Shown piece by piece: positions 1 through 61,542 of a stretch of 61,542 nucleotides of DNA. The DNA comes from Fodinibius salsisoli. Its GTDB lineage: Bacteria; Bacteroidota; Rhodothermia; Balneolales; Balneolaceae. The stretch lies in contig NZ_JAGGJA010000019.1 of NCBI RefSeq assembly GCF_026229185.1, positions 1 to 61,542 on the forward strand, in the 5' to 3' direction. Within the stretch, counting starts at the first letter, position 1; each line of letters opens with the position of its first letter. Position numbers and translations under genes: made by a program. The notes beneath the pieces were generated by a model. The model saw nothing but the letters and a program-made list of their open reading frames with translations, was not told where the DNA came from and made no database searches.

Positions 1-145
1 TGATCTCGTATTCGTGCCCGTCTTGCCGGTATCGGCTGTACAGATCCAGCCGGCGACTGCTCACATCAATTGCCAAAAGCAAATGTGAGGGATCAGGTTT
101 GTCCCTGTCATAACATTGTGTAATCTTCTTCATGGGCATCCTCAT
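1..145 (-). CDS. IS110-family transposase, N-terminal 48 residues (cut by window edge)
   Basis: The gene starts at ATG 143-145, with in-frame ATGs also at 137-139 and 131-133, and runs off the window. The visible product contains LLLAIDVSSRRLDLYS, the first Asp-bearing strand of the RuvC-like DEDD recombinase domain of IS110/IS1111 transposases. It differs from the right-hand copy by one residue: Lys here, Asn there, after the third Met. The catalytic Ser domain lies outside the window, so activity cannot be judged. Confidence 0.75.
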   Translation of the reverse strand, partial: MRMPMKKITQCYDRDKPDPSHLLLAIDVSSRRLDLYSRYRQDGHEYEI

Positions 146-228
146 AGGGTTCGTTCGTGGTGGAACAACCAAGGTGACCTCTTCTGTGAAGAACGTCAAC
201 CTTGAGGGTGCCCTAATAGTATGATTAA
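1..228 (-). mobile_element. IS110/IS1111-family insertion sequence, 5' end only (left copy)
   Basis: This segment is the reverse complement of 61315-61542, with one mismatch seen (position 128 against 61415). It contains about 80 bp of non-coding end and then the start of a DEDD-type transposase gene running out of the window on the minus strand. The IS boundary lies at the TTAA at 225-228, where sequence switches to attC-like repeat (GGGACGTGCC). The short non-coding leader fits an IS1111-type element rather than an IS110-type element with a long upstream bridge-RNA region, but only one end is visible. Confidence 0.75.
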
Positions 229-341
229 GTGGGACGTGCCTCGCCGTTGGCTGCCAGTTTCGATTTTCTCAGTTTCCGTAGTACATTTTAAAAGAAATTC
301 AGCGTCATTTTGCACGCCCCTTATGCGCAATGTCGTTAGCT
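229..341 (+). repeat. attC-like repeat 1, 5' part replaced by the IS
   Basis: It keeps GGGACGTGCCTCGCC and the 3' arm CTTATGCGCAATGTC, ending in the R'-like core GTTAGCT (335-341). The R'' half that normally precedes it (CTAACCCGCGCATTAA) is lost at the IS junction. The bases GTTAGCTACATTT (335-347) are the reverse complement of 986-998, as expected for the two ends of one cassette. Confidence 0.7.
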
Positions 342-362
342 ACATTTACTAAATCATCTTAA

Positions 363-977
363 ATGAACAATCATCAGAAGTGGCTTGAACAAAGAAACAA
401 GGTTGATACTGATTATAATGACTGGATTACAACTTTTATTAAATTCGGTTCGATCCCATCAATCTTAGTAGCTCTATTATTTATTTTCGACTCTTCTCTC
501 CCTTTAATATCCGCTGAGCAGGTTAAAGTTTATTGGCTAGAAGAACGTATTGATAATACATATGACAGAGGTGATTACTTCTACTTGATATTTGATGAAG
601 AGAAGCCTCAAGAAACCTTCATGCATGTCACCATTTACAATGAGAATAAGCCACTTTTGAATCGTACTTCTTCAATTGAATTGTCAGATCCCTTCGCTAG
701 GAAATTATCAGTTGGGGATACTCTGCAAATATTTCGATCAAGAATATTTGAGGTAAGAAAAGATGTAGCAAAAATAGATCAAGGTAGGTATGTGCTAAAA
801 GACAGTCGCATGCAAAGTATCTTCTTTTATATCAGAGTTGTAATTCTACTTCTGCCTATTTTAATCTACACCAAATATAGAAAAGAACATCTGAATCTTA
901 CGTTAATAGCTGGTTCTTGTGGAGTTATTCTAGCAGGTTATGAAATCTGGTTTCTTATAATAAAATATCTCATTTAA
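363..977 (+). CDS. Membrane protein of unknown function (integron cassette 1)
   Basis: The product is 204 residues. One hydrophobic segment lies at about residues 26-50, a soluble middle of about 100 residues with several Tyr/Phe-rich strands follows, and two hydrophobic segments sit near the C-terminus (about 152-170 and 180-203). The middle domain is probably extracytoplasmic between membrane anchors. I do not recognise the family. It is the only gene between two attC-like repeats, lies 15 nt after the R' core of repeat 1, and ends 15 nt before repeat 2, which is ordinary cassette packing. AT content is higher than in the core block, consistent with acquisition. Confidence 0.6.
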   Translation: MNNHQKWLEQRNKVDTDYNDWITTFIKFGSIPSILVALLFIFDSSLPLISAEQVKVYWLEERIDNTYDRGDYFYLIFDEEKPQETFMHVTIYNENKPLLNRTSSIELSDPFARKLSVGDTLQIFRSRIFEVRKDVAKIDQGRYVLKDSRMQSIFFYIRVVILLLPILIYTKYRKEHLNLTLIAGSCGVILAGYEIWFLIIKYLI

Positions 978-991
978 TCACTACTAAATGT

Positions 992-1119
992 AGCTAACCC
1001 GCGCATTAACGCGGACGCACCTCGCCAATCCTTTGTCGGCCTTGGTTTTGAGGCTCTTCTTTCGTTAGTTGCTAATTCAACATTTCATCGCGTGCAGCTT
1101 ATGCGCAATGTCGTTATAG
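992..1119 (+). repeat. attC-like repeat 2 (128 bp)
   Basis: It runs from R'' AGCTAAC (992-998) to R' GTTATAG (1113-1119). The outer arms pair: TAAC with GTTA, and GCGCAT with ATGCGC. The centre holds GACGCACCTCGCC and a variable stretch. It is the best-preserved repeat of the left array and closes cassette 1. Confidence 0.75.
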
Positions 1120-1138
1120 TTAAATAAGAATACAGCTC

Positions 1139-1807
1139 ATGGATCAAAATATATACTGGCAACTGAAGCCCCTTAAAGATGAATTCAATTTTGCAGAAGA
1201 GATCGTTGTAGATTTAGCAAATGACAGGCTAGTCGATTTATCAGACTTTGAAGTGTCTCAAATCCATGATCCTGTAATACATTTTCGCGAACAATTTATT
1301 GAATACATTTTAGAATATGGATTTTCAACCCTAATCAACTTAAAACAAGTAAATGAAGATATTGTTAAAAGAGGCGAGAGCAAAAATGCCATAGTAAATA
1401 TTTTCCAAAGATTTTTAGATTCTGTCGGAATAAATGAAGAATTAATAATTATCGACTCATATTTATTCGCAACATCCAATAAAAGTGAATGGGAATTACT
1501 TGAAGATATTCTAAGTAGATATTTTACAAAGCTTGATGAGATAATTTTTATAAGTAAAAAGTCTAGTCGAAATAAGCGTTTTTATAATTACATAAAAGGG
1601 ATCTGTGAAAGGGAAAAAATCAAAGTTCAATTTATTAATACGAGTATCTTCCATGACAGATTTTGGATCAGTAATAATCGCAGTGAAGGAATAATTTCCG
1701 GTACCTCCCTAAATGGACTAGGTAAACGAATAGCATTAGTTGATAAAATAAAGAATGATGATGTTAGAGAAATAGTAAAGGAATTGACCGACAATAATTT
1801 TATTTAA
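1139..1807 (+). CDS. Phospholipase D-like C-terminal domain protein (cassette 2)
   Basis: The product is 222 residues. The C-terminal half has the look of a phospholipase D/MIT_C-type fold: IIIDSYLFA at about 102-110, then FHDRFWIS near 170-177 and GIISGTSLNGLGKR near 183-196. In known relatives the H-x-R and GTSLNG elements form one half of an HKD-type site. No full HxKxxxxD is visible, so it may bind rather than cut. The N-terminal half (about 1-95) is unrecognised. A small membrane-protein gene follows 29 nt downstream in the same cassette, suggesting a two-gene unit. A nuclease- or phospholipase-based defence role is possible but is inference only. Confidence 0.55.
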   Translation: MDQNIYWQLKPLKDEFNFAEEIVVDLANDRLVDLSDFEVSQIHDPVIHFREQFIEYILEYGFSTLINLKQVNEDIVKRGESKNAIVNIFQRFLDSVGINEELIIIDSYLFATSNKSEWELLEDILSRYFTKLDEIIFISKKSSRNKRFYNYIKGICEREKIKVQFINTSIFHDRFWISNNRSEGIISGTSLNGLGKRIALVDKIKNDDVREIVKELTDNNFI

Positions 1808-1836
1808 TTCTATTCGCTAATCCTCAAAAATTGATT

Positions 1837-2043
1837 ATGTCCGCTACCGATCATTTCAAAATCAACCTGAATCAAAATTTATGGGCTTTAGTAATTTGTC
1901 TATTGGGTGTTGGTCTTTCAGAATATTATTGCCTTGTAGTCATATTTTGGTTTTCAGTAATTCTCGCAGGAGTTACATCTATTTCTTACATATTCACTTT
2001 AGTAGCATATACAATTAATTACTGGAAAAATAAGATGGGATAA
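1837..2043 (+). CDS. Small two-helix membrane protein (cassette 2)
   Basis: The product is 68 residues from ATG 1837; an in-frame TTG at 1831 is the alternative start. Two hydrophobic segments, about 15-37 and 40-60, leave a short basic tail (NYWKNKMG). It lies 29 nt after the PLD-like gene and just before repeat 3, so the two share one cassette and probably one message. No family recognised. Its size and topology resemble the membrane partners of two-component effector systems, which is only a suggestion. Confidence 0.5.
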   Translation: MSATDHFKINLNQNLWALVICLLGVGLSEYYCLVVIFWFSVILAGVTSISYIFTLVAYTINYWKNKMG

Positions 2044-2048
2044 TTTAA

Positions 2049-2176
2049 CTATAACCCGCGCATCAACGCGGACGTGCCCCGCCAATTCCTTGCTTCCCAA
2101 TCCTTTTATAGCTACAATTACTTTTATTAATAATTTACGTTGGCCTGCACGCCGGTTATGCGCAAGGCCGTTACGC
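2049..2176 (+). repeat. attC-like repeat 3 (128 bp)
   Basis: It runs from R'' CTATAAC (2049-2055) to R' GTTACGC (2170-2176). The 12 bases TTTAACTATAAC at 2044-2055 are the exact reverse complement of the cassette start GTTATAGTTAAA at 1113-1124. That is strong evidence that 1113-2170 is one mobilised cassette. Confidence 0.75.
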
Positions 2177-2208
2177 ACTAAAATCCTATTTCAGTCGTTG
2201 CATAGTAC

Positions 2209-2230
2209 TTATAATGTAATTACATTATAA
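2209..2230 (+). promoter_or_regulatory. Perfect 22-bp palindrome, probable MazE operator
   Basis: The sequence TTATAATGTAA followed by TTACATTATAA is a perfect inverted repeat 26 nt upstream of the mazE start. AbrB-fold antitoxins bind such palindromes to repress their own operon. The site contains a TATAAT-like element, so it probably overlaps the promoter. Confidence 0.6.
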
Positions 2231-2255
2231 CAGAATCTGATTAGATCTTAGTGTT

Positions 2256-2513
2256 ATGAAAACAAAGCTTATTCGCATAGGAAACTCCCAAGGGGTTCGC
2301 ATTCCGAAGCCTGTCATTGAAGAAATTGGGCTATCTGAAGAAATTGAAATGATCCTCAAAGACAATCAAATCATCCTGCGTTCTGCCAAGCAAACCCGCA
2401 AGGGCTGGGATAGTGCCTTTGAAAAAATGGCCCAAAAAGATGATGACCAGTTGATTGACAAAGAAGAAGTTGAGGCCCCAAGCGAGTGGGATGAAACTGA
2501 GTGGACATGGTAA
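2256..2513 (+). CDS. mazE: MazE-type antitoxin, AbrB/SpoVT fold
   Basis: The product is 85 residues. The N-terminal swapped-hairpin DNA-binding domain is clear: LIRIGNSQGVRIPKPVIEEI at about 5-24, then EIEMILKDNQIILR. The acidic C-terminal tail, ending SEWDETEWTW, is the expected flexible segment that occupies the toxin's RNA site. It would neutralise the downstream MazF and repress the operon through the palindrome at 2209-2230. It overlaps mazF by a few bases, giving translational coupling. The whole module sits between two attC-like repeats; such cassettes are known to stabilise integron arrays. Confidence 0.85.
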   Translation: MKTKLIRIGNSQGVRIPKPVIEEIGLSEEIEMILKDNQIILRSAKQTRKGWDSAFEKMAQKDDDQLIDKEEVEAPSEWDETEWTW

Positions 2514-2842
2514 AACGGGAACCAGTCGAGCGGTTTGATGTCTATTTAATATCTCTTGATCCAACCAAAGGTTCAGAAATAAAGAAAACCCGCCCTTCCC
2601 TGATTATTTCCCCAAATGAAATGAATCGGCATATTCGGACTGTTATTATTGCTCCAATGACGTCGACTATCAAGAATTACCCATCAAGAGTTACAACTAC
2701 ATTTCAAAAGAAACGCGGACAGATCGTCTTAGATCAAATTCGAACGGTCGATAAGCAACGACTGATCAAAAAACTCGGAACTATTAGTTCTTCTGCCCAA
2801 GATAAAACGTTAAATACATTACAAGAAATGTTTGCCCCATAA
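2507..2842 (+). CDS. mazF: MazF-type mRNA interferase toxin
   Basis: The product is 111 residues from ATG 2507, which overlaps the mazE stop; a GTG at 2501 is the alternative. Family landmarks are RFDVYLISLDPTKGSEIKKTR near the N-terminus, then RPSLIIS, IIAPMTSTIKNYPSRV and the strand QIVLDQIRTVDKQRLIKKLG. The conserved Arg (KKTRP) and Thr/Ser (PMTS) form the ribonuclease site in the PemK/MazF family. It should cleave mRNA at short motifs when MazE is lost. The reading frame is intact and both partners are full length. Confidence 0.87.
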   Translation: MVKREPVERFDVYLISLDPTKGSEIKKTRPSLIISPNEMNRHIRTVIIAPMTSTIKNYPSRVTTTFQKKRGQIVLDQIRTVDKQRLIKKLGTISSSAQDKTLNTLQEMFAP

Positions 2843-2850
2843 ATGCGCGA

Positions 2851-3013
2851 ACCTAACCCCTTCAACAGGGACGTGCCTCGCCAATTCTTTGCCGGCCTTG
2901 GTTTTGAGTTTCATCTTTCGTTAGTTGCAAAATAAACAGCATTTCGTGCGCACCTTATGTACAGCCTACGTAGCCGTGCTACTTCGGCGTAGTAGTCCGC
3001 AAGGTCGTTATGC
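2851..3013 (+). repeat. attC-like repeat 4 with a 40-nt hairpin insertion (163 bp)
   Basis: It runs from R'' ACCTAAC (2851-2857) to R' GTTATGC (3007-3013). Between CTTATG and CGCAAGGTCG lies an extra imperfect hairpin of about 40 nt (about 2960-2998, TACAGCCTACGTAGCCGTGC onward). The same insert occurs at the same place in the right-array repeat starting at 58920, on the other strand. Cassette 3 end complementarity is weak here. Confidence 0.65.
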
Positions 3014-3039
3014 TTCTAATTTCCTTCTTAATTAAACCT

Positions 3040-4350
3040 ATGAGTTTTAAATACTTAATATTTTCTTTTGTATTAATTACTTCTCCTCTGGCTTTATTGG
3101 GTCAAGTGCAAACGATAAAATTAGGAGAACCAACTACCCATGACTATGTGGATAAGGGCATCAAATCCTTTACTAAAAAACCAACTACATCAGTTTCAAT
3201 ACCAAAAGAATGGGAAAAGAATGAACTTTTTTATCTAGTCGTCTTTTACACCTTCAAAACTTCTGAAGACCCAAAAATGGACATTGTTGTTGAAAAGAAA
3301 ACTGATGGAGAGCTACTGCATATAGACCTTGATAACGATGAGATAATAACAAAAGATCAGCAGAGTTACTTTTTTCCGTATACAAAAAAAAGATTTGAAT
3401 TTTGGATTACTGACCCAACTGACCCCAAACAAAAAACGGGACGACTTCTCTTAAGACTTCCATCAGAAGTTATAGGCGAGTCTATAAAAAAAGAAAAATT
3501 TATTAAAAGCAATTTCGACTCGGATGGCAGTTTAAATTCCTACTGGATCAACTATTGGCGAAGACATAATCCTGCTTTCGATGGATCAAAAGGTTCATTT
3601 TACTTTACAGAGCGATTAAATCTTAGACGAGGTAAATTAACACATCCCCAGGGCACAACTATGATTGGGTTAGTTGATTATAGCGTCAATGGTCTGTATA
3701 ACGACGATGACGATAGAGTTTATTTAGATTTAAACAATAACGGAAAGTTAAGTTATTATGAGAGAAGTGAAATATTTGGTTTAGAAGACACCCTTACTGT
3801 TGGTAATAATAATTTTATTGTAACCGATATCGAAAAATATGGAAATTACATGCAGGTTAAACGAATAGATAACAATCCAACAGCACATCCTTTTCTAACT
3901 TTTTCACACAAAGAGATAAATAATAGTATTCAGGCCTCTGCCTCTGGTCGTCTTAAATCTCCATTTTTTAAGATGAAATTTAACAGTATTGAAGGGGAGT
4001 TAGTCAATATCAGTGATTATGATACTGAGTTTCTTTTGATAAATTTTTGGGGTGAGTGGTGTGGTCCCTGTATAGCAGAAATCTCTGAACTAAAAAAATT
4101 GAGAAGCGGGAATGGTAAAAAAATTAAGATCTTAAGTTTTTTAAAAGCTGCAAATTATCCTAAAGCGGAAGAAATTATTGAAAGTGAGAATCTAAGTTGG
4201 AATCATATCGAAGTATCTGAAAATATCGAACATGATTTTAGAATACTCATGTATCCTACCAACTATCTAATCAATTTAGAAGAAAAGACTTTTTATCAAT
4301 TTGGAAAGTTAGATTATGAAGTTATTCTAAAACTTATAAAAGAAAATTAG
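3040..4350 (+). CDS. Secreted protein with C-terminal thioredoxin-like (TlpA/ResA-type) domain (cassette 4)
   Basis: The product is 436 residues from ATG 3040. The in-frame ATG at 3010 lies inside the attC R' core and is unlikely. A signal peptide (about 1-22, ending SPLALLGQ) precedes about 300 residues of unknown beta-rich sequence with Asp/Asn-rich stretches (NDDDDRVYLDLNNNG, Ca2+-loop-like). A thioredoxin fold then begins near residue 335 with NFWGEWCGPC, a redox-active CxxC. The likely role is periplasmic disulphide reduction or cargo binding. Unusually large and AT-rich for a cassette gene; a related two-part architecture occurs at 33354-35003. Confidence 0.7.
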   Translation: MSFKYLIFSFVLITSPLALLGQVQTIKLGEPTTHDYVDKGIKSFTKKPTTSVSIPKEWEKNELFYLVVFYTFKTSEDPKMDIVVEKKTDGELLHIDLDNDEIITKDQQSYFFPYTKKRFEFWITDPTDPKQKTGRLLLRLPSEVIGESIKKEKFIKSNFDSDGSLNSYWINYWRRHNPAFDGSKGSFYFTERLNLRRGKLTHPQGTTMIGLVDYSVNGLYNDDDDRVYLDLNNNGKLSYYERSEIFGLEDTLTVGNNNFIVTDIEKYGNYMQVKRIDNNPTAHPFLTFSHKEINNSIQASASGRLKSPFFKMKFNSIEGELVNISDYDTEFLLINFWGEWCGPCIAEISELKKLRSGNGKKIKILSFLKAANYPKAEEIIESENLSWNHIEVSENIEHDFRILMYPTNYLINLEEKTFYQFGKLDYEVILKLIKEN

Positions 4351-4351
4351 A

Positions 4352-4380
4352 AACCTAACAACGGCATGAGCGCCTAAATG
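4352..4380 (+). repeat. Degenerate attC-like remnant 5
   Basis: The sequence AACCTAACAACGGCATGAGCGCC begins like an R'' arm (CCTAAC plus a GC-rich stem), but no R' half follows before the next gene at 4388. It looks like an attC truncated by deletion. Weak; could be coincidence. Confidence 0.35.
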
Positions 4381-4387
4381 AATTTTT

Positions 4388-5035
4388 ATGCACCTGGTTA
4401 CTTTTGACATCGATGGGACTCTGATAGACTCACAAGATTTTGATAGCAATTTGTATGTGGAGTCGATACAAAAAGTGCTAAATGTGGAAATTGGTTCAGA
4501 TTGGAGCAAGTATAAACAAGTAACTGACAGTGGCATTCTAAATCAAATCATTGAGGAAAATAACCTGCACCACTCTAGTATAGATATTCATCGAAAAGTA
4601 CACCGATGTTTTGTCAAAAAGACCGAGGACTATATATCAAACCTTTCAGGTTCCCTCACTGAAATCCCAGGGGCTAAAAAGTTGATTGAAGCTCTAAGTA
4701 CAAAAAAAGGAGTAGCGCTTGCTATTGCTACTGGTGGTTGGGAAGAAACTGCACGAATGAAACTTCAGGCGATCGGAATCGATTCTGGTAGTTTTCCACT
4801 CGCTACAGCCTCAGATTCACCAGATCGCATCGAAATTATGCAAATTGCTGAAAGACGGGCATTGAATGGAAAGACCGCCCATAAAAAAACATATTTTGGT
4901 GATGGAGAATGGGACAGAATAGCTAGCAATCAACTTGGTTATCAATTTGTTGGTGTTGGTAATAGCGTCGAAAGCACGTTCAAAGTATCAGCATTCCGTA
5001 ATCTGGAAGCCATTTTTGCCAAGCTGGGTGTATAA
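4388..5035 (+). CDS. HAD-superfamily hydrolase (phosphoglycolate-phosphatase-like)
   Basis: The product is 215 residues. Motif I is FDIDGTLIDS (Asp nucleophile near residue 6 and the acid Asp at +2), motif II is AIATGGWEE (Ser/Thr position as Thr), motif III Lys is probably in the ETARMKLQ region, and motif IV is YFGDGEWDRIA with acidic residues. An inserted helical cap follows motif I. It probably dephosphorylates a small phosphorylated metabolite; the substrate is unknown. Its stop codon lies inside the R''-like core of repeat 6 (GTATAAC), as for several cassette genes here. Confidence 0.75.
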   Translation: MHLVTFDIDGTLIDSQDFDSNLYVESIQKVLNVEIGSDWSKYKQVTDSGILNQIIEENNLHHSSIDIHRKVHRCFVKKTEDYISNLSGSLTEIPGAKKLIEALSTKKGVALAIATGGWEETARMKLQAIGIDSGSFPLATASDSPDRIEIMQIAERRALNGKTAHKKTYFGDGEWDRIASNQLGYQFVGVGNSVESTFKVSAFRNLEAIFAKLGV

Positions 5036-5122
5036 CCAGCGCAACCGGGCCCCATGGAATGCTGCTGCGAGATCTCCCGACCCTTCGGGAGGTTCCACAG
5101 GGCAGTTTATGCGGCTTTTAAT
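5030..5122 (+). repeat. Degenerate attC-like repeat 6 with hairpin insert
   Basis: It starts with GTATAACCAGCGC (R''-like) and ends near CAGTTTATGCGGC (L'-like). The middle carries a palindromic insert: TGGAAT paired with TTCCAC, enclosing CTCCCGACCCTTCGGGAG. A similar TGGAAT/ATTCCAC insert is in the right-array repeat at 54034-54207. The R' core is not recognisable. Confidence 0.45.
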
Positions 5123-5151
5123 TATTCAGAATATATTCAGCCATCTTGAAA

Positions 5152-5397
5152 ATGGAATACAATAAAGATAAAGTTGATGAAATGATGCTTGCTTTCCTTT
5201 GGCTTACCATGTTTGACAAAGGAGATGCCGTGCGAGCCTGGAAAGGGCACAATTGGGAACACTTGGATCGTCTTCATGAAAAAGGATACATCGGTAACCC
5301 CAAAAGCAAAGCTAAATCTGTCGTTGTTACCGAAGAAGGGGAAAGGCTTGCCGAGGAATTATTTAACCGATATTTCGGAATTGAGAGCACTGAATAG
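5152..5397 (+). CDS. DUF6429 family protein
   Basis: The product is 81 residues from ATG 5152; an in-frame TTG at 5146 is possible. It shows the DUF6429 pattern: DEMMLAFLWLT, then RAWKGHNWEHLDRLHEKGYI, AKSVVVTEEGERLAEELF. The layout resembles a small winged-helix fold, but no function is established. It is the innermost gene of the left array, after a decayed attC, and no repeat follows, so it marks the boundary with the core chromosome. Confidence 0.7.
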   Translation: MEYNKDKVDEMMLAFLWLTMFDKGDAVRAWKGHNWEHLDRLHEKGYIGNPKSKAKSVVVTEEGERLAEELFNRYFGIESTE

Positions 5398-5424
5398 CCT
5401 GACAGGTTAAACTATCTTCTGGCT

Positions 5425-5448
5425 GTTTCAAGCGTCCACGCTTGAAAC
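5425..5448. repeat. Perfect inverted repeat between array and core
   Basis: GTTTCAAGCGT and ACGCTTGAAAC are separated by CC: an 11-bp stem with a 2-nt spacer. A second weak pairing brackets it (GGCTG at 5421 and CAGCC near 5473), with T-runs around 5480-5500. It could act as a terminator for both flanking genes, but there is no T-tract directly after the stem. Confidence 0.5.
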
Positions 5449-5522
5449 TGAGTATTAAGTGAACGCTTATCACAGCCAGAGTTTTTTGGCCTTTTTGTTG
5501 CTTATTGTTTACATCGGATTTA

Positions 5523-6014
5523 TTAAAAGGCCACCTTCATACCTTCCTGGATGTCGTGGGAAATACAGTATCCGGCATTCGTCTCAATAACATACTGAGC
5601 AGGCTTCCCGGACTGTAAGCTTTTTTCCGAAAAAGGTTCTGCATTGTGATGGATACGTACAATCTGCTTATCAGCATTTACAAAAATGATATCCAGTGGG
5701 AGAGGGGTATTGGCCATCCAGAATCCACGGGGTTTATTTTCCTCAAAAATAAAGAGCATTCCTTTATCTGCAGGAAGGCTTCGCACATCCATCAAGCCCT
5801 GGCTTCGCTCTTTATCATCATCTGCCAAGGCTGCTTCTATGGTTGAGATGGTATCAGTGTCGGCGGAAAGAAAAGAAATAGAGCGTACGTACTCCAGAGA
5901 AGTACTGCGGTCCTGGGAAGAAGGATCGTTATCTTCCGTTTCAGAATCTTGAGAACAAGCGGTTGTGAGCATAGCAAATGCGGCGATCAGAAAGAGGGAT
6001 AGCGTTCGATTCAT
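5523..6014 (-). CDS. DUF192 family lipoprotein
   Basis: The product is 163 residues. The signal peptide ends in a lipobox (MLTTAC, Cys at residue 20), so it is predicted to be membrane-anchored outside the cytoplasm. The DUF192 core follows: AALADDDKERSQGLMDVRSLPADKGMLFIFEENKPRGFWMAN split over about 62-103, then PLDIIFVNADKQIVRIHHNAEP and a Tyr-rich end. The function of DUF192 proteins is not firmly established. It is transcribed away from rimP, so the intergenic gap 6015-6250 is a divergent promoter region. Confidence 0.8.
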   Translation of the reverse strand: MNRTLSLFLIAAFAMLTTACSQDSETEDNDPSSQDRSTSLEYVRSISFLSADTDTISTIEAALADDDKERSQGLMDVRSLPADKGMLFIFEENKPRGFWMANTPLPLDIIFVNADKQIVRIHHNAEPFSEKSLQSGKPAQYVIETNAGYCISHDIQEGMKVAF

Positions 6015-6181
6015 AAAGACGATTGTTGGTGGTAAAGGGTGTTATAGTTTGATTATTCTTACTAAGTAGTAGTGCTAGGGTCAGCTTAGGTAACGTTAAA
6101 GCAAAAATCTACAATAGAAATAGTAAAAAATCATCTTATCCATAGCTAAATTTCAAGTAGATATTTGATAGTCTTCTATAG

Positions 6182-6212
6182 TTGTTTTTTTAACGGATTA
6201 ACGGTATCTTTG
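6182..6212 (+). promoter_or_regulatory. Bacteroidota-type promoter upstream of rimP
   Basis: TTG at 6182-6184, 20 nt, then TATCTTTG at 6205-6212 (TAnnTTTG -7 box). The same 20-nt spacing occurs before rpsO and tRNA-Ser. It should drive the rimP-nusA-infB operon. Confidence 0.6.
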
Positions 6213-6220
6213 ATTGCTTT

Positions 6221-6252
6221 AAGTGAGCGCCGTGAGGTACTCGCTTTTTTTT
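6221..6252 (+). promoter_or_regulatory. rimP leader stem-loop with T-tract
   Basis: AAGTGAG (6221-6227) pairs with CTCGCTT (6240-6246), with one T-G wobble, and a T-run continues to 6252. It lies in the transcribed leader about 22 nt before the rimP start, so it may be an attenuator like other rimP-leader hairpins. Only the pairing is seen; regulation is inference. Confidence 0.5.
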
Positions 6253-6274
6253 GTACCTGTTAATTAAGAAAATT

Positions 6275-6736
6275 GTGTCTAATAAGGTTATAAATAAAAT
6301 TTCTGAACTGTCAGAATCGGTACTTGCGACGACCGACTTTTTCCTCGTTGATGTGGAAATTAAAGGGGGCGATATCCCGGAAGTCTGGGTGTCCGTTGAT
6401 GGTGAAGAGCGCGGCGTGAACATGGATGAATGCGCCGACATAAGTAATGAAATTAGCTTTTTAATGGATGCGCACGAGCTATTTTCGGGACGTTACCGTA
6501 TTAACGTTTCGTCTCCGGGTTTAGATCGTCCATTGGTTGACCGGCGGCAATATCCGAAGAATAAAGGCCGCAAAGTTAAAGTGAAATATGAGCAGGGCGG
6601 AGAAGACCTAAGGGTTGAAGGAACCTTACAGGATATCTCCGAACAAGGTATTATTGTAGAGATCAATGAACAAACGACAGTTACCCTGCCCTTTGATGAT
6701 CTGGTTGAAACCAAAATTATTCCTTCTTTTAAATAA
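6275..6736 (+). CDS. rimP: Ribosome maturation factor RimP
   Basis: The product is 153 residues from GTG 6275. A TTG at 6251 is in frame but lies in the T-tract of the leader hairpin. The N-terminal alpha/beta domain contains FLVDVEIKGG and VWVSVDGEERGVNMDECADISNEI, then the signature YRINVSSPGLDRPL. The C-terminal SH3-like domain is GRKVKVKYEQGGEDLRVEGTL onward. RimP binds the 30S subunit and helps its maturation around S12. It is the first gene of the conserved rimP-nusA-infB operon, 24 nt before nusA. Confidence 0.93.
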   Translation: MSNKVINKISELSESVLATTDFFLVDVEIKGGDIPEVWVSVDGEERGVNMDECADISNEISFLMDAHELFSGRYRINVSSPGLDRPLVDRRQYPKNKGRKVKVKYEQGGEDLRVEGTLQDISEQGIIVEINEQTTVTLPFDDLVETKIIPSFK

Positions 6737-6760
6737 TTTTAAGCAGACAGGAGTCTAACG

Positions 6761-8014
6761 ATGGCAAATGATGTATCGAAACAAATAATTCAATCTTTTG
6801 CTGAGATAGCAAAGGATAAAGACATCGGAAAAGATTTATTATTGTCGATTCTCGAGGATGTCTTTCGAACCATGATTCGTAAAAAGTATGGTTCCGATGA
6901 AGCATTTGAGGTGATTTTAAATGCGGATCGGGGAGAGATCCAGATACTCCATATTCGTGAGGTGGTACCTGAAGAAGAACTGACGGATGAGGTACAGGAA
7001 ATTACCATAGATGAGGCTCTGAAGCACGATCCTGACCTGGAACTCTATGATGAGTTTGCACAGGAACTGTCGATTACCGATTTTGGCCGTCGTGCGGTTA
7101 TGATGGCCCGCCAACAGCTTGCTCAGCGCATTCGCGAGATTGAGAAAGATAATATTTTCGAAGAGTACTCCGATCGTGTAGGGGAAATAGTTCTTGGAGA
7201 TGTGTATCAGATTCGAAGCCGTGAGATGCTGATTAATCATAATGGTGTAGAATTGGTGCTGCCTAAGAAGGAGCAGATTTACAAAGATCGTTACCGCAAG
7301 GGCGATACCATCCGGGCCGTGGTCAAAGAGGTTAAGCGGTATAACAGCAATCCATCGGTGATTATTTCGCGGACTTCCCCCTTGTTCCTCGAGCGTTTGT
7401 TTGAGAATGAAATTCCGGAAGTTTTTGATGGCATCATTGAATTGGTTCGGATTGCACGTGAGCCGGGAGATCGCTCAAAGGTGGCTGTCATGTCGCACGA
7501 TGAGCGGGTAGATCCCGTCGGCGCTTGTGTCGGGATGAAAGGTATCCGAATTCACGCTATCGTTCGCGAACTTCAGAATGAAAATATTGACGTCATCAAT
7601 TATACCGACGACCAGCATGAGTTTATAAAGCGGGCCTTGCAGCCGGCCGAAGTGTTGAGTGTCGATCTGACGGAGGATGGAAGCCTGGCGAAGGTCTTGG
7701 TGCCCGCCGATGAAGTATCCAAAGCCATTGGGAAAGGAGGCGTCAATATTCGATTGGCCTCCAAGTTGGTAGGGTGTGAAATTGACGTCTATCGTGAGGT
7801 TGAAGAGGAAGATGATATTGACCTGCAGGAGTTCGAAATTGACTTCGGTCCAGAGGTTATTCAGTTGCTTCATGATATCGGCTGTGATACGGCTCGACAG
7901 GTGTTAGAGCTTGATGAAGAGGAAATCGTTCGCAGAACTGAGGGAGAAATTACCGAAGACCAAGCAGAACGCATCATCGATATTATTGCTTATGAATTCG
8001 AGGATGAAGATTAG
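6761..8014 (+). CDS. nusA: Transcription termination/antitermination factor NusA
   Basis: The product is 417 residues, with a good Shine-Dalgarno (AGGAG) 9 nt before ATG. The order is an N-terminal RNA polymerase-binding domain (about 1-125), S1 domain (about 135-200, VGEIVLGDVYQI), KH1 (CVGMKGIRIHAIVREL near 250), KH2 (AIGKGGVNIRLASKL near 323), and a short C-terminal helix-hairpin-helix (DIGCDTARQVLELDEEEI). It modulates pausing, termination and antitermination. The acidic C-terminal repeats of E. coli NusA are largely absent, which is normal outside proteobacteria. Confidence 0.95.
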   Translation: MANDVSKQIIQSFAEIAKDKDIGKDLLLSILEDVFRTMIRKKYGSDEAFEVILNADRGEIQILHIREVVPEEELTDEVQEITIDEALKHDPDLELYDEFAQELSITDFGRRAVMMARQQLAQRIREIEKDNIFEEYSDRVGEIVLGDVYQIRSREMLINHNGVELVLPKKEQIYKDRYRKGDTIRAVVKEVKRYNSNPSVIISRTSPLFLERLFENEIPEVFDGIIELVRIAREPGDRSKVAVMSHDERVDPVGACVGMKGIRIHAIVRELQNENIDVINYTDDQHEFIKRALQPAEVLSVDLTEDGSLAKVLVPADEVSKAIGKGGVNIRLASKLVGCEIDVYREVEEEDDIDLQEFEIDFGPEVIQLLHDIGCDTARQVLELDEEEIVRRTEGEITEDQAERIIDIIAYEFEDED

Positions 8015-8135
8015 TTCTGAAACTTAGATTTCCCCTGAATAAGTTTTACCTTATACTTGCAACCGATAAGGAAAGGTTCTAAGGGCCGAATTAAACAGAT
8101 AACATAGGAAACGCACTTTTCAGAAATACATTTAT

Positions 8136-11100
8136 ATGTCGCCAAAGAAAAAGCCAAAACGGTTATTTAAAGTTGCATCTGAATTTAACGTATCTACGAC
8201 TTCGATTGTAGATTCGCTATCGGAAGAAGGCTTTGATGTTACCAATAAGCCCAACACCAAAGTTACACCCGAAATGTACGAGGTGCTGGAAGAGGTATAT
8301 GGCGTTGACAAAGCTAATAGCCAACAGCATGCTAAGGCAAAAGAAGATTATGCCAGCCGACGTGATCAGATTCGGTCCAGCCGTAATGAGAGTGTTTCTA
8401 TAGAAGATAGCCTTGAACCCCTCGAGGATGATCTTCCTTTGGAGCCCGAGGAGGATTTACCTCTTGAGCCCGAAGAAGAGGAAGAGCCTGAAGAGATTGG
8501 AGGACTGGAACCTATAGAAGGTGAGGAGGAAGAGGACACCCCGGAAGAGGAGATTGAGTCTGAGGAAGAGTCCCAACCAGAGGAAAAAGAAGAACAGCCT
8601 GAGTCCGTTGAAGAAGTTGAAGCTGAGGAAAAAGAAGAAACGCCAGAAGAAAAAGAAGAAGATACGCAGCCCGTTTCGGAAGAAATAGAGGAAGAAGAGC
8701 CAGAACCTGAAGAAGACGTTGAGCCTGATCCTGTAGCGGCGGAAACGGAAGAAGACCAGGAAGATGCCGATGTTGTTGAGGAGGAAGAAGATACTCAAGA
8801 ACAAGCTGAAGAGCCTCAAACTGCTGAAGTCAGTGATTCCGAAGAGGTTGACCATTCCGAAGAGGTCGAAGGTGAGACCGATGAAGGCGAAGATACGTCA
8901 GATGTAGAGGTTGAAGAGGAAGAGGCTGATGAAGAGGAAGAAGATACGCAGCCCGTTTCGGAAGAAATAGAGGAGGAAGAGCCACAATCAGAAGAAGATG
9001 ATGAGCCTGAGTCTGCTGAAGTAGAGAAAGAAGAATCTGACGACGAAGATGAGGCTGATGAAGATGAAGAGGAAGAAACGCGAGAACAAGGAGTTATCCG
9101 TGGACGTGCTGGTCGTCTGAAAGGAACCAAAGTGGTAGGTAAGGTTACGATAGACGACAGTAAGCCCAAGCGCCGTAAAAAACGGAAGCGCAAGAAAGAT
9201 CGCCGTGATGAGGATGAAGGATCCAATACGAAATCGGCCAAGCGTGAAAAGAAAAAGGGTAAGAAGAAGAAAAAACGTCGTAAGCGTAGAGGCAGCCGTG
9301 TTGACGATGAAGATGTAGAACAGAAAATGAAGGAGACGCTGCGTAAGATGCAGTCGTCAGAAACAGTCGGTAGCCGTCGTCAGAAGCGACGAAAGCAGCG
9401 TAAGGAAGAACGCGAGGAAGAAGAACAGCTGCAGGCTGAACTGGAAGAGTTAGAAGAAGGTCTGTTAGAAGTTACAGAATTTATAACCGTAAGTGATTTA
9501 GCCGAACTGATGGATGTAAAGGCTAATGAAGTAATCACTACGTGCATGAATCTGGGCATGATGGTTTCAATCAATCAGCGTCTGGATGCCAGCACAATCG
9601 AACTCGTAGCTGAAGAATTCAATTATGAAGTAGAGTTTGTCGATGCTGAGGAAGCTATCGAAGAGATTGAGCTCGAAGAAGATGATCCGGAAGATTTACG
9701 GCCCAGAGCGCCAATTATTACCGTTATGGGACACGTTGATCACGGAAAGACTTCGTTGTTGGACTATATCCGAAAGTCGCAGGTTGCTGAAGGCGAGGCC
9801 GGTGGAATTACCCAGCACGTAGGTGCTTATGAGGTTAAAACTGATGATGGACGCCCCATTACATTCCTTGATACACCCGGTCACGAAGCTTTTACAGCGA
9901 TGCGTTCGCGTGGTGCCCAGGCTACTGATATTGTTATCCTGGTTGTTGCCGCTGATGACGCTGTGATGCCCCAGACCATTGAGGCTATTAACCATGCCAA
10001 GGCGGCCGGCGTATCTATCATTGTTGCGATTAATAAGATGGATAAGCCCGGTGCTAAACCTGAAAAGATTAAGCAGCAACTGGCTGAGCACGATGTGATT
10101 GTTGAGGAATACGGCGGTACAAATCAGGCAGCCGAGGTATCGGCAAAGACGGGAGAAGGAATTCCTGAGTTGTTAGAAAAAGTGCTCATTGAATCTGAGC
10201 TGATGGAGCTTAAGGCCAACCCCGATCGTAAAGCCGATGGCGTGGTGCTTGAAGCGAGAGTCGATAAAGGTAAAGGAACAGTCGCGAACATTCTGGTTCA
10301 AAATGGTACCCTGCGTGTGGGAGATTCATTTGTTGCAGGACCTTGCTTTGGCCGCGTTCGAGCCATGGAAAATGAACTTGGTAACCGTGTGGAAGCTGCA
10401 GGGCCTTCAGAACCTGTTCAGCTAACAGGATTTGATGATATTCCGCAAGCCGGTGATAAAATTGTTGTGCTCGAGGATGAGAAGAAGGCTAAAGAAATTG
10501 CCAGCCAGCGACAGCAAATTCGCCGCGAGCAAGAATTGCGTCAATCTAAGCATCTGTCACTGGATGATCTCTCACGCCGACTGGCCCTGGGTGAAGTTTC
10601 CGATCTGAACCTTATTATTAAAGCCGATGTGGATGGTTCTATCGAAGCCCTTTCCGGTTCGTTACAGAAGTTAAGCAATGATGAAGTATCCGTTAATATT
10701 GTCCATAAAGGAGCAGGAGCAATTACGGAATCCGATGTACTGTTAGCCTCAGCTTCCGATGCTATTATCATTGGCTTCCAGGTACGGCCAACTTCCAATG
10801 CACGATCGGTAGCAGATAACGAAGAGATCGATATTCGATTATTCAGCGTTATCTATGATGCCGTTGACGAAGTCAAAGATGCGATGGAAGGTATGCTCTC
10901 ACCAGAAATTAGCGAGAAACTCCTTGGAAATGCGGAAGTGCGAGAAATATTCAAGGTCTCCAGTGTGGGAACCATTGCAGGCTGCTATGTAACCGACGGT
11001 AAAGTGAATCGCAATAATCCGGTTCGCATTGTGCGCGATGGAGTGGTGATTTATGACGGTGAAATTGACTCGCTTAAGCGGTTTAAAGATGACGTCAAAG

Positions 11101-11231
11101 AAGTACAGACCGGCTATGAATGTGGACTCAGTATTGTAAATTACAACGATCTGAAAGTCGGTGATGTCATTGAAAATTATGAGGTCATTGAAGAGCGTCG
11201 TAGCCTTGAGGATGTGAAAGGGAACGACTAA
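8136..11231 (+). CDS. infB: Translation initiation factor IF-2
   Basis: The product is 1031 residues. An IF2_N segment (about 1-55) is followed by an extreme Glu/Asp-rich region (about 85-325), a Lys/Arg block (about 340-425), a second IF2_N (about 450-505), and the GTPase domain. G1 is GHVDHGKT at about 532-539, G3 DTPGH near 580, G4 NKMD near 633. Domains II, III and C2 (binding fMet-tRNA) end the protein. It loads initiator tRNA on the 30S subunit. Notable is the acidic linker with an internal duplication (see the direct repeat 8655-9010). Part of the nusA operon; the rbfA start follows 36 nt after the stop. Confidence 0.96.
8655..9010 (+). repeat. Direct repeat inside the infB acidic linker
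   Basis: Two 74-nt copies, 8655-8728 and 8937-9010, are 282 nt apart. The first 39 or so bases are identical, then several substitutions appear. Both encode [16 protein letters not shown] followed by EED and acidic residues. It is in frame, so the linker can expand or shrink by recombination without frameshift. Confidence 0.85.
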
Positions 11232-11266
11232 TCCTTTCAAACTTATTTAAGATATTGTAAGTAGAT

Positions 11267-11644
11267 ATGAGTATCCGTACTGAACGACTGGGTGCCGTTA
11301 TAAAACGGGACCTCGGTCAAATTATTCAAAAAAGTTATCAAGCCAGCGGCTCTTTTGTGACGGTAACAAAAGTCGAGGTTACCCCTGATTTGATGATTGC
11401 CAAAGTACATTTGAGTGTATACGCTCCCGGCAAAGATGAGGAGGCTCTGTTTGCCCATCTTGAGGAGAATAAGGCCAATATCAGAAAGGATTTAGCCGAT
11501 AAAATACGACATCAGGTCCGACGTATTCCTGAGCTCCATTTTATTAACGACCAAACGGCAGAATATGTCGAAAAGATGGAGAACTTATTTCAGAAAGTTC
11601 GCAAGGAGAGAGAGGAGCGTCACAACAGTTCTGAAGAGGAGTGA
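11267..11644 (+). CDS. rbfA: Ribosome-binding factor A
   Basis: The product is 125 residues. It shows the KH-type RbfA core: RTERLGAVIKRDLGQII at the start, VTVTKVEVTPDLMIAKVHLSVY in the middle, and RRIPELHFINDQTAEYVEKMENLF near the end. RbfA acts late in 30S maturation near helix 1 of 16S rRNA and in cold adaptation. It follows infB in the usual order. The C-terminus is a short charged tail. truB, which usually lies between rbfA and ribF, is not present here. Confidence 0.93.
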   Translation: MSIRTERLGAVIKRDLGQIIQKSYQASGSFVTVTKVEVTPDLMIAKVHLSVYAPGKDEEALFAHLEENKANIRKDLADKIRHQVRRIPELHFINDQTAEYVEKMENLFQKVRKEREERHNSSEEE

Positions 11645-11772
11645 GTTGGCAGAGGCTCAATACTGTCGATTAGATGTAGGATCCCTAAATAGAAATTTGC
11701 GTCGTTACAGCTTTTCCCTACTTTATAGCTTCAACAAACTTCTTGTAATATCCTAAATGATGTACTGTAGTA

Positions 11773-12708
11773 ATGGCTGAGCTTATTTTACTGGATGATG
11801 TGGTGCACAATCCCAATACCGTGTTGACGGTAGGAACTTTTGACGGAGTGCATGCCGGACATCGGGCTATTTTAGATACGGTGGTACGCAAAGCAAAAGA
11901 GCGAAAGGCCCGGAGTGTGTTAGTCACCTTCGATCCCCATCCACGTAATATTATAAATCCGGGCGAGTCAGGAATAAAATTATTGACAACCACCCAGGAG
12001 CGGTCAGAGATTTTGAAAGAACTTGGAATTGATGAAATGGTCGTAATTCCATTCGATCGTGATTTTTCACTTTTAAGTTCCGAAGAATTCATACGTGATG
12101 TCATTTATGAGAAAATAGGAGTGAGTGAGTTTGTTATTGGTTATGACCATCACTTCGGTCGCGACAGGAAGGGAACCATTGAAACTATTGAAACACTTGG
12201 CAAGGAGCTTGACTTTGATGCCTATGTGGTTTCAAAACGTGAAATTGGAGATCAAACGGTCAGTAGCACAGCCATCCGAAAAGCTATCAGTGAAGAGGGC
12301 AATGTAGAGCGAGCGGCAACATTTCTTCAGCGCCCTTATCGACTGAATGGTATGGTTGTGCATGGAGACAAGCGGGGTAAAGAGATTGGGTATCCTACTG
12401 CCAACATTAAACCTGAACATCCAGAAAAGATTCTCCCCCAGGATGGGGTGTATGCTGTACGAGTTCGGGTCATGGATAACTGGTTTAAAGGGATGATGAA
12501 TATTGGCACTCGTCCCACCTTTGACGGTAAGGTGAGAACTCTTGAAGTAAACCTGTTTGATTTCGATGAAAATATCTACGGTAAGGAAGTACAGGTCCGT
12601 TTTTTTAATCGTATCCGCAAAGAGATAAAGTTTGATGGAATAAATGAACTTATCCAGCAGCTGAAAAAAGATGAAAAAAAAGCCCAAGAATTGCTTGCCG
12701 GTCATTAA
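11773..12708 (+). CDS. ribF: Bifunctional riboflavin kinase/FMN adenylyltransferase (FAD synthetase)
   Basis: The product is 311 residues. The N-terminal nucleotidyltransferase domain has [15 protein letters not shown] (HxGH at about 27-30) and [10 protein letters not shown] (SSTxIR). The C-terminal flavokinase domain has [11 protein letters not shown] and [10 protein letters not shown]. It converts riboflavin to FMN and then FAD in the cytosol. Placed between rbfA and rpsO, with 128 nt after rbfA that carry no gene and no obvious truB remnant. No FMN riboswitch hallmark was seen in that gap. Confidence 0.95.
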
Positions 12709-12712
12709 TTAA

Positions 12713-12743
12713 TTGCAAACAACTGCTTAATAGCTTATCTTTG
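12713..12743 (+). promoter_or_regulatory. Bacteroidota-type promoter of rpsO
   Basis: TTG at 12713-12715, 20 nt, then TATCTTTG at 12736-12743. Transcription would start near 12750 and give a leader of about 55 nt before rpsO. The geometry is identical to the rimP and tRNA-Ser promoters. Confidence 0.6.
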
Positions 12744-12803
12744 ACCGCTATTAAGATTAGAAAAATAAGTAGTTGTAGTAAAGAAAAAGAATTTAATTAT
12801 CAC

Positions 12804-13073
12804 ATGTCGATAACAAAAGAACGCAAAGAAGAACTTGTTGAGAAATTTGGTGGATCCAAAGACAATACTGGGTCAACAGAAGCTCAAATTGCTATTTTTA
12901 CTGAGCGGATTAATGACTTAACGGGGCATCTCAAAGATAATAAGCAAGATCATGCTTCTCGCCGGGGGCTATTGAAACTGGTAGGGAAGAGAAGAAAGCT
13001 GTTAAACTACCTGAAGAAAAAAGATATTGAAAAATATCGTGAGCTTATCAGCGAATTAGGCATCCGTAAGTAG
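12804..13073 (+). CDS. rpsO: 30S ribosomal protein S15
   Basis: The product is 89 residues, exactly the usual S15 length, from ATG 12804. An upstream in-frame TTG at 12741 falls in the -7 box of the promoter and is rejected. Motifs are [41 protein letters not shown] and [13 protein letters not shown]. It binds the 16S rRNA central domain and seeds platform assembly. It has its own promoter and terminator and precedes pnp, as in many bacteria. Confidence 0.95.
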
Positions 13074-13080
13074 AGCAAAG

Positions 13081-13105
13081 GGCACGTTCAAAGGCGTGCC
13101 TTTTT
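13081..13105 (+). terminator. Intrinsic terminator after rpsO
   Basis: GGCACG (13081-13086) and CGTGCC (13095-13100) form a stem with an 8-nt loop, followed directly by TTTTT. It starts 7 nt after the rpsO stop. Confidence 0.85.
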
Positions 13106-13217
13106 GTGTTATTTTACTGGTTCCACCTCTGTTATGGTAAGAAAAGCCCCTCTCTTTTCGACCGTTTTACTCAAAGAATTCTCCGAGGCTTGCCTTGGGG
13201 TAAGACAAGGAAAGTTT

Positions 13218-13291
13218 GAAAACCTGAGGTTTTCATTAAGATAAGAAGTGAATGTATTCCTGTTTTAATACCTCGGGGCTGGGCCCAGAGG
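13218..13291 (+). promoter_or_regulatory. Stem-loops in the pnp leader
   Basis: GAAAACC-TGA-GGTTTTC (13218-13234) is a perfect 7-bp hairpin. CCTCGGGGC...GCCCAGAGG-like pairing lies at 13271-13291, and CAGCTG occurs twice just downstream. PNPase is autoregulated through leader hairpins cut by RNase III in enteric bacteria; whether that happens here is unknown. No gene lies in 13106-13370. Confidence 0.4.
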
Positions 13292-13370
13292 ATTGTTTAT
13301 TTTTCAGCTGATTACACCTGTTTGTCAGCTGCTATAGTTCGTAAAAAATTTGAATTGAATAGATATTATA

Positions 13371-15488
13371 ATGAAAGAAGACTTTAGAAGTGTTGAATTT
13401 GCACCGGGTAAAACAATATCGATAGAAACCGGTCGAATTGCCAAGCAGGCTGATGGTGCCGTTGTAGTACGCATGGGTGATACCATGGTTCTTTGTACGG
13501 CTGTTAGTTCCAAAGAGCCTACTGACAAACCTTTTTTCCCTTTAACTGTTGACCTGCGTGAAAGCTTTTCCGCGGGAGGTAAGTTTCCCGGTGGTTTCAT
13601 CAAGCGGGAAGGTCGTCCCAATGATAAAGAAGTACTTTCCAGCCGTCTGATTGACCGCAGCTTACGTCCACTTTTCCCTGATGGCTACCGATTTGATACA
13701 CAAATCATCTGTTCTGTCCTTTCTTCCGATGGAGAGCATAACGGTGACGTTTTAGGTGGTGTTGGCGCGTCTGCAGCACTTCACATTTCTGATGTTCCAT
13801 TTGCCGGACCTATTGCCGAAGTTCGCGTAGGTCGTGTAGAAGGGGAGTTTGTTATCAATCCTACGCTTAGTGAGATGGAAGCCAGCGATATCGACATGAT
13901 TATCGGGGGTACGGAAGAGAGCGTCCTGATGATGGAAGGCGATATGGATGAGATTACAGAAGTGGAAATGCTGGATGCGATCAAAGCCGGTCATGAGGCT
14001 ATTAAAAAGCTGTGCGTATTTCAGGAAGAACTGCGCGAAGAGTTTGGTAAGCCCAAAAGAGAATTTACCCCTGAGCCTGTGGACGAAGATCTTAAGGCTA
14101 AGGTTCACGAACTGGCAGAAGAAAAAGTTCGGGAAGTCGCACGCATTGGTCTTGGCAAAGAAGACTATAGCGAAAAGCTTGGTGAAGTAAAAGAGGCCGT
14201 TATTGAAGAACTTACGGCACAGGAAGAGTATGAAGATCAAGAAGGAGCTATTAAAGATATTTTCAGCAAAATTGAGAAGAACGAGCTGAGGAATCTGATC
14301 CTTAAAGAGAAACGTCGTATTGATGGCCGTTCTCCGGAAGACATTCGTGATATCTGGACACAGGTAGACTACCTCGCTCGAACGCACGGTTCTGCGATAT
14401 TTACCCGGGGTGAAACACAGGCCTTGGTCTCTGTTACGCTTGGAACCAAACAAGATGCACAGGCCGTAGATACGCTACTTAAAGAAGAAGATAAAACTTT
14501 CTTTCTACACTATAACTTCCCCAATTACAGCGTGGGTGAAGCGGGTTTCATGCGTGGACCTGGTCGTCGTGAAATAGGGCACGGTCATTTGGCCGAGCGC
14601 TCAATTGGCAAATTGATGCCATCGTTCGATGAGTTTGGCTACGTAATCCGTGTTATCTCTGATATTACCGAATCCAACGGTTCTTCTTCCATGGCTTCCG
14701 TTTGTGGCGGTTCCATGGCCCTTATGGATGCCGGTGTACCGCTTGAGAAGCCAGTTGCGGGAATCGCAATGGGCATGATCGTCGGTGAAGAGGAATCCGT
14801 GGTACTTTCCGATATACGCGGCGAAGAAGATTTCATGGGAGACATGGACTTCAAAACGGCTGGAAGTAAAGACGGTATTACCGCTTGCCAGATGGATATG
14901 AAAGTAAGTGGTATTTCATTCGAGAAGCTTGAGGAAGCTCTGGAGCAAGCTCGGAAAGGACGTCTGCACATTCTGGATAAGATGACCGAATCAATCTCTG
15001 AGCCTAAAGATCAGATTTCTGAATTTGCACCTCAGTTTATCAATATGGAAATTGATGCTGATGACATCGGATCCGTTATTGGGCCAGGCGGAAAAGTGAT
15101 TCAAACGCTTCAGAAAGAAACAGATACTGAGATTTGGGTCGAGGAAGACGAAGAGCGGAGCAAGGGTAAAATTACCATTACCGCTGATGCGCTTTCCAAA
15201 GCGGAAGAAGCGAAGAAACGCATTGAAGGCATCGTAGGTCACCTCGAAGAAGGAGCGACATACCACGGTACGGTAAAAGCGATTAAGGATTACGGCGCTT
15301 TTGTTGAGATTGTACCTGGTAAGGATGGTCTGCTCCACGTCTCAGAAATCAATCACAGTCACGTTAAAAATGTGAGTGATGTGTTATCTGTAGGAGATGA
15401 ACTGGATGTGAAATTGCTGAAAGTAGAACACGGAGGCAAACTCCGCCTTTCCCGTAAGGCTTTGCTTCCTAAAGATGGAGAAGAATAG
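13371..15488 (+). CDS. pnp: Polyribonucleotide nucleotidyltransferase (PNPase)
   Basis: The product is 705 residues, normal length. Two RNase PH domains (about 10-140 and 315-460) flank an all-helical linker. Signatures are [14 protein letters not shown] near 65-80 and [20 protein letters not shown] near 380. A KH domain ([13 protein letters not shown] near 567) and an S1 domain ([20 protein letters not shown] near 640-660) complete it. It degrades RNA 3' to 5' phosphorolytically. It ends in a clear terminator and stands apart from rpsO. Confidence 0.96.
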
Positions 15489-15527
15489 CGTCACTTACTA
15501 TCTTTTCTTTTAACCTATTATTAGATA

Positions 15528-15562
15528 AAGCGCCATCTCATAATCCGGGGTGGCGTTTTTAT
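15528..15562 (+). terminator. Intrinsic terminator after pnp
   Basis: CGCCA (15532-15536) and TGGCG (15552-15556) form a stem with a preceding A-run and a following TTTTT. It lies 40 nt after the pnp stop. Confidence 0.7.
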
Positions 15563-15590
15563 TGTTCAACCTAATTTGTATTTCTGGATA

Positions 15591-16844
15591 ATGAACCAAC
15601 ATTTTCAAGAACAAAATTCCGTAGAAAAGACCATTCTGGATAATGGACTTAAGATTGTTACAGAACATGTAGAAAGCGTCAAAAGTGTTGCGGTGGGAAT
15701 CTGGGCGAAAACAGGTAGTCGCAACGAAACGGAAAAACAATCCGGTGTTACACATTTTTTGGAACACATGCTTTTTAAGGGTACGGAGACAAAGTCATCC
15801 TACGATATTGCCATGAGCATGGAGTCTGTGGGGGGGTATTTGAATGCCTTTACCTCATCGGAATATACCTGTTACTTTTCCCGATGTTTAAATACCAATC
15901 TGAGCCGGGCACTGGATGTTCTTTCGGATATGGTACTGAACCCTTCGTTCCCGGAAGATGAAATTCAGAAAGAGAAAAATGTGGTCATCGAAGAGATGAA
16001 GATGTATCGCGATAGTCCCAAAGATTACCTTTTGGAGGAGTTTAGTGCACATCTTTTTAATGGTCACCCTTTGGGGCGATCCACATTGGGACACGAGGAA
16101 TCGGTTTCAGCTTTCAGCCGAGAAGATCTTTATCAGTACATGACTGATCGATATCAGCCTTCCAACCTGTTAGTTGCTGTAGCCGGAAATGTAGATCACG
16201 ATCAGGTTGTTGAGCTTGTATCTGAAGTATTTGCAGAGATTGAATCCAAGCCGTTAAAAGAGCTGGACCAAACGCTGACGGATTATGAAACCAAGAAAAT
16301 TAAACTGTCCAGGCCTATAGAACAAACCCATCTTATCATGGGGCGTCGTGGTCTTGATTATGATCATGATGATAAATATCAGCTTCTGTTGGCAAATACC
16401 GTATTAGGAGGAGGGATGAGTTCACGACTTCACCAAAACGTGCGTGAACAATATGGCTACTGCTATACCATTACCTCTTTCAACCAGTCGTATAAGGATA
16501 CGGGTATGTACGGCATTTATGTGGGAACGGATGAAGAATATGTTGAGCATGTTCGCGACCTGATTCAGAAAGAGTTGGATAAGCTTAAAGAAGAACCTAT
16601 ACCGGAGAAGGAGCTTTTTGAGGCCAAATCCCAACTTAAAGGAAAGCTCTTGCTGTCGCTGGAGAGCATGAGCAGCCGGATGAGGCGCCTGGCCAAGAGT
16701 GAAATCTACTTTAATCGATACATAACACTTGATGAGCTCATCGAAAACATTGATGGTGTACAGTCGGATGAAGTGCAGCACTTTGCCCAAAACTTCTTTC
16801 AAGGAGAAATATTTTCGGAGGCTGTGCTAACACCGGAAGGGTAG
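15591..16844 (+). CDS. M16-family zinc metallopeptidase (PqqL/mitochondrial processing peptidase-like)
   Basis: The product is 417 residues from ATG 15591; a TTG at 15576 is in frame. The inverted zinc motif HFLEH lies at residues 55-59, with the distal Glu in the following helix (NVVIEEMKMYRD). The C-terminal inactive half has FNQSYKDTGMYGIYVG and a Gly-rich loop LGGGMSSRLHQNVRE. Such proteins cleave short peptides in the cytoplasm or periplasm; no signal peptide is seen. In this lineage it commonly follows pnp. It probably has its own promoter, since the pnp terminator precedes it. Confidence 0.9.
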   Translation: MNQHFQEQNSVEKTILDNGLKIVTEHVESVKSVAVGIWAKTGSRNETEKQSGVTHFLEHMLFKGTETKSSYDIAMSMESVGGYLNAFTSSEYTCYFSRCLNTNLSRALDVLSDMVLNPSFPEDEIQKEKNVVIEEMKMYRDSPKDYLLEEFSAHLFNGHPLGRSTLGHEESVSAFSREDLYQYMTDRYQPSNLLVAVAGNVDHDQVVELVSEVFAEIESKPLKELDQTLTDYETKKIKLSRPIEQTHLIMGRRGLDYDHDDKYQLLLANTVLGGGMSSRLHQNVREQYGYCYTITSFNQSYKDTGMYGIYVGTDEEYVEHVRDLIQKELDKLKEEPIPEKELFEAKSQLKGKLLLSLESMSSRMRRLAKSEIYFNRYITLDELIENIDGVQSDEVQHFAQNFFQGEIFSEAVLTPEG

Positions 16845-16862
16845 GTTAGTAGGGGGGGGCAT

Positions 16863-16907
16863 AAAAAACTTCCGCCCCTGCCAACGTAACAGTTGCAGGG
16901 ACGGAAG
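16863..16907 (-). terminator. Intrinsic terminator of the porin gene (minus strand)
   Basis: CTTCCG (16869-16874) and CGGAAG (16902-16907) close a long hairpin with an inner CCCTGC/GCAGGG stem. On the minus strand it is followed by TTTTTT (16868-16863). It also sits just after the M16 gene on the plus strand, so it may work in both directions. Confidence 0.75.
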
Positions 16908-17002
16908 CCTATGGATTCTATATGTAAGTAGCAGCTCAAGTAGCGTAACTAATGCTGTATTGAGGAGGTTATGTTAGCCCTCTTTGATTTTGATAGTTGT
17001 GT

Positions 17003-17701
17003 TTATAATGAAATACCTGCCAGGATATACAGCTGTTCTGTATCAGGATTGAGGATCACAGATCCGCTTACGGGTAAAGAGAAATCATCCGTAATGGGAA
17101 TTTCCTTACTGGTTCCAACTCCGATATTGACGATTTGGAAGCCGTCTTCAGGAGTGTTAACGTGCCATCCGTCACCACCGCCTATAAAGAGGCTTGCAGG
17201 TCCGGCAGAATAACCTGCCTCAAAATAAACATCGTCACCTACGGAACCACCGCCTGCAAAAATATAGTTGGCCGAGAGGGAAAGGTTGCCAATCGTATAA
17301 CCACCATTCAGCTCAAAGGCGTGGCTGTCTTCCTCGAAATAGAGTGTTCCAGGATAGTAATAATCGGTTACTCCAAGACTCAAACCAAAATCGAAACTAT
17401 AGCTCGCATACAAATCCATTTCCTGGAATCCGGTGGATCCATCAGTAAATGAACCGTCAATGCCCTGCGAGCCCCAGGCACCTAAGGCAAAGCCGCCAGC
17501 ACCCAGTTCTACATAGGGTTGAATGGAGGGACCGGAGTAGGCGACACCACGCCATACATACGTACTGTAGAGATCAACACCCGGAGTGACTGTTACTTCC
17601 TGGGCATTCGCAGTCTGGGGGGAAAAGGAGCAAGCCAATAGGGCTATAAAAGAAGAAATAAAAAAGTATTGTAACAATTTTTTCTTATATGATTTACTCA
17701 T
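17003..17701 (-). CDS. TorF-like putative porin (Gcw_chp family)
   Basis: The product is 232 residues. A signal peptide of about 33 residues ends NAQEV. The mature part begins VTPGVDLYSTYVWRGVAYSGPSIQPY, the Gcw_chp hallmark (YSTYVWRG), and alternates aromatic-flanked strands typical of a small outer-membrane beta barrel. The C-terminus LYILAGISL fits an outer-membrane sorting end. It is probably a porin. It is 119 nt downstream of amt on the same strand, with a hairpin between, so co-regulation with nitrogen uptake is plausible but unproven. Confidence 0.75.
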   Translation of the reverse strand: MSKSYKKKLLQYFFISSFIALLACSFSPQTANAQEVTVTPGVDLYSTYVWRGVAYSGPSIQPYVELGAGGFALGAWGSQGIDGSFTDGSTGFQEMDLYASYSFDFGLSLGVTDYYYPGTLYFEEDSHAFELNGGYTIGNLSLSANYIFAGGGSVGDDVYFEAGYSAGPASLFIGGGDGWHVNTPEDGFQIVNIGVGTSKEIPITDDFSLPVSGSVILNPDTEQLYILAGISL

Positions 17702-17758
17702 GGTTTTAATAATATAGTGTTTGGAAAATTCTGTTAAAGGGTGTTTTGAGTGATTATT

Positions 17759-17800
17759 AGGCTGACGGAGTTCACCCTAAAGTTTTTCCGTCAGCCTTTT
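17759..17800. terminator. Hairpin between amt and the porin gene
   Basis: AGGCTGACGGA (17759-17769) pairs perfectly with TCCGTCAGCCT (17787-17797). The T-tract is on the plus-strand side only, so for the minus-strand amt gene it may be a weak terminator, a processing site, or a partial read-through element. Confidence 0.6.
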
Positions 17801-17820
17801 TATAGATAGAGTAGTGGAGA

Positions 17821-19167
17821 TTAAACCTCGCCCGGGATAAATTCGTCCGTTCCTACAAATTCAGGATAAGCTCGATTATCATGCTCGTGCAGGTCAAGGC
17901 CTTTTGCTTCAAGCTGACCATTTACACGGAGTCCAACGGTGCTGCTTATGAAACTAAACAGGGCATAGCTTATAGGGAAGGTCCAGAGGAAAGCAGCGCC
18001 AATTCCAATAAGCTGCACGCCGATGATTGAGGGATCAAAAGCTCCGGTCCCGAACAAGCCATTTGTAGCATCGAAAAGTCCGGCCGCAAGGGTACCCCAT
18101 GCTCCACAGACACCGTGCACTGCAATAGCCCCAACAGGGTCATCAACGAATTTATCAATACCCTCGGTAGCATAGACAACAATGATACCGGCAATAGCGC
18201 CTGCAATTATAGCCATACCCGGTGTAAGGTTTGCACAACCGGCCGTAATGGCTACCAGGCCACCAAGCACTCCGTTAAGAGTCATAGGGGCATCGGGTTT
18301 GCCAAATTGTAACCATGTGAGTACCATCGCTGCGGTAGCTCCAGCACCGGCAGCTAAGAACGTATTCATGGCAATTAAAGCAATGCTTGTATTACCAGTT
18401 GTTGTGGAACCGGCATTAAATCCAAACCATCCAAACCACAGAATAAAGACACCCAAAGCAGCAAGGGGGAGGCTGTGCCCGGGAATATGTCTGGGATTTC
18501 CTTCATCATCATATTTACCTACACGAGGGCCAACGACCAATGCTCCTGCTAATGCCGCCCATCCACCAATGGAGTGTACCACTGTAGAACCGGCAAAATC
18601 AATAAAGCCCAGTCCTTCTAACCAGCCGTCACCGTTAAATAAACTACCCCATGCCCAAGATCCGAAAATAGGATAGATTACGGCAGTGATAGCAATGGAA
18701 AAGATCAGGTAGCCGGTAAATTTGGTCCGTTCTGCAACCGCTCCTGATACAATGGTTGCTGCGGTAGCTGCAAATACAGCCTGGAAGAGGAAGAAAGCCC
18801 ATGTCCAGGTTTGCTCCTGACCTTCAATGCCAGAAAGGAAAAAACCGTCAGTACCAATCCAGCCACCAGCAGTGGTTCCAAACATGAGTCCGAAACCGAC
18901 TACAAAGAAAGCGAGTCCACCTGCACCCACATCAAGGAAATTCTTCATAATGATGTTAACTGCATTTTTAGACCGGGTGAAGCCGGTTTCCAGTAGTGCA
19001 AAGCCAGCCTGCATGAAGAAAACCAGAATGGCCGCAAGCATCGTCCACACATAATTAAGGTTGGTTTGTGTTGCAGCAGCATCCTGAATTGCTGCAGAAT
19101 CAATTGCGAATGCACTTGTCGCTCCCGTTAAGAGAAATGCTAAAGTGATAATGCAATATTTAGTCAT
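17821..19167 (-). CDS. amt: Ammonium transporter
   Basis: The product is 448 residues with a signal-like N-terminus (about 1-22) and about 11 membrane helices. Amt family landmarks are FMQAGFALLETGFTRSKN near 55-72, FAGSTVVHSIGGWAALAGA (first pore His) near 190-208 and AVHGVCGAWGTLAAGLF (second pore His) near 348-364. It moves NH4+/NH3 across the inner membrane. No glnK/PII gene is adjacent, unlike in many bacteria. The upstream 600 bp is gene-free and AT-rich. Confidence 0.93.
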   Translation of the reverse strand: MTKYCIITLAFLLTGATSAFAIDSAAIQDAAATQTNLNYVWTMLAAILVFFMQAGFALLETGFTRSKNAVNIIMKNFLDVGAGGLAFFVVGFGLMFGTTAGGWIGTDGFFLSGIEGQEQTWTWAFFLFQAVFAATAATIVSGAVAERTKFTGYLIFSIAITAVIYPIFGSWAWGSLFNGDGWLEGLGFIDFAGSTVVHSIGGWAALAGALVVGPRVGKYDDEGNPRHIPGHSLPLAALGVFILWFGWFGFNAGSTTTGNTSIALIAMNTFLAAGAGATAAMVLTWLQFGKPDAPMTLNGVLGGLVAITAGCANLTPGMAIIAGAIAGIIVVYATEGIDKFVDDPVGAIAVHGVCGAWGTLAAGLFDATNGLFGTGAFDPSIIGVQLIGIGAAFLWTFPISYALFSFISSTVGLRVNGQLEAKGLDLHEHDNRAYPEFVGTDEFIPGEV

Positions 19168-19768
19168 TTGGGTAACCCCGTTATTAAATTTAGGTTAATA
19201 TTCTAAAGAGCCTTAAAACTTTTACTCTTTGTTGAACAGCACTAATGTATTTTGTGTCGGCTAAACAAACAACTTAAATAATTATATTTATATGTAATTT
19301 GTAGTAAAAAAGTAAGGAAATTATTTAAAAATCATTAAAAACATAGGTGTATATGATTTTTATAAATAAATGTCAAAAAATGATTTATACTTAAATTTTT
19401 AGGTAAATTTCACCTAAATAATTAAGGATTTGTGTATTTAAGGGATTTTTCATCGTAAAAAATAGCTTAAATGGGATAAGGGTGATATTTATTTGATTAA
19501 ATAAATAAGTTTTGGGGAAGCTTTTATTAAATAATGTCTTCTTTTTTAAGTTTTACAGGAATTTCGGAGGGCCTTTATAGAAAAAGGAGAGTGTGTTATT
19601 AGGCTGATAGAGCGATGCTCGTCATCCAACTTTTGGCAATGTATTTTGGGTTAGCTAATTACTGGGAGTAATTCTTGTGCATTAATTAGGCAGGAGAAAA
19701 TTACACTAAGTATTAATGTAAAAAGGTAGGTGATACTTGCCAGTGACTGTCAATTTACCTGGCAATGT
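19168..19768. other. Gene-free AT-rich intergenic region upstream of amt
   Basis: About 600 bp without a supported gene. It is strongly AT-rich, with many A/T runs. I saw no clear sigma-54 (TGGCAC-N5-TTGC) site or CAAAnnTA box for amt, though a nitrogen-controlled promoter would be expected here. Confidence 0.5.
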
Positions 19769-20218
19769 TTAATAACTAATTGAAGGGGATGAATTCGAGC
19801 TTAGAGTAACAGTGTCGGGGCCTGCTACTTTCTGGATGTGGCACACGCCAGGCTTAAATTCAAATTCTTCTTCAAACGACAGATTATCTTTTGAGCCTGT
19901 TACTATTATTTCGCCTCCCTCTTCTTTTAGGTGGTCACGGAACGCATCGTTCATAATCGCAGCGGCACCTTGTTGATTAGTATAGCAGGTTTCGTTTTCA
20001 CAAAGATCATAGTAGCGGTTACTGTTTTTATTTTGCACTGTGATCTTCACTGAGTCGAGAGGGGTTCCGGCCGGATTAAGAACAACAATGGAGCTTGTAA
20101 CAAATACTCCTGTACAATTAACAGGGTCAACAATCGAATTGGTATTATCGGAAGAGAAGCAGCCTTGTAAGGTAAGAGCTAAAGTACTAATCAAAACAAG
20201 TCTTTTAATAACCCTCAT
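19769..20218 (-). CDS. Predicted lipoprotein with carboxypeptidase-regulatory-like repeat
   Basis: The product is 149 residues. The signal peptide ends LALTLQGC, with the lipobox Cys at residue 20, so it is anchored to a membrane. The mature part contains SSIVVLNPAGTPLDSVKITVQNKN, which resembles a CarboxypepD_reg-like beta-sandwich strand, and four further Cys residues (NCTG, LCENETC, GVCH) that could form disulphides. No specific function is recognised. It stands alone, convergent or tandem to nothing obvious. Confidence 0.6.
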   Translation of the reverse strand: MRVIKRLVLISTLALTLQGCFSSDNTNSIVDPVNCTGVFVTSSIVVLNPAGTPLDSVKITVQNKNSNRYYDLCENETCYTNQQGAAAIMNDAFRDHLKEEGGEIIVTGSKDNLSFEEEFEFKPGVCHIQKVAGPDTVTLSSNSSPSISY

Positions 20219-20357
20219 AAATACCGAGCCTTTGTGGGAGTAATTAGTCAGATTAGTCTATATAAATCCTGATATCATGTACAGGTCTCTATATTAGATA
20301 CACATTCAGCAGTAGCGATAACTAATACGAAATTCGGTCAGGTATAAATAAAGTATA

Positions 20358-21671
20358 TTATGAGGCAAGATAAGTTTTAATTGCTTTAGCAATACGTTCC
20401 CAGATCTGCCGTCTCTTTTCGTCATCCGTTTCTAAAAGAGTAATACGGAAGCCATATTTTTCGCTGGCAAAACCCGTAAGAGGTACAACGCAGATGCCGG
20501 TAGAGGCCAGCAGGTAGTATACAAAGCGTTTGTCAAGGGCGATATTCTGGATGTTCTCAGATAGTAAGGAATGAATTTCTGAATTTTCAACCGGCAATTG
20601 CTGGTATTCGTGGAGTGTCCCTTCTTCAAAAAGCACGGTCATATAGAATGCCCCCTGAGGTTTAACCACCTGGATCCCTTCCACCGCCGAGAAAATTTGC
20701 TCAGCTTCTGCTGCTCGTTTTGCAAAAAGCTGCTTTCGGCTTTCGAGATGCTGCTCATAGCGTGGATCTCCCATCACCAGTGGAATGGACAGCTGTGGCA
20801 GGTTGGTAGAGCTGACCTCCAGCATTTTAGCGTTAATGAGAGTTTCGATATACGTTTTAAAAGCAGGATACTTATCCTGATTGAACACTTCCATCCATCC
20901 ACAGCGTCCACCGGGCCAGGGATACTCTTTAGAGATGCCCCGAAGTGCAATGCCGGGCACATCCCCAATAACTTCACTCAAGGAAGCAGTGTCGGATCCA
21001 TTATATATAATGTTGGCATAAATTTCGTCGCAGATAATAAACAGGCGATGTTTCCGGGCAATACTTACCATCTCTTCCAGAATGGCTCTTGGGTAGACGG
21101 CTCCTGTAGGATTATCAGGGTTGATCAGCAGTAGTCCCGCTATAGAGTCGTTATACTTTACCTTCTTGCGGAGATCTTCGATATCAGGCATCCAGTTGTT
21201 ATCCGGATCCAGGTTATATGTTAAATGCTTATATCCTGAGTGAGCCGCCTCAGCGGATGAATGGGTAGAATAGGCGGGAGAGGGACCGATGACCCGTGCT
21301 TCCTTTTTTAGGTATCCGAATACTTTGCCGACGGCATCGCCAAGACCATTAAAAAAGATAATCTCATCTGCTGTTATCTGGCAGCCCCCGCGTTTATTAA
21401 CCAGCTCTGCCAGAAATTCCCGCGTCTGCAGGTTTCCCTGCGTGCTGCTGTAACTGTAGGAGCTGTCATCTTCCACCAGTTGGATGATGATTTCCTTAAT
21501 CCAGTCGGCAATTTTTTCTCCCTTTTCTATAGGATCACCAATGTTTTCCCAAACAATAGGGAGCCCCAGCTCTTTAAATTGGTGGGCCAGGTTAACAATC
21601 TCACGAATTTCATAAGTGAGTTGGCCGGAGCCATCATGTAAAATTTTTCGTCGTAATTTCCCGTCTTTCAT
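20358..21671 (-). CDS. PLP-dependent aminotransferase, class I/II
   Basis: The product is 437 residues from ATG 21671; a GTG at 21686 is in frame. Class I landmarks are YSSTQGNLQTREFLAE near 78, NPDNPTGAVYPR near 195, CDEIYANIIYNG near 228 and the Schiff-base Lys in GISKEYPWPGGRCGW near 257. It transfers amino groups between an amino acid and a 2-oxo acid. The sequence is close to AlaA/alanine- or aspartate-type enzymes, but the substrate is not determined. Transcribed divergently from asnS. Confidence 0.88.
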   Translation of the reverse strand: MKDGKLRRKILHDGSGQLTYEIREIVNLAHQFKELGLPIVWENIGDPIEKGEKIADWIKEIIIQLVEDDSSYSYSSTQGNLQTREFLAELVNKRGGCQITADEIIFFNGLGDAVGKVFGYLKKEARVIGPSPAYSTHSSAEAAHSGYKHLTYNLDPDNNWMPDIEDLRKKVKYNDSIAGLLLINPDNPTGAVYPRAILEEMVSIARKHRLFIICDEIYANIIYNGSDTASLSEVIGDVPGIALRGISKEYPWPGGRCGWMEVFNQDKYPAFKTYIETLINAKMLEVSSTNLPQLSIPLVMGDPRYEQHLESRKQLFAKRAAEAEQIFSAVEGIQVVKPQGAFYMTVLFEEGTLHEYQQLPVENSEIHSLLSENIQNIALDKRFVYYLLASTGICVVPLTGFASEKYGFRITLLETDDEKRRQIWERIAKAIKTYLAS

Positions 21672-21947
21672 ACCGCTTTGTAACACTTGCTATTTACTAT
21701 TTTCAGATAGTCCCAAGATTACCAACTATGAATGGCAATTGAAAGAAATAAACCGCTGTTTTTGGGATAAAATAATCAACGCCAGTGATCAAATATCTCT
21801 TTCGGATAACGGTCCAAATATCCCCGGCAATTTCTTTGATTGTATTTGCAATAACTGCTATCCTTGGGTACACTTTTTCTTTATATACCTAATCCGGATT
21901 TCGGGTTTGGAAGACAACCGATCAAAACAATAAAAAAGACGCTTTAA

Positions 21948-23444
21948 ATGGTTTATATCAGGAATCTTGCAGATCATGAAGATCAAGAAGTAACCCTAAA
22001 AGGCTGGATCTATAATTTTCGAAGCAGTAAAAACCTTTATTTCCTGGAACTTCGTGATGGTTCAGGCCTGTGTCAGTGTGTAGTTGCCAAAGACGGCGTG
22101 TCTGAGGAGAGCTGGGAAGCAGCGGAATCGTTACGTCAGGAAAGTTCTGTGGTTATAACGGGTACAGTGGTAGAAGATGAGCGCAGTGTTGGCGGGTATG
22201 AGTTGCAGGTAAGTAAGTTGGAAGTGCTGCAGGTAGCTGAGGATTATCCTATTACACCCAAAGAGCACGGGGTCGATTTCCTGATGGAAAATCGTCATCT
22301 CTGGTTACGTAGCCAGCGCCAATGGGCGGCCATGCGCGTTCGTAATGCTATCATTTATGCCATTCATACTTTTTACCAGGAGCGTGGATTTGTACAGATG
22401 GATGCTCCTATCTTTACAGGCAATGCCGCAGAGGGAACAACCAATCTTTTTGAAACGGAATATTTTGATGATCAGGCTTATTTGACGCAATCAGGTCAGT
22501 TATACGGCGAGGCAATGGCCATGGCCCATGGACTTATTTACACCTTTGGACCGACCTTTCGGGCCGAGAAAAGCAAAACACGCCGGCATTTAACGGAATT
22601 CTGGATGATTGAGCCGGAGATGGCCTTTTATGATTTGGTGATGAACATGAATTTGGCCGAAAATTTTATCAAGTTCGTGATTAAGAGCGTGCTGGATCGC
22701 TGCGAAAAAGAACTGGAGATCCTGGAGCGAGATACCACAAAGCTCGAAAAAACAGTTTCAGAAGAGTTCCCACGCATTTCATATACCGAAGCCGTCGAAA
22801 CGTTGCGCAGTGATGAGATGGCAGCGATGCTTGATCAGATGGTGGACGATCGAAAGCAGGAAAAGAAAGAACTTCGGGAGGAGCGAGAAGAGATCAAGAA
22901 GGAACGCGGGCAAGCCAAGAAATGGCGGAAAGCCCAGATTGATCAGCGGATCAAAGATATTGGAGCGCGCATCGATCAGATTGAGGAAGATCTCCGAAAT
23001 ATCCCCGATTGGAGAGAGTCAGCCCTCAATTTTGAATGGGGCGAAGACTTTGGTGGAAGCGACGAAACCCTGCTCACCATGCAGTACGATACGCCCATCC
23101 TGGTCCATCGTTTCCCGGCCGAGATCAAAGCTTTTTATATGAAACGGGATCCCGAGGATGAAAAGCTGGCGCTGGCCGTAGATATGTTGGCCCCCGAGGG
23201 CTATGGCGAAATTATCGGGGGAAGCGAGCGGGAGGCAGATCTTGAAACGCTCAAAGAACGATTACATGAGCATGATCTTCCGGAAGATGTTTTCCAGTGG
23301 TACTTGGATCTGCGACAGTACGGATCGGTGCCTCACTCCGGTTTTGGACTGGGTTTGGAGCGTACTGTTGCCTGGCTTTGTGGGCTCGATCACGTGCGAG
23401 AGACCATTCCTTTCCCCCGCATGATGGGACGACTTACTCCGTAG
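21948..23444 (+). CDS. asnS: Asparaginyl-tRNA synthetase
   Basis: The product is 498 residues. An OB-fold anticodon domain (about 1-105, [24 protein letters not shown]) precedes the class II catalytic core: motif 2 [16 protein letters not shown] near 205 and motif 3 [27 protein letters not shown] split near 465-491. Between them sits a charged coiled-coil insert (about 300-350: [20 protein letters not shown]), found in some Bacteroidota-type AsnRS. It charges tRNA-Asn. The ATG follows a 260-nt divergent region shared with the aminotransferase. Confidence 0.93.
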
Positions 23445-23446
23445 TG

Positions 23447-23512
23447 ATTTGTTAATCGTTATTGGTTATTGGGTTTTTGCCTGATAACCATTAACAAATA
23501 CCTAATAACCAA
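23447..23512 (+). promoter_or_regulatory. Two mutually exclusive inverted repeats before holA
   Basis: ATTTGTTAAT (23447-23456) pairs with ATTAACAAAT (23490-23499), extended by GGTTAT/ATAACC. TTGGTTATTGGG (23462-23473) pairs with CCTAATAACCAA (23501-23512), one mismatch. The two foldings share the GGTTAT arm, so only one can form at a time, and the second ends one base before the holA start codon. It could be a terminator/antiterminator or translation switch, or simply a mobile palindromic repeat. Confidence 0.5.
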
Positions 23513-24568
23513 GTGGCTAAAAATACCAGCATAGAACTCTATTCTCAGCTTCTGAGCGAATTACGTTCGGAGGAGCGGAAGCCCGTATACTTTTTTTATG
23601 GGGAGGAGGAGTTCTTTCTGGATAAGCTACAGCAGGTTGTGGAATCACTGGTCCCTGAGGATCAGAAAGATTTTAACTATGATCTGCTTTATGGGAGAGA
23701 TATCTCGCCCGAGAAGTTGCTTTCCATTATTCGCAGCTATCCGATGATGGCGGAACAGCGGGTGGTGATTTTGCGCGACTTTAAGAAGTTGAATGAGTAT
23801 GCCGATGGCTACGGTGGCAAGGTTAACGATCTGCTCCCATACCTGGATAATCCCAACCCGACCACACTATTTGTTTGTATAGACACCAAGAAACCTTCGG
23901 GGCGATCCAAGATAGGCAAGGCATTCAAAAAGAGCAGCCATGTTGGTTTCCATGAATTTGAGGAAGTCCCGGATTATCGACTGCCCGATTGGATTATCAG
24001 TTGGGCGAAAAAGCATCATAATAAGACTATTCAGCCGCCGGCGGCCCAAATGCTGGCCCAATTTGTAGGTAATAGTCTACAGCTACTGTCTACTGAAATA
24101 GATAAAGTGTGTACTTTTGTAGACACTTCTGATACCATCAAAGAGAGCGATATAAAAAAAATAATCGGCCTTTATCGTGAATATTCGGTGTTTGAGCTAA
24201 AAGATGCCCTTTTTGAGCGAAACCTGGATAAGGCCCTGTTTATTGCGGAACAGATGTTGCAACACTCTAAAGCGAACACGGGAGAAATTATTCGTTCCGT
24301 GGGGTTCTTTTACAATGTGTTTTCAAATATCTGGCAAATCCAGCGTCTATCCGCACAGGGTAATTCGAAAAAACAAGTTCAGAATACACTGGGTATCAGT
24401 AATAGCTGGTACTTTAACAAACTGTGGAAAGACGCTTCGAGGTTTAAGCTCTCGGAGATGCCACGAATCTTTGAAACACTGTTGGATGCCGATCGCGCAG
24501 CGAAAGGCTTTTCCAAAATGAACCCCTCCACGATACTTCTCTTGATGATCAAAAGAATCATCAACTGA
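23513..24568 (+). CDS. holA: DNA polymerase III subunit delta
   Basis: The product is 351 residues from GTG 23513. The N-terminal domain begins KPVYFFYGEEEFFLDKL near 22-38, typical of HolA, with VVILRDFKKLNEY, then TLFVCIDTKKPSGRSKIGKAFKK. The middle has QLLSTEIDKVCTFVDTSDTIKESDI and the C-terminal helical collar domain follows. It opens the beta clamp as part of the clamp loader. It has no Walker A, as expected for delta. Start codon lies directly after a palindrome arm. Confidence 0.88.
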   Translation: MAKNTSIELYSQLLSELRSEERKPVYFFYGEEEFFLDKLQQVVESLVPEDQKDFNYDLLYGRDISPEKLLSIIRSYPMMAEQRVVILRDFKKLNEYADGYGGKVNDLLPYLDNPNPTTLFVCIDTKKPSGRSKIGKAFKKSSHVGFHEFEEVPDYRLPDWIISWAKKHHNKTIQPPAAQMLAQFVGNSLQLLSTEIDKVCTFVDTSDTIKESDIKKIIGLYREYSVFELKDALFERNLDKALFIAEQMLQHSKANTGEIIRSVGFFYNVFSNIWQIQRLSAQGNSKKQVQNTLGISNSWYFNKLWKDASRFKLSEMPRIFETLLDADRAAKGFSKMNPSTILLLMIKRIIN

Positions 24569-24630
24569 TTTATTCAGTCGTTGTTAGTGAGTTTTAATAA
24601 TCATTTGCAACAAATTAATTGGGGTCTTAT

Positions 24631-25245
24631 ATGGAAGCTTTATCCAGAGCTAAACTTCAGCAGTTATCTGATGAAGATTTAATGGAGCATTTTCAATCTG
24701 GTTACGAGCAAGCTTTTAATCTTTTAGTGGAGCGATATACCGATCGCCTGCACAATTTTCTTTATCGTTATACCCATAATCACAAGGACTGCGAAGATTT
24801 AGTCCAGGAAACTTTTTTTAGAGTCTTCCGCAGCCGTCATTCGTATGAACGCATCGCAAAATTTTCTACCTGGATGTATACTATCGCCATTAACCTGGCG
24901 AAAAGCTTATATAAAAAGAAGAAAAGAATGACTACGGTAACCATTCACAAAGATCCCGATGATTCGGAAGATCGTCCCATGGAATTAGAAGATAGCAATA
25001 TCCTTCCGGATGATTCTCTGCACGAAAAAATGTGCATGGATGAGCTGGAAAAGGCTCTTATGGAACTCAGCGAAGACTTCCGTGAGGTTGTCGTTCTTCG
25101 TGATATCCAACAACTTACCTACGAAGAGATTTCTGAAATAGCTGATCTTCCGATGGGCACGGTGAAGTCTCGTATCAACAGGGGACGGGCACATCTGCAA
25201 GAACTTTTAGAAGATCACGTTTATCCGGGAACAATTTCTGCGTAA
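24631..25245 (+). CDS. ECF-type RNA polymerase sigma factor (RpoE-like)
   Basis: The product is 204 residues from ATG 24631; a TTG at 24619 is in frame. Sigma region 2 covers about 18-88 (FNLLVERYTDRLHNFLYRYTHN, DCEDLVQETFFRVFRSR, KFSTWMYTIAINLAKSLYKKKKR) and region 4 about 135-190 (LSEDFREVVVLRDIQQLTYEEISEI, MGTVKSRINRGRAHLQELL). It directs core polymerase to a dedicated promoter set, often envelope stress. The small gene 20 nt downstream is a plausible anti-sigma or partner. Confidence 0.9.
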   Translation: MEALSRAKLQQLSDEDLMEHFQSGYEQAFNLLVERYTDRLHNFLYRYTHNHKDCEDLVQETFFRVFRSRHSYERIAKFSTWMYTIAINLAKSLYKKKKRMTTVTIHKDPDDSEDRPMELEDSNILPDDSLHEKMCMDELEKALMELSEDFREVVVLRDIQQLTYEEISEIADLPMGTVKSRINRGRAHLQELLEDHVYPGTISA

Positions 25246-25264
25246 GTCCGTAAGAGGGTAATAG

Positions 25265-25558
25265 ATGAACTTGTTAACTCATTTATTACCCTCATATCAT
25301 TTCATTATGGATATTACCGAATTTGATCGTGATGAAGTTCTCTCCGAATTTCTGACTGATTACATAGATGGAAATTTAGATGACGGCGAGCGCCAATCTT
25401 TTGAAGAGTATCTTGCCAATAATGAGAAAGAAGATAACTTTGCCCGTAAAGCAATAATGGGCAAAAAGGCATTATCTCGCTTGGCCCGTCGCTTTACTAA
25501 TAACCCCTCAATAAAGGAAAAGCTATCGTCTTCAATTACAGCTACTGATATTGGTTAA
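25265..25558 (+). CDS. Small acidic protein, possible anti-sigma partner
   Basis: The product is 97 residues from ATG 25265, or 83 from ATG 25307 (MDITEFDRDEV). The shorter form resembles the soluble N-terminus of anti-sigma factors: LSEFLTDYIDGNLDDGERQSFEEYL, the layout of a zinc-finger anti-sigma domain but with no Cys or His ligands. No membrane segment is present. Gene order (20 nt after an ECF sigma gene) is the main argument. Its 3' end overlaps the purC 3' end by 17 nt on the opposite strand. Confidence 0.5.
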   Translation: MNLLTHLLPSYHFIMDITEFDRDEVLSEFLTDYIDGNLDDGERQSFEEYLANNEKEDNFARKAIMGKKALSRLARRFTNNPSIKEKLSSSITATDIG

Positions 25559-26510
25559 ATATTTCTTTGATCTGTTGATCAAAACTGTCGGTATCAACCG
25601 GGGTAGGTTCAAAAGACTGGCCGGTTAGCTGGGCAAAAAGCTCTGCGTATCGATTGTATACCTTGGTACGGAATGCGTCCGGAAGATCGGGCAGGGTCTG
25701 TCCCTTCTTGCCTTGAAATCCGTGCTCCATCAGCCACTCGCGCAGGAATTCTTTGGAGAGTTGCTTTTGTGGTTTTCCTTCCTTTAATCGTTTTTCATAA
25801 CCATCGGCATAAAAGTATCGAGAAGAGTCCGCTGTGTGAGCCTCATCAATTAACGTTACTTCTCCCTGGTGTAACCCAAACTCGTATTTCGTGTCTACTA
25901 AAATAAGGCCCTGTTTTTGAGCCACTTCCTGTCCCCGTTGGAATACTTGAAAGGCTTTAGAACGGATCTCTTCCCACACCTCAGAATCAACAATGCCCCG
26001 TTCGAGAATTTCTTTCTCCGAAATATCTTCATCATGGCCTTCTTCTGCTTTCGTAGCAGGTGTTAGAATCGGTTCATCAAATTTCTGGTTCTCTACCATG
26101 CCATTCGGTAATGCTACGCCACAAAGCGTACGCTCGCCCGATTTATAGACCCGTGCCGCATGACCTGTAAGACAAGCACGGATAACGACCTCAATGGGAA
26201 CGGGATCGCATTTTTTGGCGATGGTTACATTGGGGTGGGGCACATCAATGATATGGGTATCGACAAGATCATCTACCTTCTCGAAGGCAAAGGCAGCAAG
26301 CTGGTTTAGAATCTGTCCTTTATACGGAATTGCTTGCTTCATAATGTGATCAAAGGCAGAAATACGATCACTGGCTACAATACCCAAGGTGTGCTCATTA
26401 AGTGAATATACATCACGGACTTTTCCTCTGTAGGGAGGTTCGGTTCCGGGCACATCGGTTCGTGTTATGCAATTGTTGAGAACTCGGTTATTGATCGGAG
26501 AATTATCCAC
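25542..26510 (-). CDS. purC: Phosphoribosylaminoimidazole-succinocarboxamide synthase
   Basis: The product is 322 residues, the longer PurC class. Landmarks are YRGKVRDVYSL near 27-37, VASDRISAFDHIM near 46-58, VVIRACLTGHAARVYKSGERTLCG around 108 and LILVDTKYEFGLHQGEVTLIDEAHTADSSRY split near 205-235. It joins CAIR and aspartate, using ATP, in purine synthesis. It is convergent with the sigma-factor pair, with a 17-nt overlap at the 3' ends. Confidence 0.93.
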   Translation of the reverse strand: MDNSPINNRVLNNCITRTDVPGTEPPYRGKVRDVYSLNEHTLGIVASDRISAFDHIMKQAIPYKGQILNQLAAFAFEKVDDLVDTHIIDVPHPNVTIAKKCDPVPIEVVIRACLTGHAARVYKSGERTLCGVALPNGMVENQKFDEPILTPATKAEEGHDEDISEKEILERGIVDSEVWEEIRSKAFQVFQRGQEVAQKQGLILVDTKYEFGLHQGEVTLIDEAHTADSSRYFYADGYEKRLKEGKPQKQLSKEFLREWLMEHGFQGKKGQTLPDLPDAFRTKVYNRYAELFAQLTGQSFEPTPVDTDSFDQQIKEIFNQYQ

Positions 26511-26692
26511 AGTAGCAAGAGTTTACTTAAATTAATGATCGATTAGAAAATCGAAAAAAGTTTAGAAGAATAGAAATCTATCTTGCGATTTAAACCGTAA
26601 GATAAATGTTAATTATTAAAAATTTATCACTCGGGAACTAATCCCCTCTTTTATTACATTGATTATATGGATCAGTTAATTAAAAATGATGT

Positions 26693-27670
26693 ATGAATGA
26701 TTTTCTGCGCATACCGTATGCTTTTATTAAGCCACTCTACCAGCGGACCTCATTTCATCGGTCGGTTATTGAAGAGCTTGATGATCAGCAGCTAAAAGAC
26801 GCCTACGCTCAGTGCAGAGCCATTACCCGCAAACATGCGAAAACCTTCTATATGGCTACTCGATTTCTGCCCAATCATAAGCAGCGGGGTATTTTTGCCA
26901 TATATAGTCTCTGTAGGTATGTGGATGATTTAGTGGATGAAGCAGAAGATTTGGTTGAACAACAGCAGCTGAACCATCAGGATATTCGGTTAAAACTTAA
27001 CCGTTGGAAACAGAAGCTGAAGGATACGTATGAAGGAAGATCATTCGATAATCCCATTCTCTTTGCTTTCTCGGATGTATTGCGCAGGTATCATATTCCC
27101 ATTGAAATGCCCTTTGAACTGATGGAGGGCGTCTGTATGGATTTGTACAAAAACCGATATGAGTCATTTGATGAAGTCTATGACTACTCCTTCAAGGTCG
27201 CCTCTATTGTGGGCTTAATGACCAGCCAGGTCTTTGGCTATGAATCCAAAGAGGCGCTTGGCTATGCTATAGATCTGGGGATTGCCATGCAGTTGACCAA
27301 CATTTTACGCGATGTGGGAGAAGATCTGCAAAAAGACAGGATTTATCTTCCACAGGAAGATCTTCGAAAGTTCGGAGTCTCAGAAAGTGATTTGTTTAAC
27401 CATGCACGCACAGAGGCCGTAAAAGAGCTGCTGGCCTTTCAGATAGACCGAGCCCGCCGTTATTATGTGCGCTCCGATAAAGGCATTGGAATGCTTTCTG
27501 CAGATAGCCGTCTGCCCGTGTACCTGGCACGGCACAATTACAGCCGAATATTGGATAAGATAGAGCAGAATAATTACAATGTGTTTGATATACGAGCGTA
27601 TCTCAATACTACAGAGAAACTGTCGATCATACCTCAGGTCTTTTATCGCACAAAGATAGCAACCACCTGA
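26693..27670 (+). CDS. Phytoene/squalene synthase family protein
   Basis: The product is 325 residues. The two Asp-rich Mg2+-diphosphate motifs are YVDDLVDEAED near 80-90 and NILRDVGEDLQKDRIYLP near 201-218, with RKHAKTFYMATRFLP at the substrate entrance (about 45-60). It condenses two prenyl diphosphates head to head. Carotenoid synthesis (phytoene) is most likely, given the pigmented relatives in this group, but squalene synthase activity cannot be excluded. No other crt gene is adjacent. Confidence 0.87.
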   Translation: MNDFLRIPYAFIKPLYQRTSFHRSVIEELDDQQLKDAYAQCRAITRKHAKTFYMATRFLPNHKQRGIFAIYSLCRYVDDLVDEAEDLVEQQQLNHQDIRLKLNRWKQKLKDTYEGRSFDNPILFAFSDVLRRYHIPIEMPFELMEGVCMDLYKNRYESFDEVYDYSFKVASIVGLMTSQVFGYESKEALGYAIDLGIAMQLTNILRDVGEDLQKDRIYLPQEDLRKFGVSESDLFNHARTEAVKELLAFQIDRARRYYVRSDKGIGMLSADSRLPVYLARHNYSRILDKIEQNNYNVFDIRAYLNTTEKLSIIPQVFYRTKIATT

Positions 27671-27747
27671 CAGTTAAATAGATAGGCTCCGATAATTCCA
27701 GGCTTACACTAAAGCAATCTATCTATTATATTCTTATATTAAATAAG

Positions 27748-27877
27748 AGAAGGCTTTGCAAAACCATAGAATTTGTCACTCTGAGCTTTCCGAAGAGTCT
27801 CCAAACAATACAAAAGCTTCTAAGGGGAGGTCCTTCAACTTCGTTCAGGATGACAGTTGGGCTTTGTAAAGCCTTCT
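27748..27877. repeat. MITE-like palindromic element (about 130 bp)
   Basis: AGAAGGCTTTGCAAA (27748-27762) and TTTGTAAAGCCTTCT (27863-27877) are terminal inverted repeats with one mismatch. Inside are TGTCACTCTGAGC and TTCAGGATGACA, a second inverted pair. It fills most of the gap between the phytoene synthase-like gene and the next gene. It looks like a non-coding repeat family found scattered in Bacteroidota genomes. Confidence 0.65.
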
Positions 27878-27906
27878 AAGAGATACTATTTAATTGTAGG
27901 GGATAT

Positions 27907-28623
27907 ATGATGGAAATAAATACTCACAACTGGCGAAGCCCCAGTCTTGGGAAAGATTTGACTCTAAAAGTTTACGGATCCTCAGGAACGCCCATTATTG
28001 GTATTCCAACAAGAGGAGCATCTTGTGGACAATGGGAAGAGTTCGGCATGGTAGATGCTATTTCTTATCAAATTGAAAATGGGTTTAACCAACTTTATTG
28101 CGTGTCTTCCGTAGATAGTGAAAGCTTTCTAAATGAAGATGCTTCTCCAAGCCAGCGTCTGGTTCGTCATCAGCAGTACGAATCGTATTTGGTAGATGAA
28201 GTCGTATCCTACATTAAAGATCAGAACCCTATTGATTATTTGATTATCGCCGGCACCGATTTGGGAGGTTATCACGCAATAAATACAGCACTCAAGCATC
28301 CCGCAGAATTTGATAAAGCCATCGGGCTGAGCGGTATTTATGACATCAAAAAGTTTATGAATGGCTATTACGAAGATGATGTCTATTACAATAATCCGAT
28401 GGATTTTATCCCTAATCTTAGTCGTCAGCCGATTTTAAATAACATACGTGATATCGATTTTAGATTAGTGAGTTATCACAACGATCCGCGTATGGATTAT
28501 AGCCGTCGGTTGAGCAATGTGTTCCGTATGAAGTTTATTGAGCATAAACTGGATATCTGGGATATGGATAGCAGGGATGAGTGGAGCCAGTGGCAGCAAA
28601 TGCTAAAAACACATATCATTTAA
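27907..28623 (+). CDS. Alpha/beta hydrolase of the esterase (PHB-depolymerase-like) family with altered nucleophile
   Basis: The product is 238 residues from ATG 27907 (an ATG two codons apart also possible). It follows the esterase-like pattern GTPIIGIPTRGASCGQWEEFGMV near the start, QQYESYLVDEVVSYI in the middle, and the nucleophile elbow at AGTDLGGYHA near 120. There the usual Ser of GxSxG is Asp. His near the C-terminus would be expected as base. Asp nucleophiles exist in dehalogenases and epoxide hydrolases of this fold, so activity may be different or lost. It precedes accC by 9 nt. Confidence 0.65.
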   Translation: MMEINTHNWRSPSLGKDLTLKVYGSSGTPIIGIPTRGASCGQWEEFGMVDAISYQIENGFNQLYCVSSVDSESFLNEDASPSQRLVRHQQYESYLVDEVVSYIKDQNPIDYLIIAGTDLGGYHAINTALKHPAEFDKAIGLSGIYDIKKFMNGYYEDDVYYNNPMDFIPNLSRQPILNNIRDIDFRLVSYHNDPRMDYSRRLSNVFRMKFIEHKLDIWDMDSRDEWSQWQQMLKTHII

Positions 28624-28632
28624 TCCAGTTTC

Positions 28633-30141
28633 ATGCCTGATATATCCAAAATTTTGATTGCCAACCGCGGTGAAATAGCCCTTCGGGTCATCAGAACCTG
28701 TAAAGAGCTCGGCAAACAAACAGTAGCCGTCTATTCTACGCCCGATGCTGAAGCTCCCCATGTGCTGCAGGCAGATGAATCAGTACATATTGGTCCGGCT
28801 GCCTCTTCAGAAAGCTATTTGGTCATCGATAAAATTATTGAGGCGGCCCATCAGACCAGAGCCGATGCCATCCATCCGGGCTACGGCTTCCTGTCAGAGA
28901 ACGCTGATTTCTCGCAACGCTGCAAGGAGGAGGGAATCATTTTTATCGGGCCTGATCCTCATGCCATTCGAACTATGGGCGATAAAACGGCCGCCCGCGA
29001 ACTGATGAGCAAGGCTGAGGTTCCATTTCCACCGGGAACAAAGAAGGAGCTGTCTGATATTCAGGAGGCCAAAGCTATAGCCAGCGATATCGGTTATCCC
29101 GTGCTGGTAAAAGCAGCGGCTGGCGGCGGTGGAAAAGGTATGCGTATCGTGGATACCGAAGAAGGGTTTGAATCGGGTATTAAAGCAGCGAAATCGGAAG
29201 CCCGGAGTGCCTTCGGTGATGACCGGGTCTATATTGAAAAATACTTGGTGGAACCGCGACATGTAGAGTTTCAAATTGTGGCTGACCGGCATGGCCATGT
29301 GTTACATATCTTTGACCGCGAGTGTTCCATTCAGCGTCGCCATCAGAAAGTGATAGAAGAAGCCCCCTGTGCTATTTTAACCCAGGAGCTGCGTTCAGAA
29401 ATGGCTGAGGCCGCGATATCGGCTGCAAGGGCGGTCGATTATGTAGGCGTAGGCACCATAGAATTTCTCGTGGATGCAGATCGCAATTTTTATTTCCTTG
29501 AGATGAATACCCGGCTGCAGGTAGAACATCCGGTGACAGAGCTCATTACGGGGTTAGATTTAGTGGCACTGCAAATACAGGTGGCAGAGGGCCAAGAGCT
29601 CGTTATTAAGCAAGAAGACGTTGAGACTGAAGGTCATGCCATCGAGTGCCGCATTTATGCGGAAGATCCACGCGATAACTTCTTGCCCAGTACCGGTACG
29701 CTCACCAAGCACCGCATTCCCTCGGGCAATGGCATACGTGTAGATTCCGGCGTTGAGGAGGGACAGGCAGTGACCATCAACTATGATCCGATGATATCCA
29801 AACTTTGTGCTTATGGACAGGACCGCGGGCATGCTATCAGGCGTATGCTTCGGGCACTGGATGAGTATGAGATTGCGGGATGTCGTACGACCATTCCTTT
29901 CTGTAGCTATGTGCTTGGGCATCATGCTTTTCAAAAAGCCCAGTATGACACCCACTTTGTGCCGGATCACTTTGGTCCGGAAGTATTGGATAGTTATCAG
30001 AAGGCAGATACGGAAGTGCAAGCTCTGGCCGCTGCTCTTTTGAAGCTCACAAAACGGAAGGGGACGGATTCTTCCGTCAGCTCTGATAAAAAGGGTGAGG
30101 CCTATAATTCCAACTCAGCCTGGTGGAAACGCCGCCAATAA
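28633..30141 (+). CDS. accC: Biotin carboxylase subunit of acetyl-CoA carboxylase
   Basis: The product is 502 residues. Carbamoyl-phosphate-synthase-like N-domain (ILIANRGEIALRVIRTCKELG at 6-26), the ATP-grasp core with the Gly-rich loop AAAGGGGKGMRIV near 158-170, and FLEMNTRLQVEHPVTE near 285-300. The C-domain ends in a low-complexity tail of about 40 residues (RKGTDSSVSSDKK) longer than usual. It carboxylates biotin on BCCP with ATP and bicarbonate. accB is not adjacent; the closest neighbour upstream is the esterase-like gene. Could instead be the BC of a propionyl-CoA-type enzyme. Confidence 0.88.
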   Translation: MPDISKILIANRGEIALRVIRTCKELGKQTVAVYSTPDAEAPHVLQADESVHIGPAASSESYLVIDKIIEAAHQTRADAIHPGYGFLSENADFSQRCKEEGIIFIGPDPHAIRTMGDKTAARELMSKAEVPFPPGTKKELSDIQEAKAIASDIGYPVLVKAAAGGGGKGMRIVDTEEGFESGIKAAKSEARSAFGDDRVYIEKYLVEPRHVEFQIVADRHGHVLHIFDRECSIQRRHQKVIEEAPCAILTQELRSEMAEAAISAARAVDYVGVGTIEFLVDADRNFYFLEMNTRLQVEHPVTELITGLDLVALQIQVAEGQELVIKQEDVETEGHAIECRIYAEDPRDNFLPSTGTLTKHRIPSGNGIRVDSGVEEGQAVTINYDPMISKLCAYGQDRGHAIRRMLRALDEYEIAGCRTTIPFCSYVLGHHAFQKAQYDTHFVPDHFGPEVLDSYQKADTEVQALAAALLKLTKRKGTDSSVSSDKKGEAYNSNSAWWKRRQ

Positions 30142-30315
30142 CCTCCCTGATTGTTAGCTCATTTGGATCGGGGAAAAGTGCATGCATTGGCTTTGTTATG
30201 TGGAGGTAGCAAGCTAAAAGCCAGCGGATATTCACCATAACTTTATGTATTCTGCTGCATATTGTGAAAAGGACTATTCTTTTATGTATTAATAATTGGT
30301 ATAAAACTTTTTTCT

Positions 30316-30669
30316 ATGAGAACGTTACTACGGCTGGAAGAAGTTGGTATATTCTGTTTTTCTATTTTTTTATTTTCGCTCACTGACTTCAGTTGGTGGT
30401 GGTTCCCGCTACTTATCTTGCTTCCGGATATAGGAATGATAGGCTATCTGCTGAATCCAAAAATTGGAGCATCAATTTATAATTTATTTCATCACATGGG
30501 GATAGCCGTTGTGATCTATCTCGCCGGCTACTTTGCCGCTATCTCCTTATTGGAATTAACAGGAGTTATTCTATTGGGGCATGCCGCATTAGATCGTATC
30601 TTCGGATTTGGGCTCAAATATCCGGATTCTTTTAAGCATACTCATCTTGGAAGAATAGGTACAAACTAA
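30316..30669 (+). CDS. DUF4260 family membrane protein
   Basis: The product is 117 residues with about four hydrophobic segments and the DUF4260 pattern: LLLPDIGMIGYLLNPKIGASIYNLFHH (split over about 37-62) and LLGHAALDRIFGFGLKYPDSFKHTHLG near the end. It is a predicted inner-membrane protein of unknown function. It stands between accC and murQ, with 174 and 53 nt gaps, and probably has its own promoter. Confidence 0.75.
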   Translation: MRTLLRLEEVGIFCFSIFLFSLTDFSWWWFPLLILLPDIGMIGYLLNPKIGASIYNLFHHMGIAVVIYLAGYFAAISLLELTGVILLGHAALDRIFGFGLKYPDSFKHTHLGRIGTN

Positions 30670-30722
30670 GCGGTCTTTTTACTAACTTATCGTTGCATAA
30701 TTTTTACTAAATCCTGACCTTT

Positions 30723-31652
30723 GTGGAGAATAAAAACCAACGTTTATTTAGCCAGCTTAAAGAACTTGATACCGAACAGCGCAACGCTTCTACCCAGCAA
30801 ATCGATCTCGCTGATCCGCTTGAAATTGCCCGCCTGATTAATGCCGAAGATCAAAAAGTAGCACTTGAGGTAGAAAAAAAGTTGCCGGAAATTGCACGTG
30901 CCATTGATCTGATTAAAGAAGCCTTCGATAAGGGCGGGCGTCTGATATATGTTGGTGCGGGCACCAGCGGACGGTTGGGGATCCTCGATGCTTCCGAATG
31001 TCCGCCGACGTTCGGAACGGATCCTGGACAGGTAATTGGTTTAATTGCCGGTGGAAAGGAGGCCGTCTTTGAGTCACAGGAATCGGCCGAAGATCATGAA
31101 TCCAATGGAAGGGAAGCCCTGCAAGAAGCCAATTTGACGAGCAATGATATTGTGTGTGGATTAGCAGCCAGTGGGCGTACACCCTATGTACATGGAGCGC
31201 TCAAAGAAGCAAAGGAATTGGGATGCCATACTATTTTTGTCACAACCGTCCCCGCCGACCAGATTACGATTGATGTGGATGTCATGATAGACGTACCGGT
31301 CGGCCCTGAACCCATCATGGGCAGTACCCGGATGAAGAGTGGCACGGCCCAGAAGATGGTGCTGAATATGCTCACCACCGGCGCCATGATTCGAAAAGGA
31401 AAAGTGTACGAAAATGTGATGGTAGATCTTCAGCTATCCAACCAGAAGCTGGAAGAACGGTCGAAACGCATAGTAATGATGTTTACCGGGGCCAGCTATG
31501 AAGAGGCGGGTACTTGGTTGGAAAAGGCCGGGGGACACGTTAAGACAGCTTTAGTGATGGCACAGACGGGGTTTAGCCAGTTGGAGGCTCGGCAGAAGCT
31601 GGAAGAGCATGATGGGTTTATTCGAAAAGTATTGCAAGAAACGTCCGTATAG
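30723..31652 (+). CDS. murQ: N-acetylmuramic acid 6-phosphate etherase
   Basis: The product is 309 residues from GTG 30723. The SIS domain carries the MurQ signature VGAGTSGRLGILDASECPPTFG split over about 77-98, CGLAASGRTPYV near 145 and GPEPIMGSTRMKSGTAQK near 197-214. It cleaves the lactyl ether of MurNAc-6-P to GlcNAc-6-P in cell-wall recycling. plsC follows 6 nt later and tonB 23 nt after that, so the three probably share a transcript. The GTG start lies in a TTTG motif, so a leaderless transcript is conceivable. Confidence 0.93.
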   Translation: MENKNQRLFSQLKELDTEQRNASTQQIDLADPLEIARLINAEDQKVALEVEKKLPEIARAIDLIKEAFDKGGRLIYVGAGTSGRLGILDASECPPTFGTDPGQVIGLIAGGKEAVFESQESAEDHESNGREALQEANLTSNDIVCGLAASGRTPYVHGALKEAKELGCHTIFVTTVPADQITIDVDVMIDVPVGPEPIMGSTRMKSGTAQKMVLNMLTTGAMIRKGKVYENVMVDLQLSNQKLEERSKRIVMMFTGASYEEAGTWLEKAGGHVKTALVMAQTGFSQLEARQKLEEHDGFIRKVLQETSV

Positions 31653-31658
31653 TTATCA

Positions 31659-32378
31659 ATGATGAAGACGCTTTTCAGTATCATTTTGTGGATATACTGG
31701 GCGATATGTATCATTGGATTCTTCGGGATCGTCTTGGTACTGTACCTGCTTACGTTTCTTTTTGATCGTTTTAATACGATTACCAACAAGAGCCTGCAGG
31801 GGCTGGGGTGGATCATGCTAAAAGTGAATCCAGGCTGGAACATTGAAATTGAAGGGGCCAATCCACAAAAAATTGCACAGCCAACCATCGTTATTGCTAA
31901 TCACCAAAGTTTCCTTGACCTGCCGCTTTCATACCTGTTGCCCTGGAGTATGAAGTGGGTATCCAAAAGAGGACTGTTTTATATCCCTATTTTGGGTTGG
32001 ATTATCTATATGACCGGCCATCTTGGCATTGACCGGAAAAGCATGCGGTCTGCCAAGAAGCTTGATGACTTGGTTGCTCCCATCCAGGCCGGTATTCCTG
32101 CCATGATTTTTCCCGAAGGTACTCGCAGCCGCACGGGTGAACTTAAGCCTTTTAAAAACGGTGCTTTTAAACTGGCTAAAAAGTATAATTTTAAGATCCT
32201 GCCCATCGTTCTACAAGGGGGGGGAGAAGCCATGCCATCCGGAAGTTGGAGAATAGCTCCACGACAGAATTTCAAAATTTCGGTCTTAGATCCCCTCGAT
32301 TCTGAGCAGTATGATTCGGTAACTGAATTAAAAGACACGGCTTTTTCGTTAATAGAAAAGGAATTACATTCGTCATAA
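31659..32378 (+). CDS. plsC: 1-acyl-sn-glycerol-3-phosphate acyltransferase
   Basis: The product is 239 residues. Two N-terminal hydrophobic segments (about 3-35) anchor it to the inner membrane. The acyltransferase motifs are NHQSFLD (HxxxxD) near 80-86 and FPEGTRSRTGEL near 149-160. It acylates lysophosphatidate in phospholipid synthesis. Clustered with murQ and a TonB-like gene, a general envelope context. Full length and intact. Confidence 0.9.
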   Translation: MMKTLFSIILWIYWAICIIGFFGIVLVLYLLTFLFDRFNTITNKSLQGLGWIMLKVNPGWNIEIEGANPQKIAQPTIVIANHQSFLDLPLSYLLPWSMKWVSKRGLFYIPILGWIIYMTGHLGIDRKSMRSAKKLDDLVAPIQAGIPAMIFPEGTRSRTGELKPFKNGAFKLAKKYNFKILPIVLQGGGEAMPSGSWRIAPRQNFKISVLDPLDSEQYDSVTELKDTAFSLIEKELHSS

Positions 32379-32401
32379 TCGCTGTTAATCCTGGAGTTCA
32401 T

Positions 32402-33094
32402 TTGGCTGATACCCCTAAATATAGCAACCAGCAAAAGTCGGCTTATCGGATTCGAATCCTGATGTCTATTGTGGTAGCACAGCTTCTGTGTATTGCTATT
32501 GTTAAATTCTGGCCCGTACAGGCAAATGAAAGAGGTTCCTTTAACCAGAATGATTTCTCTGAGGATGTTGTGACATTGGAGGATGCCGTAATCACCCGTC
32601 AGTCCAGCAGTCCGCCACCACCCCCCAAGCCAACGGCCCCCATACCGGAACCGACTGACGAGATTATTGAGGAGGAGATCACAGAGATAAATAACATTGA
32701 GTTTTCAGAGAATCCGGACCCACTGTCGGAGGCTGTTATTGGCGAGCAGGGGGATGAGGAAGGACCGGTGTCAGGAAATCCTCAGCAGCCACCCCGCATA
32801 ATCCGTATTGTAGAGCCCGCTACGCCGGATGCCGCTCAGCAGGCTAACATAAAGGCGGAAATTACGGTCAATATGCTGGTAGATAAAGCGGGAAAAGTGC
32901 AGGAGGCCAGTATCAAAGAAATCCGGTTGTACGACAGTCCCAACTCCAGTGATTATAAGATGGTGCAAACGATCGGTTATGGACTGACGGAGGCTACGCT
33001 CAATGCCGCGTTGCAGTGGACCTTTAAACCTGCTCGTAGTAATGGAGAGGTGGTATGGGCATATTCTACCCAGATTTTCACCTTTGGGTTTTAA
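32402..33094 (+). CDS. TonB-family energy transducer
   Basis: The product is 230 residues from TTG 32402, with a GGAG Shine-Dalgarno 6 nt upstream. One membrane helix (about 18-37) is followed by a Pro-rich stretch (SSPPPPPKPTAPIPEP near 68-84), an acidic linker, and a C-terminal TonB_C domain (ITVNMLVDKAGKVQEASIKEIR, then LNAALQWTFKPARSNGEVV). It spans the periplasm and transmits proton-motive force to outer-membrane receptors such as the one at 42490-44931. exbB/exbD are not in this window. Confidence 0.82.
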   Translation: MADTPKYSNQQKSAYRIRILMSIVVAQLLCIAIVKFWPVQANERGSFNQNDFSEDVVTLEDAVITRQSSSPPPPPKPTAPIPEPTDEIIEEEITEINNIEFSENPDPLSEAVIGEQGDEEGPVSGNPQQPPRIIRIVEPATPDAAQQANIKAEITVNMLVDKAGKVQEASIKEIRLYDSPNSSDYKMVQTIGYGLTEATLNAALQWTFKPARSNGEVVWAYSTQIFTFGF

Positions 33095-33156
33095 CCCTCT
33101 TTAGTGGCTGCAGAACCCTATCCTTGCTCAATAATATTTTTGAATAAGAATTAACG

Positions 33157-33187
33157 TTGCGATCGCATAAAAATTAGCCTATATTTG
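33157..33187 (+). promoter_or_regulatory. Bacteroidota-type promoter of tRNA-Ser
   Basis: TTG at 33157-33159, 20 nt, then TATATTTG at 33180-33187. The predicted start is near 33194, 6 nt before the mature tRNA, matching the rimP and rpsO promoter geometry. Confidence 0.65.
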
Positions 33188-33199
33188 CGATTCTTCTTT

Positions 33200-33288
<89 letters not shown>

Positions 33289-33353
33289 ATTTTTATCAAT
33301 TCTTAGATTGCTTTCTTTATTCCTAAACTGCAGTTAATAACTCAGCGTAGTTC

Positions 33354-35003
33354 TTATAAATATCTGCTTAGGGTTTTAGCAAGGCTGTCGCCTTTAAGCT
33401 TTGTTTGATCACTGATAATGACATTTCGGTCAGGACCTAACAAGAGGTAATGAGGGATACTTGTAATACCCATCTTTCGTATTTTTTTACTTCCCCTCTT
33501 TTGATAAGCATGGTACCAAGGCATCGCCATTTTACTATTCTTGAATCTTATTACCTCCTGTGGACTGTCATCAAGAGAAATACTTACGATGGCAAAGTCT
33601 TTATTAGAAAATTGATTGTGAATCTTTTGTAGTTCTGGAAGAGATTTGATACAAGGTCCGCACCATGTAGCCCAAAAGTCAATTAAAAGGTAAGATTCTT
33701 CTAAATCGGATAAATTGATGCTTGTATCCTCTGTTAGACCATTAAAATGGTCAAAGGGTAGAGGGTTGCCTTTACTGATTGGTTGAGAAGGGGCATACTT
33801 TTTGTAAGCATATGGTGTTCGAAAGTGGTCGGGATGATTAGAAACCAACTCTGTAAAAGTGGCATACCATTTCGCTTCGGCTTTTTGCTCATAATAATAG
33901 CGAAGGCGATTGAATAAAGCTTCACCCTGTAGATCTTTATAGGGAGTTTCTTCGGCTATCCTGGAAATTGGTTCAAAACTATTCTTAAGTCCTACCCGAT
34001 TTACTGCAGAGGTTAGGGCAGGAAAATGGATCAGCCAAAGTGGAGAGTCGGCGGCTATACTCTGCAAAAGAGATTCAGCTTCAGGTACCGACATTGCATC
34101 TGATCCTGATATTCTCAATTTAGCTATATCAGAGGCATGGGATACAGCGGTTTCATCATACTCTTGTTCAATAGATACAAGTTTTTCTTTGAAAGAAGGG
34201 GATGAAGCTTCTGTTTCATTTTGGCCAAGCTTAGACAAATACCGAGACGTTATATCATCTGCGAATTTTTTTGTCATAGCTGTATAGATTTTTGCAATCC
34301 CTTCTACACTAGCCGGGATTTGGCTTATAAAAGAAATCTCAGGCTTTGCAGAGTTGAAGATTGCTTGGTAAGCTTTAGGATTAAATCGTATATGAAAAGT
34401 TGAATCCTCAGATGAACGTGTGATCGTATTTGTAAAAGAAGTTTCTGGACCACGACTTTCTTTTTGAAAACGGTAGCTCCCCTGTGTACCCGCAATAGTT
34501 GCTCCAAATATATAGTGGCTTATTGCATAATTGAGCGTATCTGTTGTCGATCTTATTTCTGTGGACCAACTTCCATCGTTTTTTTGAACCATTTGTTTAC
34601 CTGATTGGGCATCAAAGTTATTAAAGTTACCCACCAGAACGGGCTTGGAATTAGGTATTTTAGTTGGAGCACCAAGTTTAACTTTCATTTTTACGGCCTT
34701 GTCAACAGGCATCAGAAAGGTAAATAATGGTTGATAACCAGGTGCACCAAATCTTAGCACAACAGGCCGATTTGTTGGAAGATTCGTAGTAATAGTATTC
34801 GTATTGTCACTGACTTTTGCTACGAAAGGCTTACCAGTCCATGTTTCAGCAGCATCAATTAACTGTAGGCTGAAATTTGATAGACTATTGCCTTGGTGGT
34901 CAATGACTGTAGCGGTAACAGAAGGCGTTTGGACTTTTTCTTTATTACAGGCGAGGCACAAAAATAAAATTATAAATAGTAATAATATTTTCTCCTGATA
35001 CAT
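33354..35003 (-). CDS. TlpA-like thioredoxin lipoprotein
   Basis: The product is 549 residues. A lipobox (FLCLAC, Cys 19) ends the signal peptide. An N-terminal beta-sandwich region (about 22-110, AlgH/CarboxypepD-like: VTATVIDHQGNSLSNFSLQLID), a long helical middle (about 230-400), and a C-terminal thioredoxin fold with WATWCGPC near 450 and DSPQEVIRFKN follow. It should act in periplasmic disulphide exchange. The two-part plan resembles the cassette gene 3040-4350. It stands alone, convergent with tRNA-Ser. Confidence 0.8.
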   Translation of the reverse strand: MYQEKILLLFIILFLCLACNKEKVQTPSVTATVIDHQGNSLSNFSLQLIDAAETWTGKPFVAKVSDNTNTITTNLPTNRPVVLRFGAPGYQPLFTFLMPVDKAVKMKVKLGAPTKIPNSKPVLVGNFNNFDAQSGKQMVQKNDGSWSTEIRSTTDTLNYAISHYIFGATIAGTQGSYRFQKESRGPETSFTNTITRSSEDSTFHIRFNPKAYQAIFNSAKPEISFISQIPASVEGIAKIYTAMTKKFADDITSRYLSKLGQNETEASSPSFKEKLVSIEQEYDETAVSHASDIAKLRISGSDAMSVPEAESLLQSIAADSPLWLIHFPALTSAVNRVGLKNSFEPISRIAEETPYKDLQGEALFNRLRYYYEQKAEAKWYATFTELVSNHPDHFRTPYAYKKYAPSQPISKGNPLPFDHFNGLTEDTSINLSDLEESYLLIDFWATWCGPCIKSLPELQKIHNQFSNKDFAIVSISLDDSPQEVIRFKNSKMAMPWYHAYQKRGSKKIRKMGITSIPHYLLLGPDRNVIISDQTKLKGDSLAKTLSRYL

Positions 35004-35170
35004 ATTTATTAATAGGTGGTTTATGTAATTTTAATTCCCAATGTATTTCATAGTATATACGGTTTACTATGTTATTAAATTTATTAAATAATAGTAAGTA
35101 TAATTGATTAAAAAGCGTGCTTATTGAAGGGAAGAGAAGTATTTCTGATGTTCAAAAAGGAGGGCAAAAT

Positions 35171-35203
35171 AAAAAATGGCCCCGCTAATGTTTAACGGAG
35201 CCA
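35171..35203 (-). terminator. Intrinsic terminator after the LVIVD gene (minus strand)
   Basis: TGGCCCCG (35177-35184) pairs with CGGAGCCA (35196-35203), with one mismatch; on the minus strand TTTTTT follows at 35176-35171. It lies about 40 nt beyond the stop at 35241. Confidence 0.7.
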
Positions 35204-35240
35204 TACCTTGTAGAAATATGAAGAAGTACGCAAGGAGGCG

Positions 35241-37280
35241 TTACATGCTCGCCAGGTTACGTACGGTAGTGACCAGCTTTTCTACTTTCTCACTCTGACT
35301 GGAACCAGAAGCCTGGCTTTCTACTTCATCAGCTAAAGAAGTTAGAATTTCGTCTTGCTCATTGCCGGAAGCCTGTTCAGCTATAGCCAGTTGAGTCCGG
35401 GCCATGGCAATATGTTCGGAAGATAATCCTTTACCGCGATCCAGCTGATCAACATAGGCCTTAGCAAGCACGAAGGTTGTTGGCCAATCATACTTGGGCT
35501 GTCCCTGTGGATTAAGCTGCTCGAATGTTACAGTTTTTGCAGCAGCGATTTCATTTTCGGTGAGATAGGGGCTGGGTTTCAGCTCAAAGATATCAAGTCC
35601 ACGGGCAATTTCGGAATTCACAATCACACCGTTATACCAGTAGACCGACCAGCTTCCGCCCATCTGCATGCTGTTAGCATCAACGGGACCACGATCGTGA
35701 TACGCAATTTCTATTGCGTTTTCCGGATCAGTCCAGTCAAAAACGGAAATACCACCCTGGTACCATGATTGGACCATAATGTCGCGGTCCGGGACAGGAA
35801 TAAGCGATCCGTTATGCGCCACACAGTTTTCCTGGGCCGTTTGTGGTGCCGGCATTTTGAAGTAACTCTTGAAGTCCATTTTATCATCATCACCAATAGT
35901 AAAGATGGCATTAGCACCCCATTCCATTGGATCAGTTTCGCGGCACTTAGGCTGTCCGCCGCCGCCCCACTCATCGGTGAAAAGTACTTTCTCACCGTCA
36001 TTGCTAAAGGTCGCAGAGTGCCAGTAGGCAAAGTTAGAATCGGCTACGGCATCTACACGCCGGGGGTTGGCCGGATCTTCGATGTTCAGCAGCAGTCCAT
36101 AACCCTCGCAAGCACCACCGGCTAAGCCAATCTCCGGATACAAGGTAATATCATGGCACTGGTTGGGTCCACGGTTATCCATGGGATTCTCTTCACCACC
36201 GCCGAATCTTTCGGCCATAATTTCAGGAAGTTGCTCGCGTAAGGCTGCACTGTCAGCTGCTGTTGGCTCTCCGCTGCCACCCCGTTCTTCAACAACATTT
36301 TGAAGCATGGGCGTAACATAGCGATCAGGCAGAATACGGTCTTGTCCAAAGATATGGACAATAAAAGCACCTTCTTTGCGGGCTTCTTCCAGCTTAGCTC
36401 GGTCGGCAGGAGAGATACCGTGAGTAGGAGCAGGATCCAGCTCTTCAAAAATGCGGGGTGAGTTAACGATTTGGGCATCTTCAGGATTATCGAGCGGAAC
36501 CTGGATTACTTCAATACGATAAAGCGCCGAGTTGGGATCTTCTTCAGGCATGGCATCCGAGCAACCGGGCAATTCTTCGTTCGGTCGAACGGGAGCAGAA
36601 CCGGACACATAGACATATACGTTTTCATCATCCTCAGGGTCTTTCAGCACGGAATGGGTGTGAGAGCCCCGGCAGGTTTGTACATTAGAGATATACTCAG
36701 GCTCCTTGATGTTAGAGATATCAAAAATCCGGATACCGCGCAGCCGATCATCACTTACAGTCTGCTCAACGCCTTCGGTACCACAGTCCAGACGTCCACC
36801 GAGTCCTTCACCAGATACAAACAGCAGGTCTCCGTATACGGAGACATCACTCTGGGAAGCAGGGCAGAGGAAGTCAACAACAAGCTCTGGCGTTTTAGGT
36901 TGAGAGATATCCCATACCATAAAACCGTTGTAATTCCCCTGGATGGCATAATTATCTTTAAAAGCGAGGTCAGAATTGGTAACTCCCACAAAGTCTTCCG
37001 GTGGTCGTTTTTGGGAGAGCATTTCAAGATTCCAGATGGCTTCTTCGGCATCAAAAAGTCCTGCTTTAAGGCCTACCCGCTTGTCAGGACTGGGAGGATT
37101 GACCTCACTTAAAGGCTTAACGTTTACCGCTGTTGCTGAAGTACCTGACTGTTCATCCACCACTTTGGATGGGGTACAGGCATAGGCCCCAAAAAGGGCG
37201 GTGATTAGCATTAGACAAAGACAGTATCTGCCAACTCCCGGAAGGTGAGCCGGCGGCATTAATTTATCGATAAGTTTCAT
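35241..37280 (-). CDS. LVIVD-repeat-like secreted lipoprotein
   Basis: The product is 679 residues from ATG 37280; an upstream ATG at 37361 would add 27 residues ahead of the signal and is rejected. The signal ends in a lipobox (LFGAYAC). Repeated blocks such as GYNGFMVWDIS, IRIFDISNIKEPEYIS, LLLNIEDPANPRRVDAV and ISVFDWTDPENAIEIA match LVIVD/beta-propeller repeats, which occur in surface proteins. Several His clusters (RGSHTH, QCHDITLYP, YWHSATFS) could bind metal. Function unknown. Its neighbour upstream is the DUF305 lipoprotein; a joint role in metal handling is inference. Confidence 0.65.
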   Translation of the reverse strand: MKLIDKLMPPAHLPGVGRYCLCLMLITALFGAYACTPSKVVDEQSGTSATAVNVKPLSEVNPPSPDKRVGLKAGLFDAEEAIWNLEMLSQKRPPEDFVGVTNSDLAFKDNYAIQGNYNGFMVWDISQPKTPELVVDFLCPASQSDVSVYGDLLFVSGEGLGGRLDCGTEGVEQTVSDDRLRGIRIFDISNIKEPEYISNVQTCRGSHTHSVLKDPEDDENVYVYVSGSAPVRPNEELPGCSDAMPEEDPNSALYRIEVIQVPLDNPEDAQIVNSPRIFEELDPAPTHGISPADRAKLEEARKEGAFIVHIFGQDRILPDRYVTPMLQNVVEERGGSGEPTAADSAALREQLPEIMAERFGGGEENPMDNRGPNQCHDITLYPEIGLAGGACEGYGLLLNIEDPANPRRVDAVADSNFAYWHSATFSNDGEKVLFTDEWGGGGQPKCRETDPMEWGANAIFTIGDDDKMDFKSYFKMPAPQTAQENCVAHNGSLIPVPDRDIMVQSWYQGGISVFDWTDPENAIEIAYHDRGPVDANSMQMGGSWSVYWYNGVIVNSEIARGLDIFELKPSPYLTENEIAAAKTVTFEQLNPQGQPKYDWPTTFVLAKAYVDQLDRGKGLSSEHIAMARTQLAIAEQASGNEQDEILTSLADEVESQASGSSQSEKVEKLVTTVRNLASM

Positions 37281-37391
37281 ATGTGTATGATTGTCTGGAT
37301 TAATAGTGAAGTGTTGTTGTTTGGTAGTTATAAACTGATTGAAAAGTTCATCATGGTACAACGAGAAGAATACTGATCGTTCAACCTGCCG

Positions 37392-38084
37392 TTATCCCTG
37401 TTGGGTAAGTCGATTGAGCATTTGTCGCATCCGGTCTATCTCTGTACGCTGGTCAACCTGGATGTTGCTTGCCAGTCGGAAGGCCGCATCGCCCTGGGCC
37501 GCACCATCAGTAGCAAAAAGGTTTTCAACCATAAAGACGGCTCCCGCATGGTGCTCAATCATCTGTTTCAGAAACAGCCGATCAAATTCTTTACCGTGGG
37601 CTTGTCCCAGTTTTTCCAACTGCGCCTGAGAAAGCACGCCCCGCATTTTACGGTAGCTGGTAAATGGCTCACCGCCAAGCATAATCGTCATATCAAGACC
37701 ATCAAAAGAGATTTGTGGCACCGCTTGGTCCCGGACACGTAACCACTGCTGCATAGTTGCAATTTCGTCTTTCTGGGAGTTGATAATCCGTGAGGCCAGC
37801 GTCTGTATACTGGAGCTGGCTCCATTAGTGGGGGCCAGTCGAGACATGATAAGCGCCTGGGCGTGATGGGCAATCATGCCGGTCATGAATTTAACGTCGG
37901 CCTTCGTAAACGCCATGCGGGCACTGTCTTGACGAGCCCAGTACAATTCTTCAAGGCTGGATTGATTGTCTGCAGATGTACTTTGCCGAGCGGTATCAGA
38001 GCTTTTACAAGCTATGGCACCCAGCAGGACGAACAGACAAGCAACGCCTTTGATCAAGAGATTATAATAGTTTTTTCGTATCAC
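37392..38084 (-). CDS. DUF305 family lipoprotein (CopM-like)
   Basis: The product is 230 residues. A lipobox (LLGAIAC, Cys 26) anchors it. The domain has two copies of a His-Met motif: FMTGMIAHHAQALIMS near 65-80 and FLKQMIEHHAGAVFMVENLF near 168-187. DUF305 proteins of cyanobacteria (CopM) bind copper, so a copper or silver chaperone role is plausible. The upstream gap to the next operon holds a strong hairpin. Downstream is the LVIVD-like gene, with 111 nt between. Confidence 0.75.
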   Translation of the reverse strand: MIRKNYYNLLIKGVACLFVLLGAIACKSSDTARQSTSADNQSSLEELYWARQDSARMAFTKADVKFMTGMIAHHAQALIMSRLAPTNGASSSIQTLASRIINSQKDEIATMQQWLRVRDQAVPQISFDGLDMTIMLGGEPFTSYRKMRGVLSQAQLEKLGQAHGKEFDRLFLKQMIEHHAGAVFMVENLFATDGAAQGDAAFRLASNIQVDQRTEIDRMRQMLNRLTQQG

Positions 38085-38352
38085 TTGTTTGGAATAGTAT
38101 TGGATTGGAGATTTATATTTCTTATAACTCTGTTATTATAAACCCAAAAAATCAGAAAAACCAATAGCATCTTACTCACAAGGCTACGAAAACCCATATT
38201 TTAAATATTATAACAAATAGTGAGCCCAAATCATGCAGCTATGCATCGCTCCTTATCATCTCTCCAACTAAAGTACCTCTTGACGAGTAGTGCCTCAGCT
38301 ATTTGTACATTATTGTACAAGGTCGGATTATTGTCAGTAATAGGTGGGTCTT

Positions 38353-38387
38353 GATTTGCCCAAAAAGTTTTTGTTTCCGGGCAAATC
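38353..38387. repeat. Strong hairpin between DUF305 gene and detoxification operon
   Basis: GATTTGCCC (38353-38361) pairs perfectly with GGGCAAATC (38379-38387), with a 17-nt T/A-rich loop. It lies 39 nt past the stop of the detoxification operon, so it is probably its terminator, though no clean U-tract follows on that strand. The rest of 38085-38425 holds no gene. Confidence 0.55.
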
Positions 38388-38425
38388 GGTATGTTTTACT
38401 CTCAGGTCTGCCAGTCGGACTATTA

Positions 38426-38998
38426 TTAGGTAAATTTGTGGACCCAGTCAGATAGCGCTTCCAAATATTTGCCCAGATATTTACGGGTAGCTTCGTCAGT
38501 TAAGTTACCGGCATCATCAAACTTCTGGTGGGCGCGGTAGACCAGGATTTCCGGCTGTGGCATGCAGTAGGAGTTGGTAAATTCAAAGGCCTGCCGTAAC
38601 TGGCTCTGTCCACGTGCCGAGCCCGTCATGCCGGGAGAGGCGCCCAGAATGCCAACAGGCTTTTCATTTAAGGGTGCTTTCTTCGGAGGCCGGGAGGCCC
38701 AGTCAATAGCATTTTTAGTCACTGCCGGCACTCCATGATTATATTCGGGTGTTGCAATGAGGAGCCCATCCGCCTGGTCAATTGCTTCTTTAAATTCAGC
38801 TACTCGATCGGGGTCACCCTGGGCCTCCACATCCGCATTGTAAAGGGGAATGCCCTGAAGGTCAAAGATTTTAATATTCAATGCTTCAGGAGCAAGCTCT
38901 TTTGCTGCTCGTAGTACAGCTTTATTGAAAGATCCCTTGCGAAGGCTCCCGGCAAACGCTAATATTTCGATAGTCTGATTTTTTTCTGAATCTGCCAT
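38426..38998 (-). CDS. NADPH-dependent FMN reductase (chromate/quinone reductase-like)
   Basis: The product is 190 residues. The flavodoxin-like fold shows LAFAGSLRKGSFNKAVLRAA near 13-32 (FMN phosphate loop) and TPEYNHGVPAVTKNAIDW near 83-100, the family signature. It reduces quinones, azo compounds or chromate with NAD(P)H. It is the last gene of a four-gene operon with a cupin, an esterase and a VOC dioxygenase, the set known as MhqN/O/D-like in Bacillus. That context argues for quinone or catechol detoxification. Confidence 0.87.
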   Translation of the reverse strand: MADSEKNQTIEILAFAGSLRKGSFNKAVLRAAKELAPEALNIKIFDLQGIPLYNADVEAQGDPDRVAEFKEAIDQADGLLIATPEYNHGVPAVTKNAIDWASRPPKKAPLNEKPVGILGASPGMTGSARGQSQLRQAFEFTNSYCMPQPEILVYRAHQKFDDAGNLTDEATRKYLGKYLEALSDWVHKFT

Positions 38999-39053
38999 AC
39001 GTTTAAATGAAGGTTATTTTTGATTGCTATTTATTCTTAAGGCGTGGTGCTGC

Positions 39054-39404
39054 TTAATCCAATGTTACAAAAACCGAAGTACGTGCTTCATTATTAACGG
39101 CTTTACTTTTATGGCCCCGGCCGGTGGTGTCTTCGGCAAGTAAGATATCGCCGGTTGAAAAACGCCTTACTGTTCCATCGCCAATTTCGACATCCACAGC
39201 TCCATCCAGCATGAGGATATACTGGCGTTGGGGTGCATTATGCCAGTCATAATCATAATCAGGACCCGTGCGGCGGAAAATAATACCGGTAGCTTCTACC
39301 TTTTCTGAAAGTTGACCGATATTGCCCGCATCATCAAGCTCTATTTCAATTTCCTCAAAATACGATTCATTGTCTGAGCCGGTATACAGTCTTGTAATTT
39401 GCAT
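39054..39404 (-). CDS. Cupin-domain protein
   Basis: The product is 116 residues, a single cupin barrel: DYDWHNAPQRQYILMLDGAVDVEIGDG near 49-75 and FSTGDILLAEDTTGRGHKS near 80-98. The metal-ligand His pattern is reduced (one clear His at WHNAP, and GRGHKS). It may bind a small aromatic or act as a dioxygenase relative. Its position between the esterase (12 nt upstream) and FMN reductase genes puts it in the detoxification operon. Confidence 0.7.
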   Translation of the reverse strand: MQITRLYTGSDNESYFEEIEIELDDAGNIGQLSEKVEATGIIFRRTGPDYDYDWHNAPQRQYILMLDGAVDVEIGDGTVRRFSTGDILLAEDTTGRGHKSKAVNNEARTSVFVTLD

Positions 39405-39416
39405 AATAGATCATAT

Positions 39417-40091
39417 TTAGTTTTTGAGAAGATCCGCCATTATAGCACGGACTTCTTTAATTTCCTCTTTGTTGATCGTATGGCCCATACCTTTGTAGAT
39501 TTGTTTGTTGACAGCGGCGTTGAGCCTCTTAAAGACGGCCTCGGTTTCATCAACCCGTTCTTGAGGAATATGGGGATCATAGTCGCTACACCCCATGAAT
39601 ACCGGTGATTGATCTAGTGAACCCGTATAATTCGTTTCATCAATCTGGGGACCAATGAGTCCGCCACTAAAGGCCACGATTCCGCCCAGCTTCTGTGGAT
39701 GACGCGCGGCAAATTCGGTTGCCAAACAGGCACCCTGAGAAAAACCTAACAAGATAATCTTCTCTTTGGGAATGCCAGCCTGTACAACAGATTCCAGCTG
39801 ATCATGCAGAAGTTGTAATCCACTGGATATACCCGGCTGGTTCTTTTCTTTAGGTTCCAGAAAAGAATAGGGATACCAGGTACGATTTTCTGCTTGGGGA
39901 GCGACATAATGAAAGTCAGGTTGTGCAAAGGCATCGGCCAGCGGAAACATACCTTTGGCGGTGGCACCCCGGCCGTGCACCATAATCATGGCCGCTTTTG
40001 CCCGTGATAACGAGGCCCCATGTTCAAACGCTTTGGATTGTTGGTGTGGCCCTTTAAATGGATTATTGGCATCAACTCTAAATAAAGTCAT
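39417..40091 (-). CDS. Carboxylesterase/phospholipase-type alpha/beta hydrolase (MhqD-like)
   Basis: The product is 224 residues. The nucleophile elbow is LGFSQGACLA (Ser of GFSQG) near 103-110, acid Asp in GCSDYDPHIP near 165 and base His in GMGHTINKEE near 200. MhqD of Bacillus is a hydrolase of this family induced by catechols and quinones. Alternative: a carboxylesterase with broad ester substrates. Operon position 34 nt after the dioxygenase supports the first. Confidence 0.85.
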   Translation of the reverse strand: MTLFRVDANNPFKGPHQQSKAFEHGASLSRAKAAMIMVHGRGATAKGMFPLADAFAQPDFHYVAPQAENRTWYPYSFLEPKEKNQPGISSGLQLLHDQLESVVQAGIPKEKIILLGFSQGACLATEFAARHPQKLGGIVAFSGGLIGPQIDETNYTGSLDQSPVFMGCSDYDPHIPQERVDETEAVFKRLNAAVNKQIYKGMGHTINKEEIKEVRAIMADLLKN

Positions 40092-40125
40092 GAAAACAAT
40101 TTATATAGTCAAAGATTCTAAATTA

Positions 40126-41058
40126 TTATACGTTGATTTCCGGTAACCGTTTTTCGATCATTTTTCGTCGTGGTTCAAGCCAGGGGGGGAGAATGAGTTT
40201 CTGGCCGAGTTTATCCGCGTCTTCATCCACCGCATAGCCGGGACCGTCGGTTGCAATTTCAAACAGCACACCGCCCGGTGATTTAAAATAGACCGAATGG
40301 AACCAGTGCCGATCGATAACATCGGTGGGGGAGAGTCCCATCTCCAGTACCTGCTTACGCATGGACGAAAGCTCGTCATCATCTTTGGCCCGAAAGGCTA
40401 CATGGTGGATGATGCCACGTCCATTGGCGGACGGCTTTTCTTCTCCTTCCTCGATAATGACCGATCCCCCAATAGGAGCATCTGTTGTGTAAAGCCGGGT
40501 GTTTTCGGTACTGTCCGTTTCCTGAAATCCAAACACATTTTCCAAGACATTAGCTGTTGGTTCGGTTTCTTTCAGGCGAAGGGTAGTACCTCTAAAGCCT
40601 CGGATGCCGTGTTGGGCAGGCACAGAACCTTTTTCCCAGCCGGGCAGTTGTTCGGCTTGCTTATCGAAAACCAGTTCAAGCTGCAGGTGGTCCGGATCCT
40701 TAAAACTGATGGCCTGTTGTCCAAACCGATCATAGGGACCGTCGAAATCAATGCCTTCTTCTCCAAAACGTTCGGCCCAAAAATTTACTGATCCCGTTGG
40801 TACCGCAAAGGCAACCTTAACGGCTTCTCCCAGACCCGGTTTCCCTTGCCGAGCCATGGGCCAGGGGAAGAAGGTAAGACCGGAACCCGGTGAAGCCTCA
40901 GCATTTCCATAGAATAAGTGATAGGTACCGGGGTCGTCCTGATTTACGGATTTTTTTACCAATCGCATTCCCAACGATTTTACATAAAAATCAGCATTAC
41001 GTTGTGCATTTCCTGCCAAAACAGTTATATGATGAATACCTTTCGATGTGTCATTCAT
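40126..41058 (-). CDS. Ring-cleaving dioxygenase, VOC superfamily (MhqO-like)
   Basis: The product is 310 residues, two VOC halves (about 5-130 and 150-285). Ligands: HHITVLAGNAQRNADFY at the start (His 9), DPDHLQLELVFD near 117-127, IIHHVAFRAKDDDE near 218 and PGGVLFEIATD near 270. This is the pattern of MhqO/glyoxalase-family ring-cleaving dioxygenases that open hydroquinone or catechol rings with a divalent metal. First gene of the operon; a MhqR-type repressor is not seen, but a Crp-type regulator gene lies 247 nt upstream. Confidence 0.87.
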   Translation of the reverse strand: MNDTSKGIHHITVLAGNAQRNADFYVKSLGMRLVKKSVNQDDPGTYHLFYGNAEASPGSGLTFFPWPMARQGKPGLGEAVKVAFAVPTGSVNFWAERFGEEGIDFDGPYDRFGQQAISFKDPDHLQLELVFDKQAEQLPGWEKGSVPAQHGIRGFRGTTLRLKETEPTANVLENVFGFQETDSTENTRLYTTDAPIGGSVIIEEGEEKPSANGRGIIHHVAFRAKDDDELSSMRKQVLEMGLSPTDVIDRHWFHSVYFKSPGGVLFEIATDGPGYAVDEDADKLGQKLILPPWLEPRRKMIEKRLPEINV

Positions 41059-41304
41059 AACGATTAGTTTATTTGGATTTAATTAGAGTATTTTAGTTCA
41101 TTCTGCTTTAACAACTAACTATCCGGATTATTGAGATCCGGGATGTACCGACACACATCACAGTCTATATTGTTATCTATAGTTCTACATTCAAGCACTA
41201 GAAGGATGGTATGAATTTATTTACTAAAGCGCATTGATGTATGGTAAGAATTGAGAGCAGGTGTAACGATTTTCTCCTAAAGTTTGGCCTCTGATGAGTG
41301 TTAT

Positions 41305-41880
41305 TCATTTTGATAGTTCTCTTCTAATTCTGCTCAAACTTTCGGGTGTTATCCCTAAAAATGAAGCAATCATCCATTGAGGAACCCGAGCGGTTACATC
41401 TTTATATTGTTCGATAAAGTCTAAATATCGTTCTTTAGCACTGGTTCCGATCAGCTGTCCAATTCTTTTTTGCAGGTGACGAATGTGGTTCTGCAGGATA
41501 CGCTCATTATATTTTCTAAACTGTGGACTTATTTCAGAAGCGATATTGATGAACTCTTCATCTAATACCGTGACCGTAGTTTCTTCAATAGCATCGATGT
41601 AGAATTCGGAAGGTTCATCGAAATAAAAGCTCGCCCTGTCAACAACAAGCCATTTTTCAGGGGCAAATTCTAAAATATGTTCCTTACCTGCACTATCGAT
41701 TGAATAAAACCGAAGGAGTCCTTTTTCAACGTAAAAGAAATTCTTACATATCTCCCCTTTACTTAATAAAAGTTCATTCGCCTCAAGAGATCTTTTATAG
41801 ATGTCTTTTGCAAGCCGTTCTGACTGCTCTTCTGTTACACCTGCATGTCCTTTTAAATACCTCTTAAAATCGTAACTCAT
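41305..41880 (-). CDS. Crp/Fnr-family transcriptional regulator
   Basis: The product is 191 residues. The cyclic-nucleotide-binding-type barrel (about 20-115: ANELLLSKGEICKNFFYVEKGLLRFYSID, HILEFAPEKWLV) precedes a C-terminal winged helix (about 140-190: WMIASFLGITPESLSRIRREL). The cNMP phosphate-binding motif is not conserved, so the ligand is unknown. Such regulators respond to redox, NO or small molecules. It lies upstream of the detoxification operon on the same strand, 247 nt away, so it could control it. Separate promoter likely. Confidence 0.85.
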   Translation of the reverse strand: MSYDFKRYLKGHAGVTEEQSERLAKDIYKRSLEANELLLSKGEICKNFFYVEKGLLRFYSIDSAGKEHILEFAPEKWLVVDRASFYFDEPSEFYIDAIEETTVTVLDEEFINIASEISPQFRKYNERILQNHIRHLQKRIGQLIGTSAKERYLDFIEQYKDVTARVPQWMIASFLGITPESLSRIRRELSK

Positions 41881-42489
41881 TATTTATCCAATAGTCTTTT
41901 CTGTCGATGATAAATACCTAAAGTATAACTAATATCCATATTAAATAATGAGACAGGAATTTTTCAACATACATGTGACATCACAATTGCAGGAAGGCTG
42001 ATCAGTTACAGGATTACACAGAGGCGGGATAATACTCCTCAACGATGTCTGTAAGGCTATCCAGCACTTGTCTGAGCTGATTTCCGCTCCAGCCGTCATA
42101 TAGTTATTACCATAATGAATTGATAATCAATACGTGGATAATAATATCAGAGTTGATTTTGCTGGTCAATGAAAAGTCTGCTATGATTGTATCGAATAGT
42201 GGCCCCTTACTGAAGTCAGGGTAGTTTAAAATGAAGTACGTCGAACTTGCAGTATAGGAGGGGATAGCTTCTACTTAATAACAGAAACGGTCTAATCTTA
42301 TTGAGCGACTTTTGAATTTACTTTCAAATTTACCTGTACATTCCGGCCTTTGGAAGAGGGGTAACCAAGCTAACGATTAAAATACTCTCAGAAATTTACC
42401 AGTCGTGAATTATAGTTGGTTAGATAGCAGAGATATCATTACTTGGTTACTTGTCGGGAAATTGAATTTCATCATAGCTAATAATAAAA
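41881..42489. other. Intergenic region of 600 bp with a gene fragment
   Basis: No complete gene is visible. A short minus-strand fragment at 42014-42106 is described separately. The rest is AT-rich with no repeat, palindrome or promoter I can support. It separates the Crp-type regulator from the outer-membrane receptor gene. Confidence 0.5.
42014..42106 (-). pseudogene. C-terminal fragment of an unidentified protein
   Basis: In one minus-strand frame, a stop-bounded stretch of about 29 codons reads LYDGWSGNQLRQVLDSLTDI and continues VEEYYPASV, with natural amino-acid use. There is no start codon upstream. It looks like the tail of a deleted gene. The family is not recognised and chance cannot be excluded. 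Confidence 0.25.
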
Positions 42490-44931
42490 TTAATTGACTC
42501 CAACTCTATTTTGCTCTTCCTGAGACCCAGACTTTACTTCGATTTTTTCAAACTCATTACTGCCAAAGTTCCATGTAAAAGAAAGAGCAACTGATCTGGC
42601 ATCAAAGTTATACCTCCAGAAAGAATTAATATTGGAACTTTCAATATCATTGTTAGCTTGCAATATATTGGTATTTAAGATATCTGTGGCTGATAATCTC
42701 AGTGTACCCTGACCGTTTCCTATCTTTTTTTGTAAGCCAAGATTTAAAGCCCCCTGGGGTCTGGACCTTGCAATGCCCCAAACTGACTTTGACTGGTAAA
42801 AGCCGGACACTTCAAACGAAAAATCTTTTGGCAGATCGATCGTATTCACGACATTTGAATTGAATCCAGCCGCCTCTCCGGAAAAATTATCTTGCAAGTG
42901 TGCGGAGCGGTAAAATTGGTATCTACCGGTAGCACTGATACGCAGGCTCCACCAAGCCAGCGGTTCCAGGGGGAAACTTGTTGTCAGTGAGTAGGTATCT
43001 AAATAGTCTAAATTTTGAGTACTATAGGTTTGTTCATTGGTTTGAGTATTTATTGCAGGCTGCCACTGAGCAATTTCATCGTTGCTGTGTGTATAAGAAA
43101 GAGTGACCAAAAATTGTTTTCTGGAGTACCCCAAACTAAATCCATCACTGATGGCGGATTTCAGGTTTGAATTACCTGATAGAAAAGTCTTTGGATCAAC
43201 AAAAAAAACAAAAGGTGCCAGGTCCAAGAAGGTAGGACGGGTGGTTCTTCGGCTGTAAGAGAAATTTACATTATTATCTTTGTTGATACTCTTTTGGATA
43301 AATAAACTTGGAAATAAGCGACCTGAATGTTGGTCAACTACATTTCCTTCACTTACCGAGTTTAAATTTCGGTTGATATACTCGTAGCGAATCCCGCTAT
43401 TTATTTGTAAGCCATCAGTAGGAGTTATATTCGTAGAAAAATATACAGCCCCGATATATTCATCCAGATTAGCCTTATTTGTAAAGGCGTTATTAACCAC
43501 AATATTGCCATTAATATTGTCGGTAACCCTAACGTCATTAGAAAAGTCAGAAAAAGTACTTTTCATTCCCGATTCAAGCGTTAGCTTTGGGGATATCGTG
43601 TGTTTATAATCGAGCCTGGCAACCCAAATGTTAATTGGAGTTTCTTTTTCCACGTTGATAGCATCAGGGTCCGTTGGAGATAAATTTCCTGTAATCACTT
43701 CATTCCGGTAAGTGGATGGGTTGCTGTTTTTATAATACAGGTAATCCAAGTCAAAGTTTAGTGATCTATCTTCACTGAACGAATGATCAACACCAAAATT
43801 TACGATCCCATTTCTCCACAAGTTCTTTTCATTTATACGTTGCTCCATAATAAGCATAGAGCTGGGGCTGGAATGATCCAGGGTTTCTGAAATATCTGAA
43901 GTATCCCAATTTCTTTGGAATCCTGTCAATAAAAGATCAGCATTCGTTTTTTCAGTTAAAGTATATTCAAAACCCACCGAAATATTCTGCACGGTTGTAA
44001 TAGGATCGCGGAAATTTTCGCTGCGGATGGTCTGGGTAAAATCATCCTGGGTCAAGAACCTTTCGCCAAACATAATTTCTTCAGAGTTGTTGTAGTTGAT
44101 GGAATAATTTAAAAGGAAGGCCAATTTCTTTTTCCTGAGACTGAATGCAAAATTTCCACCAAGGGTTTCGGCACTGTTATATCCAACATTTGTACCCAAT
44201 GTGCCGGTATATCCCAGGTCAGAATATTCTTTCATCTCGATATTTATGATTCCTGCATCACCTTCAGCTTCATACCTTGCAGGAGGTGTTGTTATTAGCT
44301 CAATCTTTTCTATATTCGCTGCGTTCATGCCATTAAGCATGGTGATAATAGATTCCAGTGGTAATCGAACGGTTTTGTCATTAATCATTACCAAGACCCC
44401 CGATTTCCCGTTAAGTGATATATCACTACTTTGACGATTCACCTGAACACCGGGAGATTTTTCCAAGACCTCCAATGCGCTACTGCCCGAAGAAGTGACA
44501 CTCCGTTGAACGTTTACGACCAGACGGTCTATTTCTTGTTCATATAAGGGTCGCCTGGCTGTTTTAACTACCTCTCCAAGTTGTTCAATTGACTCTTCAA
44601 GAGTTATTTTTTTGATGCTAAATTGCTCATTGTTTAATTCTTCAATAAGGAGAAGTTCTTCATGGGTTTTAAATCCAACCATTGAGATTGAGATTATATA
44701 AGACCCGTGGTTTATATCCAAAAACTGGTAATTCCCGAGTTCATCCGAAATAGCCCCCTTTACTAACGCAGAATCGGTTTCATTCAGGATCAGTACATTT
44801 GCTGAAGGCAACGGCAAACCTTCCCCATCAACTACGGTTCCCTTGACCTGAACTTGCGCTACTACTTCGGTGGTCAGGAACCCTACAAAAAATAAATAGA
44901 TCATACATTTGGGTAGCGTATGCTTTTTCAT
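42490..44931 (-). CDS. TonB-dependent-receptor-like outer-membrane beta-barrel protein
   Basis: The product is 813 residues from ATG 44931; an ATG at 44958 is in frame. Signal peptide (ending VVAQVQ), a CarboxypepD_reg-like domain (VKGTVVDGEGLPLPSANVLIL, near 27-47), then a plug-like domain (LEVLEKSPGVQVNRQS, LNGKSGVLVMINDKTVRLPLES, about 135-185, IEKIELITTPPARYEAEGDAGIINI) and a C-terminal barrel ending in a TWNFG-type strand and a soluble tail. This is the outer-membrane beta-barrel family found in Bacteroidota, not a classical siderophore receptor. Substrate unknown. A TonB-family transducer gene lies at 32402-33094. Confidence 0.83.
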   Translation of the reverse strand: MKKHTLPKCMIYLFFVGFLTTEVVAQVQVKGTVVDGEGLPLPSANVLILNETDSALVKGAISDELGNYQFLDINHGSYIISISMVGFKTHEELLLIEELNNEQFSIKKITLEESIEQLGEVVKTARRPLYEQEIDRLVVNVQRSVTSSGSSALEVLEKSPGVQVNRQSSDISLNGKSGVLVMINDKTVRLPLESIITMLNGMNAANIEKIELITTPPARYEAEGDAGIINIEMKEYSDLGYTGTLGTNVGYNSAETLGGNFAFSLRKKKLAFLLNYSINYNNSEEIMFGERFLTQDDFTQTIRSENFRDPITTVQNISVGFEYTLTEKTNADLLLTGFQRNWDTSDISETLDHSSPSSMLIMEQRINEKNLWRNGIVNFGVDHSFSEDRSLNFDLDYLYYKNSNPSTYRNEVITGNLSPTDPDAINVEKETPINIWVARLDYKHTISPKLTLESGMKSTFSDFSNDVRVTDNINGNIVVNNAFTNKANLDEYIGAVYFSTNITPTDGLQINSGIRYEYINRNLNSVSEGNVVDQHSGRLFPSLFIQKSINKDNNVNFSYSRRTTRPTFLDLAPFVFFVDPKTFLSGNSNLKSAISDGFSLGYSRKQFLVTLSYTHSNDEIAQWQPAINTQTNEQTYSTQNLDYLDTYSLTTSFPLEPLAWWSLRISATGRYQFYRSAHLQDNFSGEAAGFNSNVVNTIDLPKDFSFEVSGFYQSKSVWGIARSRPQGALNLGLQKKIGNGQGTLRLSATDILNTNILQANNDIESSNINSFWRYNFDARSVALSFTWNFGSNEFEKIEVKSGSQEEQNRVGVN

Positions 44932-45062
44932 ATGTAAGAGGTTTTTCCTGCGTACCAAATGCTAACAGGAGTTGAAATTTAATAGAAAGATTACAAGTGA
45001 ATTCCATAAACATTATTTCAAGCAATTATTATTGGTTGATGCAACTGTTCTAAAATAAATAC

Positions 45063-46457
45063 TTATTTCAATAAGCTGGAAAGAGGTTTTATGTTTTGGT
45101 TCAGATGGAAGAAATTATCGGGATCGTATTTGCCTTTAATTTTAGCTAACCGATTATAGTTATCCCCATACGCTTTCTGAACCAAGTCATCGCCCTCCTC
45201 CCCGAATCCGGAAAAATTCACATACATCCCGTCTCTGGAAAAACGCTTCATTTTATCCAGGAATGCTCGCGACCATGAAATGACTTTTTCAGAGTCAGCC
45301 GGATCATCCCAAATGGAATCTACACTCAGTAGGAATGTTGTATCCCGGCTTCCAAATGCCGTATCCTTGCTGGCAATTCGATTCATCTCTCTGCCATAAT
45401 GCCATATAGCCAACAACATCGATGGCACCGGTCTGTTTTTAGCTCCTTCAATAAGAGCACTTCTCGTTTCTTTATTTAGGGAGGCCAGATCCTGTGATTT
45501 GAAATAATAGTATCGTTCATGTTTTGGGAAAAATGGATCAAACATGGAATTGGCTGTTGTATAGGGGATCTTACCACTCAAATCCAGAACAGGGGTATCA
45601 ATTTCTCGTAGTTCTTGGAATGCCTTTTCACCTTCATCCGGATCACCGGCATACATGGCAGAGATGACGATGACATGTTTTCCCCTTGCCTCTTCGGGAA
45701 AAGCATCGATATCCGGTACCGCCCAGAATAAGGCCTGAGAACTGATTTCATCCGGCGAGGATATCATAAAATCTCTCCATGTAGACAATACATTCTCAGC
45801 AATTTCAATGGGGTACATGATTGCACACATCATTACAGTGGGACCCACGTTGTGAAGATGAAATACAAAGGAGGTGACAATCCCAAAGTTTCCGCCGCCA
45901 CCGCGCAGCGCCCAGAAAAGATCTTGGTTTTCGGTTTGGCTGGCTGTAAGTAATTTGCCATCGGCTGTTACCATTTCAATTGAGTGCAGGTTATCACAGC
46001 TGAGCCCATGTTTTTTTCGAAGCCATCCCAATCCTCCCCCCAGGGTAAGTCCGGCAACTCCTGTTGTAAATACCACACCGCCGGGAGCAGCTAACCCAAA
46101 TATCTGTGTTTCTCGATCCAGATCCCCCCAGGTTGCTCCGCCTTGCACTCGAGCCAGTTTCTGTGAGGGATCTACATGTATTCCACGCATTTGAGACAGG
46201 TCAATCACCATTCCGTCATCACAAAGCGCGCTTCCGGCCACATTATGTCCCCCGCCACGAACAGACACTTCTATATCATTTTTTCGTGCAAATTTTACCG
46301 CATCTATCACATCAGCTGTACCGGAACACTGTGCGATCAGGGCGGGATGTTTATCAATATATCCGTTCCAGACTTGTCGTACCTCATCATAATCATAGTT
46401 GTCTGGTTGAATGAGACGACCTCTAAACGTTGACTGCAATGCTTCAATATTTATCAT
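45063..46457 (-). CDS. FAD-binding oxidoreductase, berberine-bridge type
   Basis: The product is 464 residues. The PCMH/FAD-binding-4 domain has EVSVRGGGHNVAGSAL near 62-77 (His of RGGGH is the usual covalent FAD ligand) and VVFTTGVAGLTLGGGLGWLRKKHG near 125-150. The second covalent Cys of bicovalent enzymes is absent. The BBE C-terminal segment is YVNFSGFGEEGDDLVQ then YGDNYNRLAKIKGKYDPDNFFHLNQNI split near 430-456. No signal peptide is seen, so it is probably cytosolic. It oxidises an alcohol or amine with O2; substrate unknown. Possibly linked to the SnoaL-like protein and the two AraC regulators downstream in position. Confidence 0.85.
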   Translation of the reverse strand: MINIEALQSTFRGRLIQPDNYDYDEVRQVWNGYIDKHPALIAQCSGTADVIDAVKFARKNDIEVSVRGGGHNVAGSALCDDGMVIDLSQMRGIHVDPSQKLARVQGGATWGDLDRETQIFGLAAPGGVVFTTGVAGLTLGGGLGWLRKKHGLSCDNLHSIEMVTADGKLLTASQTENQDLFWALRGGGGNFGIVTSFVFHLHNVGPTVMMCAIMYPIEIAENVLSTWRDFMISSPDEISSQALFWAVPDIDAFPEEARGKHVIVISAMYAGDPDEGEKAFQELREIDTPVLDLSGKIPYTTANSMFDPFFPKHERYYYFKSQDLASLNKETRSALIEGAKNRPVPSMLLAIWHYGREMNRIASKDTAFGSRDTTFLLSVDSIWDDPADSEKVISWSRAFLDKMKRFSRDGMYVNFSGFGEEGDDLVQKAYGDNYNRLAKIKGKYDPDNFFHLNQNIKPLSSLLK

Positions 46458-46571
46458 GGGTTTCTCCCTCGTTATTTAAGTGATTAATTATCAGGGGCTC
46501 CTAAAAGGGTACCCCCACTTATTTTCATTCCTGTTATTGTGTATTAACCGAGCAGTAGAACGAATCTTTCC

Positions 46572-47069
46572 CTATGATTGACTAAGCGGGGAGTGATGCT
46601 CATGTACAATTTTCCATTCTCCAGCATCATTTTTAGCAAATACCAAGCTTATCTGATCGTTGATGACCGCCTGGTCTTCTTCAAATTTCAAATGAAAGTC
46701 TGAATGAAAAGTGACAACAGCTACATTCCCGTGATATATAGCAATTTTCATATTATTTCCGTCCATTTTTACAACTTCTTGGACACTTCCAAACACTCCG
46801 CGTTCAAAGGCCTCATTTTCCTCGCCACCGTTCCGAGGTGCACCTTGTTTAAATTCAGTGAATTTGGGGCCGTATGCATGGAAAGAGATTAATTTGTCTA
46901 CATCCCCATCTTTGATACTCTCCACAATTTCATTCCACGTCTGCATGATCTCGGCTTTTTCTTCCGGGTATTCTGTCATAATGCCGTCTGCGGATTGGGC
47001 CTGAAGGGGCGTTAATCCCCAACAAGAGATAAGGGCACACATCAGAGTAATTTTATATAAATAGTTCAT
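46572..47069 (-). CDS. Secreted SnoaL/NTF2-like protein
   Basis: The product is 165 residues. A signal peptide (about 1-24, ending TPLQAQSA) precedes an NTF2-like cone fold: AEIMQTWNEIVESIKDGDVDKLISFHAYG, then EVVKMDGNNMKIAIYHGNVAVVTFHSDFH and WKIVHEHHSPLSQ at the end. These domains bind small ligands or act as cyclases/isomerases. Its start is 171 nt from the AraC-type gene. Functional link to the FAD oxidase (115 nt away, same strand) is likely by position only. Confidence 0.7.
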   Translation of the reverse strand: MNYLYKITLMCALISCWGLTPLQAQSADGIMTEYPEEKAEIMQTWNEIVESIKDGDVDKLISFHAYGPKFTEFKQGAPRNGGEENEAFERGVFGSVQEVVKMDGNNMKIAIYHGNVAVVTFHSDFHLKFEEDQAVINDQISLVFAKNDAGEWKIVHEHHSPLSQS

Positions 47070-47238
47070 AGTTATGATTGTTTAGGCAGTTAATAATTGG
47101 TGTTGGTTTATATATACTGCCGTTTGGGGTTCTCTTCCACTTCATATGTTTCAAATAATGCAACATTTGTTGCATGGCTTAAAAAGCAGACAAAAAGCTG
47201 GGGAGAGAGGGGCTACAGCTTCGTTTTTGCTGTATTAA

Positions 47239-48351
47239 TTACACTTCAACTTTTATTTTGGAGGGAGAAATACCATACTTCTTTTTGAAACATTTGGCAA
47301 AATAGGATGGGTTAGAGAATCCCAATTCATATGCAATTTCTGATATGGTTAATTTTTTTTCTTTAATGAGGTTAAGTGCATATTTCAATCGGAGGTCCCG
47401 GACAAATTGAACCGGCGAGCTATTAGACATAGAATTTAATTTTCGATACAATTGTGCCCTGCTCAATCCCATCTCTCTGCTTAATTTGGCAATTGTAAAA
47501 TTGTCTTTAGAAATGTTCACATTTATATGGTCAAACAACTGCCGAATGAAATCCTGGTCAGACTTGTCGATTACTGTAATATCGGGCATATCCATTTCTG
47601 TTCGGCATAATACGCTTATCTCTTGAAATTCAATCGGTAGTGCAATTTTACCATTTTCAGCAATTTTACAATACCACATACTCTGATTAAGTGCTTGTTG
47701 AAAAATCCGGTCGTCAGTAGTAGTAACAGGTTCTCCAATACACAAGCCCATTGTGAACCTGAAGTTCCATTCATTGGATGTATACTCAACTTTGTGGGAG
47801 AGAAATTCTTCCTGGATTTCTTTTGCACAAAGAAGACAGCTTTCCGGTGTTTTAAAAACAGCAATGACTCGATCATAAGATAATTGATTTACAACGTTAC
47901 CATTGTTTTTTAAAATGAATCGTTCCGCAGCTTCACGTGGTTTCCGGGGTAGTTTTAGTTCATCAAAATCAATAAAGTCAGACAACCGGGTGACGGCGAT
48001 GATATCCAGGTTCAGGATAAATCGATATCCACCATCTGGTGTTCCGTTTTCATCTACAACTAAATCCTCTCTGTTTCTCAGGTCTTTCCCCATAAAGGCT
48101 GAGTAAAGCCCTCCCTCCACTTCCACAATATTGCATGTTTTTATCCCATTTGCTAAAAGATGTGTCTTATGAATGGCCTCTTTGTTTGGGGCCTTCATCA
48201 AACAGAAAACTTTGCCACTGTCTTCGTTAACCCAATATGCCAGGTATTTTACATGAAATTTCTCCTGAACAGCTAAATCTTTTAAATGAGCCTTTTCGGC
48301 TTCTTCAATTTTTATTCCCGGCGTATCATGACAATCCATGTATAAAGGCAT
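47239..48351 (-). CDS. AraC-type regulator with N-terminal DUF4242 and cyclase-like domains (copy A)
   Basis: The product is 370 residues. An N-terminal DUF4242-like (nickel-binding-type) ferredoxin-fold domain (about 1-80, PLYMDCHDTPGIKIEEAEKAH, YLAYWVNEDSGKVFCLMKAP) is followed by a domain like a degenerate adenylate/guanylate cyclase (about 140-245: SYDRVIAVFKTPESCLLCAKEIQEE, FRFTMGLCIGEPVTTTDD), lacking clear catalytic residues, and a C-terminal AraC helix-turn-helix (about 285-370: LSREMGLSRAQLYRKLN, ISEIAYELGFSNPSYFAKCFKKKYG). I do not know this combination. A paralogue with the same plan follows at 48462-49571. Confidence 0.75.
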   Translation of the reverse strand: MPLYMDCHDTPGIKIEEAEKAHLKDLAVQEKFHVKYLAYWVNEDSGKVFCLMKAPNKEAIHKTHLLANGIKTCNIVEVEGGLYSAFMGKDLRNREDLVVDENGTPDGGYRFILNLDIIAVTRLSDFIDFDELKLPRKPREAAERFILKNNGNVVNQLSYDRVIAVFKTPESCLLCAKEIQEEFLSHKVEYTSNEWNFRFTMGLCIGEPVTTTDDRIFQQALNQSMWYCKIAENGKIALPIEFQEISVLCRTEMDMPDITVIDKSDQDFIRQLFDHINVNISKDNFTIAKLSREMGLSRAQLYRKLNSMSNSSPVQFVRDLRLKYALNLIKEKKLTISEIAYELGFSNPSYFAKCFKKKYGISPSKIKVEV

Positions 48352-48461
48352 GGTAGTAATTGTTAAGAGTGTTATTTTTTTAATATAACTCTCAAAATCA
48401 GGTTATGTACTAATACTTTTAAAGTCTCTCTCTGTAATTCTACAGAACCAATTTTGTGAAA

Positions 48462-49571
48462 CTAAACAGCAACATTGGAAGCATTAACCCCATACTTATC
48501 CCGGAAACATTTTGAGAAATAGGAGGGATTGTTATACCCAATTTCCAGGGCTATTTCGCTAAGATTGTATCTGTTTTCTTTGATCAGTGAAAGGGCCCTG
48601 TTCAAGCGTAAATCACGAATAAATGCAACCGGAGAACGTCCGGTCGTAGCCTTAACTTTCCTGTAGAGCTGCGTACGGCTGATGCCAATTTCATGGCAGA
48701 GTCTTTCAACATTAAAGGCATTATCGGAGAGATTTTTCTCTGTTATATCAAAAAGCTTTTTGAGAAACTCTTCTTCTGCCAATTGTATCGCTTTTAATGC
48801 TGTTCTGCTTTTAGGTTTCTCCTCTGTTGTAGTGAATTTGTTAACGATATTCGATGCAACAATCTCTCCGTCATCGGCAATTAAACTAAGCCGTCGGGCA
48901 AGCACTACCGTCTGCTCAAAAAACTGGTCGCTCATCGTTACCGGCTGGCCACCTCCAATCCCGATTTTGAAGGTGATATTCCAGGATTCATCCTCCTGTT
49001 TATCAATCCGTTTTAATAACTCCTTTTGAATTTCGATGGCACAATCCATCGATTCTTCAGCTTGAGTAAAGACGCACAGAATACCATCATAGTCAGGGTT
49101 TTTAATCTCTCTTCCCTCATAAGAAGGAATAATTTGCCGAATCAGTTTTTTGGGTTTGTAGGGAATGATTAAATGCTTCATATTATTCGAACCTGCAGCT
49201 TTTGTAATCCCCCAAATATTAATCGCAAGCACAAAGCGGTATGCTTTGTCTAAATCGCCGTTTTTCCCCAATACAATTCCATGATCCAGCTGATGTGATT
49301 CCCCCATAAACAATTTATAAAAGCCGCTTTCAACCTTTACAATATTGCAGGCGATATTTCCATGAGCTTCTTGGTGAACTCCTTCGCAGGACTCCTTATC
49401 AGGTGCCTCAATGAGACAAAAGATCGTACCGGCTTCCTGGTTCACCCAAAATTGAATATACTTGACGCCGTATTTATCCTGTACAGACCTGTCTGCCATA
49501 TGCCCCCGTTTTACCGCATCGATGCTAATATCAGAAACGATATGATAATCCATGAATAAAGGCATAAGCAA
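48462..49571 (-). CDS. AraC-type regulator with N-terminal DUF4242 and cyclase-like domains (copy B)
   Basis: The product is 369 residues, same architecture as copy A: DUF4242-like (MPLFMDYHIVSDISIDAVKRGH, QFWVNQEAGTIFCLIEAP), cyclase-like (YDGILCVFTQAEESMDCAIEIQKELL, FKIGIGGGQPVTMSDQ) and AraC HTH (LCHEIGISRTQLYRKVKA, LSEIALEIGYNNPSYFSKCFRDKYG). The two are about a third identical by eye, so the duplication is old. 110 nt separate them on the same strand. The first domain probably senses a ligand or metal and controls the neighbouring oxidase and receptor genes; this is inference. Confidence 0.75.
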   Translation of the reverse strand: MLMPLFMDYHIVSDISIDAVKRGHMADRSVQDKYGVKYIQFWVNQEAGTIFCLIEAPDKESCEGVHQEAHGNIACNIVKVESGFYKLFMGESHQLDHGIVLGKNGDLDKAYRFVLAINIWGITKAAGSNNMKHLIIPYKPKKLIRQIIPSYEGREIKNPDYDGILCVFTQAEESMDCAIEIQKELLKRIDKQEDESWNITFKIGIGGGQPVTMSDQFFEQTVVLARRLSLIADDGEIVASNIVNKFTTTEEKPKSRTALKAIQLAEEEFLKKLFDITEKNLSDNAFNVERLCHEIGISRTQLYRKVKATTGRSPVAFIRDLRLNRALSLIKENRYNLSEIALEIGYNNPSYFSKCFRDKYGVNASNVAV

Positions 49572-49804
49572 AATTATTTATGATGGATATTTCAATCTAC
49601 AAAAAATAATTGAAATGTAAACTTCTGTTCTCCAGTCATTTGGTTATGGCTACTCAAACTTAACTATGGTTGGGGCTTTTTAGGAGCTCAGTATCTGTGG
49701 ATATCGGTACAGCTTTTCTTACATTTGGCAGGTAATCTGAGGGTGATCAACGAACCTGGTCGCCAGCGAAAGGTTTGGAAAGAGGATTTATTGAAATGCT
49801 GTAA

Positions 49805-50014
49805 CTAAGATACAGCAGCGTGGTTTTTGTTTTGCACCGGCAGCAAGTCCATTCCGCAATGGGGACAGGTGCCGCTTGCGTTAAATTTTTCGTCATCTTC
49901 ATGGGCTTGGCAATCACAGGGAGGGCAATAAAATGCTGGTACGGCTTTATCTTGAGCCGAAGCCAAAAGGTTAGTAAAAAGAAATAATGACAGGATACAC
50001 AGTGTTTTTTCCAT
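49805..50014 (-). CDS. Small secreted zinc-ribbon-like protein
   Basis: The product is 69 residues. A signal peptide (about 1-20, ending NLLASAQ) precedes FYCPPCDCQAHEDDEKF and TCPHCGMDLLPVQ, two Cys pairs that look like a treble-clef or rubredoxin-like knuckle, and ends KNHAAVS. The pattern CPHCGMDL resembles heavy-metal-binding (YHS/HMBD) domains of copper-handling proteins. Function unknown; 190 nt of gene-free sequence separates it from the next gene. Confidence 0.65.
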   Translation of the reverse strand: MEKTLCILSLFLFTNLLASAQDKAVPAFYCPPCDCQAHEDDEKFNASGTCPHCGMDLLPVQNKNHAAVS

Positions 50015-50197
50015 GCCGGAGAAATGATCAGTATTTATGATATTGGTATAGAAAGTAGATAGATTTCATGATTGTATACTCCCCTTAGAGAGATTAGTTA
50101 CGAGGTTTTAGCTATTTAAAATGGTGTAGTGTACTTCCCACAGAAGAAGTAAATCTTTTTGCTGGGCTGAGGTGCCTGTGATAGCTTAAACTGATAC

Positions 50198-50811
50198 TTA
50201 GGATTCTGGAACTCGGTTTGCCTGAATAACCATTACCGATTTATTCCATTGTTGTCCTCCATCCGTTGAAATATCGACACTCCACCTAAAATGATTCTCA
50301 GTTATGTCGGAAAAGGTAATCCTATGCAGCTCACCGGGTTTATATTCCGCCTTATATGTGATAGTGGTATCAGTAAGTTGGACACCTCCCAGTTCTTGAG
50401 CTCCCAAATCCAGCCATGTACCGGACAAGGCTTCAAGCCATTTCATATTCCAGGTATTAGTTTCTGAATTGTAGGCTCGGTAATTCATTCCGAGCATCAC
50501 CAGGTCTTCTTTCGTGTCTACCATCCTAAACTGATCCGCAATTACATATCCATCCAAAATAGTTTGTCCTTGCCAGGTGGCACGAAGCTTCACAGTTGTT
50601 CCATCTTCTTGTTTCACGGTAACTTTACAGTTCCATTTTCCCAGAAGGAAAGCAAAAGCTGAAAGTTGTTTCGGAGCATTTGGATTAATTTTTTCCATTG
50701 AGAAGATCTTTTTGCCTTTTCCGGGATCTGGGCATATCCACCATTGAATAATGCCACAGAAACAGTTAGAAAAATGGTGATAAGAAAAATCCGTGACTTC
50801 ACGAGAAACAT
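50198..50811 (-). pseudogene. DUF1579-like secreted protein, apparent frameshift
   Basis: The N-terminal part lies in one frame from ATG 50811: a good signal peptide (MFLVKSRIFLITIFLTVSVA, cleavage near GGYAQ). The mature DUF1579-like domain (KQLSAFAFLLGKWNCKVTV, FRWSVDISTDGGQQWNKSVMVIQANR) is in another frame, read after about 50715. One added A in the A5 run at 50710-50714 (minus-strand sense) would join them as AQIPEKAKKIFSMEK. The alternative is an in-frame start upstream at 50821, which gives a poor N-terminus. It may be a sequencing error or a true inactivation. Confidence 0.6.
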
Positions 50812-50983
50812 CCACTACCAATTATTAAGGTATACGGGCTCAGTGCTTGAGCGAGAGGCGCATCAATAATAATTTGGAGAGAAGTGCACTAAAAAGCAAA
50901 AATTAGTATTAGCGGTGTATGAATACTAAAAGAGGGGAGATCCCTATAATAATTATGTGTTTCGTCCTCCGACAGTCCTCGTT

Positions 50984-51766
50984 TCAATCCATCATAAACT
51001 GTTCCAGGGCTTGGGATACTTTTCGTAAAGCCCCGGTTTCTCCTTTGTTATTTATAAAGAGATACACCGTGTCACCGTTGGGTTTAGCAATACTGAACAA
51101 CTCAAATCCCCGCATAGATCCGTCCAGGTTTACGCTGAGCTGTCTGAAGAAGTGCTGATACCGAGCATCAAGCAATTGATCTGAGCGCACAAAGTGGTAA
51201 AATTTCAGAAGGTCATCCAGGTTAGAATACATGCCGCCACTGCCTTTGACCAGCCAGGGGGTGGGACCCCAATTGGGCGGAATATTGGGGAGCCCAATAA
51301 TTTCAGGTCCCGCACCCACAGTAAATTCTCGAAGTGCATGCCCGCCATGTTGCCCGTAGGATCCGGTATGCGACATCCCCGCCGGTTCAAAAAAGTGTTG
51401 GATCAGAAAATCCTCATACGTTTGCCCCGAAACCAATTCCACTACGGCAACCAACACGCCAAAGGCCACAAATGCACAATCGTAGCCCGAACAGGATGAA
51501 TCTGAAACAAGAATCATAACTTGTGTTGAGTTTACTTCGAATTCATTGGTATCCATAAATTGTTCGGCTTCTTCTGTGGCCTGCAAAGCAACCGATAATT
51601 CTAAAATTTCCTTCCGTAAATATATCGATAGAACATTTCTGAATTCGGATCGCCAGAGAAGAGGGACAACCCAATCATCATCTTTCTTAAGTACCTTATA
51701 AACCCACTCGTCCATATCGTTTGGTACCCACATGCTCGCAATTACATTCGTATCGACAACAATCAT
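50984..51766 (-). pseudogene. Chimera of a PIN-domain toxin and a serine-hydrolase (beta-lactamase-like) C-terminus
   Basis: Residues about 1-102 are a VapC-type PIN domain: VVDTNVIAS (Asp 5), RSEFRNVLSI (Glu 41) and SGYDCAFVA (Asp 96). From residue about 103 the frame continues as a beta-lactamase-related serine hydrolase: VELVSGQTYEDFLIQHFFEPAGM, WLVKGSGGMYSNLDDLLKFY. The hydrolase half lacks its N-terminal SxxK motif and the PIN half lacks its last strand. So a deletion joined two genes within one open frame. The product of 260 residues is probably inactive as hydrolase; PIN activity is uncertain. Downstream gene order and the antitoxin remnant support decay. Confidence 0.75.
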
Positions 51767-52005
51767 GGACGTCCCTTATCAATCGCTTGTTGAATTTCGT
51801 CCATAGAAAGGCTGCCTTTTGCTTTCTGTTTAAGTTTTTTAGCACGGGTAATTATTTGATCAGGGTCTCGTCGGTTGCTTTGGACTAATTTTTTCAAATA
51901 GACGATCACTTCACTGTTAATACTTCGATGATGTAGTTCTGCCTGTTTCTTTATTTTGGCATAGACTTCGTCGGGTATATCCCGGATTGTGATATTTGTT
52001 GGTAT
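51763..52005 (-). pseudogene. FitA/VapB-type ribbon-helix-helix antitoxin without a normal start codon
   Basis: The frame reads PTNITIRDIPDEVYAKIKKQ, then AELHHRSINSEVIVYLKKLVQS, an Arc-type RHH domain, and ends in QQAIDKGRP with a TGA that overlaps the PIN ATG (ATGA). This is the usual antitoxin-toxin coupling. No ATG, GTG or TTG lies between the upstream stop and the RHH domain; the expected start codon is ATA at 52003-52005. An ATG-to-ATA change would silence it. Missed by start-codon-based gene callers. 80 residues. Confidence 0.7.
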
Positions 52006-52073
52006 AGCAATTTGAAATTAATTTGGTTTCAAAGTGAAACTAAATAGAAGGGGCGCTTATTGTAAGAAAAGCA

Positions 52074-52190
52074 GTATAACAGACTTCTGCTTGAGCAGCA
52101 GGCGATGGATCCCTGAAACTACCTGTAATAAAAAGGTTAGCTAAAAAAACGAAAGAGGGGAAAGGATGTCCGATTGAAGCGCGGTTGTAA
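52074..52190 (-). repeat. attC-like repeat, innermost of the right array (degenerate)
   Basis: In the minus-strand reading it runs from R''-like TTACAAC (52190-52184) through CGCGCTTCAATCGGACATCC to TCGCCTGCTGC and R' GTTATAC (52080-52074). Compared with the repeat at 60169-60298 it matches in both arms and the centre but has drifted. It marks the inner boundary of the right array, just after the decayed toxin-antitoxin locus. Confidence 0.55.
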
Positions 52191-52218
52191 CGCAACCTAA
52201 ATACTAAATCTACTTGAG

Positions 52219-53865
52219 TTATTTATTTTTGATACCTGATTGAAGATAGTTCTGAGCTTCATCCAATCCTGAGCGATTTGATCCATCTGCACCTATTTTT
52301 ATTAAGGCACTATAGAACTCCGCAGCTATTTGCTGATTCTCAAGTGCTCGTGCCGCGCGTGCAACACCAAGCAGACTATTAAAACGACGGGGATATAACG
52401 CGAGTGTCTCTCTATATGCTGCCAAGGCTTCTTCGTGCTTACCTTGTTCCATCAGGAGGTCTCCAAGAAGCTCAAGTGCAGGTAGCGTCGGGGCTGGGGT
52501 AACGGGATGCTTAGCTGTCGAAGTTTCAAGATCCGCCATCTGCCGCATTAATGATTCAGCCAATGCCTCTTTGTTTTCAGCATGTGCAAGCCAGGCAGAA
52601 AGGCCCAGCTGCAAGATTTTAATTTGCTTCCTAAACAGGTCCTCACCCGCCTGGTGTGCTATCTTTTCAAGTTCGCGGATCCGTGAAACCGCACGTTTTG
52701 ACTCCTCAAGGTCGTTATTGTGGACTGCACCGAGGCCGCGTGCAAACCATGTTATCGCCTCCGGCCAGGGAAAGTCGTCCCAAGCAAGGGCATTATAGGC
52801 ACGGGGAATCAAACCAGCCGCTTCGAGCCAAGCCCGGCGTTCGAGTGCGTACCGTGCAGGCGCAGAAGATAGGTGAAAAGCCGTTTTAAAAGTTGGGTGA
52901 AGGGATTCTTTAGATTGCATATTTGTAAGTAGTGCAGAAGCTGCTTCATCATCACCCTGCTGTAGGTAAGCATAGACCATATATTCGACGGCGTGGGGAT
53001 ATTCATCCCAAATGAACTGTCCTTTGTCACCTGCCGGATGTTCAAGAGCAGCTTCGGCGGCCTGGCGATTCCCTTCGATAACCTTATCCCAATGGCCTAA
53101 GCGGGTAAAAATATGGGTTGGCATATGCAGCGCATGTGGGTTACGCGGGGCGATAGCACCATAGCTTTCAACCACGTCCAGAGATTCCTGTTCGCGCCCC
53201 CGGATATCATTTGCATGAATCAGGTAATGTATAGCCCCCGGATGAAACTGGTTCTCCGCGTGTATAGACAAAGCAATTTCTGCAGCTCGATTGTTGTAAT
53301 CAAGTCTATCTCTTTGTAGCTGTCCCGCGGATAGCAAAGAAAGTGAAAAAAAGGCTTTTACCTCAGGATCATCCGGAAATTGGTCATAAAGTTTTTTGGT
53401 AGCCTCAGCCCACCGGCCGATGCGTTCCCAATAATTTGAATCCATTGGGTCCCGGTAAAAAGCCTCGGTAGTTTCAATAAAAAGTTGTTCACGACGGGTT
53501 GGCGGATTTAAAGATTTAGCTTTACGAACCGATTCCCAGCCTTCCTTTAATTCTTCTGGTCCCGGCCGGGTCGGCCAGAGCGGCTGAAATAACGTCATTC
53601 CAATTCCCCAGTGAGCTATGGCGCAATTAGGATCCATAGCGGCTACCTTCTCGAAGGCTTCTTTTGCCAGTGGATAGGTCATGTGGTGAAGTAAGGCAAC
53701 CGCCTTGTTAAAGGGCGAAATAACTTCCTCGGAACAGGATACCTCAAACTGTACCTTGCCCAGAGCGAATTCCGGATTATTCAAATCTTGAGCAAAGAGA
53801 TCACCAGGTAATAACACCAGAAAGGTTGATATGAGGAAGAAGATACTTCCGGTTAATCGTTTCAT
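52219..53865 (-). CDS. Secreted TPR-repeat protein (cassette)
   Basis: The product is 548 residues with a signal peptide (MKRLTGSIFFLISTFLVLLPG, about 1-25). Helical TPR-like pairs run through it: AFEKVAAMDPNCAIAHWGIGM near 60-80, HYLIHANDIRGREQESLDVVESYG, HALHMPTHIFTRLGHWDKVIEGN and LEQGKHEEALAAYRETLALYPRRFNSLLGVARAA near the C-terminus. It resembles large secreted TPR proteins of Bacteroidota, function unknown. It is a large gene for a cassette; both flanks carry attC-like repeats, in the minus-strand orientation. Confidence 0.7.
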   Translation of the reverse strand: MKRLTGSIFFLISTFLVLLPGDLFAQDLNNPEFALGKVQFEVSCSEEVISPFNKAVALLHHMTYPLAKEAFEKVAAMDPNCAIAHWGIGMTLFQPLWPTRPGPEELKEGWESVRKAKSLNPPTRREQLFIETTEAFYRDPMDSNYWERIGRWAEATKKLYDQFPDDPEVKAFFSLSLLSAGQLQRDRLDYNNRAAEIALSIHAENQFHPGAIHYLIHANDIRGREQESLDVVESYGAIAPRNPHALHMPTHIFTRLGHWDKVIEGNRQAAEAALEHPAGDKGQFIWDEYPHAVEYMVYAYLQQGDDEAASALLTNMQSKESLHPTFKTAFHLSSAPARYALERRAWLEAAGLIPRAYNALAWDDFPWPEAITWFARGLGAVHNNDLEESKRAVSRIRELEKIAHQAGEDLFRKQIKILQLGLSAWLAHAENKEALAESLMRQMADLETSTAKHPVTPAPTLPALELLGDLLMEQGKHEEALAAYRETLALYPRRFNSLLGVARAARALENQQIAAEFYSALIKIGADGSNRSGLDEAQNYLQSGIKNK

Positions 53866-54033
53866 TGTACGTTGGCTGAGTTAGTAGAAAACGATCACCA
53901 CTTGCGTTACTGGAGTTCAATCAATGAACTTATCGTTTTAATAAAATAGCTGATAATAAATAAAATACCTATATAAATATTTTGAATCCCTATTTAGAAT
54001 GAAGTCATGAGACCTAAACTATTGGCTGGAGTA

Positions 54034-54207
54034 GTATAACGGCCTTGCGCATAAGCTGAAGGCCCTGTGGAATGCCACTTTGTGGCCCCGCTCTGCGGGA
54101 TTCCACAAGGGCAGGCGCCGAAGCGTTGAAATTGTTTACAAATGAAAGGTTAATGGCAAGCGGGCAAGAACAGGCGAGGCCTATCCGCTTAATTCACCTG
54201 GTTAGGT
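54034..54207 (-). repeat. attC-like repeat with hairpin insert (174 bp)
   Basis: In the minus-strand reading R'' ACCTAAC (54207-54201), then the stem AGGCCTCGCC, a variable middle with TTCCAC/TGGAAT insert (around 54068-54115), and CTTATGCGCAAGGCC to R' GTTATAC (54040-54034). The insert resembles that of repeat 6 in the left array. Confidence 0.7.
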
Positions 54208-55286
54208 GGCGTTTTACTCTTTACGTACATTTCCTGAAACACTACAACGATGATTGTTACTACTGATAATGGAATTATAAAATACAACATTATATAATTG
54301 AAAATCGGGAGCAAGTCATGTTGCGTTGCATTAAATACAAGGTACAAGGTATAAGAAATGTAGTAACTCAAAAATAAAGCACCTTCCCATCTATTGATTG
54401 TACCACCAGTGAAGAATATGGGTAGACAAGAAATTGCAACCACTATCATTATTGGGATATCAAACCCAATTACTGCTTCTGAAACTGGTATGCCTGAAGG
54501 TGCTAGAATAGTTGATACACCGAGAACTCCCAGAATGTTGAATATATTACTACCTACAACGTTTCCAACTGCAATATCACGCTCTCCTCGAATAGCTGCA
54601 ATAACCGATGTCACCACTTCAGGCATTGAAGTACCAGCAGCAACAATTGTAAGTCCAATAATCAATTCGCTAATCCCAAAATAATTCGCAAAAGTGATAA
54701 CGCTCATAACAAACCATCGTGATCCCAAAACCAATAGGGCCAGACCAATTACTACAAAAACAATATTTATTATCCAGTTTTCTTCATCCTGGAAAGTAGA
54801 CTTCTCCTGTGGTTTTAAGTCAGCCCCATTTTCTTTTGAACGATTTCGAAGACTTAAAACCACTAATATAACAATATAAATAATTAAGCAAGCTACTAGT
54901 AATAAGCCATCAAATCGGGTAAGCATTTGATCTAGACATATAAATAATACCGCTACCGAAAGCCCAATCATTAGCGGAACATCGAAACGAATCAGTTGTT
55001 GGGAAACGTAGAGAGGGACTATTAAAGCAGACAGACCTAAAATAAAGAGGATGTTGAATATATTACTTCCTATAACATTACCCAGAGCGATATCGGCCTG
55101 CCCTGACAAAGCCCCATTAATACTAATTGCCAACTCTGGAGAACTTGTTCCCAATGCCACAACTGTTAAGCCGATAACAAGTGGAGAAATTCCTAGGGCA
55201 GTTGCTATTTTCGATGCCCCGCGGACCAGTAATTCTGCTCCCAGAATAAGAAAGGTTAAACCAACTATAAATAGTAGAAGCGTCAT
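54189..55286 (-). CDS. Na+/Ca2+ exchanger (CaxB/YrbG family)
   Basis: The product is 365 residues with 10-11 membrane helices. The two inverted alpha-repeats are IATALGISPLVIGLTVVALGTSSPELAIS near 25-55 and GISELIIGLTIVAAGTSMPEVVTSVIA near 213-240, each with the G-T-S-x-P-E ion-binding signature. The last residues (PPNQVN) and the stop are encoded by the attC-like repeat. Full-length transporter genes in cassettes are uncommon. It exchanges Ca2+ for Na+ or K+ across the inner membrane. The gene-free stretch 55287-55434 follows on the right. Confidence 0.9.
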   Translation of the reverse strand: MTLLLFIVGLTFLILGAELLVRGASKIATALGISPLVIGLTVVALGTSSPELAISINGALSGQADIALGNVIGSNIFNILFILGLSALIVPLYVSQQLIRFDVPLMIGLSVAVLFICLDQMLTRFDGLLLVACLIIYIVILVVLSLRNRSKENGADLKPQEKSTFQDEENWIINIVFVVIGLALLVLGSRWFVMSVITFANYFGISELIIGLTIVAAGTSMPEVVTSVIAAIRGERDIAVGNVVGSNIFNILGVLGVSTILAPSGIPVSEAVIGFDIPIMIVVAISCLPIFFTGGTINRWEGALFLSYYISYTLYLVFNATQHDLLPIFNYIMLYFIIPLSVVTIIVVVFQEMYVKSKTPPNQVN

Positions 55287-55434
55287 TTCAAATTCTGGAC
55301 CTTAATTAGAAGCCACCTCGGAGCATTTTTGGTATCGTAAACTCTGATCTTCATAAAAACCTCTTTTTAAAACTTTAAACTATAGACGTTAAAATTTCAA
55401 GAAGATTTCTTGAGCTAATTTTTTGGGCAAAGCC

Positions 55435-55564
55435 ACCTGACGACATTTAGTATAAGCGGCGCACACCTTGATTTAAATTCAATTTTCAGTTTACTACTTG
55501 TTCGCCGGAAAAACAAAACGGACGCACCTCACCGAGGTGCGTCCGTTTAATGCGTGGGTTGTAC
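55435..55564 (-). repeat. attC-like repeat with a perfect central hairpin (130 bp)
   Basis: In the minus-strand reading R'' GTACAAC (55564-55558) to R' GTCAGGT (55441-55435). The first cassette bases GTcAGGTGGC match the complement of the exchanger-end R'' GCCACCTAAC with one change. The centre has AAACGGACGCACCTC/GAGGTGCGTCCGTTT (55516-55548), a perfect 15-bp stem with a 3-nt loop, which can also act as a terminator. Confidence 0.65.
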
Positions 55565-55634
55565 CCACATTGTTAGAATATTTCATAATGTATTTTGAAA
55601 ACAAATTTTGTTAAAACCTTATTTCAAAACAAAG

Positions 55635-56453
55635 CTAACGTTTATAGTACTTTTTATATTTATCTGGCATCACCGGGTGCATCCGTTTTGGAATTAATTT
55701 TTGCATCGTATTGAAACAATGGGCCCACTGAGAAAACGTGAGATTTGCAATGGGGAAGTTACGATTTATGCCAGCATCTCTGCTAATTCGTTTGATTTGG
55801 TTCCAGGTGAAAATACGTTTAAGTACATCTCTCATACGCATTTTGGGATTTTCGAGCAATGAAGCCACAAAAGCTATATAGTTGTAATACTCGTGTGGAT
55901 TGACCAATCGCTTTGTTCTCTGATCTATCTTTACCATAGCTGATTGTACAGAGGGTGCCGGAGAGAATACTTCTGGAGAAACACGGTTAACGATTGAGAT
56001 ATCGTACCACGTATTCCATCCTATAGTCCTTGGGTCTGTGGAGTGCTCGGTAAATCGCTTGGCAGCTCCCCACTCGATATTTATAACGCCACCAGTAAAA
56101 GATGTCTGTGGAACATCCAAGAGTTGCCCAAATATATCTGCAGTAATATTGTATGGGATATTGGAAACTACTTTGAAGCTACTGTTAGGCAGAGGCATAT
56201 TGAGAAAGTTTAAGTGGAGAACTTTCACATCTGGATTATTACCAAATGATTTTTTTAACGAGCTTGCTAAATTGTTGTCAAGTTCTACAGCTATTACTCT
56301 TCCAGCTTGTCGTGAAAGTGGACTCGTCAAAGCTCCTTTACCGGCTCCGATATCGATAACCATATCGTTACCAGTGACTTGGGCATGATTAATCATCTTT
56401 TTTGTAATAGCAGGATCATTTAAGAAGTTTTGGGTATACTTGAGATTATTCAT
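55635..56453 (-). CDS. Erm-like 23S rRNA adenine N6-methyltransferase (cassette)
   Basis: The product is 272 residues from ATG 56453; ATGs at 56543 and elsewhere add unrelated N-terminal residues. It shows the KsgA/Erm SAM fold: YTQNFLNDPAITKKMI near 6-21, VIDIGAGKGALTSPLSRQ (motif I) near 32-50, VELDNNLASSL near 55-65 and the catalytic SNIPYNITADIFGQLL near 100-115. Erm enzymes have NIPY/NIPF here, while KsgA usually has NLPYNI. It may therefore methylate A2058 and give macrolide-lincosamide resistance, or be a divergent dimethyltransferase. Sits alone in one cassette. Confidence 0.65.
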   Translation of the reverse strand: MNNLKYTQNFLNDPAITKKMINHAQVTGNDMVIDIGAGKGALTSPLSRQAGRVIAVELDNNLASSLKKSFGNNPDVKVLHLNFLNMPLPNSSFKVVSNIPYNITADIFGQLLDVPQTSFTGGVINIEWGAAKRFTEHSTDPRTIGWNTWYDISIVNRVSPEVFSPAPSVQSAMVKIDQRTKRLVNPHEYYNYIAFVASLLENPKMRMRDVLKRIFTWNQIKRISRDAGINRNFPIANLTFSQWAHCFNTMQKLIPKRMHPVMPDKYKKYYKR

Positions 56454-56853
56454 AATACGATATACGCTGGATAAATTAGGAATTGGGTGAAAAGAAGAGC
56501 TGATTCCTGTTATCATAGCGTATAGGTAAGAGAGGAGAGGCACTGATATTCAGCTATTAATCATCAGTGCTGTCAATCCCGATAAAGCTCCGCTAAGTTA
56601 GCTTATTACTGAAAGCAGAATATTCCCCTCCCATTGTAACATGGCAAGGCTACCTGTTAGAATGGAGAAGTTCTAAATTTTTTGGGGTGTTTATACGCTA
56701 CAAGTTAACAGGTTGTTTTCAACCGGTCTACTTGGCGCATATCTATTATTCCAAAACCCATGATTGGTTTCGTTCTGCTTTATTGAAGTGGATAATGAAG
56801 GCTGATAATAAAATCTTTGGCCTACATAATCAACTTCCAAGTGGTGTTTGTGG
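56454..56853. other. Gene-free part of the Erm cassette
   Basis: About 400 bp between the Erm start and the R' core GTTATACCCA (complement of 56851-56860). No gene is supported; short open frames here lack any recognisable sequence. It presumably holds the promoter and leader of the methyltransferase gene. Leader-peptide control as in classical erm genes was looked for; no convincing small reading frame with paired hairpins was found by eye. Confidence 0.45.
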
Positions 56854-57236
56854 GTATAACGGCATGGTGCTAGTGCGTGTGTGTCCGGCATGGCTGTCTT
56901 GGCTTACGCTAATGTAAGCCATTAATCTTGAGGCTAAAAATCCCTTATGGGCAGGCTTTAGGCTCCTGAATCATTAGTAAGCCGCAAGGGCGTTCCGGGT
57001 AACCGGGAGTCTGAAGGAAACGAGACTACAAACTACGCTCAATCTTGGGCGGAGACGCCGAGTCGATTATCTGACTTAATCAGCCTGAATCTCCGGAGAC
57101 CTACTTCGCAAGGATAAAGAAATACCTTAGAGCCTTTTTATGCGGATCGGGTGGCCCGCTATGGTATTCCCAACCGGGTGATTGGGAACGAAGTTAAGCG
57201 GAAGCCAACGCCGTCCGCTGGAATTATTTGTTAGGA
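56854..57236 (-). repeat. attC-like repeat interrupted by a group II intron fragment
   Basis: The R' arm is GTTATAC (56860-56854), with GCCGTTAT and CCATGCC next to it. The R'' arm is TCCTAAC (57236-57230) of the following cassette. Cassette ends match: TGGGTACAAC at the Erm R'' against TGGGTATAAC here, one mismatch. The middle of the repeat is replaced by about 300 bp of intron-like sequence. Confidence 0.5.
56879..57160 (+). mobile_element. Group II intron 5' fragment (domain I)
   Basis: It begins GTGTGTCCGGCATGG, a GTGYG-type 5' end with the usual domain I start, and includes GCCGCAAGGGCGTTCCGGG followed by TAACCGGGAGTCTGAAGG and AAACGAGACTAC, the recognisable domain I core of bacterial group II introns. 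No reverse transcriptase frame and no domain V is seen, so it is a truncated, inactive remnant. It lies on the plus strand, antisense to the attC-like repeat and cassettes, which is the orientation used by attC-specific group IIC introns. Class not determined. Confidence 0.6.
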
Positions 57237-57247
57237 CTCAACTACAT

Positions 57248-57595
57248 CTAGATACAGACTATTTTTTCATCCCAAGGTTGTTTAGGATGTAACCATCCGT
57301 CGACGTAGCCCTTTGTGTAAAGGCAACTTCCCTTCAGATAAAAACAATACTTCACCTCTTCGACGCCAACACTTACTTTGTTGCAGTACTCACCGTCCGA
57401 AAGATCCACGTGTAAGTGTTGTATTTGAACTCCGGCTATTGTAACTGTAACGTCAATAATTCCAGATTTGCAGAACTTGCCCTTGACGCTAAATATCTTG
57501 ACGTCAAAGTTGAAATTTACGCAATCTGAAACTGTTTCTTCAGTCTCGATGCTTTTCTGTAAGACTTCGCCAATATCACCTTTTAGTTTTTCCAT
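57248..57595 (-). CDS. Small protein of unknown function (cassette)
   Basis: The product is 115 residues from ATG 57595, which has a good Shine-Dalgarno (AAGGAGAGC) 5 nt upstream. It is Cys-rich (about six) and beta-strand-rich: DCVNFNFDVKIFSVKGKFC, GIIDVTVTIAGVQIQHLHVDLSDG, YCFYLKGSCLYTKGYVDGWLH. No membrane segment or family recognised. The cassette's R'' is TCCTAAC at 57236-57230 and its R' GTTAGGC at 57662-57656, agreeing in six of seven bases. No attC follows on the right, because decayed IS110 sequence is inserted there. Confidence 0.55.
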   Translation of the reverse strand: MEKLKGDIGEVLQKSIETEETVSDCVNFNFDVKIFSVKGKFCKSGIIDVTVTIAGVQIQHLHVDLSDGEYCNKVSVGVEEVKYCFYLKGSCLYTKGYVDGWLHPKQPWDEKIVCI

Positions 57596-57662
57596 AATGC
57601 TCTCCTTAATTTGGCACAATTTATTTTAAGTTAGACCTCCTGTGTGCCTTCATGTGGCCTAA

Positions 57663-58176
57663 CATATTATTGATGAACGTTTCATCATCCGTAAAGAAAT
57701 ATCTTTCATCCTGAAGATCACCACATAGGCATGTGGAATCCCATTCTATAAATCCAAAAAAATCCAATAAAGTCGTTTAAATATTTCGGCTGAATAAAAA
57801 GTTTATCGAACTTTTTTGTGAAGAATGGCTCATGGCTAAAGTGGCGAGACGCCCAACTTTATTGGGCCGAAAATCGCAAAATTGTCCACTTGAAGTCTTT
57901 GATCTTTACTGGAAGGACCCGTCAAAGTAGATTGTCGATGATAACCAAAATCTGACAACGGAGGGTTCGATGATTTACTCAGACATAGATCTACATAAAA
58001 CAAATATCGACTATACCCATTACAAAGTCGTCAAAAGGTTTTATCGAAAAATTAAGCGTAGAAGCGGTCGCTCGGTAGTGAGAGCAGTGGTTGACAAGGA
58101 ATTAGCTAAAGGCGTTTGGCATATACTAACCAAGAAGCAGGTACGGGGCATCCCGACAGCTGTCGGGACTCGCTAA
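57663..58176 (+). mobile_element. Decayed IS110-family element with internal deletion
   Basis: A short coding remnant at 57970-58176 joins the N-terminus and C-terminus of an IS110 transposase. Upstream 300 bp are non-coding and contain small perfect hairpins: GGCG-AGA-CGCC (57843-57853) and GCCCAA-CTTTA-TTGGGC (57851-57867). That is the position and style of an IS110 non-coding (bridge-RNA) end. The end of the element is unclear. Confidence 0.55.
57970..58176 (+). pseudogene. IS110 transposase remnant, internally deleted
   Basis: The frame of 68 codons begins MIYSDIDLHKTNI, the IS110 N-terminal DEDD strand, then jumps to YRKIKRRSGRSVVRAVVDKE and LAKGVWHILTKKQV, a typical C-terminal sequence of the same family. 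The catalytic middle, several hundred residues, is missing. It ends in a hairpin-containing palindrome (TCCCGACAGCTGTCGGGA, 58151-58168) that replaces the natural end. Inactive. Confidence 0.7.
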
Positions 58177-58365
58177 ACCTGTTGGCCCCAACTAATACCG
58201 TGTCCGCCTACCGACGGAAACCCGAATGCCCTCGGTATCGTCAGATGCATTAAGACTAAACCATTGCTTCAGAACCGAAGAAGTTACTTTTGAGTATTTA
58301 GAAAAGACTGAAATCTATTTTTTTACATACAAGAAATTCTATCGAATTGCTTTTACTTTGAGTGT

Positions 58366-58493
58366 ACCTTACGGCCTTGCGCATAAGCTGCGTGCAGGCC
58401 AACGCTGATTTAAAACAAAATATACTACAGATGAGAAACTAAAAATTGGCAGGGAAGGGCCGAGGCACGTCCGAGTTAAAGCGCGGGCTATAC
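58366..58493 (-). repeat. attC-like repeat (128 bp)
   Basis: In the minus-strand reading R'' GTATAGC (58493-58487), GCGCTTTAACTCGGACGTGCC, variable centre, and CTTATGCGCAAGGCC to R' GTAAGG (58372-58367). The core T of the R' (GTT) is changed to A, so recombination may be reduced. The DUF1428 stop codon lies inside its R''. Confidence 0.65.
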
Positions 58494-58880
58494 GGCGCTC
58501 TGACTGGATGATTGAACGAACGACCGGAAGCCTCCATACACCATCCGTTCAGCATCAAAAATCGGCCTTGTAGTATGAGTCAGTGGATTGATCAAATCCG
58601 CCATCCTTGGGTCGGCCGCGACTCTCTCATTTGCAAGATCGCGCGCCTCACGAGATTCAAATACAACCCATCCAAAGATGATGGCTTCATCCTTTTTTGC
58701 GTTTGTCACATCAGTGAAAGATCGGGTGCCCTCCAAACTCAAATCATCACCAACATATTCTGAGTAATCGAGTGCACCATGTTCCTTCCAAATTTCCGCA
58801 ACTTTTTCAACAACTTCTCTATATCTCTCTAACTGGTTGCGAGGCACAGGAAGTACAAATCCGTCGATATATTGTGTCAT
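58488..58880 (-). CDS. DUF1428 family protein (cassette)
   Basis: The product is 130 residues from ATG 58880, which has Shine-Dalgarno GGAGG 6 nt upstream. The DUF1428 (YbaA-like) ferredoxin-fold pattern is clear: YIDGFVLPVPRNQLERYREVVEK near 3-25, WKEHGALDYSEYVGDDL, AIIFGWVVFESREARDLANERV and FDAERMVYGGFRSFV. Function unknown in E. coli YbaA. It ends with GCC GTA TAG, the stop within the repeat core. R''/R' ends GCCGTATAGC and GTTATACGGC are complementary with one change. Confidence 0.85.
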   Translation of the reverse strand: MTQYIDGFVLPVPRNQLERYREVVEKVAEIWKEHGALDYSEYVGDDLSLEGTRSFTDVTNAKKDEAIIFGWVVFESREARDLANERVAADPRMADLINPLTHTTRPIFDAERMVYGGFRSFVQSSSQSAV

Positions 58881-58919
58881 GTTACCCTCCAATCTTGTTA
58901 CTGAAGTTTATCTTAAGCC

Positions 58920-59346
58920 GTATAACGACCTTGCGAACTACTACGCCGAAGTAGCACGGCTACGTAGGCTGTACATAAGCTGCACGCGAATGAATGTTGA
59001 GTTGATAAATAATGAACGAAAAGGGAAAAAGCCAGAAAAGTGGCCCCGACGCATCGGGGGCGAGGTGCTGAGCCCCATCATACGGGAGTCCGCTTGAATG
59101 CTATGACTTTGTCAAGTATTATGCCGCATTTTTTTGCCTGTCAAATCGAGACTCATAGTCCTGCCGGTAGGGCTGGCCAATATTTCAGATGGCACAGATT
59201 ATTTTAATCATTTTGTTGATCAGATTATTACGTACCACCGGGGGGAGGGCTAGCCTGTCTCCCGCTGTGCTGGTATTGTTAAATATGAGAGACCTTTTTG
59301 CAGATTACAACTCGGTAGGGTAGTCTAATAAATGCGCGGGTTATAG
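58920..59346 (-). repeat. attC-like repeat split by about 290 bp of foreign sequence
   Basis: R' GTTATAC (58926-58920) with CGCAAGGTCG and an insert of about 40 nt (58934-58975) identical in kind to that of left repeat 4. The repeat continues to GCGAGGTG near 59070, then breaks. R'' CTATAAC (59346-59340) with CCCGCGCATTT closes it. The intervening 59070-59325 is unidentified, probably an IS remnant, and a CCCCGACGCATCGGGG hairpin occurs at 59044-59059. Confidence 0.55.
59107..59325. other. Unidentified insert in an attC-like repeat
   Basis: About 220 bp that match neither repeat nor a gene. In the minus-strand reading a short frame ending near 59115 contains RQDYESRFDRQKNAA, transposase-tail-like. 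The break point is at TTAA-like sequence (CTAATAAATGCGCGGG), the same spot where the terminal ISs enter. No family assigned. Confidence 0.35.
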
Positions 59347-59362
59347 GGCGCCATAGTTTTTG

Positions 59363-60121
59363 TTATATATCCTTTGTAAAGCGACATTTTGGGTAGTTTT
59401 CGCATCCTAAAAATTTCGTACCAGCATTAGGACCTTTCTTCGCTGTTCTCTCAACTAAATTCGAACCGCATTTCGGGCAAGCTGTTGTTGAATTATGCCT
59501 TTCATGCAATGACTGTACATGATCTCTAGTGGTAAGTGAAGACTCAGAAACATAGTATTCAATTTCTCCGACTACTCGATCTACTTCTTTAGGCGGAATA
59601 ACTCGATCCTTAAACTGTTTAATATATTTTCCTAGCCGAGATCTTATAACGTTATCTGGCAACTCAGTTTTAAATTTACAATTCCCAACGAAATAAATAA
59701 TTGTATGTACGTTTGATTCATTGACCCCTAAAAATTCAGAAACAATCTTTTTTTGCCTAAAGGTTTGCCTTGTCGGGTTCTGAAATGAATAGTTATTTCC
59801 ATAAAGTGACTGGGTCCAATTTTTTTGACCCTTAGATCCAAAAATCCAACCTTTCTTATTCTTCGTTTCTACTATGAACAGTCCATATGGCGATACAAGA
59901 AGGTGGTCAATTTGAGTTGTACCATTTTCTGATGGAATGATTACATCATGAAATTTTCGGTAGTCTTTCGAATTGAGTGATAGCCACAGATAGAAAGTAG
60001 TCTTTTTTTCGCCTATCCAACCTCTAAATAGAATCAATATCTTTTCACGCATTTGTGGAATCAGCCAAACAAAGCCTATTATTACCAATATTATCAACAA
60101 AGCTGTGGCTGAATCGTCCAT
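59363..60121 (-). CDS. NERD-domain protein with C-terminal zinc finger (cassette)
   Basis: The product is 252 residues. One membrane helix (about 5-22), then a NERD nuclease-related domain: YRKFHDVIIPSENGTTQIDHLLVSPYGLFIVETKNKKGWIFGS (split near 54-98), with the D-x-n-ExK-like set (QIDHLL, VETKNK). The C-terminal topoisomerase-type C4 zinc finger is ACPKCGSNLVERTAKKGPNAGTKFLGCENYPKC, split near 213-247. NERD plus C4 fingers occur in presumed DNA-processing proteins, often in defence regions. The cassette ends GTTATAGGGC/GCCCTATAAC are exact complements. Confidence 0.85.
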   Translation of the reverse strand: MDDSATALLIILVIIGFVWLIPQMREKILILFRGWIGEKKTTFYLWLSLNSKDYRKFHDVIIPSENGTTQIDHLLVSPYGLFIVETKNKKGWIFGSKGQKNWTQSLYGNNYSFQNPTRQTFRQKKIVSEFLGVNESNVHTIIYFVGNCKFKTELPDNVIRSRLGKYIKQFKDRVIPPKEVDRVVGEIEYYVSESSLTTRDHVQSLHERHNSTTACPKCGSNLVERTAKKGPNAGTKFLGCENYPKCRFTKDI

Positions 60122-60168
60122 TGAAATATTTTTAAACTAATGCATTTGGATAGCCAAGGTAAAAAGCC

Positions 60169-60298
60169 CTATAACGACATTGCGCATAAGCTGCAGGCGA
60201 TGGAATGTCGAGTTAGTTTTAAAACGAAAGATTAACTAATAACTAGAAGGGTGGCAAGGCAATAGCGAGGCCTGTCCGCGTTAATGCGCGGGTTATAA
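60169..60298 (-). repeat. attC-like repeat (130 bp)
   Basis: In the minus-strand reading R'' TTATAAC (60298-60292), CCGCGCATTAACGCGGACAGG, variable centre, CTTATGCGCAATGTC and R' GTTATAG (60175-60169). It is the best-preserved repeat of the right array and closely matches repeat 2 of the left array in both arms. Confidence 0.75.
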
Positions 60299-61174
60299 CT
60301 CTTTTTTTTCTAGTTCATCTGTAAACTTATCTAAATTATTTGGTGCTCCAACCTTAATTTCAAAATCTATTTCGGCAGTTGTTTCTATTTTAAAATCGTG
60401 TTGAATAACTTCGTCTAAGAAAGAGAACATTTGATTAATTGCATCCCTAATGACATGTGTCCACCCATATTGATATTTATGTAATGTCCGAAAAAAATCA
60501 GGGGTATCGATTTTATTACCCTCAAGTTCAAATTCATAAGTCTGAAGATACAAAGTCTTAATTTTTTCAACTGTATTTAGTATTTGAATTGGTGATGCAG
60601 GCTTATTTTTGCTACCACCCATAGCAATTGGTAAATCTGTGACAAGTAGTTGTAGCATAGGATCAACCATTCTTTCCAAGTTATATAATCGAATATTAAC
60701 CCATTCCCAATAGTCGTCAATATCTGGTTGTCTTTCTATTTCAATATATTTTCTTCCTTTTATTAAGTCTTCTAATTCACTATCAATTTTGGATAGTCTG
60801 TCTTGCAAAAGCTTTTTAGCAAGTTTGTATTCCCACTTTGGACGTTTAAGATGTGCTAATTTTTTTATCTCTTCAGACTCGTCTTCAAAACCATCTGGAC
60901 ATAAGTTTATATAATGATAAGCGGTATAAACAAAAGCAGTGATTATGGAAACTATTGCTAGTGCCAAATTAAATTCTAGTTCAGATAAAAACTGCGGGTT
61001 GTATTTAAATACTTCAACTATACCAACTAATGAAAGGAAAACCGTTGAAAATGAAGTTAGGAACCTGATGAAATGATTTTTAAAAATTCTAAAAATATGC
61101 TCATGAATACCGATGGCAGTTAATTCAACGTTGTGTGAATTAGAAATTTTACCATTGGATTTTGGAGTTTGCAT
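60293..61174 (-). CDS. Two-helix membrane protein of unknown function (cassette)
   Basis: The product is 293 residues. Hydrophobic segments at about 34-55 and 66-87 (FLTSFSTVFLSLVGIVEVFKY, LALAIVSIITAFVYTAYHY) form a hairpin anchor. The remaining 200 residues are helical and charged: EEIKKLAHLKRPKWEYKLAK, LLQDRLSKIDSELEDLIKG, then a helical C-terminus (YGWTHVIRDAINQMF). Family not recognised. Its stop codon (TAA) is inside the R'' core of the neighbouring repeat. It is the outermost complete cassette gene of the right array. Confidence 0.6.
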   Translation of the reverse strand: MQTPKSNGKISNSHNVELTAIGIHEHIFRIFKNHFIRFLTSFSTVFLSLVGIVEVFKYNPQFLSELEFNLALAIVSIITAFVYTAYHYINLCPDGFEDESEEIKKLAHLKRPKWEYKLAKKLLQDRLSKIDSELEDLIKGRKYIEIERQPDIDDYWEWVNIRLYNLERMVDPMLQLLVTDLPIAMGGSKNKPASPIQILNTVEKIKTLYLQTYEFELEGNKIDTPDFFRTLHKYQYGWTHVIRDAINQMFSFLDEVIQHDFKIETTAEIDFEIKVGAPNNLDKFTDELEKKEL

Positions 61175-61204
61175 CAGTAAAAAATTGCTGAATAGTTGAA
61201 AGAG

Positions 61205-61314
61205 TTATAACGACCTCGCGCTTAACCGGCGCACAGATTAATGTTGAATTAGCAACTAACGAAAGAAGAGACGTAAAACCAAGAACGGCAACGAATAGGC
61301 GAGGTGCGTCCGCG
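61205..61314 (-). repeat. attC-like repeat cut by the right IS
   Basis: In the minus-strand reading it runs from CGCGGACGCACCTCGCC (61314-61298) to GCGCGAGGTC and R' GTTATAA (61211-61205). The R'' end is lost at the IS junction: the intact repeat reads GCGTTAATGCGCGGG, this one GCGTTAATCATAC. Same break point as on the left. Confidence 0.7.
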
Positions 61315-61542
61315 TTAATCATACTATTAGGGCACCCTCAAGGTTGACGTTCTTCACAGAAGAGGTCACCTTGGTTGTTCCACCACGAACGAACCCTATG
61401 AGGATGCCCATGAATAAGATTACACAATGTTATGACAGGGACAAACCTGATCCCTCACATTTGCTTTTGGCAATTGATGTGAGCAGTCGCCGGCTGGATC
61501 TGTACAGCCGATACCGGCAAGACGGGCACGAATACGAGATCA
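61315..61542 (+). mobile_element. IS110/IS1111-family insertion sequence, 5' end only (right copy)
   Basis: Reverse complement of 1-228, one mismatch seen. It enters the attC-like repeat at GCGTTAA, runs 80 nt of non-coding end, then the transposase start. The pair is in inverted orientation, 61 kb apart. The rest of the element, including any bridge-RNA end, is outside the window. Confidence 0.75.
61398..61542 (+). CDS. IS110-family transposase, N-terminal 48 residues (cut by window edge)
   Basis: It starts at ATG 61398 (ATGs at 61404 and 61410 also in frame) and runs out of the window. The product MRMPMNKITQCYDRD continues to LLLAIDVSSRRLDLYS, the first DEDD-recombinase strand with its Asp. 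The Asn at residue 6 is Lys in the left copy, so these are two physically different copies, or one shows an error. No end is visible. Confidence 0.75.
   Translation, partial: MRMPMNKITQCYDRDKPDPSHLLLAIDVSSRRLDLYSRYRQDGHEYEI

Follow-up and report, generated by a model that had tools for sequence, protein, structure and literature searches.

Tandem AraC-type regulators that join an SCO4226-like domain to a degenerate cyclase-homology domain, and a predicted operator for a neighboring oxidase operon in Fodinibius salsisoli

The window, the whole 61,542-nucleotide stretch of Fodinibius salsisoli DNA analyzed here, contains two adjacent genes whose products, P0001 and P0002, are probably paralogous AraC-type one-component regulators of a SnoaL-oxidase operon that may extend to an outer-membrane protein. 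In these proteins, an SCO4226-like domain would serve as the sensor and a non-catalytic former cyclase domain as a relay, with a 41-bp element acting as the operator. This reading draws on what was observed: the domain architecture, the cyclase fold, the missing catalytic residues, and the conservation of both the site and the gene linkage. The features of the locus are collected in Table 1.

Table 1. Features of the regulator locus and of the predicted target operon (window coordinates)
Feature	Position	Strand	Basis
Regulator P0001, 370 aa: PF14026, degenerate cyclase-homology domain and AraC HTH	47239..48351	-	Profiles and predicted structure
Regulator P0002, 367 aa from ATG; tandem paralogue with the architecture of P0001	48462..49565	-	Profiles and predicted structure
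PF14026 domain of P0001	48118..48342	-	Profile match
PF14026 domain of P0002	49332..49556	-	Profile match
Cyclase-homology domain of P0001, residues about 105-247	47611..48039	-	Profile and predicted structure
Cyclase-homology domain of P0002, residues about 104-247	48825..49256	-	Profile and predicted structure
AraC HTH (PF12833) of P0001, residues 290-365	47257..47484	-	Pfam
AraC HTH (PF12833) of P0002	48477..48701	-	Pfam
Predicted operator; half-sites 47173-47164 and 47152-47143, direct repeat, 21-bp spacing	47134..47174	-	Locus alignment and motif searches
SnoaL_3/NTF2-like protein, N-terminal signal-like stretch (by eye); first predicted target gene	46572..47069	-	Pfam
Berberine-bridge-type FAD oxidase (FAD_binding_4 and BBE); predicted target	45063..46457	-	Pfam
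OMP_b-brl_3 outer-membrane protein behind the oxidase; possible last operon gene	42490..44958	-	Pfam and neighborhood comparison

An earlier note, made from the sequence alone, had described the two paralogues as combining DUF4242 (PF14026), cyclase-like and AraC domains, and this architecture was borne out both by profiles and by two predicted structures. Pfam searches with the two regulators gave E = 5.2e-20 and 3e-16 for PF14026 (71.9 and 59.8 bits, against a curated cut-off of 28.5) and E = 1.5e-20 and 4.7e-19 for HTH_18 (PF12833), which was over the Pfam cut-off in both. The proteins are 37% identical to each other, and nothing else in the 4.85-Mb genome matches PF14026 at E <= 0.001. The same three domains were present in both AlphaFold models (6 sequences each; mean pLDDT 75.9 and 76.4; pTM 0.64 and 0.66), in which the linkers are of low confidence, and the AraC part of the models aligned to 3lsg with Z 15.8 and 17.4. 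It had also been considered that the N-terminal part might be one known AraC ligand domain; no such profile scored in Pfam. The locus itself, previously placed at 47239-49571, was confirmed, but its end at 49571 corresponds to an upstream TTG start of the P0002 open reading frame, and the ATG at 49565 is preferred because an MP[L/I] start motif forms the exact beginning of 25 of 30 related open reading frames. The neighbors had been recognized correctly as a berberine-bridge-type oxidase and a secreted NTF2-like protein, given the Pfam matches to FAD_binding_4 with BBE and to SnoaL_3/NTF2-like, the secretion signal being assigned by eye. An OMP_b-brl_3 gene follows the oxidase on the same strand at loci L109 and L159 as well.

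No Pfam cyclase domain matched the middle of P0001 or P0002. By contrast, a profile of the middle region built from 14 relatives matched the class III cyclase structures 3mr7 (2.5e-22), Ma1120 (about 1e-18) and Rv1900c (3.6e-10). The middle region of P0002 alone matched 3mr7 and Ma1120 with E about 1e-8, and that of P0001 matched 3mr7 with E = 2e-5. The modelled middle domains superposed on 3mr7 with Z 15.1 (rmsd of 4.7 over 156 residues) and Z 14.2 (4.7 over 154). Structure prediction, which the note had suggested as a check, thus gave a class III cyclase fold in both paralogues, and the opposite outcome, a middle region devoid of this fold, was contradicted by profile and model alike. Two Pfam assignments were rejected: Guanylate_cyc was found in 0/14 members of the relatives' alignment, and the Cas10/Cmr2 palm, the best weak Pfam match (0.0016, 4/14 members), was set aside, the PDB cyclase profile matches being far stronger.

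The catalytic positions of cyclases, which we take to be two Asp that bind metal, a Lys that selects the base, and an Asn and an Arg that act on the transition state, were placed on the unfused relative L161; some of the aligned proteins carry one additional residue close to the second Asp. Among 27 AraC-fused proteins, the first Asp was kept in 13, Lys in 10, the second Asp in 17, Asn in 5 and Arg in 15. The Asn/Arg pair is substituted in fused proteins, for example to Asn/Trp in the P1 group of orthologues. All seven unfused relatives carry Asp, Lys, Asp, Asn or Gln, and Arg, and both of the unfused proteins that were scanned (L161 and L158) pass the cut-off of Pfam Guanylate_cyc (PF00211). 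The full set occurred in 0/58 AraC-fused proteins, so the middle domain, despite its cyclase fold, most probably has no enzymatic activity, and the regulators are not classed as catalytic class III cyclases. In this respect the earlier description of the domain as degenerate was apt.

A domain that no longer turns over its substrate might still bind ATP, GTP or cAMP and couple this to DNA binding, and nucleotide sensing had indeed been suggested. Both metal-binding Asp residues are present in 16/58 fused proteins, P0001 included, and 5 of the 27 fused proteins retain them together with the Asn position, these being the P1 orthologues. Against this, only 4 of 29 proteins of family f29 keep both Asp residues, while the SCO4226-like residues are almost invariant. 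A nucleotide receptor is therefore unlikely as a family-wide explanation; the suggestion keeps some force for P0001, through its two Asp residues.

The modelled N-termini superposed on SCO4226 of Streptomyces coelicolor with Z 14.7 (rmsd 1.3, 80 residues) and Z 14.0 (1.3, 80). Residues D6, H8, D25, W40, C50 and H64 were kept in 65/65 relatives and H22 in 64/65, where the proteins had been located by a start motif that contains position 6 and partly position 8, and no candidate failed the motif. SCO4226 carries all of these residues, H22 included, in a phmmer alignment. According to PMC4186839, SCO4226 is nickel-induced and binds four Ni per dimer with a low affinity of 10 μM, its Ni-1 ligands Asp43, Ser46 and His76 being suggested by the authors as conserved, with His23 as a Ni-2 ligand and a dimer core formed by Met5, Trp41, Tyr50, Leu52 and Val78.

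These properties raise the possibility that P0001 and P0002 are nickel-responsive, PF14026 binding Ni(II) as in SCO4226 and the controlled genes serving metal homeostasis. The PF14026 matches are far over the cut-off, His23 of the Ni-2 site corresponds to the conserved H22 (64/65 relatives), which suggests some overlap with nickel chemistry, and the Asp43 position holds Asp in 43/65. The remainder of Ni-1 is not kept: the His76 position is His in 0/65 (Ile or Val in 62/65) and the Ser46 position is Ser in 5/65, the window proteins having Asn42 (Asn at the Asp43 position in both), Ser45 or Ala45, and Val76. Here, positions 74-76 were placed relative to SCO4226 by counting from the sequence alignment and the range of the structural alignment. 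Both regulators also miss the 125-bit cut-off of the nickel-binding equivalog NF033706, with scores of 48.6 and 49.2, and no nickel transporter was found among the neighbor proteins picked, non-systematically, for the Pfam scan. Together with the low affinity of SCO4226 itself, these results weaken the case for nickel sensing by the PF14026 domain, which we consider quite improbable. The earlier idea that the regulators sense a metal or small molecule is weakened as far as nickel is concerned and may otherwise hold. Given the alternating orientation of side chains in a strand, D6, H8 and C50 would lie on the side opposite the dimer core and should point to the helices bearing H22, D25 and H64, forming a candidate inner site.

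Alignment of the regulator-SnoaL intergenic DNA at eight loci from the taxonomic order of the window genome (seven of its own family, f1, and one, L114, of f4) revealed a 41-bp block that is largely unchanged amid diverged DNA. In the window (47174-47134), this block contains a pair of AACAAATG-like half-sites at a spacing of 21 bp, the repeat having 1 mismatch in 16 fixed letters, and a search of the 4.85-Mb genome that tolerated up to 3 mismatches found the operator a single time. The eight training loci alone supplied a matrix, which was applied to 45 other regulators over ~4.1 kb on both strands, and sites were counted when they started on the sense strand no more than 6 bp ahead of the regulator end and no more than 120 bp past it. 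The best site lay in this stretch in 29/45 cases (elsewhere in 16/45), as compared with a mean of 0.93 and a maximum of 6 for column-permuted matrices (300 trials), and a top-four site in 35/45 (outside the top four in 10/45); related species among the held-out regulators are not independent observations. Four of them (L115-L118) belong to f1, and because most training loci share that family, the tests were repeated without these four, which yielded 25/41 against a control mean of 0.76 and maximum of 6 (200 trials). In longer loci (up to 15 kb), the operator site ranked first in 7/16 and within the first four in 12/16. A convincing site was absent (rank below tenth) for eight regulators (L003, L151, L157, L173a, L191, L192, L195 and L198); in L173a and L192, another regulator gene lies behind.

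De novo motif discovery in the stretches of the 45 held-out regulators, taken without selection and excluding the training loci, returned TGAaTCAAaaTTataatTtTTTGAAttAAaTG, which shows the direct repeat and ranks the site described above first of 123,022 positions in the window (20.4 versus 11.6). That site was again first with a motif from the 41 stretches without f1 (17.3 versus 11.2). In the corresponding scan of the seven other training loci, the known site was first in six, narrowly so in L109 (16.2 versus 14.1). In L004 it came third, behind two matches located between the SnoaL and oxidase genes. Self-comparison of the 35 top-four sites peaked at 21 bp (identity 0.60, versus 0.43 at 20 bp, 0.40 at 16 bp and <=0.36 at others), and a matrix from 25 selected non-training sites placed the window site 1 of 123,004; both results are partly circular, because it was the training matrix that had selected the sites. 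The plain repeat pattern with 3 mismatches occurs in the window at chance level (2 versus 1.32 expected), and the significance of the operator accordingly rests on the held-out rank test and the de novo motif.

In most cases, the 41-bp element begins 8-42 bp after the stop codon of the regulator, a position that would also suit a conserved RNA or terminator feature of the regulator gene end. Locus L113 argues otherwise: there, at 1.1 kb behind the regulator, one copy precedes SnoaL, and at 5.8 kb another precedes a separate oxidase, which indicates that the site tracks targets rather than regulator 3' ends. A weaker candidate precedes the SCO4226-like gene upstream of the L151 regulator, the de novo motif is a direct repeat, and no Rfam family matched the regulator-SnoaL intergenic region at gathering scores. 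In view of this, an RNA or terminator element is very improbable. Further sites lie between SnoaL and the oxidase in L004 and, more weakly, in L112. A promoter/terminator scan gave no excess of promoter-like sites (16 versus 14.4 expected) and 7 terminator-like sites versus 4.8 expected. Judged from its position, the predicted operator marks the oxidase operon as the most likely target of one or both regulators.

An oxidase gene was found downstream on the same strand in 33/53 loci, comprising 7/8 training loci, 4/15 others, L173 and 21/29 of f29. The L113 oxidase is about 6 kb from the regulator, and in some f29 loci another gene or a further regulator separates the oxidase from the first regulator. 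In these counts, L156, which is cut by a contig end, was scored as having no oxidase (and was not used in the site test), L110 was dropped as the same record as L004, and unfused proteins were left out of the fused-protein counts. Adjacency of regulator and oxidase is unlikely to be due to chance, given that the window genome has only three BBE-domain genes. A SnoaL gene is present in 8/8 training loci. The 29 f29 loci include a bacterial-type globin in 10, a lone SCO4226-like protein in 5 and a SnoaL protein in 3, and by BLAST to reference genes 28/29 have at least one of oxidase, globin, SCO4226-like or SnoaL genes. A nitrilase-family gene (CN_hydrolase) lies downstream in L117, L004 and, by eye, L173. 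Because the downstream genes (oxidase, globin, SCO4226-like, nitrilase, SnoaL) differ by lineage, it is uncertain that one ligand is shared.

The three-domain layout was detected in at least 16/394 sampled genomes of the window's phylum (including the window genome and one copy cut by a contig end) and in at least 81/397 sampled genomes of family f29 in the same phylum, these being lower bounds because the surveys scored the best 5-6 candidates per genome; such regulators are thus common in the Bacteroidota. One f29 copy, L195 (G771 within the 81/397), has an internal stop and was kept in all counts. Named hosts are Rhodohalobacter, Rhodocytophaga and Carboxylicivirga. The L004 contig belongs to Rhodohalobacter sulfatireducens, which NCBI places in the Balneolaceae, phylum Balneolota. 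Window-type tandem regulators were present in four genomes, a further pair was found in G814 (L192), and arrays of two to four regulators with gaps <50 bp occurred in at least 8 genomes of f29. Similar genes, in array L228 those for a SoxA/TsdA-type cytochrome c, DsrE and TauE, lie behind three of four arrays examined, and an oxidase behind the fourth (array loci L228-L231 were used for layout only).

The search in other phyla that the note had recommended was answered in part. In the phylum of Thalassomonas (G446), at least 5/299 genomes match at E <= 1e-35; four of these matches are unfused, and the fifth (G679) comes from a 9-kb contig of G+C 0.31 with two fused regulators, which was taken for binning contamination. 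Unfused forms are also carried on rhizobial plasmids, several being annotated as "nickel-binding protein". In a tree of the first two domains, 29 AraC-fused proteins separated from 7 unfused ones with 97% ultrafast bootstrap, and the orthologue groups P1 and P2 each received 100%. With the root placed by choice on the unfused side, the simplest history suggested by the sequences would be a single fusion to AraC followed by loss of catalysis. That the regulators might have kept cyclase activity by means of an atypical active site is scarcely credible, for although the fold is the same and the unfused relatives appear intact or nearly so, no fused protein has the complete set and the Asn/Arg pair is replaced.

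The following mechanism is proposed for P0001 and P0002. The signal, likely a small molecule or metal tied to the oxidase chemistry, would be perceived by the SCO4226-like ferredoxin-fold domain, where it may be bound or chemically sensed by the nearly invariant D6, H8, H22, D25, C50 and H64 at the putative ligand site. The former class III cyclase domain, making no nucleotide, would act as a relay through which the protein presumably dimerizes, so that two HTH units could occupy the half-sites, whose 21-bp spacing would place both on the same side of the helix, and activate the SnoaL-oxidase(-outer-membrane protein) operon, as the operator position suggests. Activation is weakly favored over repression because downstream of the operator there is an A+T-rich stretch resembling a promoter, which reads TATATATAAAC in the window and is largely conserved across the eight loci. 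As the downstream genes vary (oxidase, globin, SnoaL, nitrilase), our guess is that the regulators respond to a small molecule that is reactive or toxic, or to a metal or redox signal associated with such a molecule.

More broadly, there is perhaps an even chance that these proteins exemplify widespread one-component regulators in which a sensor-cyclase became joined to AraC and lost catalysis, DNA binding replacing the second messenger, and in which a non-nickel inner Asp/His/Cys site and one 21-bp-repeat operator control detoxifying or catabolic modules (oxidase, globin, SnoaL, nitrilase), with tandem copies that may form heteromers. PF14026, labelled "nickel-binding" after SCO4226, would thereby gain a second and probably different role, as a sensor in a transcription factor, and a signaling enzyme would apparently have become a relay within a DNA-binding protein. 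With an operator and target genes predicted, both ligand and mechanism are directly testable.

SCO4226 and the regulators share the ferredoxin-like fold (34% identity in the structural alignment) and residues D6, H8, H22/23, D25/26, W40/41, C50/51 and H64/65, but SCO4226 is a lone 82-residue domain with a Ni-1 site that the window proteins do not keep, whereas the regulators' version is fused to two further domains. The SCO4226-like plus cyclase proteins of Rhizobium, Agrobacterium and Ensifer contain the first two domains in the order found in the regulators, the best rhizobial-type unfused match being collinear with P0002 residues 2-250; they differ in having nearly complete cyclase motifs and no AraC domain, and most of those with an annotation are labelled "nickel-binding protein". 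The nearest solved relatives of the middle domain are 3mr7, Ma1120 and Rv1900c; 3mr7 and Rv1900c, both cyclase domains of proteins named alpha/beta hydrolase plus cyclase, have a partner domain other than that of the regulators and lack AraC. Locus L010 encodes a sister layout of hydrolase, cyclase-like and AraC parts, the cyclase-like part being assigned by sequence match and by eye. The DUF2652 cyclase-like proteins of Bacteroidetes likewise have a diverged class III cyclase fold, but are reported to be single-domain with one exception and to keep the metal-binding Asp, and AraC is not mentioned in the accessible text of that study (PMC4886424). The accessible text of PMC2447327 contains no mention of AraC, helix-turn-helix or nickel.

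Literature searches for a layout of PF14026/DUF4242, cyclase and AraC domains found no paper and, as far as searched, the architecture is apparently undescribed within the AraC family to which it belongs. With AraC/XylS regulators, P0001 and P0002 share the HTH_18 domain and, as predicted here, a direct-repeat operator with half-sites two helical turns apart; the half-sites of araI are spaced by 21 bp. A cupin-type ligand domain was absent from the regulators' Pfam matches; as putative sensor and relay they carry the SCO4226-like and pseudo-cyclase domains. The presumed last step, AraC-type control of a neighboring operon, is ordinary; the sensor, the relay and the descent are unusual.

An OMP_b-brl_3 outer-membrane protein gene follows the berberine-bridge-type oxidase gene in the window and at loci L109 and L159, and may be part of the oxidase operon. 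Inspection of another window ORF, apparently a disrupted gene or a gene fusion, revealed a PIN-like match at its start (residues 2-56) that fell below the cut-off (E 0.0023) and a beta-lactamase-family fragment spanning profile positions 147-250 of 329. The SnoaL-like gene of locus L150 contains an in-frame TAA.

Coordinates of the features described
Feature	Position	Strand	Note
OMP_b-brl_3 outer-membrane protein gene	window 42490-44958	-	behind oxidase
Single ORF, PIN-like start and beta-lactamase-family fragment	window 50984-51766	-	profile matches
SnoaL-like gene	L150 7894-8542		flanked by regulator and oxidase
Single ORF, alpha/beta hydrolase, cyclase-like region and AraC HTH	L010 4927-6756

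Locus L173, a 9-kb contig (C13) with a G+C content of 0.31, carries two regulators fused to the AraC domain, a nitrilase-like gene and an oxidase gene. The genome that harbors it, G679, was assigned to the phylum of Thalassomonas, and the contig is probably binning contamination.

Three or four different regulators were found consecutively at L228, L229 and L230. The L228 array is followed by genes for a SoxA/TsdA-type cytochrome c, DsrE and TauE, and the gene starts behind the other two arrays resemble those of L228.

Proteins of ∼250-276 residues at L221, L222, L224 and L226 comprise the cyclase-homology and AraC domains without the SCO4226-like domain, and their genes adjoin pyruvate dehydrogenase subunit-like genes (identified by eye). 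The L010 ORF places a different sensor on the same putative relay and HTH.
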